A stretch of 64,000 nt of DNA. It comes from Ustulina deusta (taxonomy: Eukaryota > Ascomycota > Sordariomycetes > Xylariales > Xylariaceae). Under the pieces are notes generated by a model. That model was not told the origin of the DNA. It saw only the letters and a list, made by a program, of their open reading frames with translations, and searched no databases. Where the stretch lies: positions 62,001 through 126,000 of the forward strand of contig JAJNNX010000042.1 in the NCBI GenBank assembly GCA_023159155.1. The letters are read 5' to 3'. Position 1 is the stretch's first letter; each line of letters starts with the position of its first letter. Shown here in pieces: positions 1 through 64,000 of the stretch. The position numbers were made by a program, and so were the translations under genes.

Positions 1-356
1 CCCCGCTAGGGGAAGCGATACTGCGAAGCACTTTATCGCGGCTGCCGGGCTTGGGCGGATAGCGGGGTCTGAGTACATATAGGGGCTACGGAGGACTGCG
101 AGGGCTATTTGGCCTATATAGACCCTAAAAACGAAGGCTTTCTTGCACCTGAATCAAAGGGACCTCTAGTATATAATTAAAAAAATTTTAATTAGGCCTA
201 CGAGTTTTTTTTTTTTTTTTCTGATAAAAAAGCCTTTCATTCCACTCATTACCATTCGTTAAAACGAAGGCAAATTCGGGCGCCTGCGATGCATACATTA
301 TTATATCCAGACAGCTTGAATTCATACAGACAATGAAACAAATAGGTCGTCAATCG
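1..356. other. Non-coding left edge, AT-rich
   Basis: No coding sequence is supported here. Bases 165-240 are AT-rich with A and T homopolymer runs (a T run near 207-220). The stretch lies just beyond the 3' end of the broken deuterolysin. It contains none of the missing catalytic part of that protease: no HExxH-coding segment was found on the minus strand. Confidence 0.5.
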
Positions 357-1262
357 TCAGGTATTGCCATCTCGGGTAACGAGGGGACAAGGGGGCTGCT
401 TACTAAGCAATGATGCCGTCTTCACAGGAGTTGTAGACATCTGAGCAGTAGTATGGAGCCCCGAGCTTTTGCTGCTGCACTTGGAGGCAACAGCGTTGAA
501 GACACCCACGACCGTTGTGCGGTTTGAGGAATCCGCGTTCTTGAAGTACTCTATAAGTTTGTCATTGTCCGAATCAGTCACGGACGCAGCCTGCTTAGCG
601 AGGTCAGCGCAAGCGTTGATAGCGTCTACAGTAGCGGCCTGCTCGGAGCCTATGCAATCACTCTGGGAATCCTGGCGCTTCATCCTGGCGTGGCCATCGA
701 CCGCTGTGGAAAGCAGGTTGCTCGGGTAAGGGACAGAACCAATAATCTGTGTGCTGCTACTTTGCGTACTCCAGTGCGCCCTCAGAGACCGTGCTGATGG
801 CACCGCCAGCACTCAGATCATGCAACTCGGCAACATCGAACGTTTTCTCGATCGTCTTCCCAGCGGGGATGACTTGGAAGGCAGTCTCCTTGAGACCGGT
901 CTTCTTGACGCGAAGGCGGACACCGTTGAAGGCGACCTTCGATTGGTCCTGAATGACATTGACTTTCTCGGTTGGAATCTTGTCGAGGAGCGAGCCAGTT
1001 TTAAAGACCTTGAGGTCCTCACTGCCGTTATTGGTGAGTAGCTTTCACGCCAGTGTTTCCAACCATCTCGATCTTCACATCGAGTGGCAAAACTGGTTTC
1101 CCGATGTTGATGGTAGCGGCGCTAACCACGGTAGATATGCTGAGACAGCTTCTCTGTACGACGGGATTTCCTAGGGCAGAAAACGGAATAGTATTGTACA
1201 ATACTCATACTGCTAATGGAAGGACACCAGGGGAAGGCTGAAGATCAATAAGATAGCCAAGA
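357..1262 (-). pseudogene. Broken M35 deuterolysin (neutral protease 2) gene
   Basis: Read on the minus strand, three frames together give a deuterolysin-type secreted zinc protease. About 1035-757 encodes the propeptide (NNGSEDLKVF, LLDKIPTEKV, FNGVRLRV, AGKTIEKTFDVAELHDLS). About 755-450 encodes the start of the mature enzyme (CADLAKQAASV, KLIEYFKNAD, FNAVASKC), then YYCSDVYNSCEDGIIA near 450-400. Passing between them needs a two-base deletion near 1038, a shift near 757 where EYAK runs into a stop, and a shift near 453. The N-terminus and signal peptide are also degraded, with a stop near 1200. The HExxH zinc site and everything after it are absent. The family degrades extracellular protein at acidic pH; this copy cannot make an active enzyme. 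Introns could explain one break but not all, and none of the breaks has good splice signals. Confidence 0.75.
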
Positions 1263-2416
1263 ATATTCCGTGGAGTAAGTGTCCTTTAGAGCCGCCGCGG
1301 TTGTCGAATTCTCAACAGGGGATGTTCAGATTGTTTGTCGTGTTGCCTGCTGATCAGTTCGGGTCCCAACCAGGTTCAGCCTCGCAACGGAGCACACCGA
1401 GGTGCTATCCCTAACTTCTTCAACTCGCCACGGTCTATAATATAGACCCGGTTGTAGGTATTGACTGCAAGCAGCGTTAAGGGATATCTGGTGGGAGATT
1501 GGTCCACACTATTGGTATTACGTATGAGACAGCTTGCTTTGGTGACTATTCGTAACTCAACCGCTCGTGCACAAGGTAGGCATGATGCGCGACGAATCTA
1601 GCATTTGCCAAAAGATGTCGTTGACATCCATTATGTCCGATATCATACGGTAGACATCCTCCTCTCAGGCTACTTCTAATTCGCAAATCAAGGGGTACCT
1701 ATTATTCATGGAAACGTCTTTAGCGTGGTTCAACAGTAGCTTGTGTTTAGATACCTACTGTTTTCAGAAAGCACACCTGTTTTGATACCCAGTGGATCAC
1801 TTTCTCGTTGATATCAAACAATCGGTCGTTCTTCAATAGCATACAACAGGCGAGATTGACTTCGGCGGTTGCGTGCTAGGTGGATGCTGTTTATTTGCGA
1901 TGCCTTCCATACAGCACTCACTGGTTCAGTATTAAAATAATTGAATGCCGGTCAACTCCGAGTCGATCTCTGGGAGCCAAGAGCTTTGCCAGAAACGCCT
2001 TCTTAAACAGTAGTGGCGCGCATGGAAGATGATAAAAGGAGTTTGGCCTTAGAAGTGCAAATGCAACACCATTTATAGCTAGGTCGGGGGCCGAATGAAG
2101 AAGCTGGACATGTCGGGTGGCATCGCCAAGCCTTTTTTAGTGGTGCCTACTGTGTACCAACAAAACCAGCATCATCATACGTTGGCTTATCTACCGGTTG
2201 TCCTTCAAGGTCCAGGCAACGATGACTTTGCCAGAAATATTTCCCGTCCCCTTCTCCTTTGCCAGCACTTGAACCCTCATCTTTATAAAAATCGGCATCC
2301 TTCCAGTAACAAGTTCTCTGTTCATTATTCGGAAATTTCGGGCGTTGAAGATCAATAAGACCCCCCTTCTCGACCACCCCGCCACAACCAATATTTGACG
2401 TAATCTGGCGGTGTTC
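1263..2416. other. Intergenic, no supported gene
   Basis: Short open frames exist on both strands around 2095-2418, but they overlap each other and show no recognisable domain. Part of this interval must hold the promoter of the plus-strand gene starting at 2417. Nothing else is identifiable. Confidence 0.4.
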
Positions 2417-3025
2417 ATGGTTCCTCAGCAGTCTTCACGTTCGCGAGGTCGGATCTTCGCCGTTCTCGGCATCGTCGCTGTCCTCTTCGTCTTCTGGAAT
2501 ACCTGGTCTTCATCTACTGTCGCATTGCAACAAGAACGTGTTGACATGTCAGAGCAAGTCCTCTCAGCGCTCAAAGTGTCGGTTCGGCAGGCGGCCTCAT
2601 CACCTCCCAAGCTGGCAATTAGTGTCACCAACACACATTCGGGCCCGGTAACGGTGTTTACTTGGAACTCGCCGCTCGATCCTTTGGCGGTGCAGCTGGG
2701 CCTTTTGTCATTTACCCCAGAGGGCAAAGACACGCCGGTCGACATCCCGACGATCCAGGTGCGACGACTCATGCCACCAGGAGACGATGCCTATGTCACC
2801 ATCGAGCTGGGCCAGACAGAGGAGCGAGAGGTTTTGCTCAAGCGACCCATGGTACCTCTAGATGAGCTCCAAGGCAAGGTTAAGGTTGTCTGCAAGGGTG
2901 AATGGAAGAGCGTGTGGGCGTCAAAGAAGGAGGACATCTCGGCGGAGTCATTGAAGAATGGAGGGGCCGACGCGGCTGCATTAAAGGGGAACTTCGAGAG
3001 CGAGCAGGTAGACATTGAGCTTTAA
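2417..3025 (+). CDS. Small membrane-anchored protein resembling a deuterolysin propeptide
   Basis: Single-exon frame of 202 residues. I start at the first ATG, at 2417; an in-frame GTG two codons upstream is unlikely in a fungus. A hydrophobic segment at about residues 13-30 (IFAVLGIVAVLFVFW) follows basic residues, so it is a signal anchor or signal peptide. The remainder aligns by eye with the beta-sandwich propeptide of M35 proteases: VTNTHSGPVTVF corresponds to the VTN-G-DLKVF region, SPLDPL to LLD, FTPEGK to the central strand, and GKVKVVCKGEWKSVWA to the closing strand. There is no protease domain, so it would be a free-standing propeptide-like protein. Role unknown; an inhibitor or chaperone of a protease is only a guess. 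It lies 1.1 kb from the deuterolysin pseudogene. Confidence 0.7.
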   Translation: MVPQQSSRSRGRIFAVLGIVAVLFVFWNTWSSSTVALQQERVDMSEQVLSALKVSVRQAASSPPKLAISVTNTHSGPVTVFTWNSPLDPLAVQLGLLSFTPEGKDTPVDIPTIQVRRLMPPGDDAYVTIELGQTEEREVLLKRPMVPLDELQGKVKVVCKGEWKSVWASKKEDISAESLKNGGADAAALKGNFESEQVDIEL

Positions 3026-5330
3026 ATGCGAGATGGTGTGTTCCAAAGTGAAAGCGAAAGGCAAATCTAGCGATTATCTTAGGTAGTAGTAGGCAAGTAG
3101 GCCGGTAGGCATTGGCTTTCACAAATTCGATCCAGTCATGTTCGAAACCAGCGGGTCTGAGTACTTAGCCAACGTCCCACGCTATTGCCTACATAATGGA
3201 GTGAGAATGATCAGGTACCTACAGGCCACATGTATTCATTGCTGCATGTAGTCGTAGCTGTCTGTATAGATCTACCTCCGCGCTCTTTGGCACTAGGCTA
3301 ATAAGTACCTTAGAAGAATCACGTCACGGATCACATAACAGAAGCACATTTAGGTACGAATAGGTTGGTACATACATTAGTATGCAAGCCATAAAATTGA
3401 ACCCAGGCATGTTTTCCTTTCTGCTGCTGTCTACCTCACCTACACTTTAGACCCTGAGAGGCAAGGAGGAGAGGTACTACAGAGGACCTCGGTAGTGTAG
3501 GGTGCCTCTATCTAGCGCCCTTTTTGGGGTGCCGACCTACAGGTACCTGCTTCGGCCACAATCGCAACCCTGGTTTTTCCACTTTAAAGGGCCTCGGCTC
3601 CAGAACTTTACTACCTATAAGTACCTACTTATATATATTAAAAAGACCTCTATAAAAAGTAGGTTAATACAATGTTAGTTAATTTTTAACTATTAATATT
3701 ATTTTAAAAAAAAGGTATTATATAGTATATTAATTAAGTACCTACTATATATTATAAACCTCTCCTTTAAAATCCTATAGAGATGTCTAATACAACCTAT
3801 TAACTAGTACCTAGCAAGGACCCATTATTTATTAGGTACCTTACATATGTATTAAGCATAGCTGTAGTTGCTTAGGAAGTAAGATTCTAATTGCTATGTT
3901 TATTTTGTATGCCCTCTACTTGCCAAGTATATTTGACCCTCTTATGCTGCACATATATCTACCGTACTCCATAGTACCTACCTAAGTGTAGGTAGGATAC
4001 TACCTCCAGTCTCTTGGCAGCATATAAGGGACCTATACATAGCTACCACATGTAAGTCGGTACCTACCAGGTAGTGTAAGGGTAGGCACCTAACCACACT
4101 TTGCATATGGGGATAATTAGGTACATACATCCAATATAGTTGCTGTGTTGGGCAATTACATATTAAGTACCTACCTACATACTAAATCTATAGGTAATAT
4201 ATAGGTATCTGGGCAGGTACATACCTATATACATATAGGTATCTACTGACATTAGGTAGGTACATGTCCAACTTCAGCCTCATTTGGTTTGAACAGGCCT
4301 GACCTGGCATGCTTCATACCCAAGATTCCGGAGTATCACACCTTCTGCGCAAGTTAGGTATGGATAGCTGGATTTCTGAAAACTGTCCAAACAAACAAAT
4401 AAGTACCTGAACGCTTATCTATCTCTACCTATCTACCTATCCACCTATATGTACCTTACCTACTTCCCCTCCCTCCATGCCTTAGGTAGGGATGCCCCTC
4501 CAACTTGTTTTGTTCAAGTTGTATTGCATCGTGTCTCGTCTCGTGACCTCATTGTTCAGTAATTGAACCTTCGCACAATTCACTGTGCAACTGTCTCCCT
4601 TCTACCTTGAGTACCGCTACTTCGGCTCCAATAGACCCGACAGTTCTGTGTCACGGTCCACGGGCATGGTTAATGCAAAGGGACTCGGAAGGTTTCGACT
4701 AGCCGAACGGTGCTCATGTATCTCGCCTCCGAACCAGGTACAGCACCTTACCTGCTTCAACTTTACTGACCTCGACTGCTGAAGCCATCGCCCTACCCTC
4801 GACATACATATCTAGGTACGGTGCCGTGCTGTCTTCGGCCTGCCGATTATCTCTACGGACATATGTAGGTAGTTGTCTATCTGTCCCCGGGCCCCGTCAA
4901 CGGCAACCTAGGCAGATCGGTATCACCAACCCCGTCTTTTCACCGCTCTTCATCGTGACCGCTCGGGAGTGAGGTTCTACCTACGCATCTAACATTCATT
5001 TTCTCGAAGGAAACGGGGGGATATCTCGGGCAACGTTGCCTGACTCTCTTTCACCACTTTCCCGCCGGTCTAGAGTGCATACGCCCGAACCAACTCCGCC
5101 CATATTTCGCTCTTCCGCCGAGACACGCAGTCTATCTATGTGAAGCAGCTTGGACGTCCATCGCGGCCCATCGTCAACTTGGACGTTCCCGTCATCAAGG
5201 ATTAAGCCTGGTCGTCCGTTCGTCTGTCTTGCGATTAGTGCTGGGTTCTCCCACCAACCCGGCAGATGCAACCCTCACACTTACCATCACCATCCCGAGG
5301 TCAGCCATTATAGCCCTCAGCTAGGTAGTC
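3026..5330. repeat. AT-rich gene-free tract with TAGGTACCTA-type motifs
   Basis: No gene is supported. Bases 3600-3790 are strongly AT-rich (TATATATTA, TAATTTTTAAC), as in RIP-mutated repeats. From about 3480 to 4480 variants of the palindromic motif TAGGTACCTA and its half GTAGGTA/TACCTAC recur many times on both strands, with a CTACCTATC run near 4420-4450. Similar motifs appear at low density in other intergenic parts of the window (7020-7300, 28560-28700). The last few hundred bases are pyrimidine-rich and probably serve as promoter and leader of the gene at 5331. Confidence 0.5.
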
Positions 5331-6606
5331 ATGATGGCACATCCATCCAAATTGCAGCAGGGGCCCCTCTGTTTTATTGTGCCTCAGAGTCTTCAGCGGT
5401 TTGATATCTTCTGGAAGTTTCCGTATGATATCCGACACATGATCTGGGAAGAGGTTATATTCACGCCTGGGATTCATTTTCTCAAATTCGTTGAGACCCT
5501 CGATGCGCCAGCTGTGCGCATGCAAGCCTCCACAGGAGCCAATAGTGGTGGATCTCTTGCAACACTGCCCCAGAGACGCGCCGAGGGAATGCGCGATTCC
5601 GACACCCTTCTCTACTCTGCCACCTTGAAACCTGTCTTTCCCTTTGCGTGTGCCGACAACTCACACTATATTGCCATGAACAAGACTCTTGCCCAACTTC
5701 GCGACTCATGTGAGGAGGCCCAGACCTTGGTCGAGAAAGTACTTGCGCAGCCAGGAAACCTAACCCTGGGTGATGGACAATTGGTTTTGCTCCAACGGTC
5801 CTCCGATGTTCTCTGCATCGATTATCCAAATATGACACACGCCCGGTATTTAGGTCGATGGGCAGAGCATCTGGATCTAGACCAGCTTGCCAAGGTTCGT
5901 CGACTGGCCGTTCGTTACCATCATGAGTGGGACAACCATGACCTAGTCTGTGGCTACTGTGGGCGAGTACATTCCTACCCCGGAAAACATCCGTACCCCC
6001 GACATGTCTACGAATTCGCTGCACTTTTCAAGAATTTAGAAGACTTCTACTTCATCGACTATCTGGCTGTGCGCAAATCACCACGCTCTCCTCGCTGCGC
6101 TCATCAAGCACAAAGTGAGTACTAGACCCCTTTTAGCTCTTGCTTCGTTCTCGGTGCTTAGGGTGAAACTAGATTCAGATGGGCCCCGGGAGCGGTTTTC
6201 GAGTGGTGAAGGCGGCCGAACGTATTTCGAGGTCGACCCAGAGTCTTGCAGGACACATACACGTGTATACGAAACACTTTCATGGCTGCGCAACAGCTAC
6301 ATCGTTCACTGCATGTGCAAGTCTCAGGGGCCTCCAAGGCCAGAGAACGTCCGTTTCAAGGTCCTAGGGTGCGAGTGGGATTCAGATCAAAAACTGGCAC
6401 CCCCGAAACGCCTGGGAACCCAGACGACTCCCACTAGAAAGAAGCGATCGAGGAATCACACCTCAGATCTTACGACCACTTCCCAAAGTTCATCTACGGT
6501 TGTTTACGGTTCGGTACCTCAGCCCCCAAGTGCGAGCACTCTCCCTGTTGTTTTTGGTGATGCTGGAAAATCGAATTTCGATTTCAGCCTGGAAATACCC
6601 TATTAG
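5331..6606 (+). CDS. 2EXR-domain protein (F-box-like fungal family)
   Basis: Exon 1 is 5331-6114 and exon 2 about 6179-6606. The donor GTGAGT at 6115 is clear. The acceptor is either TTCAG at 6178 or CTAG at 6172; both keep the frame. The N-terminus carries the 2EXR signature: RFDIFWKFPYDIRHMIWEEV at about residues 23-42, followed by PGIHFLKF. The middle has LCIDYPNMTHAR and a CGYCGR pair that might bind metal. The C-terminus is polar and low in complexity (KKRSR, SSST). 2EXR proteins are a large fungal family of unproven function, thought to be F-box-like. The start is an ATG-ATG pair. The second exon is less certain than the first; without splicing the protein would end six codons after the donor. 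Confidence 0.72.
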
Positions 6607-7696
6607 AGCCAAGTACATTACACAGTCAGCCTCTACGATTAATCTGCGTCCTCAACTGCGTTTTGACGAAGGATAGGCGGGGGAGCTATTTCGTCTTCCA
6701 CTTTGTTGCACCACATCAAAATTATGATACCCAGACTGCTGAAGGCGTTGGCGAGGTGATGCAATTAGGGCGGAGGATTGGTTTCCGACCCTGATGCAGC
6801 TTCCAAATCAGTATGACTTAGATGGCTTCCAACATAACTGTCAGGCGCAGTTAATTGTAATTAAACCTACCTACCTAATGCCCCGAGATAGATACACACG
6901 AAGGCGCTAGTTCGCACATTTCAAGGAAAACAACATCTCCCACTAGGCACTCAGCCAATAGCGCTTGTCTAAACAAGCCGGCCATATCAGTATTCGTCTT
7001 TCAATGTGCAGCTCAATCATGTCATCTGTATGGGGATACCTACATATATTGGTATGGCGGTTGGGAGAGGCAAGCTACATACCGAGGTGCATATAGGTAC
7101 ATGAGATATGTCACAAGTTAGCCAGCCTAAAAGGTACATCACACCTACATTATATAGGCCGCTGATTATGTGTGTCTCACTTGTACTTGCACGTTTTCTG
7201 GATGTACACACTACATAGGCGAGTTAGGTACATACAGGTTCGATTCGTAACAGCGCTAATGGTTTTTGCTAGTCCTCTTATCTGGTATCGGGGATGCTAG
7301 GTAGCCTACCTGTACCAATGTTCGCTGTTGTCTGACATGCAGAGCGCAGCCTGCCTCGAATCAACGTACCCGGGTACTCACACCCACACCTGCAATATAC
7401 AGAGTACCATCTTATAAGTCGACGTCGATATGCGCGGGATCAAGCCATACAGACAGGCAGATTCAATGTTGATTGATAGTAATCAAGCAGACGTGACATC
7501 CTACACGTAGGTCCTTCTTCATCGCACCCTTCGCCCCCTCTGTTCACACCTCTTGTGCTACCTCGCAGTGGCAACGTGTGCCTGCACCCTCATGATCCCC
7601 TCCCCCCTCTCTCACTCCCTCCCGCATCACAATACCAGCATTCGCCAGCTACCACAGAGTAGGCATCTATTAGCCACTCCTTCTCTTCGTGCAACC
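6607..7696. other. Intergenic, no supported gene
   Basis: Contains scattered TAGGTAC motifs (7020-7310) but no coding frame with family similarity. The B-box-like string near 7228 has no A-box or stems around it, so no tRNA is called. The pyrimidine-rich right half (7500-7690) looks like promoter and leader of the RNA-dependent RNA polymerase gene. Confidence 0.4.
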
Positions 7697-7825
7697 ATGC
7701 AAACGCACCTTTCGGCCGCCAACCCCGCGAAAAAGAACACTGATCTTTCTGCGGCCCGACGAAGCAGTGGGCTGTTTTCCCTGCCTGCCATCCTCAAGAC
7801 GACCGAGGCCGCAGAATCCCATTAG
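7697..7825 (+). CDS. Possible upstream ORF in the RdRP leader
   Basis: A 42-codon frame begins at ATG 7697 in a favourable context (GCAACC before the ATG) and ends 199 bases before the RdRP start. It encodes a basic Ser/Ala-rich peptide (MQTHLSAANPAKKNT...). It may be an uORF restraining translation of the polymerase, or chance. There is no independent coding evidence. Confidence 0.2.
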   Translation: MQTHLSAANPAKKNTDLSAARRSSGLFSLPAILKTTEAAESH

Positions 7826-8023
7826 TTCTCCAACTCTCTGATTGCGCATCCTCCCCATCTCGAGCTTCACTTGAGATCCTGGCCTGCTTTCAACACCTCA
7901 TCGTCTCTCTCCTCCTCTTTACTTTCCTTTACTTCGCGTTGCCCTCGCTCCCTGGCCTATTCATCTTCACCCCCGGCACCGAAAGCACACTCACTACCTT
8001 ACGAACCGTTCCAGTTGCCAGCC

Positions 8024-11000
8024 ATGTCGCAGCAGCCCAGCGGGTTCGCGGTGTTTCTGTCCAACGTGCCTGCCGCCTTGACGGAGCGAAGCCTCGAAGC
8101 AGAACTGACACCTTTTCTGGACCGGCTTAATATCAAGGATTGGACCTGCAATAAGCCTCCCGACCGGCGTTTTGGGATTCTCACCTTTCTCCACCGGAAA
8201 GAAGGTCAGAGTTTCTTGAACAAGCATGGCCAGCAACCTCTTCCCGGCGCTGTTCTCCGTGGCGATCCTAGATGCAGGGCTCGTCTTACCCTCCTAGGCA
8301 AGCCAATCTATTGCAAGGAAAGTCACAACGAGCCTGATTCCACGTTACTAAAGGTGCTAGAGAGGAGTGCGGAGGAGAGAAAGCGCCCTCCCGAAGCTGG
8401 TGAGGAGCCCCGGACACGCAAGCATGTCGTCTTCGACATCATGGGACTTTCATGTGGCCATTACGACTATCCAAAGGAGACATTAACATACATAGCTGAC
8501 ATTCAATGGCCCATGCAACGAGGTATCGCAAAGTTCGCCAAGGACGCCTTGATTGTCTCTTTTCCCCACAGCCTCGGCCAAGTACGGCGTGAGTAATGCC
8601 TCACTGTTTATCCCTCGCGCTCTGAAAGCTCTCGCAAGCTTGACATCGGTCACTTGGAAGAGTGCTTGCTGACCAACGACTCTATAGTTGAGATCCCATA
8701 TAGAACCACCCACGAGGTAGTCTTCTCAAATCGACCGCATTCTCTATTCCTCACACTTTGGGAACCACCCAGAATTTTTCTTCTCGCTCATGAAAACGTC
8801 GACGCGGCTTTACTTACCATGTTCATGGGGAACTTGAGCATGAATAGTAGCTCTAGAGCCCCTCGACCTGGTGCAAGGGAGCGTTTGAGCAAGATACCCC
8901 ACGACAATGCGGATCAGTTAGTATTTCTAAGTCATTTATTCCCTAATTTGGCACAATTTCTGCTCCTATGTGCCATATGCTCATGCATGCTCCCAAAGCA
9001 TCCTATTTCTACGTCAATTTTTTTCTATAAAGAGTAGTTTCTGACTCTTAATCTCTTGCAGTGGTGAGGTCATCGGCCAGTCGTTCGTCTACTCCATAAT
9101 ACTCTATCCAGAAGAATTCGCCTCTAAGATAGAACGGCTGAGAGAAAATGAGTACTTAAATCTCACCCCTCATAACGTCCCTATTGCCTCTTTCGGTTGC
9201 AGCTACATGGCTGAGGGACTGGCGTCTTTCAAGTCCGCCGTTGCAGAGTGCTCACAAATGATCCCATTTGACATTCTGTATCAATTTCAAGCCTTAGTTC
9301 AAAACGGGTATCTTCTACCTTACACCGCCCGGAACTTGCTTCTTCGACTACAGAGGAGCAAATCTTACGGCGCCCCTACAAGAGTCGATGATGTAGAAAA
9401 GACCGAGTCTAGACCTTCAGTGGCGCGATTTCCTTTCTCACCTCTCGCCGTGAAAAGTAAGATTTTAAGTCTTCTCACTCAGATTTTGAATGAGCTGTGG
9501 AGTAACGGGCTCATCATTGCACATTCCTTACCGTCGCCTGCCGTACTTTAAGCTTCTCGACACAATCACTCGTGCGTTTCAATTGCTGACCTCTGACATC
9601 TGTAGAATTATTCTCCCAGATTCCGTTTGCTGGGCCCTACAGGGAATCCGGAAATTTCAACGTCGATGAGATATGGTCACTACTTGAAACCAATGAAAAG
9701 GAGATACAGCAAGGACTGACCAGCGAGCTATTTTCAGAGCGAGCCCGCCAGAACCTGACTATGGTCTACAAGGTGCAAGTGACGCCAACTAGAATCATGT
9801 TCAGTGGCCCTGAACCTGAGGCGAAGAACCGCATTCTTCGAAAATTCCCACGACACACTGGTTATTTCGCTCGCATTCAGTTTTGCGATGAGGACGGTCA
9901 GGATCTCTACTTCAATCCCAGAAGTAAGTTGATCTCTCATTGCTCTCTTCAGCGCACTCTCCTCCCCCTTTCATTTTTATTTTTCTCTCAAAGTCGAGTT
10001 TGCTATCGAATTTGTCCTGTTGGCAGGTTGAGGTAGTACCTGGTGACGGAAGAGAAATCCTAGCAAGCTTGGACCTGCCACTTTCTACTGTGCCTAGCCT
10101 GTATAGCCCTACCTAGGATGATCTTGTTAATGCCACGAAAACTCTCTTTCTACACTGCCCGCCTCATATGAAACCGAATTGCAACTTCAAGATATTGGAT
10201 TGCATCGGTGTCATCTTCTAATCAGATATATTATAGTCTCACTTGAGAATATACACTCGAGATTCAATAAGATCCTTGATGACGGTTTCCTAATTGCTGG
10301 GCGGCTATACAAATTCCTGGGATTTTCGCATTCATCTCTAAGGTAGGTCGCACATCTATACTCACGTTTTCACCATTTCTGATCAAATCATTCATTACCT
10401 TAAATATTGCAGGTCTCATGCAGTTTGGTTTATGGCTACTTTCGTTGACGACAACCAACAACTCCGAAGCTATGCCACCGTGATACCTGAACTCGGCGAC
10501 TTCGAGGGTATTCGCTCTCCTGCCCGATGGTATGTGTTTAGCATTTCAAATGATTTCTAACTCTTTCCGTCAAAATATCTGTTGAAGGCGGCGCTAAACT
10601 TATTGAAGTAAGTAGATACCTGTCGAAAGAAATTGGGCTCTCAGCCAGAATCCCCTTCGGAAAAGGTACGTCTTATGACCTGGTATGTTAACATGTTGCA
10701 GGTGCGGCCCGGATTGGCCAGGCTTTCTCCGAAACACCAATAGCGATTGATCTGAAGGAATTGAACACCCATTTTGAAATAATACCAGATGTCAAATCTG
10801 AAGATGGCACTCGTGTGTTCAGCGATGGAGTTGGAACTATTTCTAGGGAATTATGGGAGCACATCCTTAACAGGATGCCGCAGAAATCAAAAACCGCGAC
10901 TTGCTTTCAAATCAGATGGGCTGGTGTCAAAGGCATGCTGAGTCTAGATGATACGCTTCAAGGCAACGTTAGTAAGTAATATCTGAAGTGACTCTCTTTT

Positions 11001-13339
11001 GCCAGTTTCAAGAGCAAAAATGTGCCCTCAAGCTACCAAAACCCCTTTACGCCAAAGCAATGACTGACCTAAATCTTCAAAGTGTGTGTGCGCGAGAGTA
11101 TGGTCAAGTTTGAAAGCCAAGACACCCAGAACCTTGAAATATGCGACGTTGCGAACAAACCCATACCGCTAGTCCTTAATCGTCAGATGATCAAAATCCT
11201 CGAGGACATGAAAGCGCCCGAGGCATGGTTTTTCACAGCTCAGAATCGAGAACTTAATCGCTTGCGCAAGATCACGGCCATCACTGATAATACAGTGATA
11301 TTTCTAAAACGCCAGAAAATTGCGGAGCAGATGGGCTTCGCCCAATTTATTCGCCGTCTACACAAATTGGGGCTCGATTATAAAAAAGATGCCTTTCTCT
11401 GCTCTGTAGTCGAGGCAGTTGTGTTGCGCGAAGTTCGCCTTCTCAAACACAAGTCTCGAATACCCGTTGAACAAGGAGTGACACTGTTCGGAATAATGGA
11501 TGAATTTGGATGCTTGGGTGACGAAGAAGTGTTTATCACGTTTGACAAACAGAAGGGGAGCGCATACCCCAACCTTCACAATCGCCTCGTAATTGTCACC
11601 CGATCACCAGCATTGCACCCTGGGGACATACAAATTCGCAGGGCGATTGTGCCACCTCGCGGACATCCCCTTTGTAGCCTGTCTAATTGTATCGTCTTCA
11701 GCCAAAAGGGCGAACGAGATCTGCCGAGCCAACTCAGCGGAGGTGATCTTGAGTAAGTCCTCCCAAGTCTGCTTCCTTAGGTTCTCCCGTGTGCTAGAGC
11801 TAGGAACAACGCATGACATTGCAAAATTTCTTATCTACGGAGCTCCTAACATCTATTCGGCTCAAACTGACAACCATGTTATACAGTGGAGACATTTATA
11901 ACGTGATATGGGATCCTATTGCTGTTGAGGAATGCAAACGCGAATTTGAACCTGCTGACTATCCTCGAGTTTCGCCTCTCGATATAGGCAGAACTGTGCG
12001 CGCGCAAGATATGACTGAATTTTTCGTCAAATTCATGGCCACCGACCAGTAAGTTTATTGCCCCAGTTTAACATTGACTGCTAGTTTACCCGTTTGATTG
12101 GCCATTGTATGAAAATACTCAGTATTGCCCAAACATGGTCGAGGATAGGCCGCCACGATAGGTTTACTATTTGATAAGTTAATCTATCGAACTAACTCTG
12201 ACGTGATTGTTACAGACTAGGACTTATTGCTGTCAAGCATATTATCCTCGCCGACTTACACGATGCAGGTACAGTTCATGATGAATGCAAGTTACTGGCA
12301 GAGATGCATTCGACAGCAGTCGACTATTCCAAAACTGGCATACCGGTCAATATGAGCAAAATGGCATCAATGAAAAGAACCAAATACCGTCCAGATTTGT
12401 GAGTTTTGATTTTCAAAGTGCTTCATTTGATCGCTAATACGCTGGTAGCTTGGCCCCTGCTCCTCCTGCCAATATTGTAGACAAAACTGAGATTCGCTTT
12501 GAACCGCCCGTCGCACCATCAGCCGACGAAGACGAAGATGAAGACACTGGGCCTAAGCATAGGTTCTACAAATCGGAAAAGATACTTGGCAAGCTGTACC
12601 GCGCTATTGACGAGAAGAGGATTTGGAAAGACGATATTCATTTGGTTGTCAACCATTCCGGCCCTTTGCTCTGGGATGAGATAATCGTGCACATAAAACG
12701 CCGATGTGATATGAATCTCGGGCATGTCGATTGGCAGGGAGCAATAAATGAAGCGCGTAGCATTCGTCAGGCGTAAGTATTCGTTTATTTTATGGACGAA
12801 TCAGTTGGTAACCTTGATTTAGATACGACGATATGATTTGGACAGCCACTATCGATCACTCAGACCATTCTTCCAAGGGAATCACTGAACTAGAAGTCTT
12901 CACTGGCACAATATTCAATAAGTCTGGCGTCCAGACGCGCCGACAACGTGACACATCCACGCGTCTCAAGGACGAATTCGATCGTATCGTAAAGTGGGTC
13001 GAAGCTCTCATCAGAAAGCAAGATGTGAAGTCATCAAAAGACTTACAGGACGGCGTCGAAGAAGACTCACTCGATGGCTACGATGGGGAAGGCGCCATCT
13101 TAGAGACGGGATCCACGGCGCTAGAATTGAGTATTGCGTGTCTCCATGTAGGAGTGATCGGACAAGACCGTCACCGCTCCAACAAGCGGAATGCTGGCGA
13201 TTTTGAGAGCTTCAAGGTCATTGCTGCTCACTGCGCCTTGCGAGAGCTCGATATTGCCATTAGCGAGAAGGAGATATCAGATGGGGCTGCTTTTGTAAGC
13301 GGTGGCTTTCCTGGTGTTAGAAGTGGAAGGCTCGCATGA
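8024..13339 (+). CDS. RNA-dependent RNA polymerase (RNA silencing/meiotic silencing)
   Basis: Thirteen exons give an unbroken 1302-residue protein: 8024-8588, 8688-8916, 9062-9456, 9606-9923, 10237-10342, 10413-10529, 10613-10665, 10702-10971, 11083-11752, 11887-12048, 12216-12398, 12449-12772, 12823-13339. An RRM-like N-terminal region (GFAVFLSNVP) leads into the cell-encoded RdRP core: VYKVQVTPTRIMFSGPEPE, FLGFSHSSLR, AARIGQAFSET, FSDGVGTISREL, then VTRSPALHPGD and LPSQLSGGDLDGDIYNVIWD. The catalytic DLDGD (about residues 906-910) is intact but its codons are split by the intron 11753-11886. The enzyme copies single-stranded RNA into dsRNA for Dicer. Relatives are Neurospora QDE-1, SAD-1 and RRP-3; the sequence looks closer to the SAD-1/RRP-3 type than to QDE-1, but I cannot prove the paralogue. 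The 53-base exon at 10613-10665 is the weakest part of the model. Confidence 0.93.
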
Positions 13340-16335
13340 TCAGAGGAATGAATGGTAGATGAAAATTTTGAGAGGAAGGATTTGTTATGAGCCGAGACGA
13401 TTTGATAGGTGTAACTAGACAGTAGTTTTCATTGTCGCCAACAACTACGTAATGAGGGTATCCTAGGCTAAGTCACTGAGGGATGATGTAGCATTAGCTT
13501 CATGTGCCGCATGGGGTAGGCAACCAGACCAACCCAGTATCGAAGGGAGGTACTTGAGTGCGTGGATGACCAATCGAGCTTCATTTTCTATCTGATCCCG
13601 CCGATTCCACATATCTACTCAAAAGATTTGGGTTAAATCACGTCGAATAATAGGGCTGCGGGTGAGTGGTGGGCAAGCCGCTTGTCATGTTGGATGCATT
13701 TCGTCTTCGAGGCCCAGGATAAATATCGCGCAGATAGATGAATAAACGCCCACCCAAACTGCAACACGGAGCGGGAAGATAGCACCAATCATGTCGGAAA
13801 GGAAACGAGGGCACATGTTTGATGTTTGGAAAGTATGGCCTGCCGACACCGTTGGTCTTGTTATATCTATTTCTGTCCCGCTCGCTGAATTGGGCACTAG
13901 CTTAATCTTGAACTCATTGCATCATGCGAAAAGTTCAAGGCGTATCTCTGGTTCTAATACTGATTCTTCGAGTATTCGATAGTGGTGTAGGTTTTGTTTC
14001 ATGGTTAGAGGAAGCACACGTATGCATGCGAAGGTGGTAGATCTATCTCTACTGCTCAACCTTAAGGCTTCTGGCGAGAGGTGCGTCGTATGGTGTGTGT
14101 GATGGAACTGTAATAATATATTGTGTCATCAAACATGTGACGTTGATGAGTCTTGGGAAATGGATCAGTTCTTGTACCTTGGTGTGTAGGACTAGACGGT
14201 GAAAACGGTTACAGAATACAACCAACAACTATATCCCCAATGTGTAGACCGCACCTTGGGGGACACAGCCATAACGGAAAACTACTTGGAATTGCACACG
14301 AAAAGGCAAAAGTCAAGAGTATTTGTTGGTAATACCTCGACGTCAATTCGCAAGTGTTGAACCCGAGGCTGTCCGTGAAGCCTGCTGGCTAGGTTGCAGC
14401 CGAATGAAGAATACCTAGCTTTGTAAACCAACCTTTGAAGCTGCTCGGCGATCTAACCCGCATTCGGACTATAATAGCCCGAGATACCTGCACTCTATCA
14501 ATAGATAGACTTTGATATGCTGGCTTCGGTGGACACAGGTGGTCGTGATGACGCCGGTGTTTACGTTTAGCAGGACGTAAGCAGCGGGGGGATTTCATCT
14601 GCCTGTGTAGATCTATCTAACCCAACACAGAAGATCCCAAAGGCCTGCTCGAATACTCAAGGCATCATGGTATCTTAAGATTATGATGGGAGGCTGCGTG
14701 GAGGACAATATGCACAATACGAGTGAGCCGTAGGTTTGCATGTCGTATGGTAGACCCGACTTACACGCAGTTGTCAATACCCGATTCGAGTGCTAGCGGC
14801 TGACAGCGATCATGGGCCACGAAGCCTGTAACTTGGCGTACTCGAGATAGCTGATCGGAAAGGTTAAATGTAAGATTGTAACCATCTCCAATCTCGTCTG
14901 CATGCCGAGTGCACAATGCGCAATATTTCCCTGAATCCGACCAGCGATTTGCGACGATGAGGCAAGGGCAATCCCTACTGTACCAAGAAAACGAAAAAAA
15001 ATGCAGCGTCCCAGATGAATGTCTCTTTCCATCGATCGACCCTACTATGTAGGCAATCATGACTGAAGCTGAGTACATGGCTTTGCCAATGAGCTCGATA
15101 CGTGTTTAGATAGGCCAGGAGCAGCTTACGGTAATGTTACCCACTTTGGATTGCGCGCCTGGATATTACCGTAACTGGGATGGAATGGCGCGGGGTTTGA
15201 AGATGGCCCATCTCATTCTAATGACCTTGGCTCCGGCGAGCACGAGCATCGAATCCCTAGAGGACGGGACTGGAAAACTTGGAAACATAACCACTCACCT
15301 ATACCACCTAGTTGCAGGGGAAAGAGGGATGTCGATATCGCGGTGTCGTGATGCGTCGATGCTGGTTATTGTTCTCTAGGCCAGTCCCTGCGCCTATCTT
15401 GTCTTGCCTGTCAGCCTGCGTTCGCGACAGGAGAGGTCGGGATAGGACAGATCCGGCCAAGCGAGGCTAGGTGTTTGTTCTGTCCCGACAATCCCAGAGC
15501 TCAGTAACAAACAGGAGATGGGCCGGCGAAATGGGAAGACTGACGAGTGTCGGGTTTCGCCTTGTTGATCATGACACGTCTATTCTAATATGCAGATAGG
15601 CCATGTAGGTAGCTCAATCCTGTAAAGAGATGACACGAAAGCGACAGGGAGGGCGATCGAGCTTTTCCCTTCCTGGTCATTCTTTGGACGTCGACCTAAT
15701 TCGCAAGCTCCGTCGACGATACCAGCAGGGGCCATGGCTATGGGGCGGGCTGGCATCGGACGGAGGATTGCTCATAAAAATCCCGACCAATGGCAAGGGA
15801 TAGACAGATGCCGGCTGCTCTCGATGGAGAGACTGGCTGGGGAGCGCAACAAGGGGCAATCTATTCGTCTCGATGGCATGAACTGGCGTCGAGGGAGCCG
15901 GGTGCCAGGAGTCTGCATCGCTGCTGTTCCTCGTGCTGTCTCGAGCGAGACGGACCGCCAACAAGCTGTCGTTGCCTCGTCGAGGCCGGGGCCAGGCCCG
16001 CGGAGCTGCGAGCCGGCATGTCAATCAAAGTATGCACAGCCATGGAGCCTCGTCGGGCCGGGGTACCGCAACAGGTGGGCCGCCCTCGCGGCGCGATGCC
16101 CCATGGCGATGCCCATGCTTCCACGATGCCCACCCTTCCAGGGTCGCAGGGAAGAGACCAGGGGGCCTTCTCCAACCCAAGCCGATGCGTCCCTTGCCAT
16201 ATTTATTAGTGCTTGCAACCCCGCGCTGCCCCAGCACAGGAGGTGCTGGGAACGGCATCTGAATGGCTGAGCCAGTCGCTGTCGCAATAAAACAGGTCAG
16301 AAGATACAGGGCGCGCAATAGGGAAAACGGTTGAG
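13340..16335. other. 3 kb intergenic, no supported gene
   Basis: Both strands were read. Open frames up to about 200 codons near 15.7-16.6 kb are GC-rich antisense or shifted shadows of the next gene's leader and first exon. Those at 13.7-15.4 kb are short, low in complexity and carry no domain. No RNA gene was recognised. The right end must contain the promoter of the DUF1479 gene. Confidence 0.4.
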
Positions 16336-18564
16336 ATGTCCAAGGTAGATGTGGTGCAGCGCACAGGCGCCGCGTCGACGGTCCCCTCCCTCGGGAGCGC
16401 CATGGCTGCCGCTGCCGCTGTCGCCACTGTAGCGACCACTGCTGGATCAACTGCGACGACGACGACGACGACAGCGACAGCGACGACAGCGAACTCCGCG
16501 ATCGCTGCGCAACCGTTCGCGACAACCGGAACCGCACCGCCGACAACGACGACGACACCCACGACAGGGGGGTTGCAGCAACCACTGCCATCGACCCACG
16601 CAAAAAACGCCACAACGTCGCATTCGCAAGCCAGAACAAATGGTACAAAGCGCCCGCGACCGAGCGACCACAAAGACGGCAGACTCGCGAAAAGCAGGCA
16701 ACGGCCGGTTTTCTTGAAAAACAGCATGGAGCCTCCAGTTTTATCCTTTTACGGCACGCAGCCCGTCCCTCTGCCCTCGCGCTTTGCGAGTCTCAAGAAA
16801 CGTCTGGTAGCAGGACACGAGGCCGCGCTGGAGGCATCGTGGGGACGCTTGATCGCAGCCCTGCACGACGAGATAAAGTACATAGACGAGCACCGCACGG
16901 AACTAATCCCCTCCATTGATTTTACCGACATTCACGACGCGGCCAAGGTCGGGCCGTTCGAAACCAGCTTGAAGCGCCATGGCATCGGTGTCATACGCGG
17001 CGTGGTGCCGCCCGAGGACGCGAGCAGTTGGGTAGAGGAGACCAAGAAGTACCTGGAGACGAAGCATGACTTCAAGCCGCCGCCAGCGCAGGACCCGACC
17101 TGTTTCGACTTCTTCTGGACGCCCGCGCAGGTGCGCTCGCGTGCACACCCCAATATGCTGCGCGCGCAGCGCTTCGCCATGTCGCTGTGGAATAGCAACG
17201 ACGACGACCGGCTGGCGACGAGATTCCCCATCACATACGCAGACCGCATTAGAATAGAGTCCACGAACAACGGCATCATCACGGTCAACGGCGTCGCGGC
17301 AGCGCCCGCATCGCCCGAAGACAGCCTCATCGCGGCTGCGGCCGCGGCCTCGAACGCATCGATTGCGCAGGTCGACAACGGGAGTCTAGAGCGGTGGGAG
17401 CTAGACGGGTACGGGCGCTGCGGTCTCTACGACGAGATTTTCAAGGGTAATTGGGAGGCGTATAACGCGTGGGATCCGGCCGGACGCATCAACGCCACGT
17501 CGGACCTATACAACGGCGCAGGGGCATGTTCGATGATGCGCATGTTCCAGGGCATCCTGGCGCTGACGGTTGTCGAGCCAGGCATGATCCGCCTGCTGCC
17601 ATCGTCGAAGCTGTCCACGGTGTACTTTCTCCTGCGGCCGTTCTTTTCCCCCAAGGCACCGGCGCCTGAGCCCGGAGACAACAACACCGACGAATGGGAG
17701 AGCTACCTCGACCCGTCCAACTGGGCGCTCGACGAGGAGCAGACGACAATAATCCACGGCGCGGTGCCGGGACACGCACAACGCGTGACGGCCGCATGGC
17801 ATCCCCATCTCCAGCTCGACAAGAGCCTCGTGACACCACCGACGCTGCAGGCCGGCGACTACATCATCTGGCACCCGGACCAGGCGTACCAGTTCTCCAA
17901 CACCAACTACCGCAGCAGCACCGAGCCCAAAAACGACTCGGGCCCGCGGACTTCGATGCTCGTGTACTCGCCCGCGGCGCCGCTGACGCAGACGAACGCG
18001 CTGTTCCTCGCGCGCCAGCGCAAGGCGTTCCTGCGCGGCCATCCGGGGCCGGACTTCGACTCGACGGGGACGGGGCTGGGCAGCGAGGCGCCGCACACAG
18101 GACGGCTAGGCGAGAGGGAGATCCGCGAGGTCGGCGGCGAGGAGGGATTACGGGCGATGGGGCTCGCGCCGTGGACGCTGCGGGGGACGAAACCACCGGC
18201 ATCGTCGACAGGGGTGGTGGTGGCGGTGGCGGACGAGAAGTCGGGCAGCAGCTCGCCGACGGAGGAGAAGAAGGACGTGGACATGATGATGCTGGACGAC
18301 GGGGCGACGGACAGCCCGGCGTCTGCCGAATCCGGCGGCTCTCGCGCCGAGTCCGAGGTCGTGCGGCTCGCCAACATCATCCTGTTCCCGGACCGCTACG
18401 ACTTTTACATGCCGACTCGGGCGAGCAGTCCCGTGCCCACGTCGCGGGAAAGAGAAAAGGACAAGGAGAAAGAGAAAGAGGCGGACGAGAAAGAGAAAGG
18501 GAAAGGGAAGGAAAAGATCGTCTCGGCTATGTCTACACCGAGGGAGAAAATGACGGAGAGGTGA
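16336..18564 (+). CDS. DUF1479-family protein (putative 2OG-Fe(II) oxygenase-like)
   Basis: Intronless frame of 742 residues. Residues 1-130 are low in complexity, Ala/Thr-rich (from ACG/ACA codon runs at about 16449-16560), with a basic KRPRP-type patch. The conserved part starts near residue 131 (MEPPVLSFYG), so translation might instead start at ATG 16726. Family motifs include FASLKKRL, WGRLIAALHDEI, LKRHGIGVIRGVVP, DLYNGAGACSMMRMFQG, RLLPSSKLSTVYFLLRPFF, GDYIIWHPDQAYQF and LANIILFPDRYDFY. DUF1479 (Escherichia coli YbiU type) has a jelly-roll fold and is thought to be an oxygenase, substrate unknown; WHPDQ and the HGAVPGHAQ segment could supply metal ligands. The C-terminal 40 residues are a Lys/Glu-rich charged tail. 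Third-position GC is high throughout. Confidence 0.85.
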   Translation: MSKVDVVQRTGAASTVPSLGSAMAAAAAVATVATTAGSTATTTTTTATATTANSAIAAQPFATTGTAPPTTTTTPTTGGLQQPLPSTHAKNATTSHSQARTNGTKRPRPSDHKDGRLAKSRQRPVFLKNSMEPPVLSFYGTQPVPLPSRFASLKKRLVAGHEAALEASWGRLIAALHDEIKYIDEHRTELIPSIDFTDIHDAAKVGPFETSLKRHGIGVIRGVVPPEDASSWVEETKKYLETKHDFKPPPAQDPTCFDFFWTPAQVRSRAHPNMLRAQRFAMSLWNSNDDDRLATRFPITYADRIRIESTNNGIITVNGVAAAPASPEDSLIAAAAAASNASIAQVDNGSLERWELDGYGRCGLYDEIFKGNWEAYNAWDPAGRINATSDLYNGAGACSMMRMFQGILALTVVEPGMIRLLPSSKLSTVYFLLRPFFSPKAPAPEPGDNNTDEWESYLDPSNWALDEEQTTIIHGAVPGHAQRVTAAWHPHLQLDKSLVTPPTLQAGDYIIWHPDQAYQFSNTNYRSSTEPKNDSGPRTSMLVYSPAAPLTQTNALFLARQRKAFLRGHPGPDFDSTGTGLGSEAPHTGRLGEREIREVGGEEGLRAMGLAPWTLRGTKPPASSTGVVVAVADEKSGSSSPTEEKKDVDMMMLDDGATDSPASAESGGSRAESEVVRLANIILFPDRYDFYMPTRASSPVPTSREREKDKEKEKEADEKEKGKGKEKIVSAMSTPREKMTER
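16449..16560 (+). repeat. ACG/ACA trinucleotide-rich coding tract
   Basis: Runs of ACGACGACG and GACAGCGACAGCG encode poly-Thr/Ala in the N-terminus of the DUF1479 protein. The length probably varies between strains. It supports the alternative that the N-terminal 130 residues are not conserved. Confidence 0.6.
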
Positions 18565-19433
18565 AAAGGAAGCGAGAGGAAATAGCGCCATTGCGTAAGT
18601 CGGCAAAAGCAGCACGTCCCATGAGAAGGGAGTTTCGGCGTGTTTCTGCTGAGCTATATTTTGCTGCTTCGACATGGTAGGGTATGGTAGGATATGGTAT
18701 GGCATGAGAACCGGGATGGGATGTAAAAACTGGCCGGAGCAAGGAAGCATCTACATTGCATATGCATACGACAAGATGGGGATGGGATGCACATTCTACC
18801 TGAATCGATTCCTCGATTTCATTCAGCATGGGCCGAGAGAACACCTCATACTACTTACTATATACACGATAAAGAGGGAGAGGGGGGGGGGGGGGGGAGA
18901 GGAGCAGGGTTTTGTACATCGCATATAGCTAGCTGGCTTTCTTCTTCCGGCGTTAAGAAGGCTGGGGAGAGTTCTACGGGGATCAACAAGGCAGTGTTTT
19001 CTAACTCCTTGTCGGGTTCATGCGTGGGTTTGGCGTGATTGCGCGCCTCTGCTATAACTATATATGCGAGTGCAGTGCTCGATGGTATAGCTCGGCTCAG
19101 TACGTCATGATATAAAGACTATGTATATGCTGAGATAAGGACTTCCAGCGCGACGGGGTTTCGTCAAACAGACCGGAAAGAATAACTACTTCTGGGATCA
19201 AGTGGGATGGCATCTGGGTCGACATGGGGAGAAGTCGGATACTGCCCAGTGTGTTGATGGTGAAAACCCCTGAGAGCAGAGCATCTGGTTTACCGGACTA
19301 TTGGATGCAACATGGACAGATAGTAACATCTAGATAGTTATTAGGATCTACCTACACGGGCAACACTGCCTAACGAGCAGCCCATTGTCACCTTTACTTA
19401 GAATCTTACAATGAGCCCTCCACCTTTAGAACA
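18565..19433. other. Intergenic with a 16-base G run
   Basis: No gene is supported. An uninterrupted run of 16 G at 18882-18897, preceded by GA-rich sequence, is likely unstable and could form a quadruplex. GGTATGGTAGGATATGGTATGG repeats weakly near 18675-18705. The region holds the 3' ends of two convergent genes. Confidence 0.5.
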
Positions 19434-19948
19434 CTACCTCTTCTCATCCGCTTTCGTCTCCTCGCCTAGCCCCCCATTCCCACCGGCATGACTTTCCTCG
19501 AGCACCACCCGCGAACCCAATTCCTCCCTCCCCACGACAAGCAACGCCATCTCTTTGACGCAGTCCAGCTGCGCCTTCGTAATCGCGGTCCCAGCCGCGA
19601 CGGTGAGGGCCGCGGCCGCAACACACAGCGAGCATCCCACAGCCCAGGCCGGATAAACCACGAGCAGCCTCAGCCCGAGCGGCCGCAGGCGCGGCCGCCA
19701 CGCGACGAACACCTTCCGCGCCACGCGCCACGCCGTGCTCAGCACCATGTACTCCTCGGCCCAGACGAGCGCCAAGACGGCTGCGTGCGCCAGCAACGCG
19801 GCGGCCGCCCGAGACGCTGAATGCAGAGGAGCAGCACGGCGAGGATCCAGAATCGCGGCGTGAGAACGTGCTCGAGCTCGTGTCTGGTGAGGCCGGCGCG
19901 CGAGGCCGAGGTGGTGCGGCATGAGTAGCTCGCGCGGTAGTCGTCCAT
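19434..19948 (-). pseudogene. Small membrane protein gene with a frameshift
   Basis: Minus-strand reading starts at ATG 19948 (MDDYRASYSCRTTSASRAGL) and runs to a hydrophobic segment ending LLLCIQRL near 19820. The frame then continues in unrelated Pro/Arg-rich codons, while the neighbouring frame gives AALLAHAAVLALVWAEEYMVL, a second hydrophobic segment with SLCVAAAALTVAAGTAI, and an acidic tail ending ADEKR at 19434. A one-base shift at about 19805-19820 would join them into a 170-residue protein with two or three membrane segments. No GT-AG intron fits there. It is therefore a decaying gene, a sequencing error, or two chance frames. No family recognised. Confidence 0.4.
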
Positions 19949-22900
19949 CGTGCCTAACAAGACCAGCTCGGGTCGCTCGCTGATGGGATGGAGCTGGGGA
20001 TGGTGTTGATGGATGATGATGTGTGATGATGATTATACACAGATTCGAATGCGTGCGACCTGGGAGGGTTTTTTTTTTTATTCTTTTTTATTCCCCCCCC
20101 CCTCCCCCTTTCCTTTCCTTTTTTTGAAAAAACTTTTCTAAAAAAATTTTTAATGAACGATGAGATTATGCTTGTTCTTCCTGGTGGCTTATAACCAGTA
20201 TACGAATGCAACTACGTTATAAGCTGGCTGTATGACAATTTTTGGATCTTACTCGTACAAACTTGCCCGGATACATACATGGACTATCTAAATGGAATGT
20301 GTCAGGCTTCACCTGGGGGTCTTGCCGGGGCATTAATATGTCTTGCTAGGCATGTTGGCAGTGCTAGACCTCAATGCCTCGGGGCGTAGTCCTTTGGCTC
20401 CCTTGTGGCGTTATATACATGAGCAGCTGTGGTCAGATCGAAGTGCACAGCCAGATCACAGGCGTAAGCCCATAAGCTAGGAGGAGCAGCGATAGGCCTC
20501 AGAGGGTGGGCCTAGAGGCACGTAACATACAGGTAGGGTGTCTCGAATGTAAGAACTTGAAGCCTTGAGTAACACCAATATTCGTGGCTTGGCTGACTTG
20601 ATACTCAATGCGGTTGTGTGATGGTTGATCAGCGGCAGGCAGCATCATCGGATAACCCCGCGACTCGACATCAATGTATAGACTCCCGTTTTCCTTGTAC
20701 CTGTAGGCTTTACTGGAGAAATCTGCACGTTATACATAGAATTGTTATGTTTCGCCAGCCGCGCATATGATAGTACCATTGCGCCGCGAGATAGGGGTCT
20801 AGCCGCTGAGAACGCTACTAGCGTCAAATCACGATTCTATGATCGTACGTGGGAAATTCCTGTCCTGTCGGTGTCGGGGATTATACTTGGTCGGCGTATG
20901 TATGTAGGCCGGACCTGCGGGTGTTGTTGAAGGGTGAGTAGACAGGTCGACGGCGTAATCCTAGAGCTCGTGAGCATATATTTCCGAGTCTATTGCTGCC
21001 TCTAGAAAACTCGGGATTCCTGTCCGCTCTCCCAAGATAAGGTAGAGAGCGGGAGAGTTCCTAGCCATTCCCTGGCCGACCAGGTGGGAGATAGGCCACT
21101 GGAGTCACAATGCCATCACGAGACACCTCCCAGTAATGAACAGGCCACTTCTGACAGACGTCAAAGGGACACCTCAAATGGAACCTCACCCTCGAAATAG
21201 CCTGCCTGCCGATAATTGGATGAAGGGGTTCCCATGAAGTTGTATCAGCTCCTCAAGTCACCAACCCCAGGAGACGGGTCTTTCAAGTCCAGACCGGGGG
21301 GGCATGGTTCGCTATGGTGAGTTACTGGTTTGATTTTCGAGAGCTGCTAGCCGACGAGTGTAGCCATCAAGTTGGGGCAGTAAATAGAAGGTAGTAGTTA
21401 TCCGGTGGAAGCTGGAGAACATAGTTGGCGGCCGATAGCTCGACGAAAGCGAAGCAAGATATGTCCGCACTAAGCGAAAGAGACGGCGGTGGTGCGGGCT
21501 CCGATGCGCTAAGTAAGTATGCAGGACATCACCACGTGTCCCTGTGGCAGGCATCTTATCAAGGCTCGGCAGGTGGGCGTTACATGTACCGGGTATCGCG
21601 GAGATGAACCTGGATACAGCGCAGCGCAGGGAGCCATGATGTGTCTTGCGTGATGGCACGTCGCTGGGCTATGCCGAGGCGACTCTAAGATAAGGAGCAG
21701 GAAACATGGCGTGTGGCGTCAAATGGGGGAATTCCAACCAGGTTCAGAGGTGGAAGGAGAATGGGGGACCTCCTCCGTTGGCGGAGAAGTATCAAGGATC
21801 AAGTGGTGAGGGTATGTAGGTAAGTAGGATAGTTTGAGGCTCGAAGCTGAAAGCTCCAGCTGATTGCGTCGGGAAATTCGACCGCCCAGCCGCTAGACTC
21901 GAACACTCCAGGATTGAGCTCAAATCAGGGGATAAGCTATCTAGCTGGAGGATCGGGAATCGAGCCGCTAGCACAACATTTTAGCCCGGGTCCCAAATAC
22001 CAGGTAGATCAAGCCCCCGCCTCCGACTAGATTCGGCCCATGTTAAGATCAAACCTAGAGTTCTCCTCAGTTTATGCTGAGGGTAGGAGGTCAAGATGGG
22101 AAAGCTCTTATCTTGAGAAGTCTCCAGTGTTACGTTGCGCCATGCATCTTGATTATACAGTAGTACAACGAGTTATAAATAGAGAGCTGTATGTTCTTGG
22201 GCGCATCGGGTCTCGGTTCGCGATCCCTGATTCCGACAGCCCCAGCACTAGCTATCGCCATGACATCGAACGAACGAGTCATAGGTCGCCTTGATCAACA
22301 CACTCAGTGTACTGTAGTTGCAGGAGTCAAGATGTGGCAAGAGAGCTGGACGAGAGACAAGACCAAGAAGAATGATAGCTATTGTCCATCTCTGCAAATG
22401 ATTAAAGATCAAAGACATGTGAACCTCATGCCGGTAATTGCCGAAACACAATGCCGATTTCGGGTCTGGACGTGAGGATCGAGTCGACCGGGCGATGATG
22501 CAATCATGATTGTCATTGGCATTGCATCCTCTCTCCGGATTGCATACTCTTTCCGGGATCCTGTGTGATGCCGTGCGTTGCGAGAGCATTAGGCCAAGAA
22601 AGCGGTACAGTTAGTCTGCAACTCAACACCATTCAGAGAAGTTTGAGTTCAGAGGGTTTTGAGGGTTTTGAGGGTTTTGAGAAAGAAGTTCGCGTGCCGC
22701 TCATTTTAGGGAAAGCATTTACCCCCTCTTTTTCTCGCGGATAAGACCGAGCATAGCATGTCCACAGAACCCCGCTGTCATCGTGTGTGTGCGGGTGTGC
22801 TTCATTCGTCCTGCTTGTCTAACCCAAGCAAATAGAAAATAGAAAACATTGAACTGTCGGATCTGAAAGCGATCTTTGGATGTCGATGAACGGTTGCTTG

Positions 22901-22968
22901 CTCTCTCTATACACCGCCCAAGCTAAATAACATTCTCTCGGCGCACAACCCAGAACAGCCGCGACACT
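19949..22968. other. 3 kb intergenic, no supported gene
   Basis: Contains homopolymer stretches (T and C runs at 20070-20150), numerous stops in all frames, and a short tandem repeat at the right end listed separately. I found no coding frame with a domain and no RNA gene. The right 150 bases are the likely promoter of the gene at 22969. Confidence 0.4.
22652..22678 (+). repeat. Three tandem copies of GAGGGTTTT
   Basis: A perfect 9-base unit occurs three times, about 290 bases upstream of the start of the EthD/hydrolase gene. It may be a variable promoter element; function unknown. Confidence 0.7.
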
Positions 22969-24591
22969 ATGGCGACTCCGGGGATCCTCTATGTGACTAT
23001 GCAACCCCAGCCGGGGCTGCCGCTCGAGCAATTTCATGAATGGTACAACAATGAGCATGGTCCGACCCGGCTGAAACTGCCGCACATCTTCACCAACGGT
23101 CTTCGGTACCGGGCTGCCGACGACAAGGAACCAACCTTCCTCGCCGCTTACGAGGTGACGTCAATTCCCCATCTGGAGACCGAGACTTACACGTCTCTCC
23201 GAGACAAGAGATCTCTGCGAGAGGCTGAGACCATTGGTCAAGTCGAAGTGAAGCGGTACTTCTGGGATCGGGTGCTAATCAAGCAATCCCCGCTGTTCAC
23301 TCCTATCGAACAGTTGACCGACGAGGAGGCCGAGGGTCTCACTTTGGTGGCCGTCCAAATAACACCTAAAGAACCGGCGGACTCGGCAGAAAAGATACAG
23401 AGTTGGTACGGCGAGGAGCATATGGAGATGCTGTCCAAAGTGCCGGGCTGGTTGCGATCACGGGTCTTCAAGATATCGAGTCTAGAGAAAGGCGAACCGC
23501 CCAGGTTCATGGGTCTGCACGACTATGCGAAGAGCAATGGAATCGGAGGCCCAGAGTATCAGGCCGTCATCTCGACGCCCCGAACCAAAGAGGTTTATGC
23601 AAAGTATGGCACAATGGCTTCACGGAGGGTGTACTCTCTCTTCTATGTCTTCGGCGCAGCATCGCGAGATCTGCAGAATTTATCCCTGCTCCCACCTGCT
23701 ACATCTGCGTTTAAGTCACCGGACGGCAAGACATCCACTACGAACAACCCCTCGCCTGTTATCGAGTCCTACGTCACAACTCCCGATGGGCTCGCCATCC
23801 CCTACAGATTAGAAGGAAATCCAGATCCGAAGGCACCGACTGTCGCATTCTGCAACTCCCTGCTTACGTCCTTGCACATGTGGGACCGATTCATCGACAT
23901 CTTCAAGGCCAAGCGTCCACAGTACCGCATCCTCCGATATGACTTCCGCGGACGACACTCAATACCTTCTCCACCTCAGCCTCCAACGCTGGACACGCTA
24001 GCCGACGACATCAGCCACCTGTTGGCCGCGCTGCGCATCCCCAAGCTGGACACTCTCATCGGCGTCTCCATGGGCGGCGCCACAACGCTCAAGTTCGCTC
24101 TTAAATACCCCGAGAAGCTAGGAAAGTTCGTCGCCTGTGACTTTAACGCAGCCTCGAGCCCCGCCAACACGGCCGCCTGGAAAGAGCGCATAGGCGTCGC
24201 CGAAACGCCCCTCGAGGACGGCTCCGCGGGCATCGAGAAGCTCGCCGGGCAGACGGTGGAGAGATGGTTCCACCCCGCCACAATGCAGAAGCAGGACACG
24301 GTGGCGTGGATCCAGGACATGGTTTCCAGCAACGACATCGAAGGTTTCCGGTACGGGTGCCAGGCGCTCTGGGACTACGACATGAAGGCACAGATGAAGG
24401 GATGCACCGTTCCTGGGCTGTTCGTGGCCGGCGAGGGCGACGCGAAGGGCGCCTTGGTACAGGCCATGGATGGCTTCAGGGGACAGCTGGGACAGCAGGG
24501 GGCGGATCTCGCTATTGTGCCCGAGACGGGCCATTTGCCCATGTGTGAGGATCCCGAGGCCTTCTGGGCTGCGGTTGAGAGTTCTTTGTGA
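22969..24591 (+). CDS. EthD-like dimeric-barrel plus alpha/beta-hydrolase fusion
   Basis: Intronless, 540 residues. Residues 1-230 hold two ferredoxin-like EthD/DABB-type units: GILYVTMQPQPG...FHEWYNNEHGPTR at the start, and AVQITPKEPADSAEKIQSWYGEEH at about 125-155. Residues 265-540 are an alpha/beta hydrolase of the 3-oxoadipate enol-lactonase type. The nucleophile is in GVSMGG (Ser about 367), the acid probably Asp about 491 (AGEGD), and the histidine about 522 (ETGHLPMCEDPEAFW). YDFRGRHSIPSP fits the oxyanion/lid region. No signal peptide, so cytosolic. The hydrolase fold suggests ester or lactone cleavage in aromatic or xenobiotic breakdown; the substrate is unknown. Start ATG 22969 is the first in frame. 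All catalytic residues are present, and the gene looks intact. Confidence 0.88.
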   Translation: MATPGILYVTMQPQPGLPLEQFHEWYNNEHGPTRLKLPHIFTNGLRYRAADDKEPTFLAAYEVTSIPHLETETYTSLRDKRSLREAETIGQVEVKRYFWDRVLIKQSPLFTPIEQLTDEEAEGLTLVAVQITPKEPADSAEKIQSWYGEEHMEMLSKVPGWLRSRVFKISSLEKGEPPRFMGLHDYAKSNGIGGPEYQAVISTPRTKEVYAKYGTMASRRVYSLFYVFGAASRDLQNLSLLPPATSAFKSPDGKTSTTNNPSPVIESYVTTPDGLAIPYRLEGNPDPKAPTVAFCNSLLTSLHMWDRFIDIFKAKRPQYRILRYDFRGRHSIPSPPQPPTLDTLADDISHLLAALRIPKLDTLIGVSMGGATTLKFALKYPEKLGKFVACDFNAASSPANTAAWKERIGVAETPLEDGSAGIEKLAGQTVERWFHPATMQKQDTVAWIQDMVSSNDIEGFRYGCQALWDYDMKAQMKGCTVPGLFVAGEGDAKGALVQAMDGFRGQLGQQGADLAIVPETGHLPMCEDPEAFWAAVESSL

Positions 24592-25015
24592 AAGCACGCC
24601 ACGTTGAGGACTGTGATCTGTAGAGACGAAGGCTATCGAGGTAGAAAGATTTTCCGAAATATGCTCTGGTATCCATCCGCCTGGCGCAGGGGTGAAATGA
24701 AGCGAAACCTAGTAGACGATGTTAATGTGTATGGGCTATGGGGTATTTACACTTCTAGTTCATTATACTCATCCTACAAGATACATGATTAGCCTATTTA
24801 GGAGAAATTAAGCTCATACGTCTGCTCTCCTTTTCTTTCTTGACCTTACTTCTTTGATCTTTTCTAGAATTATTCTTAACTTGCCGCTAGGTTTTCTACT
24901 ACAGTACCTCGTAATGCAGCAAACCTCCTGTGGGCGTCTCTTCTACCGCATCAATATTCCACCTTGCTATACAACACTCTGGCCAAGTTAACCCCGTGTT
25001 TGCTTTAACATTAGC
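24592..25015. other. Intergenic, no supported gene
   Basis: Shared 3' region between the convergent EthD/hydrolase gene and the HET pseudogene. AT-rich; no coding frame recognised. Confidence 0.45.
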
Positions 25016-27429
25016 CTAGGCGACTTTGCATAGGCTCCTACCCAACCTTAGCACTATGACTTCATCCTCCTCCCCTTTAGTTCCAGGTTGCCCGCGGTTA
25101 CGATATCGGGTTCCCCATATAATTATTCCGGTGCCCTCGATATGATGTGTCCCGCTACCAGTGTCTGAGGCCCATACTAGAATTCTACCACCTAGTGAAT
25201 CTGTATCATTGGCAGCCGCTAACATATACACCCTCCCTAGTGTACTGGCAGACCCCTGGAAACTCACAGACGCATCAGAGGTACCGTTGTCCATCCTTAT
25301 GTTGACAGTGTTGTGATCATGCTGCCACTTTGAACACTTCACTCTATCCTCCATATCCATCTCCACCTCGACAGCCTCACAGATCAGCCTCCCGTTATCA
25401 TCCACTACAGGTCTCAGCGCGTATGTTCAGCTTCATTGCCATTCTTGGGTATCCAGCATGAATTTGGGGAAGTCCCTCCTAAGTCAGCGAGCAACACCTC
25501 GGCACCAAGGGCACCACAACGTACGGCCTCTCGATAGGCATTATCTAAGCTGGAAATTTATTTCGGCAGGAACTGTTCTGTCGACAGCGATAGTCCTAGC
25601 ACTCCGATGATTTTGTCCCGCTTTTTTGCGTATTTCCTGTTATGTGTGCGGTTGAGTAACTGCTTAAGAGGCATCTTAATGCTGGAAATATCGGGTGCCC
25701 AGTTGTGACGGCTGCAGGCCGCCTAACCTCGTATAAAGGGGGTTCTGTAGTTCGCTGACATGCCGTAATCCAATATACTATTTTTGTAACAGTAGAAGGG
25801 CGGCAGCCCAACCTTACATCTCGTAGGGTGCTTCAGTTCTGCTGCGTGTGCTATGAAGTCTAGCTAGCATGCATTTAACCTGGTGTTGGTTTCCGAGTTA
25901 ACAATTTGCGAATTTCTACTTAGATACCCTTCCTGGAAAGTCCACACTTTATCATGCCATGGGTCCTGTCTCCAAGCACTCAAGCCTTGGTAATCACTCA
26001 GATGGCCTGGGATTGCCACCAAGTGCCTACTTGGCTTGGTTAAAGGCACACCAACAACTCGGCGGGCTGGGCAGATAAGAGTGGTATGCGCCCCAGCATA
26101 GTAGCTGCCCATGCGAGATAGCTCAGTGGCCTTCTCGTCATTATCGTCTTGGTTAATGCATAGCTTATCGATCCACAAGCTCGTTGGCCCCCCTACTATG
26201 GCTGCACCATTCTGCATGGAGCATACCGTATCATTTTCGCTGAACGTAGACCACAGATGGGACACCGCAGTGTACCCATTATGTTTGTCAGACGAGCCCA
26301 CGACACGTAGCGGCTGAATTTGGACCGCCGGAGTATGCAGATTCAGCTCACCGGTAACCCAGCAATGAGGACATAGCAGCCGGGCGTGGGCGGATGATAC
26401 CAGCCTCACTGTTGACTGCATTCCACACTCTCGCAGATCAACAAAGCCTTCTCGAACAGGCAGTAGCGTGAGCATTACCTCGAACATCTCCTTCGGCATC
26501 CAGACACTAGCGCCCGAGGGCTTCACTTTTACACGAGAATCAGCAGCTTTGAAGTCGCTCATGGCCGCCACGCCGATGCTTGACGCTAATATATTTCCGA
26601 CCTCCTCGAATTCGCGGACCCATAAGTGCGAGGAACTATTGTGGGAAATGTCCCGCGCGATGAGGCCTACTGCAATGAGCAGTTCCAGAGCCTGCCCGAC
26701 TTGCCCGACGCACCGCAGAAGCATTCGACTCCGCTCGTCGTAGGTGATTGATGATATCGGAGTTTCTTCCACGGCCACAATGACCTCCGTCTTCGTCTGC
26801 GTGTATACCACACCAATAGTGAGCTCGTTGACCATTTCCCACTTCTCCACGGCATCACTGTTTTGCGAATCGGCACTATCGCTAATGAAGATGTTTATGT
26901 TCGTGGTGGCTACCACACGTTCTACGTTCTCTGCGACCCTAAGTAATCGTATTCGTGTTCTGGCTGTATCTTTATCTCCGCCTTTCCCTTTCACAGATTC
27001 CCATACGTCGACCGCTTCGTCTAGTCGTAACGCTTTCCAAGCTCTCTGGCTTTGGGCCGAGGTCAGAGCGCATTCCCGTAGCGCTTCGAGGACCGCTCTG
27101 TTGGACATGGCTGCTAGAAGCGCTTTGTACCGTTGCAGCGCATCCTCTTGGTATGTGTAAGAGGTTGACCCAGTCCAATCGGGCTCTCTCAATGTCAAAC
27201 CCAACTCTATAGCGATGTCAGTCGCATCCTTGTAACGAGGCATCGGATCACATTCGCAATCCAAGATATCCAATCTGCAGTGATGGACCTCCCAGCGGCG
27301 CCCGTTTCGGACAGCCGTTTCCCCCGTAACATAGCTAGTGAGGCGACGGATTGCTTTCCGGACTCGACTAAGAACCTTGGAATACTTCCACGTAACCCCT
27401 ACCGAATTCGCAAGCCTTCTTCTGGACAT
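25016..27429 (-). pseudogene. HET-domain gene with RIP-like stop codons and a frameshift
   Basis: From ATG 27429 the minus strand is open for 521 codons to a stop at 25864. This part contains the heterokaryon-incompatibility (HET) core: GYTAVSHLWSTF, TSLWIDKLCINQDD, ELSRMGSYYAGAH and WHDKVWTFQEGYLSR. The same frame then continues with protein-like sequence (DKIIGVLGLSLSTEQFLP, AYREAVRCGALGAEVLL) but is cut by stops at 25864-25866 (TAG), 25723-25725 (TAG) and 25558-25560 (TAA). Near 25415 the frame shifts into LRPVVDDNGRLICEAVEVEM, which runs to 25016. Each stop can arise from CAG or CAA by one C-to-T change in a CpA context. HET domains trigger cell death when unlike individuals fuse. A truncated protein retaining the HET core could still be made. 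Upstream, 27510-27640 has a protein-like frame (FLHELFFYAKANRLLAIF) that may be a lost first exon. Confidence 0.75.
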
Positions 27430-27507
27430 ATCAGCCTTGTAACAGGGCTTGCGTCCAGGCGGCTCGGCTCCGCTTGACGCGCTTGGCAGTCTTTTGTCGT
27501 GTGGCAA

Positions 27508-30500
27508 ACCCCTATTCTCCAGCCTTGCAGCAGGCGATTACCGGCTTTTCCAAATGCCACAAAAATCGCCAGTAAACGGTTGGCTTTGGCGTAAAAGAAT
27601 AATTCATGTAGAAAGATACGGGTTAGCTGCGGGTGGTGCTTGTTAGCTTCTCTTATTGCCTGAGGCGTGGAGGACCAGAGCATCATTCTCAGCTGCGAGG
27701 TTGGGTGGGTAGCGATGTGAGGGACCAGAGAATCGTCCCTCCGTCTCGCACAAGGGCTCCCATATACATATACGCTGCCGAATGCAAGTTGCGTCCTGCA
27801 TATCAACCAGCGTATGACACACCCTAGTCCTGCTGCGGTGATTATAGTGAGTTCACTAGCCTTCTGATCGGCTGGGCTTCCAAAAAAAAAATATTAGCAA
27901 AGTGAATTTCGGAAGCGTACTAACCACTGTAGACTACATACTAGATGTAGATCTATTACATGTAAACCGCCCTCGCTTCTCTTGTTAGCAGTTAGAAGAG
28001 GTATGTAGGCGTCGGTGACATCCCTGACCTAGTGTACAATCAACCAACCAACCAAATGGCTAGCCGACTGGCTAACCTAGCCAACCTTTACTGGATATAC
28101 GCAGTAGGGTATACGAAGTAGCATGGTCGACGAAATGGATCCCTATAATTGGCTAGCTACATAGCAAGGCTGGTCGTGGTGGTGGTATGGCCGTTCGTCA
28201 AGGTGGGTGGGTGTGTGTATGTGTAAAAATAGGATGGGCTAGATTTCTCCACGTTAGAAGTGGCTGGCTAAGTCTGTATGGCTAGGCCCGGATACTTACC
28301 TAGCATCCCACGATTTCCAGCGCTATCTCAACGGATCTGCTTTGGATTCCCAGTCTAGGCGGGGTCATAAGACTACGCATAAGTACGCTACAAACCTAAC
28401 AAGTTCCATCTTGCCACTGTCTTTCGAGCCAGCGAGTCTCACGAGATGATCGTTATCTTACACAAAGTTAACAACCCCGCCATCTTTCAAATCGTTGCAT
28501 AAGACCAAATCTATGAATGTGTCAGGAAATGGGGTTCCGGAGTGAATAGACAGACCTATCTGCAGTCAGGAAGCATGTAGGTAGTATTTTAGACTCGATA
28601 GAGTAGCCAATCGATTCCTGAACCTCCCAGATATCTAGGGGGGGCTACCCATATACAGAATCCCACTATATCTACTCCCATAGGGTAGGTGTGGTATATC
28701 TCCCTGACAGATTATGAACTTGAGAGTCCTCGAGTCGGTTGATGAGGCTTTAGCTACCTCACTTAGCATCAAAATATTACCCTAATCAGGCTTTGCAAAA
28801 TCGCAGTAAGGCGTACGCGAGGTAATTGTGAAGTGTTTTCATCACTAACTCCAAAAACACCGCTCGCGATAGGGTCTTCAATGTCGTCCGCGTCTCTACT
28901 GGTACGATTAAACACGGCACCGTTTGATATACTATTGCTTGGTCCAATTAGCATACAGGTTATCTCTCCAGGGAAACAGGGAGATTGGAAGAGCGCGGTG
29001 ATGGCCAAAGGTAGAGAGAACACAGCTTCTGATGTCTCAGGTCTCCGAAATGTGCCAGCGTTCGTTCGTATCTCCTCTGTCAAGATCCACGTTTTTGGGT
29101 TCCAAGCAGGCAACTATTGCGCCACCTGGGACTTGTCTGGCCGAAAGTGTAGCCAGTCGACCCCAAAATTCTCCCTTCAGTGTAGCGAGGATATGTACCC
29201 CAGTCATCTCCCGGGAGCAGATATCAGGAAAACCAACCTTGAAGATTACACCTAAATCAATGCATGCTATCGCACAGCATGGATAGGAGAGAAGCTGACA
29301 GTGACTTTCATAGTAGAAGTGAACTTGATTAATACTACTACGGTGTTTTTCTTGGAACGTGACATTCTCTGCTGTCTTTTGGCTGTCTTTTGGCTGCCTG
29401 TTCATCATGTAGCCGGGGCTGTACTTGGATGACTGCTGTGAAAAGGGGCGTAATGCTCATGCTATGATGCCCGTTTGAGGGCAGTGACACCTATCTTGGT
29501 TGGAATCCCCCAGACTTGTATACTGGATTGGGTCTGGCTTGTGACTTCTTACGACACCGACGAAAGTGAAGACTATTTAGTTGGTCCGAGCTTATTCTTA
29601 TAATCTTGCCCTCGAGCAAGGCGCTTGAGAACTTTTGCTGTTCATGTTGAGAATTCACTGACTCTTCATCTCGAGTAGAAAAGTGTAGTCGGATCTTGGA
29701 TATATGTCGATAGTGTCGGCAGCCGACTTGCCCATGAAGAGACCAGAAGTGAGGTATAAATAAGGTTCCTTATAACACTCAGCTAAAGATCGACTTCGCC
29801 CTTTCTCGATAGCCCGAGCCCGACAGTGCTTCAACGGACAGACTCTCTGTTGCACTCATCCGTTCCCATACCAGACTGCGCCGTGTCTTGGTAGAAGTCG
29901 GTTCAACTATCTGTCCGGAAGCTTGTTTTTCTTGCTCGCATTCCTGGGCGGATTTCATACGGTACAGGATGAAAGCTGGGTAGAGGGTGTGAACGAATGT
30001 GTGTATAGCATGTGTCTAGCAGGATGGTGTGTGGCGCAAATGGAGCAGGACTCGGCCTTCCAGCCGTGCTTTGCAAGGGGAGAGCGTCGGCAATTGAGAG
30101 TCTGGCGATCCGCTCTACCCGCCTATACGGTACCGAGACCGACATACATACACTTACCTAACCAACCTAGGCCACTTGGCTGACCTGTTGTGCAGCATTT
30201 ATTATACCCGTGTAATTATCACGCCCCTGACTTGCTAAGTATACTATTTCATCTCGTCACCCATAGGCACGAAAGGAATTACTAGGCTTGTTTGGAGCAA
30301 AACGATCCTTTTCGTTGTTGGAATCAAGAGCGGTTTTGCTCGCTGTCATATACTAATAATAGACTATACATAACTAGACGAAGTGATTATATTAAGACTT
30401 TTATCATTGGTGTTGGAGTAGCTCGCAGGTATATGGGTCCTCCGACTGTCGCATGGGATCCGGAGAGTGCCGAGCATGCTCAGCCACAGTTGGAGTGGTC

Positions 30501-31571
30501 TCTGCGTTTCGGATACCTGCACTACCGTAGAGAAATTGGCCAATGAATGAACTTGACTCTAGTTGCCCACGTGCTTCTGCAAGTGTATGTAACTGAGCTT
30601 CGACTTGGAAACCGGGTCCTTCGGCATCGGAATCTGGGTTGATAAGATAAATAACTGATTCTGCTGTCCACTTGCCCCCTGCCGTACGGGATAGTAACGT
30701 CATTCTGTACTACACTTACCTAAGGGAGCTTAGTAATTGGGGCTGGGGGTTAGTAACGGACGAGAGAACGGCCAATGGGTCTTCAATTAGACCGACGACG
30801 GACACAACTTCTCGCGTCATACTCAGGCAACCATGGATTGTGATAGGTACCTAGGTATGCAATACGGTGCCGTGTTGGTTAGGCATTCCCTTCGAGGAAA
30901 TCAAGAGTCGGAAGAGCGAGCCACGTCGACGGGGGAGAATTCCCACCGCCTTTTATTTTCATGCGAAGAGAAATGGAGAATGAAAGCCGAGAACGGGGAA
31001 CCGAGGCGATTCCTGCGTGTCGGCCGCCCCGAGTGGGTCGTCCCTCGGTGGCTTTTTTTTTCTTTTTTCTTTTTCTTCTTGCTTGTTTTCCTTTTAATAC
31101 TTACACCGGATAGAAACACTACGCTAGCGATCGCGCACATCCACTAGGTCGGTGTGCGTGGAACGAGAGCTACCTCGGCCGTGAAAATGAGGATGCCTAG
31201 GCAGTTGTGGTATCCGTCCTCGGTTCACCACCCATGGGCTCCAGTATTTGTGTCCTGGTCCCGTAGAATACAGCGTGATTCAATTACCTAATTAGCTCCC
31301 GGGGCTGGATTACACGCGAATTCCGACGACAACTACTCACCGGCTCCATTAACGGGGTTCAGTGTTGCTCCGCGACATGGCCAGGATGGTAGTCGATCCG
31401 TAGCGAGACGGACGGTCGGGTAGCCAAGTCGTGGTCGGGTCAGGTTTATGCGCCAAGCAAGCGTGTCTTCAGCACCGGCTAGGAAAATCATATATCATTC
31501 ATAGTCCTCGCCATCATCTCTCCTCCAGTCGAGCATTTCAATTCATTCGCGCAGCTTTCAACATCAAGACA
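27508..31571. other. 4 kb gene-poor region
   Basis: No gene is supported. Minus-strand frames at 28769-29408 (GVIFKVGFPDICSREM, LPLAITALFQSPCFPGEI) look somewhat protein-like, but they sit in two frames and match no family I know. Elsewhere stops are dense. TAGGTA-type motifs recur near 28560-28700, with a T-rich tract at 31050-31080. The last 150 bases are the leader of the P450 gene. Confidence 0.4.
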
Positions 31572-34500
31572 ATGGCGACAATAACACCCATACCCTCACC
31601 GCCAACCTTGCCCCTCCTCGGCAACGCTACACAAATCGACCCCGTGCAATCACGCCGTTCGTTTTGCGACTTTGCTGACAAGTATGGTACGTGCAGATGT
31701 GGCCATGAAGAAAGACGAAATCGAGGTGGCGGCGCGAGACAAGTTGCTGACGTGCATTGTAGGCGAGATTTATCGTCTATACTTGCCTGGCGGGAGGAGT
31801 ATAGTCTTCGCCAATAGCCACCGACTCATCAATGAACTTTGTGACGAGAAGCGCTTCGCTAAGAAGCCGAACGGAGTTCTCGAGGTCCGTGATTTTTCAC
31901 TTGAGCATGCGTTGCTCGACGCTCACGCAAAGTCTAGGAAATCAGAAATGGAGTGCACGATGGACTTTTCACTGTGAGTTTCTCCAAAGCCGCAGTCACC
32001 GTTCTTGGAAGCTAACGGCCACGTTAAGGCGCAACCAGGCGAGGAGGCTTGGGGTATTGCCCATCGTGTGTTGATGCCAGCGGTAAGTCACTAGTAGGCT
32101 CTATGTTGTTCTGTTGAAGTACTGTGCATACTAACCAGAGCCTAGTACGTCTCTTCACGTTATCGCAATGTGTTGTCAGCTCCGATATTATTTTCAGCAA
32201 CTTTCGCGGCACAACCCCAACGATGACACTCGTACTGACATTTTATAGGTTCGGACCGTTGTCAATTCGTGGCATGTTCGACGAGATGCATGACGTTGCA
32301 ACCCAGATGGCGCTGAAGTTTGCTCGCTATGGACCTAACACGCCAATTCCGGCATCCGAGGACTTCACCCGGTTGGCTCTTGATACGCTCGCTCTGTGCT
32401 CCATGGGATTCCGCTTCAATAGCTTTTATTCCAAGGAAATGCACCCCATGATCGACGCCATGGGGGGCTTTTTAGTTGAGTCTGGGAAACGGCCTAGTAG
32501 GGTATTGCCCTCTTTCTTTTACCGAGCCGAAGATGCCAAGTACTGGCAAGACATTGGCGTCTTGAGAAATACGGCTCAGGAAGTCCTTGACGCAAGAAAG
32601 AAGAATCCTGATGGCCGCAAAGACCTTTTAAATGCCATGCTCAACGGCGTTGACCCGAAGACTGGGAAGCACATGAGCGATTCGAGCATTATCGACAATC
32701 TCATTACGTTTCTTATAGCTGGCCACGAAACCACATCAGGCACACTGTCTTTTGCTTTCTACCGTCTATTGAAGAACCCAGAGTCGTATCAGAAAGTCCA
32801 GAAGGAAGTCGATGAGGTCATCGGAAAAGGTCCCATCAAAGTTGAGCATCTGTCGAAGCTGCCTTATATAACGGCTGTATGTATTTGCACATTCTAAACT
32901 AAGGAGCTTGGCTAATTAACGCTAGGTTTTACGTGAAACCCTAAGACTTGATTCACCCATCTCACTATTCGGTGTAGTCTCTCTCGAGGACCAGCTATTA
33001 GCTGGGAGGTATCCCGTAGCCAAAGACGAGCCATGTACGCTATTTCTTACCCGCGGCCATGTTGACCCAGCCGTCTGGGGTGATGATGCCCACGATTTTA
33101 AACCGGAGCGAATGCTAGACGAGCCCTTTAGCAAACTGCCCAAGAATGCTTGGAAGCCGTTCGGAAATGGAGCTCGGGCTTGCATTGGCCGACCATTCGC
33201 TATGCAAGAAGCAATTCTATCTATGGCCATGCTATTTCAGAACTTCAACTTCGTATTGCACGATCCTACTTACAACTTAGCCATCAAGCAAACCTTGACG
33301 ATCAAGCCTGACAACTTCCTCATGCGAGCCATCATTCGCGATGGCTTGTCACCGACACAATTAGAACACCGTCTGGCCGGTAGCGGTTCCTCGCAAACAT
33401 CGTCGAAGTTGCAATCCGAGCAATCATCAGCCTCAACACAAGGGGCGCAACGGATAACCGTTCTATACGGCAGCAATAGTGGCACTTGCGAATCATTGGC
33501 TCAACGAGTAGCCAGTGACGCTTCTCTTCACGGCTTTGCTGTCGATAAGGTGGACTGCTTGGACACAGCCAACGGCGCAATCCCCAAAAACCAGCCGGTG
33601 ATCATTATCACGGCATCATACGAGGGAGAGGCCCCCGACAACGCCGCTCTCTTCTGCTCCTGGTTAGCCGGTTCTAAAGATAAAGATTTGCTCAAAGGAG
33701 TGGATTACGCCGTTTTTGGTGTAGGTCATCATGACTGGGTTCAAACATTCCACCGTATCCCCAAACTTGTTGACGCCAAGCTCGAGGAGAATGGTGCTAC
33801 CCGCATCGCAGCTATAGGACTCTCCGATGCTGGATCGAACGACACATTCACAGACTTCGAAACATGGGAAGATAACGTCCTGTGGCCAGCGCTTCATCAG
33901 AAGTACGGCACCGGAGATTCAAAGGAGGTGGACGCGGGCCTAAGCGTCGAGATCACAAGCCCACGAACCTCAACTCTTCGCCAGGACGTGATGGAAGCGC
34001 TCGTAGTTGATGCTCGCAAACTGACGGCAGAGGGCGAGCCGGTCAAGAAACATGTTGAGATTGCCCTGCCTACCGGACAGACATACCGATCAGGCGACTA
34101 TCTCGCAGTCCTGCCTATCAACCCCAAAGTTGTAGTTCAGCGCGTTATGCGTCGATTCCAGCTGCCATGGGATGCCCATATCACGATTGGAAGCGCTGCA
34201 AATACGCCACTACCCACGGAGACATCTCTGCCGGCGCAGAACGTCTTTAGCGCATATGTCGAGTTGGCCCAGCCAGCAACAAAGAGGGTAAGTAAAAATG
34301 ACCTTCTCTGAGGGGAGCCATCACTGACGATGAGAAAAGAACATTCTTTCCCTATCAGAAGCCGCAAAAGACGAGGCAGACAAGGTTGCCCTGAAGAAGT
34401 ACGCGGACGAGAATTATAAAGAGGTACTGGACAAGCGAATCTCGGTGCTCGATCTCTTGGAGGAATTCCCCGCCGTCGAGCTCCCGCTCGGGCTGTTCCT

Positions 34501-35271
34501 CGCCATGCTTCCTCCCATGCGTGTGCGACAATAGTACGTCAATCTGTCAATCCCGAGACAGAAGTGAAGGGCATCTTGCTAACAGCCCATAGCTCGATAT
34601 CCTCCTCTCCACTATGGAACTCGAATCACGTCACCCTGACATTCGCGGTGCTGGAAGCGCCCTCGAAATCCGGCCACGGCACCCACGTGGGCGTCGCCTC
34701 ATCGTACTTGGACTCCCTGGAGCCGGGAGATAAGCTGCACGTCGCGGTGCGCAAGTCCCACGCCGCGTTTCACCTACCGCAGAACCCCGAGAACACGCCC
34801 GTGATCTGCATCGGCGCCGGAACCGGCATCAGTCCTTTCCGAGGCTTCATCCAGGAGCGGGCCGAGATGATCGCCGCGGGCCGCAAGCTGGCGCCCGCCA
34901 TCCTCCTGATCGGATGCCGCGCCCCGGGACGCGACGACCTGTACGCTGACGAGCTGACAGCGTGGGAGGCGGCCGGCGCCGTGACGGTCAAGCGCGCATA
35001 CAGCCGAGCAACCGACAAGTCCAACGGCGCCAAGTACGTGCAAGACCTGATCGCCGCCCACAAGGACGAGGTCGTGCCCTTGTGGGAGCAGAATGCCAAG
35101 CTGTATATCTGCGGCTCGCGCGCCATCGGCGAAGGGATCAAGACGGAGGTTGTCAAGATGGTGCTAAACGCGAAGAAGGAAAGCGGCGAGGACGACCTTA
35201 CTGAAGAGAGCGTGACGGAGTGGTGGGAGGGCTTGAGGAACGTGAGATATGCCACCGATGTGTTTGATTGA
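31572..35271 (+). CDS. CYP505-type self-sufficient P450 fused to P450 reductase
   Basis: Exons: 31572-31686, 31763-31884, 31938-31973, 32029-32082, 32249-32876, 32926-34287, 34340-34533, 34593-35271, about 1062 residues as in P450foxy/BM3 relatives. Heme domain: NGVHDGLFT, AHRVLMPA, FGPLSIRGMFDEMHD, I-helix AGHETTSGT, ExxR in RETLR, heme loop FGNGARACIGRPFA (Cys about 404). Then a flavodoxin-like FMN domain (TVLYGSNSGTCE, FGVGHHDW), an FAD/NADPH reductase domain (YRSGDYLAVLP, GTGISPFRGFIQER, YICGSRAIGEG). It probably hydroxylates fatty acids near the omega end using NADPH without a separate reductase. The flavodoxin linker is present and no membrane anchor is seen. One problem: between 32082 and 32249 the obvious splice (GTAAGT...TATAG) leaves the frame one base out, so either an unrecognised mini-exon or an inactivating indel exists there. 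All other junctions close. Confidence 0.88.
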
Positions 35272-36781
35272 TCTGCATCAATTGCGGGAAGCTTGATACC
35301 AGCCAGTAGTTAGATATCATAGAGAAGGGAAAGAATGGTTGGATTATGGACTGTACATTACAATACACTTCTCGAACTATTGTACTTGGAGATAGATTTT
35401 CGCCTCCAGGTATAAATAAGCTTGCAGCTGTTTACATGCAATATTTAGACCAATTCTGTGTGTATAATCACAATGAAGAAGTTCGCATCCCCCTAATATG
35501 CCTTTCATACTCTCAGCCTCCTTTGCCAGCTCCATTATCTATATCAACACAGTGCCTGGATCAGTCATACTGGGACGCACCCAGGTTTACTCTAACTCCT
35601 CGCCACGAACCTAGAGCAATTTTTACATCTTTCGCTCTCCGGCTAATTGCGCCTTCGAATGTTGCGGCTATTCTACCGGCGATTCCACGGGCGGGAGTGT
35701 TGACAGGAAACAGTGCACCGGGAGGCCGGAGCTTGAGAGTTCAGGGCAACCTGTCTACTGCGGCTGGGTCGGATAAGTGAAGCATAAACGATATTTTAGC
35801 TTGTCAAATAAGCCAGCCGTAGGTTATTCGGTAACTAAAACTATGTTCATTTACGGATTATCTGGTAAGTACTTAAGTAAGTATGCAGTAGTACCAGTAA
35901 TAGTGTTATGATACGTATATATAATCGCTGCAGACAGGTCAAGCGCCTAACTTAACTACGTTCTACTTTTGGTAGTGTTGCGGGATGTTGCTGCAGTTAT
36001 GTTTCACAACAAATAGCAAGACCTGCCTTTGTCTACCTAGGCGCTTCAATCTCTGTCTCGAATATGGGCTTGATCGCCACCTCATGGATTTCTGAGATAT
36101 GTTGCAAGGGGGGGTCCAAATCTCTAGAAGAGAGGCGATGGATGGGTGTCACACCTGGGACAAAGGAGGTGTTCTGTATATGGCGGGCAATCGTAAGCAT
36201 AGATAGATAGTCTAGGCTCTCTGCGCAACAGCAAGTGTCTAATACACCCCTATACTAGAATGGAGTGGGTTGAGTGTAAGTGGCGAGAAGGGCCCTGTTC
36301 AAGTCTACCTAGGTAGTTATTATACTTGAACATGTCAGAGAACCATCTCTCAATTTTTCAACGCAGTATTACGCACTGCGGTTGTCAACTCTAGGTAAGT
36401 AGTGACAACCTATATAATTTTAAATTTTTAGTCACAAACATTTTTCTATCGCAGATATGTTCCTGAAGACAATCTTTTTACAATTGTTTCCTAATCATCC
36501 ATTTCTCTTAATAAAATGTGTGTGCTTGACCTGGCTTGATTAATGACTTAGACCTTGTGTTTCCTACGGGTGTTGATGTTCACAAAGAGGCAAGACAAAG
36601 GGGCCGCAGTTCCGCAAACGAACAAAAATATCATGCAGGAATGACACATGGCTAGAGTCGTATACGAGTTCCCGCCCTCTAATGACTAGGGAATACCGTA
36701 TAGTATCTATAATTAGCAGCCCAGTGACGACCAACTTCCTCGCCTTCTGGCAAGATTCTGGGGAATATTCACCTACACACA
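35272..36781. other. Intergenic, no supported gene
   Basis: A plus-strand frame of 144 codons from ATG 35346 has no recognisable domain and lies in the 3' region of the P450 gene. Its antisense also reads openly in part (FPVNTPARGIAGRIAATFEG, about 35730-35660), so neither can be preferred. AT-rich sequence dominates 35800-36550. Confidence 0.35.
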
Positions 36782-38218
36782 ATGGCCTCCCACCCAAGAT
36801 ACTTCTACGCGGAGTCGCGGCCACTTCCAAAAAAGCGCGCACCAAGGTCCTTCTTGAAAGATGTCTTCCGAACCATAATATTGCCCGTCGCAATTCTCTC
36901 GCTAGTATTCTATATTATCACTCGTCCCAGCAAGGAAAATAAACCCAGAGCCGCCCTTTCATGGCAGACACCGGCAAAGGCGGAGCCGAGCCCGCCGATA
37001 AACGAGACGGCGGTGATGGCGACCTTCTGGAACGACTACCGCCAGCTCATGACGGCGGTCGAGGACTACGACGAATGGTTCGCGGACGCGGACGCCGCCA
37101 CGCGCGCGATCCAAGCCATGTTTGTCGTGCTTCCGCCCCCGGGATCGCATGAAAAAGCAATATATAAAGAGATGCTGAGACTCATCGAGTGGCGGAACAG
37201 ACAGATGAAGCTCGCCCAGCTGGAGTGGAACGCCTTCCATGATGCCCGCGACCGCCTCGTGTACGACATGGTGGCCCAGAACGCGCCATGGAGCGGCTAC
37301 GTCGACAGAGAACGGGAGGACTCGAAGAAGAAGAGACTCGATACTACGGAGGTATACTCGTGGAAATCTACTGAAGCCGCAGAGGGGGGCAAGTACGGCC
37401 CGCTCGACAGGCAGACCCTGGAGGCGGTGGCGTTCTCGACGCACCAGACAACGGACGAGCTCGTCCGCATACATACGGCGCTTTTCGAAAACTGGGACCC
37501 GGCACACACGCACCTGCGCGAGGCGCGGGGGGCGGAGATGGCCTTCATAGCCACATTGCGCAGGTTGTCGTCGAAGGGGATTACCTGGACGTCGCAGAAC
37601 GCCGTGGCTCTCCCCGTGCTAACCGGGCGCATGGAGAAGCTGCAGGCGATCCACGAGCGCATGGAGACCGCGCTGGGCTGGCTGCGGGAGCGATTCCCGA
37701 GCGACGCGCCTGATAATCTGGAGGAACAGGCCGCGTGGCTGAGAAGCGCGGCGGAGCTGTTGGAGGCGTGGGCACAGGTGTTGGCGGATACACAGGAGGG
37801 TGTGTTGTACATGCTCAGGCGGAGGGATGTGAGGAGTAAGGCGGAGAGATTGCATGCTGAGGCCTCGTGGAAAGAGTGGAAGGAGCGGAACTGCGGTGAC
37901 ACGTCGTGCTACGATGCGCCGAGCATGATGGGGAGTGTCTCGAGATTTTTCGGCCAGGCAAACCCGTTGGCGGAGGTAGCGGAGGACGAGACGATGTGGA
38001 TCAAGAGTCTCGGGGGGGATGGGACGCCTAGGATCCGGAGAAGTGTGTATGACAAAGCTTGTTGTAGGAAAGGGACCATGCTTCATCACCAGCTCAAACA
38101 CGGAGCGCGCCAGACACTTGGAGGCTTCACCACCAGCTCAAAAATGGGACGCGCCAAACACTTGGAGACTTCAGTTGAACATCATCGATGGCCTCAGTTG
38201 GAACGCTACGTACAGTAA
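36782..38218 (+). CDS. Unrecognised single-pass membrane protein, helical
   Basis: Intronless frame of 478 residues from ATG 36782; no family recognised. Residues 15-26 are basic (PLPKKRAPRSFLKD), and about 30-47 form one membrane segment (TIILPVAILSLVFYIIT), suggesting a type II anchor. The rest (about 60-380) is charged and mostly helical with Trp-rich turns (WNDYRQLM, EDYDEWFADAD, MLRLIEWRNRQMKLAQLEW, WLRERFPSDAPDNLEEQAAWLRSA), perhaps coiled coil. The end differs in style: it encodes a 44-base tandem duplication at 38081-38168 read in two frames, so the last 45 residues are probably not conserved. Coding strand composition is GC-rich like neighbouring real genes. Confidence 0.65.
   Translation: MASHPRYFYAESRPLPKKRAPRSFLKDVFRTIILPVAILSLVFYIITRPSKENKPRAALSWQTPAKAEPSPPINETAVMATFWNDYRQLMTAVEDYDEWFADADAATRAIQAMFVVLPPPGSHEKAIYKEMLRLIEWRNRQMKLAQLEWNAFHDARDRLVYDMVAQNAPWSGYVDREREDSKKKRLDTTEVYSWKSTEAAEGGKYGPLDRQTLEAVAFSTHQTTDELVRIHTALFENWDPAHTHLREARGAEMAFIATLRRLSSKGITWTSQNAVALPVLTGRMEKLQAIHERMETALGWLRERFPSDAPDNLEEQAAWLRSAAELLEAWAQVLADTQEGVLYMLRRRDVRSKAERLHAEASWKEWKERNCGDTSCYDAPSMMGSVSRFFGQANPLAEVAEDETMWIKSLGGDGTPRIRRSVYDKACCRKGTMLHHQLKHGARQTLGGFTTSSKMGRAKHLETSVEHHRWPQLERYVQ
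38081..38168 (+). repeat. 44-base tandem duplication in the 3' coding end
   Basis: Two adjacent 44-base units beginning CTTCATCACCAGCTCAAA and CTTCACCACCAGCTCAAA differ at six to eight positions. Because 44 is not a multiple of three, the second unit is translated in another frame and changes the C-terminus of the protein. Confidence 0.85.
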
Positions 38219-38509
38219 TTTAGACGCTTATTTCGATGGACTAAAAGGAGTTGATAGACTTAGCAGAATTGACATATTTGTATTGCTGTTAGCCGTTGTG
38301 CGTGGATAACCAACCCTACGTGCCCGTGGTGTGTGTGAGCCGGGCTAGCCTTTAGCATTATATGCCGGTACGATTCTCGACATACAAGCCTGTGGAAGAC
38401 CGCATAGTCTCCTTCAAATCAACAACACACGCAGTACCTGATCACTCGAAGTGACGATTCTACGTCTTCCCACGTCCACCCTTTTCCCCTTTTCCCCTTT
38501 TCGCTGGTT

Positions 38510-39181
38510 TCATCCTTCGTTGGCCGCATTATCGCTATCCCAGACCTCTAGTTGCAATGAAGCCTCGTGAAGAGACTTGATGCAATGAAATGTGCCGATG
38601 TGGACCAACTCTTCAGTTGCCCACAGTCTAACCATGCCCACCAGGCCCGGGCGATGACCTAGCGCGGCCTCGATATCTTGCACAGCTGCGGCTTCGGGAA
38701 CGAGCGCCGTGTAGCAGGCTGGATAAGGACTCAGGCGATGACCGTGGCAGGTTGTGCTATGATCAACCACGGAGAAACGGTAGTGATGAGCGGAATATGG
38801 GTGCACGTAAACTTGGCGGCTTTGCGGTAAGTGCGATGGGTTTTCGCGAGCCAGATCTCTTGGTTCATGCAGATCGATGTCAAGTCCATTCTCGCGATTA
38901 GAGTTGCCTGTTGGTGAACAGAGGAGTTGTGAGCGACAGGAGGCACAGGGACAATGCTGCTCCTTGCTGGGCGCCAAGGACTCGGCACGAGCATGTGGAT
39001 GAGCCATTGCACCGGATCTGTGATGTCTCTCCTTCCCTAGCTTCTTCCGCCTCGTAGGATCGACCCGCGGTCGAGCTTCAACCTGGACGATGTAGGTTTT
39101 CTCCTTGTCCTTCTTGATCTCTTTTCTGTGGTGGTTCCCTCTAGAGTGGCGAGGTTTGGAGCGCACACAGAAAAAGTCCAT
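38510..39181 (-). CDS. Hypothetical polar protein
   Basis: Single frame of 223 residues from ATG 39181. Basic N-terminus (KPRHSRGNHHRKEIKKDKEK, RRKKLGKERHH), a CPCASC cluster near residue 78, and a more folded-looking C-terminus (AAAVQDIEAALGHRPGLVGMVRLWATEELVHIGTFHC). No known domain and no homologue that I recognise. It could be a nuclear protein or a chance open frame; length and amino-acid composition favour a real gene only slightly. No shadow gene on the other strand explains it. Confidence 0.35.
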   Translation of the reverse strand: MDFFCVRSKPRHSRGNHHRKEIKKDKEKTYIVQVEARPRVDPTRRKKLGKERHHRSGAMAHPHARAESLAPSKEQHCPCASCRSQLLCSPTGNSNRENGLDIDLHEPRDLARENPSHLPQSRQVYVHPYSAHHYRFSVVDHSTTCHGHRLSPYPACYTALVPEAAAVQDIEAALGHRPGLVGMVRLWATEELVHIGTFHCIKSLHEASLQLEVWDSDNAANEG

Positions 39182-40169
39182 AATCGGGAGACATCAGGCC
39201 TAATACTCACCAGAATTGTGGAAGTACTACGGCTGGTATTGACGGCTACATCTCTGCAGTGTATAAGACCAACCTAGAAAGAAGAAACGGCTGGCATGTT
39301 GAAGTGGCATGAAAGACATGTCGTGCTGCTTGCTTCAGTCGCTTTCAAGCAAGTTGAAGCAAACATGGGAAGATCTCTCTATGAAGCCCATCAAACTTGG
39401 CCAAGAAAGCAAAAAGAGACGGAAAAGCACTTGCTTTTCTTTCCGTCTTGACGTGTTGAGCATTTCGCATGTTGTTTCTTGTTTTCGATGAAAGCTCGAC
39501 AGCTATGTCGGAGGATCGACTCTGATGCCTACAGGTCTCAACGGAAATGACAAACAGGGAAATAAAGCGCCGCAAGCTTCTGGATTCTAGCTGCATAACA
39601 TGATGATGAAAAACTTGCCTAGCGGTGTTGACGATAACGGCGTACCCGACAAGCACAACAAGGACTAGAGGGGATGTGTAAGTATGTCTGATAAGAGACG
39701 TGGAGCAGAAACATGTGTCGAACACGTCTAGAACAAGTGTCCTTTTTGGCCATCCATTGCCACTTATCACTCAACTTTGGGCCAGCACTTTAGCGTGATT
39801 TGGAGCCCAACTCCACTAACCAAGAGCCTCCCACTACAGGGGCTCGTCACTGGGTCTTCAGGGGTTAACGGCAACCCGACTGGCCGCAACCCAGGGGATT
39901 GGTCGTTCTTCCAGGTACTTAAGGTTACTGAGGTGGTCGTCGCAAACAGGACAGAGAGCCTACTGGTAGCGTAGTTGGAGGTGCCAATTGAAAAGTTTCC
40001 GATCTTTTTTCCATTATCCTCCATCCACTTCCCTCCAACCCACAGCGGAGCAGACATATCTACGGTTCACATATCACGCTTTCACTTCTCCAGGTGGCTG
40101 GCTCTTTTCCTCCCCGTCTTTCTCTTCGTCTACTCGCGAGTTTGTTGTGGCCTCACCACAGTCGCAAAA
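39182..40169. other. Intergenic and PHO88 promoter
   Basis: Open frames on both strands are below 142 codons and domain-free. Bases 40000-40165 are pyrimidine-rich (CTTTCACTTCTCC, CTTTTCCTCC) as in promoters of strongly expressed fungal genes. Confidence 0.4.
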
Positions 40170-40914
40170 ATGGCCGTCCTCAGTCCCCAAATGTGAGTCG
40201 CGTGGCCTCGCCGGACCTGCAGTGCCTCTGCGTCCATCCATCTCGGTGTCTATCCCGCCTGCTAACGACGCCTTGCGCCGGACAGAGTCAACCTGGTCAT
40301 CATTTTCGGAATGATGCAGGTGTCTAAGAAGATCCCCTTCGACGACCCGACCGTTCTGAACGGCGTCCGAGCCCTCTACATCGGCAGCAACGTCCTCATT
40401 GCCGCCATCTACGGTTACGTCCTGCTCCAGATCAACAAGAAGAAGGGTACGAACCACGCGGCGTCGGCATGGCGAGGAGCGACATGGAACAAGCATGCTA
40501 ACCGTCAGTCTTTTTGCAGACCTGACGACGCTCAAATACGTTGAGCCCGCGCCCATGGGGTCCTCGGAAGAGGGCAAGCTCGTGACTACGACGGTCCAAG
40601 CCTACGATGCGCAGCAAGTCAAGGCTTCCTTCCGATCGCAGTTCATGGGTATCGCCATGATGGGCTTTATGCATATCTACATGAAATACACGAACCCTCT
40701 CCTGATCCAGTCCATCATTCCCTTCAAGAGCGCGATCGAGGCCAACCTCGTCCAGATCCACCTATTCGGCAAGCCCGCCAGCGGCGACCTTAAGCGTCCC
40801 TTCAAGCAGCCTGCCGGCTTTATGAGCGGCCTACAGAGTGGCGCTACGCAGAGTGATAAGAAGGCTGTTGAGGCTGCCGAGCGTGCCGGTCGTGGTGGTG
40901 TCAAGGACGAGTAG
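40170..40914 (+). CDS. PHO88: PHO88/SND3 endoplasmic reticulum membrane protein
   Basis: Exons 40170-40192, 40286-40446 and 40520-40914 give 192 residues in a closed frame. The first exon encodes only MAVLSPQ plus two bases. The second has VNLVIIFGMMQVSKKIPFDD and VLNGVRALYIGSNVLIAAIY, characteristic of PHO88. The third continues DLTTLKYVEPAPMGSS, FMGIAMMGFMHIYMKYTNPL and GFMSGLQSGA. Two hydrophobic segments (about 8-24 and 43-58), and a third region near 110-130. The yeast protein was first linked to phosphate uptake; as SND3 it is part of the SRP-independent pathway bringing membrane proteins to the ER. All family landmarks are present. Confidence 0.95.
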
Positions 40915-41430
40915 ATTGGATTGCTGTGTGATCAAATTTGGATGACGCCCATATGCACCAAAGACAGGTACCTAACTAGATCGTGTTGCAGGGGCGATAA
41001 TATACTACATGATCTCGATGGCTCCTGATCGCGAGCTCGGATTATCAGATAATAAAATATTTTGGCATATTGGACGCCTAGAGTTGGAATTTCACTTCAC
41101 CTCTCTATTTTGGGTGTAAATGGCATCATTGTGAAAAAGGCTAAATGACAAAACCTAGCAATATCGCATTGTTTCGGCCTGATTGTATTGTCCCCTGATA
41201 AATCTACACTTCGGCATCCTATTCGAGGTAGTTGTAAAGCCGTGCTAGCGGCGCAAAGACGCACTGCTCCTAAAACCTCCGACGTCACCGTCTTTTATCC
41301 AGCTAGCCTGCCTAATCTTTGTCATGCTCTGATTCACATACATTCCCCATTCACCATAGCGAACCCTCCTACATGGTGATAATTGTTCAACTTCGCCACG
41401 ACGAGCACCGAACCTCGAGATCCGGCGACT
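40915..41430. other. Intergenic between PHO88 and RAD14
   Basis: Terminator of PHO88 and promoter of the RAD14 homologue, both on the plus strand. No coding frame or RNA gene was recognised. Confidence 0.45.
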
Positions 41431-42983
41431 ATGGAGCGTCCTTCGACGCCTCCCCGCCCCGCTACCGGCCCCTCTGATGATAAATATACAGGAGCTGCCA
41501 CTTCTCCACTAACACCAGAAGTGACCCGTCGCATCGTGAGTTTCACTCGTTCCAAGACACTACGAAGCAAGACTCGGCCGAGGTGCTCACATAGGACCCG
41601 TCCAGGAAGTAAACAGATTAAAAGCCAAAGCAATACGGGATCAAAAAGACGCCGCCGCCCGCGCCGCCGGCACCCTCCCCACGCAATCTCGCACGCCCTC
41701 AGGCTTCCTCGCGACTGACGAAGTCCACATTCCCAACCCCCGCAAGCGGCCCTACGACTCCATAGCCAGCGCGACGGCGAAGGCCCGCGAGGTCCCGTCC
41801 ACAAGCCGCGATGGCCGCGTGAACGGCGCGTCACCGGCGAAAGACGCCGCACAGCAGCAACAACAACAGAAAGATGGCGCAGCAGAGAAAGAGGGCGCCA
41901 TCCGGCCGGCGCGCAAGTTCACCAAGTTCGTGGACTACGACTTCGGGAAGATGACGGACACGAAGGGCGGCTTCCTCAGCGCCGAGGACGACCCGTGGAA
42001 CAAAGCCATGTCGGGACCCAGCGGCAGCGGCGCGGCAGGGCTGGACGGGAAGAAAGGACCTGATGGCGCCGAGGAGCGGCCGAAGGGCATGACGCTGCAG
42101 GAGTGGGAGAGGCTGCAGCTGCTGACGAAGCTGCGGCGGCAGAAGGCCGGGCCCTTCGAGCCCGGGCTGAGCGCGCTCACAGACGACAGGGAGCGCAGGA
42201 AGTGTCGCGAATGCGGCACCCTCGAGGTCGACTTCGTGTGGGACGAGGTCTTCGCCTGCGCCGTGTGCAACGCCTGCAAGGACAAGTACCCGGAGAAATA
42301 CAGCCTCCTGACCAAGACGGAGTGCCGGGAGGACTATCTCCTGACGGATCGTGCGTATATCCAATATTATTCATGCCCCCTCCCCTCCCCCCCTCTTCCC
42401 TCCCCTATCTCTCCATTATTTTCCTTTCTTCCCCCCTTTCTTCCCCCTCCCCTCACCACAACTCCCCCCCCCCCCGCTCCCCCCTCTCAAGCACGATCGA
42501 GTTCGTTAACGCCCCAGCGCAGCCGAGCTGCGCGACGCGGATCTCCTGCCGCACCTGTCGCGCCCGAACCCGCACAAGTCGCACTGGCACGACATGATGC
42601 TGTTCCTGCGGTGCCAGGTGGAGGCGTACGCCTTCGGGCCGGCCAAGTGGGGGTCCCCCGCGGCGCTGGACGCCGAGTTCGCCCGCCGCGAGGCCGACAA
42701 GAAGAGGCGCAAGGAGGCCAAGTTCAAGGAGAAGCTCCTCGACCTCAAGAAACGCACGCGCACGGACGCGTACCTGCGAGGGCAGGGGAGATTCGACAAC
42801 AACGCCGCCGCCAGCGGTGGTGGTGGGGGAACAGGGAACAAGAAGAAGGCCAGGTTTGGCGACGCCGTGGCCGATGGCGGGAAACATGTCCACGAATGGG
42901 GACGCGTCATCGAGAACGAAGAGGGCGCTACTGTCAAGACTTGCACGACTTGCGGCATGGAGGTTGAGGAGTTGGAGTTTTGA
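41431..42983 (+). CDS. RAD14: RAD14/XPA nucleotide excision repair protein
   Basis: Exons 41431-41535, 41606-42350 and 42523-42983 join in frame to 436 residues. The N-terminal helix [20 protein letters not shown] and [17 protein letters not shown] are typical. The zinc finger follows (CREC ... CNAC within residues about 245-270), then [26 protein letters not shown] and the DNA-binding [22 protein letters not shown] fungal extension ends in a second Cys pair ([13 protein letters not shown]). The protein recognises and verifies helix-distorting lesions with RPA and TFIIH. A Q-run follows the AKDAAQ segment. Intron 2 (42351-42522) has an exceptionally pyrimidine-rich tract. It is convergent with the PNKP gene 400 bases downstream. 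Confidence 0.95.
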
Positions 42984-43383
42984 GATACCCCCCTTATTTG
43001 CGGTAGAATCCTGCCGGGAGAGCGGTTGTCGAGATGGCTGAATTTCGAGTCCCGTTTCTTCTTTTTGGGTGCCGCGCTCATTCCTCATGGCTTCTTCATC
43101 TTTAGAGTGGTGATTGTCTCTATACCCTGGGTCTATTATATATAGGTATATATAGAGGTATAAGTTGCTTAATTAGTCCTTACCCCTTACGATGGTTGCA
43201 AGGTCTACTGGAACGCCACGAAATCGCCTAGTATCCAAAGTCGATACAATAACAACATATTCCGCAACAATCGCTCTTGGAAGCAAAGAATGTGGAACAA
43301 ATAGGGGGGTATCCTCAGTTACCAAATCTCTGCAGAGTACAGGAGAAGGTAGCAACGCCTACCGCATCACTATATAGCATCTA
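42984..43383. terminator. Shared 3' region of two convergent repair genes
   Basis: 400 bases separate the stop codons of RAD14 (plus) and PNKP (minus). A TATATATAGGTATATATAGAGGTATA stretch sits at about 43135-43160. Polyadenylation of both mRNAs must occur here, and transcripts may overlap. Confidence 0.4.
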
Positions 43384-45185
43384 TCACTTCCAATACTGGG
43401 CCCATATCGCGTACTCCTCCTTCGTCCCGCGGAACTTGAACTCGATGGGCAAGATGTGCTGAAAGCCTTCCTTCACCGTCGGTTCGCGCAAACGCGAGAA
43501 GTACCCATTGAATGCGAGGGATGGCAGAGCGGAGCGTCCTTCGGGGTTCAGCTACGGCGAATAGAATACCCGGGTCAGTTCGACGGTTTTAGGGGGGGGG
43601 GGAGATTAGAAAGTTACACTATAGTACTTTGCCGAAAGACAGACAACAGAGAACGATCGGAAAATGGGAAGAAGGGTCTGAGACTAGACATACGGATTTA
43701 TTCAACGCTCGCACGGCATCGTTGTGTTCACAAAGCGCCTTCGGGATCTTGAACCAGACGCAGCGGATGGGCACGTCGCGTTTCCGCGCAAGCTCAACCC
43801 ACTCATTTCTCCCCTCCGGGTCGGGATTCGTGTTATCTACTCACAGTGAAATCAGCTGAGTCCATGAACGGCGGACATGTGCGTCTCGTAGCGGGATACT
43901 AAAGTTATGAAGTGCGATAGATCTATATAGATAGACAGATAGATAAGTAGATACGCACCTATGACGATCGAGCGGCCATCATCCAGGAACTCAGCCGCCG
44001 CCTTGAAGCACTTAGCCCGACTCTTCAGGGTATCCTGGTTCACGCGCTCGTAGCCGAGGGGTTTGAGATGTTTCCAGTAGAAGGTACTCTTGCCGGCGCC
44101 AGGCGGGCCACAGAACAGCACGACGTCTCGCTTATTCGTCTTCTCGAACAACACTTCGCCCTCTCCCTCCTTCTCCTTCCCCTCATGATCGTACGGATAC
44201 ATCGCCAGGTCGAAATCGCGCGCAAAATCTCGAGGCGGCTCGTCTAAGAAGAATTCCTCGGGCGTCTTATAGGCGACGCCGACGTTGTGCGCGAAGTTGC
44301 GATCCGAACAGCTAAAGTCCTTGGCCGTAGCTGCGCGACCGCTCAGGACGCGCGCCGTGCGTCCGCCCGCATCACCCACGAAGACGCTGTTCTGTAAATC
44401 GACCTCATCCTCGGCGATGCCGTAGTCGTTGCAGAGCTCCCTCCACATCCCCGTGCAGGGCTTGCGGTATTCGTCGCGGGCCGTGGCGGCGTAGACGGAT
44501 GTGGGAATGTTGAGCTGTGCTAGGATGGCAGCGCACTTCTCCTTAAAGTTGGCCACCTTGGCTTTCCCTGCATTCTTGGGCCCTTTCGCGTTTGGGTCCG
44601 GATGGAGAGTTAGGCCGGCTTGGTTGCTGATTATGATGACGCGGTACCTGCGCATTCATTCTTGTTAGCTCCTCGGCTCGTCTCACTGCACAGGAAGTAT
44701 CGAGATAATGTTTTTTTTTTCCTTGCAAAGGGACATTCATCTCATATCCAGACAAGAAACAATGCGCCTTACTCTTCCTCCATATACAGCTTCCTCAAAC
44801 GCGTAGGAACCGAAGGATCCCACCACTTCCAATCGGCGGGATCGTTCCCGAACTTCTTCCCAGACGAGGTAACGATGAGCGTAGAGTCGAGGTCGAAAGC
44901 GGCGATCTTTCTCCTGTTCCTTCCATCCTGTCGCTCTCCGGCTTCCGGCTCGAAGCAACCTACGAGCAGCGTAGCGGGGGATGAATCCCGTCCACGCTCC
45001 GTCCATACGGTGCGGTCCTTCGGTTTCTGCGACGTCGGGGTGAAGAAGCTGGCCACGGCGCCCTTGGAGATCGCGCTCTGTGCCTTGCGCTTGACAGGCG
45101 GCGGCGAGATGGGCTTGTCGGTCGCCTTTCGCTTGCTGGCACCACTACTACCACCACCCTTGCTGGATGGTGGCGGATTTGACAT
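43384..45185 (-). CDS. Polynucleotide 3'-phosphatase/5'-kinase (PNKP)
   Basis: Exons on the minus strand: 44773-45185, 43959-44647, 43694-43836 and 43384-43551; 470 residues, all junctions in phase. Residues 1-60 carry basic nuclear-localisation-like clusters (SKRKATDK, PVKRKAQ). The HAD phosphatase follows: AAFDLDSTLI (98-104), IIISNQAGL (about 143-150), GDAGGR. Then the P-loop kinase with GPPGAGKS (318-325), RVNQDTL, DNTNPDPEGRNEW and CVWFKIPKALCEHND; it ends WAQYWK. The enzyme cleans 3'-phosphate and 5'-OH ends for break repair. Orthologue of Schizosaccharomyces pombe Pnk1. Intron 43837-43958 has an ATAG microsatellite; intron 43552-43693 a G run. The frame is open upstream to another ATG at 45311 (see separate entry). 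Confidence 0.95.
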
Positions 45186-45311
45186 ATTGTCGAGAGTCGA
45201 ATGGAAACGCAGGGTCGAGTGGACAGGGGTAGAACTGTGTAGGATTCCTAAAATGGAGAAAATCCAGTGTCTTGGAGAAGGCAGGCGGTGGAAACGACGG
45301 TATACTTGCAT
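45186..45311 (-). other. Possible N-terminal extension of PNKP (mitochondrial-type presequence)
   Basis: The PNKP frame is open for 42 codons above the chosen start, to an ATG at 45311. The encoded peptide starts MQVYRRFHRLPSPRHWIFSI, has several Arg and no acidic residues before an Asp next to the internal Met, and could form an amphipathic helix. Two start sites would give mitochondrial and nuclear isoforms. It could equally be leader sequence open by chance. Confidence 0.35.
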
Positions 45312-46091
45312 GTGAAAAGGGACAGGAACGAACGCGTTCCGAAAGGGACCTATGACGTGGGGGTGCCGTTTTTAATTGAATTGGAAATTCCCGAGCGTAT
45401 CGCGAGATCACGAGACTTGCATTATCTGCAATGGTCGTTTCTTACCGATGTTACCGGAACATAAAGACGTCCAACAGTTTTCTCTTAAAGAGGTCTCCGA
45501 AAATATATGCCTTGCGCTTTTTTTTTTGGTTTCTAGGTTCAGTTTTTGCATCCACAATTACGACGATTAGACGTTTTCGAGACGCGACACTGTGTCGAAT
45601 TGGAAGGGATATCTAGTATAAAATACCTTAGGTAGAGAAGTATAGCAATTCATAAGTATAGAACAAAACAATTTAACACAGGCAGTAGGAATTGAGAAGT
45701 CAAATCGTATTTATCTACTAGTCCAAATTAGCAGCGATAGCGCAGTGTCTGACTCTGTGCCCGCCGATTCGCCAATGCCTGGGGCTAAAGGATATTTCGT
45801 CTTTCCCCGAAAACAATCTAGACTTTTCTCTGCACCATGCTCGTGTTGGAGGGAAGGGTACCTCCCCAAAACCCCCTGGGGGTAAAGTCAGAGCCCAACA
45901 GCATTCATCTTCATGGTCCTAACCGTCTAGAGGCCGTTTAATTTCACTTAAAGCTTGAAGTACTTGGTATCCGTGCTCACTCGTTTTTAGCTGCCTGCTC
46001 TGATGTCGTGATAATACAGCGTCGTTCATCGTACAAATCAATATACGCCGTCGTTTCCTCGTGCAATCCGCGATGCCTCTCAATTCCGAAT
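45186..46091. other. Intergenic between PNKP and KGD4
   Basis: Apart from the possible PNKP extension, no coding frame is convincing. A T run is present at 45519-45528. The right part is the 3' region of KGD4. Confidence 0.4.
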
Positions 46092-46595
46092 TCAACCAAC
46101 GAGAGTGGCTCCACCTGTCTCGATGGCCTCAATCTCGGCGAGGCTCAGGGGAGTTCTTCGGAAGCGCTCGGGGAGCTCGCTGCGGTCAAAGTACTGACCC
46201 TTGGGCGCCTCGATAGGACCGAGCCTGGAGGCTGGCAATGAACCAAGAGACTTGCGCAGGGGTCCGTGTTGCTGAGCTGAGTCGCGGTATGACGAGAAGC
46301 TCGTATGGGTGTTGCCCTGGCTAAAGTTGGCCGGTAGAGAGCCAGTTGGGGAAGCAGGGTGTGGGTGAGGGGTGTGGTCAATATTGGCTATGAAGATAGA
46401 TTAGTACGAAGAAGCAATAAAAAGTGCGAGATTGAGGGGAAGGTGGACAAAAGAGACATGTCGGAAGCTTAGATGAACGGAATACGGTGTATGGAAGTGC
46501 TTACAGGGAATTTCTCGCTTGCCTATGAAGCGAATCAGAGGCGTGCGCTCAGCGGCGTGGGCAGTGGCCTGACGGAGAGCTCGAGTTGTGAACAT
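46092..46595 (-). CDS. KGD4: KGD4 (YMR31-like) subunit of mitochondrial 2-oxoglutarate dehydrogenase
   Basis: Exons on the minus strand 46505-46595 and 46092-46387 give 128 residues. MFTTRALRQATAHAAERT is a mitochondrial presequence, followed by the family signature PLIRFIGKREIP, HPHPASPTGSLP, SFSSYRDSAQQHGPL and KGQYFDRSELPERFRR. In yeast this small protein tethers the E3 lipoamide dehydrogenase to the 2-oxoglutarate dehydrogenase core; it was once classed as a ribosomal protein. It acts in the mitochondrial matrix. The intron is 117 bases with a normal GTAAGC donor and ATAG acceptor. Confidence 0.92.
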
Positions 46596-48300
46596 GGTCG
46601 TAGATGATTCTGAAAGATCTGAAGAAACGGAATCGCAGCAGTTGTTGTCGCCAAGGTCCCTCTTAGCTAGGCAGGATCAAGTAAGACGTCTTGATATAGC
46701 GAAAGAAAGACGGAGGTCCGGGGGGAATTCGTAGAGACTCGATTGCGAGGATGGACAGCCGGAAGAGGACGAGTTAATGCGCTCCGGTCGTGTTGAAAGT
46801 TTGATAAGCGAACGGCGATTAGGTAGGCTGAGTAGTCTATTCAAGGTGGATGAGGCCCAAGTGCGAATAATTGTCGCAAGCTAAGTTTGCTCGTCTTTGT
46901 CTTCGTCGGTATAGTACGGGACCAATTCTAAATCAACGGTGATTGAGAAGAGTTAATAGAGTTTCGACGACCTTTTCAAGCAGGATGTGTCCGAAGAAAG
47001 GCTGTCCCGGGCAATTTGGTTCTAGATATACCTGCTGAATGATGGCGTGCGGATGGGAGGAGATGCCTAGGAGTAATAATCGCACAACCTGGAAGGAAGA
47101 AAACGGGTGCTCGGCGTACCTAAGTACTGCTGGATAAAATCGACCGTTATCGCCGAGTCACGCCAGTGATCTGCCCCGCCAACGCTTAGCAACTTTAGCG
47201 ACCGGGCAGCCGGGGTGCTCCTGGTCAGATGTTTGTTGCGGCTTCGGACTAAGGGCCTTGTCGCGGTGGGGCGAGAACAGGTCCACGACCAGGGTTGCTG
47301 AGCAGGTGGTGCGACCTGAGGCCTGCAACACGGTGCACTGAGCACAGTTCATACAAGTTGGCCTGCTTGTACCAGGTACTATCCACTTCATGATCCCATG
47401 AGCCTGCATGCAGTCTGGGAAGCCAACTTGAGCTACTTACCAATCACTACCTGGTAGTAATTCGTATTGCCCTGCCGAGATTTCTAATCCGGGGAAGACC
47501 ATGAAGTTTCAAAGTATAATTATCCACAGCGCCAAATTCATCAAGCGGATACCAAACACCATTATGAGAGGTATTCTAGGCTAACAAACATCTCCATTTT
47601 ATGTTGGTAAATTCATCAGACAACCTAAAGGATACACATGCACAAACCCCCGAGGCGTAGTGATTCGATCAAAAGGAGGACTTTATATATGAGGGAGCGG
47701 TTTCATTATCCAATAAACAATTTGAAGCTTAATCAGTCAGCATGTACCAGTCAGTGCTTATATGTCCACTCTGATTTAAAGACCTCAAATTCTAGTTGTA
47801 TGTGGGTGCATGATACTTATATACGCGATTACGTATAAATAATAGAGATAATAAATGGGAAAATGGGGGAAAATATTGGCGTCTTTGAAGTGGTGATGCT
47901 GTATTATGTAGTAGGATCTTAGAAATTGTGTTGCTGCAGAGTTGAATAATGCCGAAGTGTCTACATGTATATACACACTCAGGAACTGGGGGGTTGAGCC
48001 ACGAACGGATTTCAGCCATAGCTAACAAGCCACAGATTATAGAAGGCGGGGTGAAGACAGATCAACAGGCGACTCGGCGATAAGATAAGTAGAGGGGCTC
48101 CACTAGGGCAGTCCCACGCTTCTGGAAAACGACCCAATCAAATCACACGCATGTAGAATCGGACTCGGAAAAGCTTTGACGCCCGTCAACCACGCGCACA
48201 CACAGAAACCACCGTCCTCTACCAAAAACCTTGAAAAGTTGCAGTTCGGACTGTTCCGCTTCCTTTCCATCGACAGTCCACCACACCACACGCCGTCACC
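46596..48300. other. Intergenic between divergent KGD4 and RPS18
   Basis: 1.7 kb with no supported gene. Small minus-strand frames at 47067-47443 overlap each other and have no domain. AT-rich sequence at 47800-47950. The last 200 bases are pyrimidine-rich, as expected for a ribosomal protein promoter. Confidence 0.4.
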
Positions 48301-49659
48301 ATGGTGAGTCAAAACACCGATGCACGCTCGCTCAATGGCTTCGCTATTTCCTGGAACAAATGCTCGAGATTGTTGCGCTACCTCCTACCGCCGTTGTGTC
48401 ACGTCGAAAACGATGATGCCTCCTCGACGAGACCAGGACGAGACCTCAACCGCAAATTCCGAACCACTTGAACGATGTGTTACCTTTGTTGATACAAAAT
48501 ACGTTCTTCAGGAGTTGCGAATGGTCTACAAAATCCGCAAACAGACCTAACGAAGTCGAACGTTGACCGGCACATGAGCATTTGCGCCAGGAATTAGGAA
48601 GCCTTGGACAGCGCATCACCTTGGATCACTAGGGCAGGCAGTGCTGATACATTATCTAGTCGCTCGTCTCGGGGGAGAAGTCGAACTTCCAGGTGAGTGT
48701 TGGATTTGTCGCCCATTGAATCGGGATCTGCCTCGAGGCGTTCTCACGTTTCAAGCGCTCGATTCATTGAACTTTCTAGTGTCCATCAAAGAACTTGCTG
48801 ACCTTGCATGAATAGTTCATTATTCGTCTACTGTATGAATTCCCTTCATATCCCCCTTTCGATGTTGCCACAAACCGCTGTTGTAGTGGATTCGAATCAT
48901 CTTCGCACCATAGCCTCCAACGCGGGCGACGTCTGAATCATCACCTACTAACTTTTTTTAAAGTAACACCAATGTCGACGGCAAGCAGAAGGCCCTCTGT
49001 GAGTAATACCGCATATTTTCCTATTTCTGCGGTCCGGAGTAGATTTCCTCGACCCCGCAACCTCGTAACATGTCAAATCTATCTGCAGCTACTGACCTGA
49101 ATTCAGACTCCCTGACTTCGATCAAGGGGTAAGAAAATCCCTGTAGTCATAAACATACAACGTGAACTAAAACATAGTCCAGTATTGGTCCTCGTTTCGC
49201 CGACTTGATCCTCAAGAAGGCCGATATCGACAAGAACAAGCGGTAAGCTGAAAATGAACCAAACAACTCACTAACGAGAAAAATCTAATTCAATGCCCTT
49301 AGCGCTGGTGAGCTTACTGCTGAAGAGCTTGAGCGTGTCGTCCAGATCGTCAAAGACCCTGCTGCTTACAAGATCCCCGCCTGGTGTAAGTTATAAAGTG
49401 ATTTGTTCTTAGGCAATAGAAACAATGGGGCTGATGATGAGCAGTCCTCAACCGACAAAGAGATATCGTCACCGGTACCAACTCGCATGCCATTTCATCC
49501 GCTGTTGACAGCAAGCTCCGTGAAGATCTAGAGCGTTTGAAGAAGATCCGTGCCCACCGTGGTCTCCGACACTACTGGGGTCTCCGTGTCCGTGGACAGC
49601 ACACCAAGACAACGGGCCGCCGCGGTCGTACCGTCGGTGTGTCCAAGAAGAAGGGATAG
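48301..49659 (+). CDS. RPS18: 40S ribosomal protein S18 (uS13)
   Basis: Eight exons: 48301-48303, 48660-48692, 48816-48832, 48964-48998, 49107-49128, 49183-49242, 49303-49385 and 49445-49659, giving 155 residues in a closed frame. The first exon is only the ATG. Conserved sequence: [93 protein letters not shown] and the C-terminal basic [17 protein letters not shown]. The protein sits in the head of the small subunit near the P-site tRNA. Four exons shorter than 36 bases make this gene easy to miss. Ribosomal protein introns often host snoRNAs; I saw a C-box-like string in intron 1 but no complete C/D set. Confidence 0.95.
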
Positions 49660-52600
49660 AGAACGACAGTGGTCGTGGCATGGGACGGTTGGCCCCAGGG
49701 ATGGCGTTAAGAGCATGCACCCAATTGCGAACCACATTATACTGGATTTCGGCGTACTAGTCGTAGGTGACATGGGCATGCTGGACGAGTCCAGAGGTTT
49801 TCAGGGATTTAAAATGGTTCTTCTGCACACCCATGAATAAATAAGCATGAATTGACGTTTCTGCCTCTGCTTCCTTTCCACGCTTCTGGTTTGATAGTTG
49901 TGTCAGTGATGAGTAGCAATGATGGACGCTTAATTCCTCGGGACTATCCGGGACCATTGAGATGTGGTATCTGAATCTATTTCGATCCATTAACACGTGA
50001 TCGCAGCGAAACCGTGAAGCCCGAATTTCAGAAAAGGTGTCTACATGAAATGTAATTCTTGGCTCCGATGATGCCATTCACGGTTCCTTTGCGTCGAGGG
50101 GGGTGAGAAGCAGTGTTCTGAAACTACGCTGAATGATGTCTCTTAGACTAATTCAGTAAATAAAGCGAGCGAGGTAGACCAAAAAAAAACAGCACTATCT
50201 GTCTCCAGCCTCGACAGGGAAGAGTTGTGAAGCTGTGTATTGGAAAGAGATGGATGACTTGAAACACATCGTCAGCCAAGGTATCATATGTCAATCACAA
50301 GTCATATACTTAGTAGGTATGCCTAGACTATCTAGATACATGTAGGTAGTAGGCATCTTAGATAGCGCACCACCAACCGAAGCTTGTGATGACGATAAGG
50401 TAAGCAAGCGTGCCTATCACAAACGTCTCGAGAGGCAGGTGGCGTGTCCCAAGTTGCAAGTTCCGGGAACTCCCGGGAACATCTGGTACACAGTAGCGCA
50501 CACTGTAGTCCGTCACATCCCAGACCTGATCCTGCATGCAGTCCCCTGCGTCGCCTCAGGCTCCAGCCTGAAGCCCGCAACGATACCGGTGGAACGGAGT
50601 TCGGAGTGTTGCATTGGATCTGTCACTTACCAGAAAAGATTGACGAAATGCGGATACTATCGACAGGGCTTCCCTATCAGAGAACACGAAGAAAGAAAGA
50701 AAGAAAAAAAAAGATTTTACCTGCAGTACAGCTACACTCTTCCATGAGGTAGCAGTGGCGTAATATTCTGGTTCATTATACGCATAATTGATCGTATTTC
50801 GGACTTTACACACACACATACACGGTGCATGGCTCACCATGTCCGTGAGGCTCCCACTGCAGAAGCCGTGGGCCTTCAATCTGTCCTACCTGCACCATAT
50901 ATCTATATTAAGTGTATGAACTATAGTAAGCAGGCCACCGGCGGAACCCCGCGCATCCCCAGACTGCGGCGACGGCGATACACGTCAGAAATCTTACGAT
51001 GAAGCCAGCGGTGAGTCGCCTTAGCGATCAGACCATCAGGCAACGCGAACCGAGAAGGGGGAACAGTCTGGGCGTCTCACGCAAACGCGGAGTGCCCCGC
51101 TACAACAGCCGACTACCATAGGTATTAGAAGTGCAGATCTGGGAATAAATATACGCTAAACCACCTAGTGTAGGTATGAGTTCTGATCCTTCCCCAATAC
51201 CTAATACCTACCGAGTACACAAACAAAACAACAGTGAAGACAAATAGGTACCACATGTCCTGTCTTCTCGGCACCCCACAGATTCCACAAATTCCACAAT
51301 CATGTCGAATTGACAAGCTTGCTGACCAAGCGATTTCGGGGGTGGGCCTTCTTAGCCTGACTTGCGTACCTTAGCGCCATGCAGCTCCGTGCAGAGTGGG
51401 TCGACTAAGAGTCTAAGACACACATCACCACGTTTGTCCTTCCCTCGCCCCGACGTCGAACGACTTGGATCCGATAGATAGGCTTCTGCCGTCGACGTGA
51501 TTGGTCCGTTTCTTCTTACTTTCATCCTTTTCCACGCTATCCTCCACTACCAGACACTTATGCCTTTTCCCCGCGTTTGGGTCTTGAAATACCTAGTGTA
51601 GGTCGATGTAGCTCACATCGACATGTGAAGGACGGGACGCTGCCATCGTCTTCTTCTCCCTGCTATTGGTTTATCGAGACAAGCTTGCCAACAAGTTAAA
51701 TAGTTGTAAATCCTATATTTCTTGGTTTGGTTAGAAACAATTGTACCAGAACTATCGCCCCTCTAGCAGGAACTAGAGAGCCATGCTACCTAACACTTTT
51801 TGATAGGAACGCAGAGCTTAGTCAAAGCTCAGTTGATTAACCGCTTCTAGCATGACATTATGCACTAAGAACCGTACTGTAGTTTTCTCATTCGTTAATT
51901 CATAGCGAGGAAGCTATTGCATTTACAAGTTCCTTGAGATGAGACCTCAGCTGCTTCTCCCTCCTCGAGTTCCCCCATGCAATGGGAACGAAAACACCGC
52001 CCTCTCTATTACCTATCGATTGTTTTTCCTCCGCAGTTATCTCGGATTAGCAGCAGCGCCAAACCGAGCAGAATCTGAGGGCGCGGCCCTATGATGGTTA
52101 GAATAAACAAACGACTGTGCGAAAAGCAGTCTCGACGCGTGTGATGCCGTTTATTATCGATAATTTATTTCATCGGGTAGCGGGAGACGAAATCAAGCTT
52201 AGCACAGTTTGTCTCTTCACATTCAAGTAGGCGAATGCTCCTGCCGCAAAACTTGGTCGAAGTTGTTGCTCTTGTTGGTTCGTGGTAATTTTATCATCTC
52301 GTATAACATGTGGGACGGAGAGGTGTTGTAGGCTGGAAGTACCACTGAGGTTGGTTAAGCTTCTGGCTTCGGGTCTGCTTCACTTTCAGAACAGAGTGCC
52401 CCCGGTAATATAAAGAGACTATTTATTTTATTTACGTGGGATATCCATTGTCAGTGGTATATATAGAGTCGAAATGCGATATTGTGGCCTATAATTTCTC
52501 AGTGAACACGACCTCGCTATTGTGCTGGAGGCTGAGTCATCTGACGACATCGTCGGTTGCGTATCAGTCACGTTGATTTTATCTAGGACTCTGCTGTATG

Positions 52601-52763
52601 GCTATTCGAGAGAGATCCTGCAAGAGGTTTGTGTGTTTCCAAGCCACTTTGGTACCGGTAATATGAAATAGTTTCAAGCACTTTGGGGAAAAGGGGGTCA
52701 AGTCACAGTGATATATCCAAGTGACATGTTCAGTCTACGTATCAACGAACTAGCTGCCAATAT
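49660..52763. other. 3.1 kb intergenic, no supported gene
   Basis: Read on both strands. Frames at 49.5-50.1 kb are antisense of RPS18 or short. Those at 50.3-50.9 kb overlap on opposite strands and have no domain. A/T runs at 50180, GAAAGAAAGAAAG at 50690-50715. No RNA gene was recognised. Confidence 0.4.
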
Positions 52764-55700
52764 CTAATCGAAATTCCCTGACGCTATCACTAAATTCTCA
52801 ACAAGCTTTTTGGCATCGCCGTCCGAATACACCTTGTAATCTGTTTCCCACGTCCGCCTGAGAATTTTCCCCGGGGGTATTTCCGCTCCGTTCGACAGCA
52901 GGGTAGAGTCGGAATGTTTTCCATATTTGCGAAGTTGTAGCTCATTTATCAGATTTGGGAAATACTGGTTACCTGGAAACCAGCAGGATAGGAGGTCTCG
53001 CAGTTTTAGCACACGTCCATTTTCTCTAATACGTTGGTACAGATGTGATGTTTCGTGCATTAAGAGTAGCTTGGTTCCGTAGTCATTATAACCCCTCGGA
53101 CCCTTCCTCGAAAAGGGATCAAATTCTAGTGAAAAGGAGAGAACCTCCCACCCGTCTTTCGGGTTTAGCCATCGCGCCGAATGCGGGCCGCGGGGGATGA
53201 GCTGGCCGATAGTCAAGTCCGGGTCTGCTCCTTGTCGAAGATACCAGTCGGTCACAACGCCGGGGCACCAATTTTCGGGGAACATGTTGATCATGAACAC
53301 CGCAATCAGCATTTTCCACGGTGTCATTACTAGGGAAAAATAGGGCCACGACAAAAAATGAGAGTGGCCTCCATCGTGAAGATTGAAGTCGAGTCCGTGA
53401 CGCAGGAAGTGATCCATAATCATAATGAATTGGTCTTGAGTGAGATGTGACCAGCAACATTTCTGACCGCACCGATAGAACGATAGAAACTCTCCTGTAG
53501 AAACTGAGAATTTGAATTGTGGATAGCTGTTTTGCATTCGTTTCAAGAGCTCTAAACGACCAATTCTAAGCCAAATTTGAGCAAATATCCGAGTCGTCAT
53601 CTCGAGGGAGGCGCCAACCTCTGTAGAAAGTGTTAAAGCGGTTCCTTGAAGAGCCTCGAGAAAGGATATAAAAGTGCTGGATGCGCTGCGTCGTAACTGG
53701 GCGGCTAGGTATGAATAATTGACTATGGCGATTTTCCACACTTGGCCGAGACTCAAGCCGCCATCACTCCCCTTGCTAAAGAAATCCGGACTAGGCCGCT
53801 GATATTCAACACATTGAAGGAGGGCACTACAAGCGTTATCGAAGCAGTCGAAATCACTTATATATGGCGCTGCCATCGTAGCAAAGCTCGGGGTTTCTAA
53901 GAACTCCACGATTGATCTGTGAATGAATACGACTTCTTGTTTCATTGTGGGGCTGTAGAGGGGCTCACGGCGGGCGCACACATGTAGAAACCCCTTACAC
54001 TGCCCGTAGACCTTTTTGTATGTGTTATCTAACCGCTGCATGGCTGTCTTGGGCTCAAGCGTTGATGCCTTCGAGAATGGTACGGCGGCACTACCGTATT
54101 GCATGTCCTCCAAGAACGAGAGCTGTAGAAGGCCTAGCTTAAAGTGTCCCCCGAGCTGAACATAATGGCCGTGAGATTGGAAGAATTGAACCATTTTAAG
54201 GGTTCTGAATGCCCATTTCCGATCTGTTTCATGTATTAAATGCGCCAAATGCAAATATAGGGGATCGAGCTCCGTTGGGTATGCCACAATCCTTTCTTCC
54301 AGTCCACGCAAGCTAGCCCCAGATATTATAGCGTCTTCGATGCTCGCAAGAACGATAGAAACCCATAGAAACACGCCCTCCGCCCGTGTTGTGATGAGGT
54401 TCACGATCGATTGTGACGCTTGATCTGATTTGAAGAGCTCGACGTACTGCGGGTTTGATTTTAGGTGCGTGGACACCATTCTTGCAATATCCGTAGATGT
54501 GAATTCGTGTAAACGGAGTTTGGGATAGGGAGAGAATGACACTTGAAATACGCTGTATTCCCGGCTAGAGACACAGATCTTGAGGACTGAGGAGTATTTC
54601 TCCGTCCAGTTTTTCATAGTGGTTATCAGGTCGAGGTGCCGCCCTTCGAATTCGTCAAGCCCGTCTATGAACAGAACAAACTTGTACAAGCAGGATTGGG
54701 TTGCATGTTTGAGAATGTTATCAAATCCTTGTTGGAAATCGCGATACTCTAGCTCTCTGATGGACGCAGAATGTGTGGATATAAGCTTCCAGAGATCGGG
54801 GAATGCTGTTGGGATGAGATCGCGATTTGTATCGAGTATTGAATGCAAAAGCCCACGAAGAAGGCCTTTAAGACTCTTTTGTGCTGCAGTGCCAGGTTTC
54901 CAGAAGAAGAACTGTCCGCGGCCTAGTTGAGCACCTCCACACCAGACTTTCAGATGACGATTCAAGTCTTTATGGGAGCAAATATATTTCATCATGGTAG
55001 ACTTGCCGGCCCCCAGATTACCAGAGATGTGGAAAAAACCGCTTCCATGTTGAAGCCATGTGACAAAATTCTTTCCAGCTTCCCCTTTAGCGCTGTCATG
55101 ATCGGCGGTGGAATCGAGCAGCCATCGGAGTGTTTCCTTATGAGCATCAGGAATGGTATCAACTCTCTCATGCATATCAGGGAAATGGAGCTTGTCGAGA
55201 ACGACCTGTTCCTCCACCCGAGGATCATGATAACGCTGGACTAATGATTGCAGCGTCTGGGATATCTCTTGGCCAATGTGGGTAAACCCTTTCGTTACGG
55301 ATCGCATACCGGCTAGTTCGCTTTTGATTTTCTGTACATCCTGGTCGATTTCATCTAGCTTCCCATTGAATTCGGTTCTGGGCAAGTCTTAGCTATGTCT
55401 CGCTTTATATATGTCCTGAGAGGGGATAAGTACACGGTGATGTCTTACCTAGAGAGACTGGTCAGATGGAGACTTAGTTGCGTTTTGTACATGTCAAGAC
55501 GTTTTTCGAGTTTACCAATGTCATTTCTCTTAAGTTCGCTTTTCACTATAGCCTTGAACCGTTGCCATCTTGAGTTAGGGTCCATTAGTTCAAGCTCGTC
55601 AAGCACGGCAATCAGCGCCGCAGACACTTTGGCACATTCTTGCGCTAGATTTCCAAGATCCTTATGGCTTTTCGGAAGTTGCTGAGAATTGAGGCTAACT

Positions 55701-55852
55701 GCGAGGGTCTGGAGTCGCCTTGTATCGCTGTTTAGGTCTGGGTCAATGACCCCAAGCTCGCGAAGGTTCCTGCTCTTTTGAAGGAGCTTAAACCCGTACT
55801 CAAGAGCCTGGGCAATATTAGCCGCTACACCAAGAGCAGCAAACCCTTCCAT
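52764..55852 (-). CDS. NACHT/STAND NLR-like protein
   Basis: Exons on the minus strand 55449-55852 and 52764-55377, 1005 residues. The N-terminal helical domain (MEGFAALGVAANIAQALEYG, residues 1-135) is the sort fused to fungal STAND proteins (HeLo-like/NACHT-associated). A coiled-coil stretch follows (EFNGKLDEIDQDVQKIKSEL). The NACHT NTPase has a P-loop at GNLGAGKST and Walker B at LFIDGLDEFE. Downstream, VVFIHRSIVEFLETPSF and a DUF7791-like winged-helix region (WAFRTLKMVQFFQSHGHY) are seen. No ANK, WD40 or TPR repeats are visible at the C-terminus, so the ligand-sensing part is of unknown type. Family members act in recognition of non-self and programmed cell death. The next genes rightward also belong to families rich in that setting. 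Confidence 0.9.
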
Positions 55853-56020
55853 GGCAAATCAGCTTCGAGAGTGAAAATATATCTTGAAGTATGCTTGTAG
55901 TGGCCCTAATGGCTAGCATGCCACTAATAGGAGGACTGGGTCGAGCTTTGGGGGAAATGGAGAGAAAGTGCTGGAGGGGTATCGATGCGGGCGATGCTGG
56001 CTTTTCTGTAGGTTGGACGT

Positions 56021-56440
56021 CTTCTTCACAGCCAATCAATCGTATGAGGCAGAGCCTGCATGGTTAGGCGTTTTTCATAATACCTCCAACGCATATATAT
56101 GTACCTACCTGTAGGTTACAACTTCTTGTGCTAAGAAGTTTCGTAGTAGCATCTATTTTGTATATAAATAGGGTAAAGAAAGCTTGAGGGCAGTGCAGCG
56201 ATGTATATTGTTCTTTTGGCGATTTGTCTTCTTTACAGCTAATCAATCGTACGAGGCAGAGCCTGCATGGTTAGGCGTTTTTCATGATACCTCCAATACA
56301 TGTATATGTACCTACCTGTAGGTTAAAACTCATCGTGCTTGAGAAGTTTCGTGGTAGCCTTATTTTGTATATGGATGGGGTAAAGAAAGCTTGGGGGCAG
56401 TGCTGCGACGTATGTATGTTGTCCTGTTGGCGTTTTACAC
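56021..56440 (+). repeat. Imperfect tandem repeat, two units of about 207 bases
   Basis: Unit 1 is 56021-56227 and unit 2 about 56228-56440. Shared landmarks in order: CTTC(TT)TACAGC-AATCAATCGTA, GAGGCAGAGCCTGCATGG, TTAGGCGTTTTTCAT, ATGTACCTACCTGTAGGTT, GAAGTTTCGT, TAAAGAAAGCTTG and GGCAGTGC. Differences are mostly transitions, which fits RIP or ordinary decay. Confidence 0.85.
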
Positions 56441-56812
56441 GGCAAGATAGGGAGGCACCTCAGGTAGCTATCGAGGTAATTACAAAAGCCACCGAAAAGG
56501 CTGATGCGACGTCGCTACTGGGAGGTTTCTTGGAGCTTTCTAACCTAGGCGATTTGTCTAGAAGTTGTATCAAGCTTACCTAAGTATCCGATATGACTTA
56601 TCTCCCAACTGTAATCTCACAGCTTCATGGGTAAGTGAGTCCAACAAGGGGGTTGTCCCTGGTGCGACGCTTAGGGAGTGAGGTGCTTGTGGGCTTCACT
56701 CCCACTCCCACTAATGCCCCAGCTCTGTCTGTGAACCTTTCTACATCACCAGTTTACGGTGAATCAATGAATTCACTACAACACATCTCATCATAAATGC
56801 AGAGGCGATGCG
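56427..56812 (+). repeat. Left copy of direct repeat, with relic of the TYW2-like 5' end
   Basis: Matches 62651-63353 in the same orientation. Landmarks: TTGGCGTTTTACA-GGCAAGATAG, GGCACCTCAGGTA, GACGTCGCT, TTCTTGGAGCTTTCT, TCTCCCAACTG-AATCTCACAG, AGGGGGTTGTCC, then CTTCACTCCCACTCCCACTAA, GAACCTTTCTA and CACTACAACACATCTCA. Its right end aligns with the start codon of the TYW2-like gene, but the ATG is ATA here and similarity stops a few codons later. Confidence 0.8.
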
Positions 56813-57003
56813 GCTCATAGAACTAGGGGATAAAATTGGTCTTACACCACAACTTTATTTACACACTCTTATTTATGCCTCTGTCGGAATTTAGTTTAAA
56901 GCTCATAGAGTCAGATGACATCTTTTATTAATAGCGATGGCGCTCGTTATAAGAGGTATGAGGGCCATGTGGCTGCCCCCGTGCTGTTGGATCCTTCTAG
57001 ACT

Positions 57004-58866
57004 TTACATTGCTGCTAGCATCATGTACGTCGCCTGGATAGGTGCAACAACACCGTTGAAGAAGCTCTGTCGGAACTGGCTGAATTCAAACGTCTTCGTG
57101 ACATCCCGGCCAGGGAACTCGCACCGGAGGCACCGCTGCACCGCATAACCATATGAGTCCCCGGCCTCTAGGTAGATCCTGTCCGTCTGGCGATTTGCTA
57201 TCTCAAAGTCGTCAATTGCGGACGAACGAATACCCAGTGGCGCCGAGGGTCTATCATGTTCCTGGGTCTCCTGGCGAATCTGTTCAAAGGTCGTGTCAAG
57301 AGAGAGTTCGATGAGGAGGATTCCAAGCGCGAAGAGCTCCTTATTTCGGATTTGGCTGCTTTGAAAGCGCTCTGCCTCTGAAGTTGCAGCTCCACGAGTC
57401 GCTGGCTGCTGCTGTACAGTGGATTTGAAGATACATGCTATGGTCGGGTGTTCAGCTAGCTGTCGTGCTGCACCGGTGCCCTCGACGAAGAGCTGGATCC
57501 CGTCTTTGCCGCCCCAGTCTTGACCCATCCAGGGAGAGCCATAGAGGTAGAGGATCGCCCATACTGCCGCAGCTGCTATTGAAAACCGTTGCTTCCTTGA
57601 GAGTGGAACCTGAGATGAAGGCTGTCGGCTCAGCTGCGGCAAACCTAGAAACGACGGGAGTGAGGCAGTCTCCGTGTGTTGAGATGTGGAGGGGATCAAA
57701 TCGATTAGTAGGCGGTTATTACTGGTATCTGGGTCTGGTATGTATCCGGAACCAAGGTTTTTGGCACGTTTGATGTAATCACAGAGGCAGCGTATCTCTT
57801 GTTCCTGGCTTGGAATTGTCTGTGGCGGGGTTGGGGGAGCTAAATACTGTCAGCGGTATTGATGAGATCCTAAGGCAAGCGAAGATGAACGAGGAGGAAA
57901 GCCACTTACTCATGAGAATAGTGAGAGACTGTGTCGACGAGTGTATCTCTTTGCTAGTTGAGAAGAAGAAGAAGCCTTTCAGTTTTTCTCGCTTAGATGG
58001 GGATGGTGCTCGAGGGACCGACGGGAGTATATTCCCACTTATATTTGTGAGTTGCGTGGCACTACTATTACCGGTGGTGTGAAAATTCATCGAAATGTGA
58101 TGCCACTGACTACAATCGTCAGAGGGTATGGTTAACGAGAGTTTATCCGTTGGTGCGATCTTGGAAGCATGCCAATCCAGCCGAATGTTGCCTTTATGCT
58201 CTTGGCAACTGCATGTCCACTTATTGGATAGCATCTCGTGCATTCGTCGATAATCTCGTCGGGCGTTGTCGCAGTTTCGCTGGTTAAACCTAGCTTGGAT
58301 CTCTTCTAGAAGAGGATTCGATTCGTCCGAAGGGATTTCGGCCTTCTCGAATATGTTTTTCAACGCATTATTCCAGTACTGCAGGTCAGCAACTAGTTGT
58401 TCCCTCTCGCTATGACCAAAACTGCGTCGTACTCGCCGCCACTCCCAAGAAATACGGTACTCCGAGTCTGATGTCCACCGTGGCTTCGCCAGGAAGCAGT
58501 TAGCCATGTCACTACAGATATAACTTTCTGCCTTACCTTGCCTTTCATATCTATATCCAGCTTATCCATAGTTTTACCAACGATAGCCTCCATGTTGTCT
58601 ATAATGGCTATAAATTCACCACACTTCGACTTGGAATAGAGTCCGTTGAGGTGCTGCTCGAGTTCCACCCTCGTAGGGTTTACCAGACCGATGTTTCGAA
58701 GCGTCACATCAAGCTGCTCTTGCTGAACGAACATGTGACTGCGAATCATTTTCAGCGTTGATTCATACCTCCAATAGTTCTTTCCTGGTTCAAGGCATCT
58801 CTTGTAGTTATCAAAAGCATAGAGGATGAGAGGAATTCCTCCCAATACAAGACCGGCAACCTCCAT
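57004..58866 (-). CDS. DUF7580-family protein
   Basis: Exons on the minus strand 58537-58866, 57910-58483 and 57004-57839, 579 residues, all in phase. I start at ATG 58866 (MEVAGLVLGGIPLILYAFDN), the usual opening of this family; the frame upstream lacks an ATG. The N-terminal half is helical (WEWRRVRRSFGHSEREQLVADLQYWNNALK). The C-terminal half has the family's degenerate kinase-like signature: EIRCLCDYIKRAKNLGSGYI, AAVWAILYLYGSPWM, RNKELFALGILLIELSLDTT and YAVQRCLRCEF. DUF7580 proteins are abundant in Pezizomycotina and of unknown biochemistry; they are often found near incompatibility-type genes. Divergent from the zinc-finger/PP1-like gene with 387 bases between starts. Confidence 0.88.
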
Positions 58867-59253
58867 TGTTGCCTTAGGGGGGTATGTTGCAATTGAGAGA
58901 CCAGACACAGTGCTCAATAGCAGGGTTGGTGAGTTTTGGTGACCTGTCGGCTGGAGTGAGCGAACAGATGTCAGATGTCAGATGCTACTTGACGCGAACC
59001 TGGGCGCTGAAAGCGGGGGTAAGAAAGGAATGTGGCTGAAGTTCTTCAATAACCAATAGAATCAAAGGTTAGGACATAATGCTTCTTTTTCCAACGCATA
59101 TTCCCGCTTCCTGCTCTTAGAAGCGTTGGGGTTTTTTTTATATATAAACCACAACGTGGTGCTAAGCCCTCGCCGTCACCCACGACACATACCACAAAGG
59201 AGACATAGTGGTTTTGTTTATGTGGGAGGTGCTTTCCTAGGAATTCGCTCTGA
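58867..59253. promoter_or_regulatory. Bidirectional promoter region of DUF7580 and zinc-finger/PP1-like genes
   Basis: 387 bases between two divergent start codons, so the genes may be co-regulated. Contains a short direct repeat AGATGTCAGATGTCAGATG near 58970-58985 and a T/A stretch at 59130-59148. No TATA box can be assigned with certainty. Confidence 0.45.
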
Positions 59254-62200
59254 ATGGCCTCAATTTACAGTGTGTCCAGCGACAATGCTGACTTGGAGCC
59301 AGCAGGTCAGATTACGAGCGGGAAAAGTATCCATGAGACCTTCGTTCGATGCCTTGACCTGTATAGGAGCCTCACATTTCAAATTCTAGACAAGGAGAAT
59401 TCCGAAACAGGAGTGGAGGATGGGGTTGATCTCAATCGTCTAATGGATGAGTTTGGTAGGCTGAGGATATGGGGCGAGCAGACAAAAGCCTCACTTGCAC
59501 CTAAAGCAAGGGCTTCTCTGGACGACTTTCTCCGAAATGAGGAAAGGCTAAATAAAGAAGTCAAGGAAGTTCTAGCACAGCTCGGGACACAGTTATCCCT
59601 AGGTGAGTCATTGTTATCTATACTAATTGAAAGCTGATAACCGACCAGTATAGCTGTGTCAGTCGTGAAAGAAACCGGCCGGCAACATTCAGCCTTGGAT
59701 GGCAACATTTCCGATGGAATGGTATCAGATAGTGACTACTCGTCAGAGAACGGATCAGAAGATAGTATTGATCGGGGGAACGAACGACCGAAAGTATCCA
59801 AACTATCAATTATAGTATCACACATATTTGAACACATCCAGTTACTCTACCACTTCGGGTCCTTACTCCGCCGTCCAGGATTAAAGGGAAGATACTTAAG
59901 GCATAACGATTCTAACAACCTGGACACAGCGACTCTCTTCGATACTTGGCATATTGAGGAGAAGCTTCGTCAATGGTCCCGACAGGCAGGAGAGGGAATT
60001 GTTGTATCGCCCGAAGAGGAAGAGGCTGTGACAGTGCAGAAAATATCCGAAAGGGAAGCAGGTGAATCACCCAAAAGCCTCCACTATGTCCTCTCTCGAC
60101 GGTTCGCAAAAGCCAATGCTCAGAGACGAGAGCAGCTGAAATATTGGACCAACCACCCTTACCAGCTGCATCGTCCTCAAGAGCCTAAGATGAATATGAC
60201 TAAAGGGAAAGCTCTTAAATCTGCGATCCAAAAGCGGCCAAAGAAAGGTGATGCTTCAACAGAAGACGACGTTTCAACAATAAAACCAGAGTCAAAAGGG
60301 CCCAAATCGGAGAAGTCAAGATCTACTACAGCAGTCAGTTTTTCAACAGTAGCAGAATCTGCCCTGTTAGGATCGGGGACGGAGACTGGTAAAGCTCGAA
60401 CAATCTATGCCGAGTCAGTCGTGGCTGGGAAATGGTCGGCTCGAGTACCCCCGCCGCCTAAACGCACGACAGCCATTGACGGACCCGAGCAATATGAATG
60501 TCCATACTGCCACATGAACCTAGATTCGGAGCTAGTGAACCACAGACTTGCTTGGAAGTGAGCAGGAGCCCCCCATATTCATGTTTTATTACTAATTATT
60601 CTTCTAAAGGCGGCATGTATTCCGTGACCTTCGCCCATATTCATGCACCTTCGCGGATTGTTCGAACCCTAACAAAATTTATACAACACGCCACGAGTGG
60701 AAATATCATGAGATGCAGATTCATCGTCGCAGCTGGATTTGTCATGAGTGTAACTTGGGGTTCGAGGAGAAACATGAACTCGTTCAGCATCTACATGAAA
60801 GCCATCCAGGCAATTGGACAGACCGCCAACTCTCAATCATCCTAGAAATGAGTGAACGACCCATGGAAGAGTCAATAATTATTCCGTGTTCACTCTGCAA
60901 GAGTGAATTATCATTGGCTAAGTTACTCGACCATCTTGCAGCGCATATGGAAGAAATATCTCTCTTTGTCTTACCAAACGATTCGGAATTCGATGATGAC
61001 ACCAACTCTAACAATGTAATGGGCACAGACACTCAAGAAAGTGGCGATAAAAGGGAGACATCTCCGCTGAGTAGCCTTCGGTTCTCAGATATTGCGCAAT
61101 CTGATCGTGACGCGCTAGAAGGAGAGGGCTTGATCCCTTTCTTTCAATCACCAACCGCGAGTCTAAGCGATGGGATCAATCTGGTTACTAACGAGGAAAC
61201 CGGTTCTTACACATCTGTCCCGACACTCGACTCGATCCTTGATAAGCTACTCGGAGTTGCGCACAATACTACGGCGGAGCCAACACCCCTCTCCAGGTTA
61301 GAAATTAGGTATCTATGTGCGGAAGCAAAGGAGATTTTCATGTCACAGTCAGTATTACTAGAACTCGAAGCGCCGATAAAGGTGAGCTTCCGATTAAATT
61401 CCTTTTTAAACCCCCGGATCTCCTAACTGGTGCGTTTCAGATATGCGGCGATGTACGAGGGCAATCTCGTGACTTGTTACGATTATTTGAGTCCTGTGGA
61501 TTCCCTCCAGAAGCAAACTACTTGTTTATGGGTAACTACCTTGGTGGAGAGCCGTATGCAGCAACCATATGCCTCCTCCTCGCATACAAGATAAAGTACC
61601 CCGAGAACCTTTTCCTTTTACGAGGCAGTCAAGAAGCCCAGGAGGTGCCGCCGAGATTTACAGAATTTCAAGAATACATGGATGTGTGGGAACCCACAAA
61701 TGACGTATTCCGCTGTTTGCCTTTTGCCGCCATTGTCGATGACAGAATATTTGTCGTTCACTCAGGCTTAAGCCCAGATCTAGATTCGATGGAGCAGATT
61801 AGATGTATCATGCGACCGACTGATGTGGGTGATAGTCGTGTTTACATAGCTGTTTTACTTGAAAATGCTGACTTGATGACTAGGTAATACCTGCCGATCA
61901 TTGGTTTTCCCATCTTGTCTTGGCCAATCCTAGCAAAGCCATCACGGGATGGGCTAAAAACATACGGGGCTCGTGGATATTTGGGCCAGATGTTGTTTCA
62001 AGCTTCCTGCAGAAACATGATCTACAACTCATATGCAGGTCACATGAAATGGTAGAAGGGGGCTATGAGTTCTTCGCGGAAAAGCAACTTGTCACCGTCT
62101 ATAGCGTCCCGAGCTATCGTGACATAGATGTCGGTGGGGGTGCTGTCATGTGTGTCGATGAATCCCTCGTGTGCTCCTTTCAGGTAATTCTCTGTTTGTA

Positions 62201-62436
62201 TTCGTTTCAAGCTTGTATTATGGGGTGGAGGGCTTACAACACCATAGATGTTATCGCCAAAGCAGCAATTAAGCTATTCAATATTGATGAATGACCTAGA
62301 GAGCTCACCACCAGAGAGTCCACAGCCAGAGAGCTCACAGCCAGAGAGCTCGCGGCCAGAGATTTCACAGCCGAAGGGGTTTCGGCCGGCCAGATCGAAT
62401 GCTTACAAACGGCTTTTCAATCGATCGGGTCGGTAA
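59254..62436 (+). CDS. C2H2 zinc-finger protein fused to a PP1-like pseudophosphatase
   Basis: Exons 59254-59602, 59654-60557, 60610-61381, 61441-61824, 61884-62183 and 62248-62436; 965 residues, all phases closed. Residues 1-390: helical N-terminus (SGKSIHETFVRCLDLYRSLT) and HIFEHIQLLYHFGSLLRRPG. Residues about 397-530: fungal-type zinc fingers (ECPYC, CTFADC, WICHECNLGFEEKHELVQHL, PCSLCKSELSLAKLLDHLAAH, then SLFVLP), as in proteins linked to STAND/incompatibility systems. Residues about 644-905: PP1 fold (LLELEAPIKICGD, TICLLLAYKIKYPEN, HSGLSPDLDSMEQI, FLQKHDLQLICRSHE, VDESLVCSFQ). Catalytic motifs are changed: GDxHG is GDVRG, GDYVDRG is GNYLGGE, GNHE is GSQE. The tail is PESSQ repeats. Expected to lack phosphatase activity while keeping much of the regulator-binding surface. 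Confidence 0.88.
62296..62370 (+). repeat. Five tandem 15-base units encoding PESSQ-like repeats
   Basis: Variants of CCAGAGAGCTCACAG repeat five times in frame within the last exon of the zinc-finger/PP1-like gene, giving a Pro/Glu/Ser tail. The copy number may vary between strains. Confidence 0.85.
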
Positions 62437-63336
62437 CGGTCGGTAAATGAACAATCTTGGGGTTCACAGCGATTGAGAAATAGTAGTAGGACCCCTCCAT
62501 TTACAATACAACATCTTTTCCACTTTAAGACCTACTTCTTGGAGCCCCCTTAAAGCCTCCTGCGAACCTGACAGACAGCCCTAGGCATCTGGTACCAACA
62601 CACACATTTAACTGGGATAAATACCTCGCACTCTAGTCAGATACCACTCTTGGCGTTTTACATGGCAAGATAGGAAGGCACCTCAGGTAGGTACAAAACT
62701 CATTGACAAAGCTGATGTGACGTCGTTTCTTGGAGCTTTCTCACTTGAGAGATTTGTCAAGCAGTCGTATCAAGCTTATTTACCTGGAGCGGTTATAAAA
62801 TCCCGAGCTTTAGGTGATTATGTTAGACTAGTTGCACATTTAAATTGGTAAAATCAGCTCTATTATGACTATTCGATATGAATTATCTCCCAACTGGAAT
62901 CTCACAGCTTCATGAGTTCAAAAAGGGGGTTGTCCAAGATGGGACGCTTAGATGCCTATAGTAGGTAAGTAATTATTAGTGGCTCAAAAAAAGTCCCGTC
63001 CGCTTTTTTTCCAAGGCCGAAATACCTATCCTCATGAGAGGTACTAAATAAAGAAAACCTACTTTCTGGAAAATAACCTAATTTTTAATATAACATGTTT
63101 CTTTTGCAATTTATGTAGTTCTAAAACCTGTTATATATCCCCCTTTCTATAGCGAAGGCATTTAAACCGAAACAAAATAACAGACCGGACTTTTTTCGAG
63201 TGACTGTATCAGGTACCTATAAAGGTTAGGTACGCTTCACTCGCACTCCCACTAACGTCCCACTTCGGTTTGCGAACCTTTCTAGGTACATCAATCACTA
63301 CAGTGAAGCAATGAATGCACTACAACACATCTCAGC
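62437..63336. other. Intergenic, promoter of the TYW2-like gene
   Basis: Most of this stretch belongs to the right copy of the direct repeat and the MITE-like insertion, listed separately. No coding frame is supported. Confidence 0.5.
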
Positions 63337-63353
63337 ATGAACGCAGAGGAGCG
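62651..63353 (+). repeat. Right copy of direct repeat, interrupted by an insertion
   Basis: Homologous to 56427-56812, same orientation. The left section (62651-62955) and right section (63236-63353) match the left copy. About 280 bases between them are absent from it, including the element at 62977-63206. The right section continues into intact coding sequence of the TYW2-like gene. Confidence 0.8.
62977..63206. mobile_element. MITE-like element with about 27-base terminal inverted repeats
   Basis: The left end reads AGTGGCTCAAAAAAAGTCCC; the right end, on the reverse strand, reads AGTCACTCGAAAAAAGTCCG, and similarity continues a few bases inward. The 230-base interior is AT-rich without an open frame, so it would depend on a transposase elsewhere. 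A-run TIRs near TA flanks resemble Tc1/mariner-pogo (Fot-like) elements, but a clean TA target duplication is not visible. Confidence 0.65.
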
Positions 63354-64000
63354 TGAGGGCCGCGAAGCCCAGAAGACGCGGAAGCGGCCTCCTCACCAGA
63401 AACGCAATCCAATCGAAGCGGCCATCACGTGTTGGTATGAAAAACACGAGATTGGCCTGAAGAGCCGGCACGCTCTTATAGATCTCATCGCGCAAGCGCC
63501 GAAGCGATGGACCGCGTATGGGCCGCTGGTGCTACTTCCCGCAGGCGCATTCACGTCAGCCGCGTGGCGCGACGTGCTGGACTTGGCGGCGAATCCGTCT
63601 GTTCTGGGGCCGCTAGACGACGAGACTGAGAAAACGGGTGAGGGTGATGAGAAGCTGCGCGGGCCCACGCGATTATGGAAGACGATACTCGAGGAGATTG
63701 CAGTGGCGCCTAAAGCCAGGCTGACGCATCTAGCTATCAACGAGGGCATACCGTTGCGTTCGAAGGCCAGCGACGAAGGGACGGACGCAGGCGCGAGGGC
63801 GGGAGGGCACGAGAACATCCTGCGCAGCCCGAGCGGTCTGCGCATGCTGTACGGGGATTTCGGGCCATCTACATTATCCACGCCCATCAGTGCCGCAAGA
63901 CAGGATGTCCTACAGCCGGAAGAGGTGGCGGGGGAAGACTTCTCGCGCGCCTTCTGGGTCTCGACGAAGCAGAACGGCATCATGCAGACGTGGGCGCCGA
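63337..64000 (+). CDS. TYW2/TRM12-like wybutosine synthesis enzyme (5' part)
   Basis: Opens at ATG 63337 (MNAEEREGREAQKTRKRPP); an earlier ATG at 63311 ends after nine codons. It runs open for 221 codons to the window edge, so it is partial at the 3' end. Family marks: PKRWTAYGPLVLLPAGAF, LAINEGIPLR, ENILRSPSGLRMLYGDFGP and AFWVSTKQNGIMQTWAP. TYW2 transfers the aminocarboxypropyl group of S-adenosylmethionine to the modified guanosine 37 of tRNA-Phe. The Rossmann-fold active site would lie beyond the window. Its upstream region and first codons are duplicated 6.3 kb to the left. Confidence 0.85.
   Translation, partial: MNAEEREGREAQKTRKRPPHQKRNPIEAAITCWYEKHEIGLKSRHALIDLIAQAPKRWTAYGPLVLLPAGAFTSAAWRDVLDLAANPSVLGPLDDETEKTGEGDEKLRGPTRLWKTILEEIAVAPKARLTHLAINEGIPLRSKASDEGTDAGARAGGHENILRSPSGLRMLYGDFGPSTLSTPISAARQDVLQPEEVAGEDFSRAFWVSTKQNGIMQTWAP

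Follow-up and report, generated by a model that had tools for sequence, protein, structure and literature searches.

In the fungus Ustulina deusta we have found a gene in which C2H2 zinc fingers are fused to a PP1-like domain with most catalytic residues gone, and which lies head to head with a gene for a DUF7580 protein. The gene was analysed within a window of 64,000 nt (contig JAJNNX010000042.1), to which the coordinates given below refer. The best explanation of the pair, a tentative one that falls somewhat short of an even chance, is a recognition system of two genes whose baits can be swapped, a dead PP1 being one of them.

The fused gene and its PP1-like domain

The zinc-finger/pseudo-PP1 gene occupies positions 59254-62436 (+), where six exons (59254-59602, 59654-60557, 60610-61381, 61441-61824, 61884-62183 and 62248-62436) splice into one open frame of 965 aa. 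All five introns are of the GT-AG type, are 51-64 bp long and contain a CTNAY-type branch motif. The protein begins with an N-terminal helical module (59254..60132, residues ~1-276; exon 1 and part of exon 2), followed by a C2H2 zinc-finger block with Cys/His motifs (60487..60991, residues ~395-545; end of exon 2 and exon 3) and by the PP1-like domain (61244..62183, residues ~630-903; end of exon 3, exons 4 and 5). The last exon (62248..62436) encodes a tail with PES repeats, in which the Pfam search detected no domain; the same search found neither a NACHT nor an NB-ARC domain in the 965-aa protein. In AlphaFold2 models of two relatives (P0004 and P0144), the module consists for the most part of helices predicted with confidence. 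A Foldseek comparison of the relatives' models with the PDB gave nothing at E ≤ 0.001, and no clear structural kin emerged. The closest relative, P0001, which is 94-96% identical to the 965-aa protein over the shared part, carries a precomputed PF26082 label.

The original prediction took the zinc fingers and the PP1-like part to be a single protein, and this was borne out: exon 3 alone links the zinc fingers to the PP1 N-terminal segment with no stop, so the fusion is hardly a modelling artefact. The notion of two separate genes finds no support, with deposited proteins carrying both parts present in several genera. The deposited P0001 model (714 aa, from another strain of U. deusta) has only 13 differences from our protein in its first 660 residues; it exits the frame at intron 3 and is without the PP1 core. 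By our reading, three Nemania models (P0013, P0004 and P0006) stop or become scrambled near intron 3 or 4; from all four deposited models the PP1 core is missing, either wholly or in its C-terminal half. Around intron 3 (about 61340-61440) we see possible rival donors, the GTGAGC at 61382 and an upstream GTCAGT deduced from the P0001 protein; use of the upstream donor would yield the 714-aa form lacking the PP1 core.

By sequence, the domain belongs with PP1. It is 58% identical to a fungal PP1, its best solved relative is yeast PP1-2 (E 6e-100), and Pfam matches were obtained for Metallophos (residues 673-860, E 1.4e-25) and STPPase_N (residues 624-671, E 3.4e-14); a PP1 fold is predicted for the relative P0004. 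The motifs on which the original prediction relied are where it had placed them (GDVRG at residue 678, GNYLGGE at 706, GSQE at 737, HSG at 782, CRSHE at 854, YEFF at 864 and SLVCSFQ at 897). Alignment with a fungal PP1 reveals that D64, H173, R221, H248 and Y272 are kept, while the changes are H66R, D92N, D95G, N124S, H125Q and D208N, with a gap at R96; the protein also has S247 and R273 (PP1 numbering throughout). We take the metal and phosphate residues of active PP1 to be D64, H66, D92, R96, N124, H125, H173 and H248; four of these (H66, D92, N124 and H125) are replaced and R96 is missing. With such residues replaced or missing, the predicted pseudophosphatase is well supported by the sequence, and it is close to certain that the gene is real and that its catalytic residues have been lost.

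The ordinary PP1 gene of the same genome (contig C1) has intron donors after EAPIK, RPTD and CSFQ, at codon boundaries. The zinc-finger/pseudo-PP1 gene has the same three intron positions: intron 3 (61382..61440) agrees in position and phase with the canonical intron after EAPIK, intron 4 (61825..61883) stands at the canonical position after RPTD, and intron 5 (62184..62247) at the canonical donor after CSFQ. Because these positions are shared, the domain was very probably acquired as genomic DNA, as a DNA-level copy of a PP1 gene. A search of the genome with the PP1-like domain produced 17 matching stretches, including this gene, PP1 (C1) and PPZ (C50); we read the rest as more distant phosphatases.

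Comparison of the domain with the genome's own PP1 over 278 codons gave pN 0.26 and a saturated pS of 0.90, values which include the constrained canonical branch, where part of the synonymous change lies. When the 334 observed nucleotide differences were placed at random on the own PP1 sequence, stops appeared at a mean of 9.5 and none of 2000 trials was stop-free; the real domain of ~280 codons is intact, with no stop. The stop-free frame and pN below pS speak for long selection on frame and fold, an argument limited by the share of synonymous change that belongs to the canonical branch. Change in the domain has been fast: it is 63% (core) and 53% (C-terminal half) identical to its counterpart from Xylaria arbuscula, whereas the individual exons of the genome's ordinary PP1 share 95-99% identity with those of a PP1 from Tolypocladium.

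Catalytic loss in relatives and in other PP1 fusions

We scored 15 proteins that, among the matches listed, have the N-terminal module and/or zinc fingers together with a scorable PP1 domain: the 965-aa protein itself, proteins from Xylaria, Nemania (two), Phialemonium, Glutinoglossum, Rhypophila, Hypoxylon, Fusarium (four), Echria and Monosporascus, and the Nemania-like P0007. Two are partial members, P0007 with the zinc-finger part only and the Monosporascus protein with the N-terminal module only. Position D92 is Asn in 15 of 15, and an intact catalytic site is present in none; the catalytic loss is therefore neither recent nor private to U. deusta. Orthologues with an intact PP1 site, which the original prediction had named as a sign of recent decay, were thus absent from this set.

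Elsewhere in the site the proteins vary. A247 and C273 are kept in none of the aligned module-linked proteins and R96 in one (P0018, where the alignment is unsure); the H66 position holds His in eight of the 15 and Gln in two, and position 273 is occupied by R, N, Q, K, E or G. The substitutions differ between lineages, the least altered form being Rhypophila P0158 with two of 12 catalytic positions changed (D92N and R96Y). Coverage extends to 288 of the ~290 PP1 positions in P0007 and to 251 in P0002, which is without the end.

To measure conservation, 165 positions with a constancy of 90% or more among 104 canonical PP1s were scored over the 15 proteins. Residues were kept in 91 of 172 cells at catalytic positions, in 89 of 112 at those positions that we take to line the RVxF groove, and in 1510 of 2001 at other invariant positions. 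Random sets of positions matched the low conservation of the catalytic set in 0.18% of draws, whereas 25% of draws reached the level of the groove. Judged by these counts, catalysis is specifically given up and the RVxF groove is not specially guarded. The earlier statement that the groove is preserved stands insofar as the 965-aa protein keeps seven of nine canonical-invariant groove positions; it does not stand as a sign of special conservation, there being no excess over other invariant positions in the 15 proteins.

Degraded PP1-like domains also occur in other settings. The Flavoplaca protein P0043 is a fusion of a HET domain (E 5.3e-26) and a PP1-like domain in which N92, Y96 and R273 are present; its residues at 92/96/247/273 read N-Y-A-R. 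A Q/E/R-rich linker separates the two parts of P0043, and its contig is only 5,779 bases long. A Phialocephala protein has a degraded PP1-like domain with other losses and a different N-terminal region. The Penicillium protein P0109 contains a PPZ-derived domain with D92G and D95N, after which comes, in reversed order, a stretch that by eye resembles the helical module.

The combination of N92, Y96, S or G at 247 and R273 was present in eight of 168 aligned sequences, five from plants (P0066, P0073, P0077, P0187 and P0202) and three from fungi (P0106, P0158 and P0166). Kinase-domain labels are attached as well to the plant proteins P0066, P0073 and P0077. By our structural reading, the four changes would take away a negative charge where the metals are lost and would shift an arginine. 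We built a tree of 57 domains and applied AU tests to groups that were named after the tree had been seen. A single clade of the module-linked proteins was not rejected, whether the HET fusion was included or left out; a single clade of the fungal and plant N92 forms, which the tree places apart, was disfavoured (AU p 0.0101). A single origin of all fungal fused forms in one clade was rejected (AU p 0.0006).

A divergent pair with a DUF7580 gene

Upstream of the zinc-finger/pseudo-PP1 gene, on the opposite strand, lies a partner gene (57007..58866, -) read as an N-terminal exon starting with MEVAGLVLGG plus a DUF7580 exon; PF24476 (DUF7580) matches 57007-57849 with E 9.2e-15 and 55.5 bits against a cut-off of 27. 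The two start codons diverge from an inter-ATG region of 387 bp (58867..59253), and the genes form a head-to-head pair, adjacent, divergent and separated by a short gap.

This arrangement recurs across the genome. A Pfam search of the whole genome for DUF7580 gave 11 matches, one of them at 57031-57813 (-) of the window, upstream of our gene and pointing away from it, and these matches interlock in eight places with zinc-finger loci found by the Nemania P0004 query. With two further zinc-finger queries and one N-terminal query, and with the best candidates scored, the genome was found to hold at least 13 DUF7580-type loci and at least 15 zinc-finger-family loci (one of them, on C56, weak). Eleven of the 13 DUF7580-type loci found sit within 6 kb of a zinc-finger-family locus, and all 11 pairs are divergent. 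Under uniform placement, at least 11 of 13 within 6 kb has a probability of ~3e-26, a rough value, as the loci were collected by following hits. Distances between the ATGs, which were chosen by eye, are 387 bp for the pair described here and 360, 344, 357, 224, 335, 298, 438, 398 and 241 bp for others, so that the gap is 224-438 bp in ten of the 11 pairs; the C36 pair reads 1998 bp across an unread stretch. Nine pairs are supported by the Pfam search, the C34 pair by a later Pfam match (30 bits, cut-off 27) and the C33 pair by its N-terminus only. Two of 13 DUF7580 loci (C69, and C30 at 229 kb) and four of 15 zinc-finger loci (two on C41, one on C34 at 496 kb and the one on C56) are unpaired. 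Counted in this one genome, the pair can be regarded with very little doubt as a real genomic unit of U. deusta.

The original prediction associated the zinc-finger architecture with nearby STAND genes. A NACHT-type gene does adjoin the pair at about 52.8-55.9 kb (52767-55858, -; NPHP3_N E 6.6e-20, DUF7791 E 6.5e-11 and, in its first exon, a weak SesA match), but the gene linked to ours as partner is the one for DUF7580. A gene with a HET (heterokaryon incompatibility) domain is located further away in the window, at 25867-27537 (-) (E 6.3e-12). Neither the zinc-finger protein nor those exons of the partner that were read showed a nucleotide-binding domain, and at the N-terminus of neither partner was a known death domain recognised. 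The profile of the HeLo cell-death domain, PF14479, matched one zinc-finger frame of this genome (C66) with 19.3 bits, below its 23.2 cut-off; of the 182 families matched by 49 members, it does not figure in the commonest 25.

What follows the zinc fingers differs from locus to locus. Same-strand frames past the fingers in this genome encode PP1 (the gene described here), ankyrin repeats (C37 at 79 kb, in a separate frame) and TPR (C113, L040, about 902.8 kb); at the last locus one in-frame stop lies between the zinc-finger frame and the TPR frame, and this copy may be broken. The C33 frame has a marginal ankyrin repeat, the C36 and C34 frames read gave no Pfam match, the C58 protein P0144 gave none beyond weak zinc-finger ones, and the C66 zinc-finger frame stops after the first finger. 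On the other side of the C37 pair, the DUF7580 partner (L011:1459-3387 +, from about 82.4 kb) also has a Peptidase_S8 domain (E 1.9e-14). S8-like motifs were noticed by eye in the partner region of C36.

Precomputed labels were tallied for 53 zinc-finger-family proteins among the matches listed, all 43 of one listing and ten picked for their PP1 domain, which inflates the PP1 share: PP1 in 15 (a count that includes P0001 and P0013, where only the PP1 beginning is kept), TPR in nine, ankyrin in two, and one each of PB1, kinase, DEP, WD40, SH3, NACHT, PHD and PF26118, with 19 unlabelled; a few of the proteins are without the PF26082 label. P0019 from Nemania abortiva, 72% identical to the 965-aa protein over 51% of the latter, ends in PB1. 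The pattern, as read from these sequences, is a fixed part with exchangeable ends.

Possible roles of the pair

How might such a pair work? In the two-gene recognition system that we favour, one half would be the helical module with the C2H2 block and an interchangeable C-terminal domain, and the other a short N-terminal domain with DUF7580. The C-terminal domain would be the recognition part. The PP1 copy would be disabled so that phosphorylation stays undisturbed, and it would serve as bait for something that binds PP1 or complexes of it, be it a molecule of a competitor or parasite or a self/non-self ligand. The zinc-finger/helical part might then relay the binding to the DUF7580 protein, whose task would be to trigger or restrain a defence or cell-death response, with a shared promoter holding both partners in balance. 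Evidence counted for this system comprises the 11 of 11 divergent pairs, the short ATG-to-ATG gaps in ten of them, the differing C-termini (P0019 with its PB1 end included), D92N in 15 of 15, the loss of catalytic positions beyond that of other invariant ones, the fast change of the PP1-like domain and the Flavoplaca HET fusion; counted against it are the unpaired loci, the damaged copies on C113 and C66, a groove not specially kept, deposited models lacking all or half of the PP1 core and the fact that no death domain could be assigned. A part in recognition or defence seems to us slightly favoured. PP1 acting as the bait is possible, though we lean a little against it; judging from the titles of PDB entries 8pq7 and 9nb9, a plant-pathogen effector and a viral protein form complexes with PP1. 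The putative decoy or scaffold role of the original prediction gains strength from the repeated divergent pair with its varying C-termini and from the other degraded PP1 fusions. We hold it doubtful that we are looking at an undescribed, NLR-free pair of ascomycetes, composed of DUF7580 and a zinc-finger adaptor with a swapped sensor, in which a silenced PP1 is a recurrent bait and N92/Y96/S-G247/R273 are convergent between plants and fungi.

The dead PP1 may instead compete with real PP1 for SDS22, inhibitor-3 or RVxF proteins and thus tune PP1 signalling, with the zinc fingers as an anchor. An engineered H66K PP1, without the M1 metal, reportedly does not leave SDS22, and H66R would mimic it; His at this position in eight of the 15 proteins and Gln in two, the ordinary conservation of the groove, and the failure to account for the other C-terminal domains on relatives' modules and for the DUF7580 pairing make such competition rather unlikely. 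Another reading is that D92N, R96Y, A247S/G and C273R rebuild the site, moving the arginine from 96 to 273, so that it binds phospho-ligands or stabilises a metal-free fold. The co-occurrence of the four in plants and fungi that stand apart on the tree (a joint clade being disfavoured in a test on groups named post hoc), with N-Y-A-R in the HET fusion, argues for this; yet the 965-aa protein combines N92, S247 and R273 with a gap at 96, additional losses are seen in most of the module-linked proteins and the residue at 273 is variable, and we consider a rebuilt site improbable, and a shade more so than simple decay.

Decay, by which a formerly useful PP1 fusion would be disappearing and its C-terminal part would already be functionless, would fit the truncated or frame-shifted models P0001, P0013, P0004 and P0006, the lineage-specific substitutions and the in-frame stop (C113) or early end (C66) in other pairs. 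It fits poorly with a stop-free domain where random change predicts ~9.5 stops, with pN well below a saturated pS (canonical branch included) and with the nearly complete domains of P0007 and P0002, and is improbable too. As for a zinc-finger gene and a PP1-like gene wrongly joined, to which the disagreeing P0001 model could point, the continuity of exon 3 and the same order of parts in deposited proteins of several genera leave it with scarcely any probability.

The proposed recognition pair has partial counterparts among known systems. The PP1 catalytic subunit (Glc7/BimG, PPP family) is alike in sequence, in intron positions and, as predicted for a relative, in fold; here its metal and phosphate ligands are replaced and a zinc-finger module is fused to it. 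PF26082 or 'acuF-like C2H2 type' zinc-finger proteins share the N-terminal module, the fingers and a variable C-terminus, and differ from our case in its C-terminal dead PP1 and divergent DUF7580 partner. PHLPP2, an example of other pseudophosphatases, presumably belongs to another phosphatase family, is an animal protein and has no gene pair. What it shares, going by an excerpt of PMC12002173, is a phosphatase fold with lost activity, a loss that is predicted in our protein. Plant NLR sensor/helper pairs with integrated decoys resemble our pair in their close head-to-head genes and in the host-protein-like domain on one partner, as far as the consulted parts of PMC12258605 describe them; in our pair, whose recognition role is putative, no nucleotide-binding domain was seen in the zinc-finger protein or the partner exons read. 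The same parts of PMC12258605 describe fungal NLRs with TPR, ankyrin, WD40 and kinase C-termini, discuss their non-canonical zinc fingers and kinases as possible decoys, and report 13 head-to-head NLR pairs, called rare in Sordariales; the word DUF7580 is absent from the main text of that paper. The zinc-finger/pseudo-PP1 protein, unlike these, is not an NLR.

The finding supplies a rule for searching fungi, in which divergent DUF7580/zinc-finger pairs lead to candidate baits. It also provides metal-site substitutions, made by nature, that could be used to probe what PP1 regulators recognise. If confirmed, the pair would give fungal immunity and allorecognition a further recognition system, one that is modular, paired and not of the NLR kind, and would indicate PP1 as something that fungi guard.
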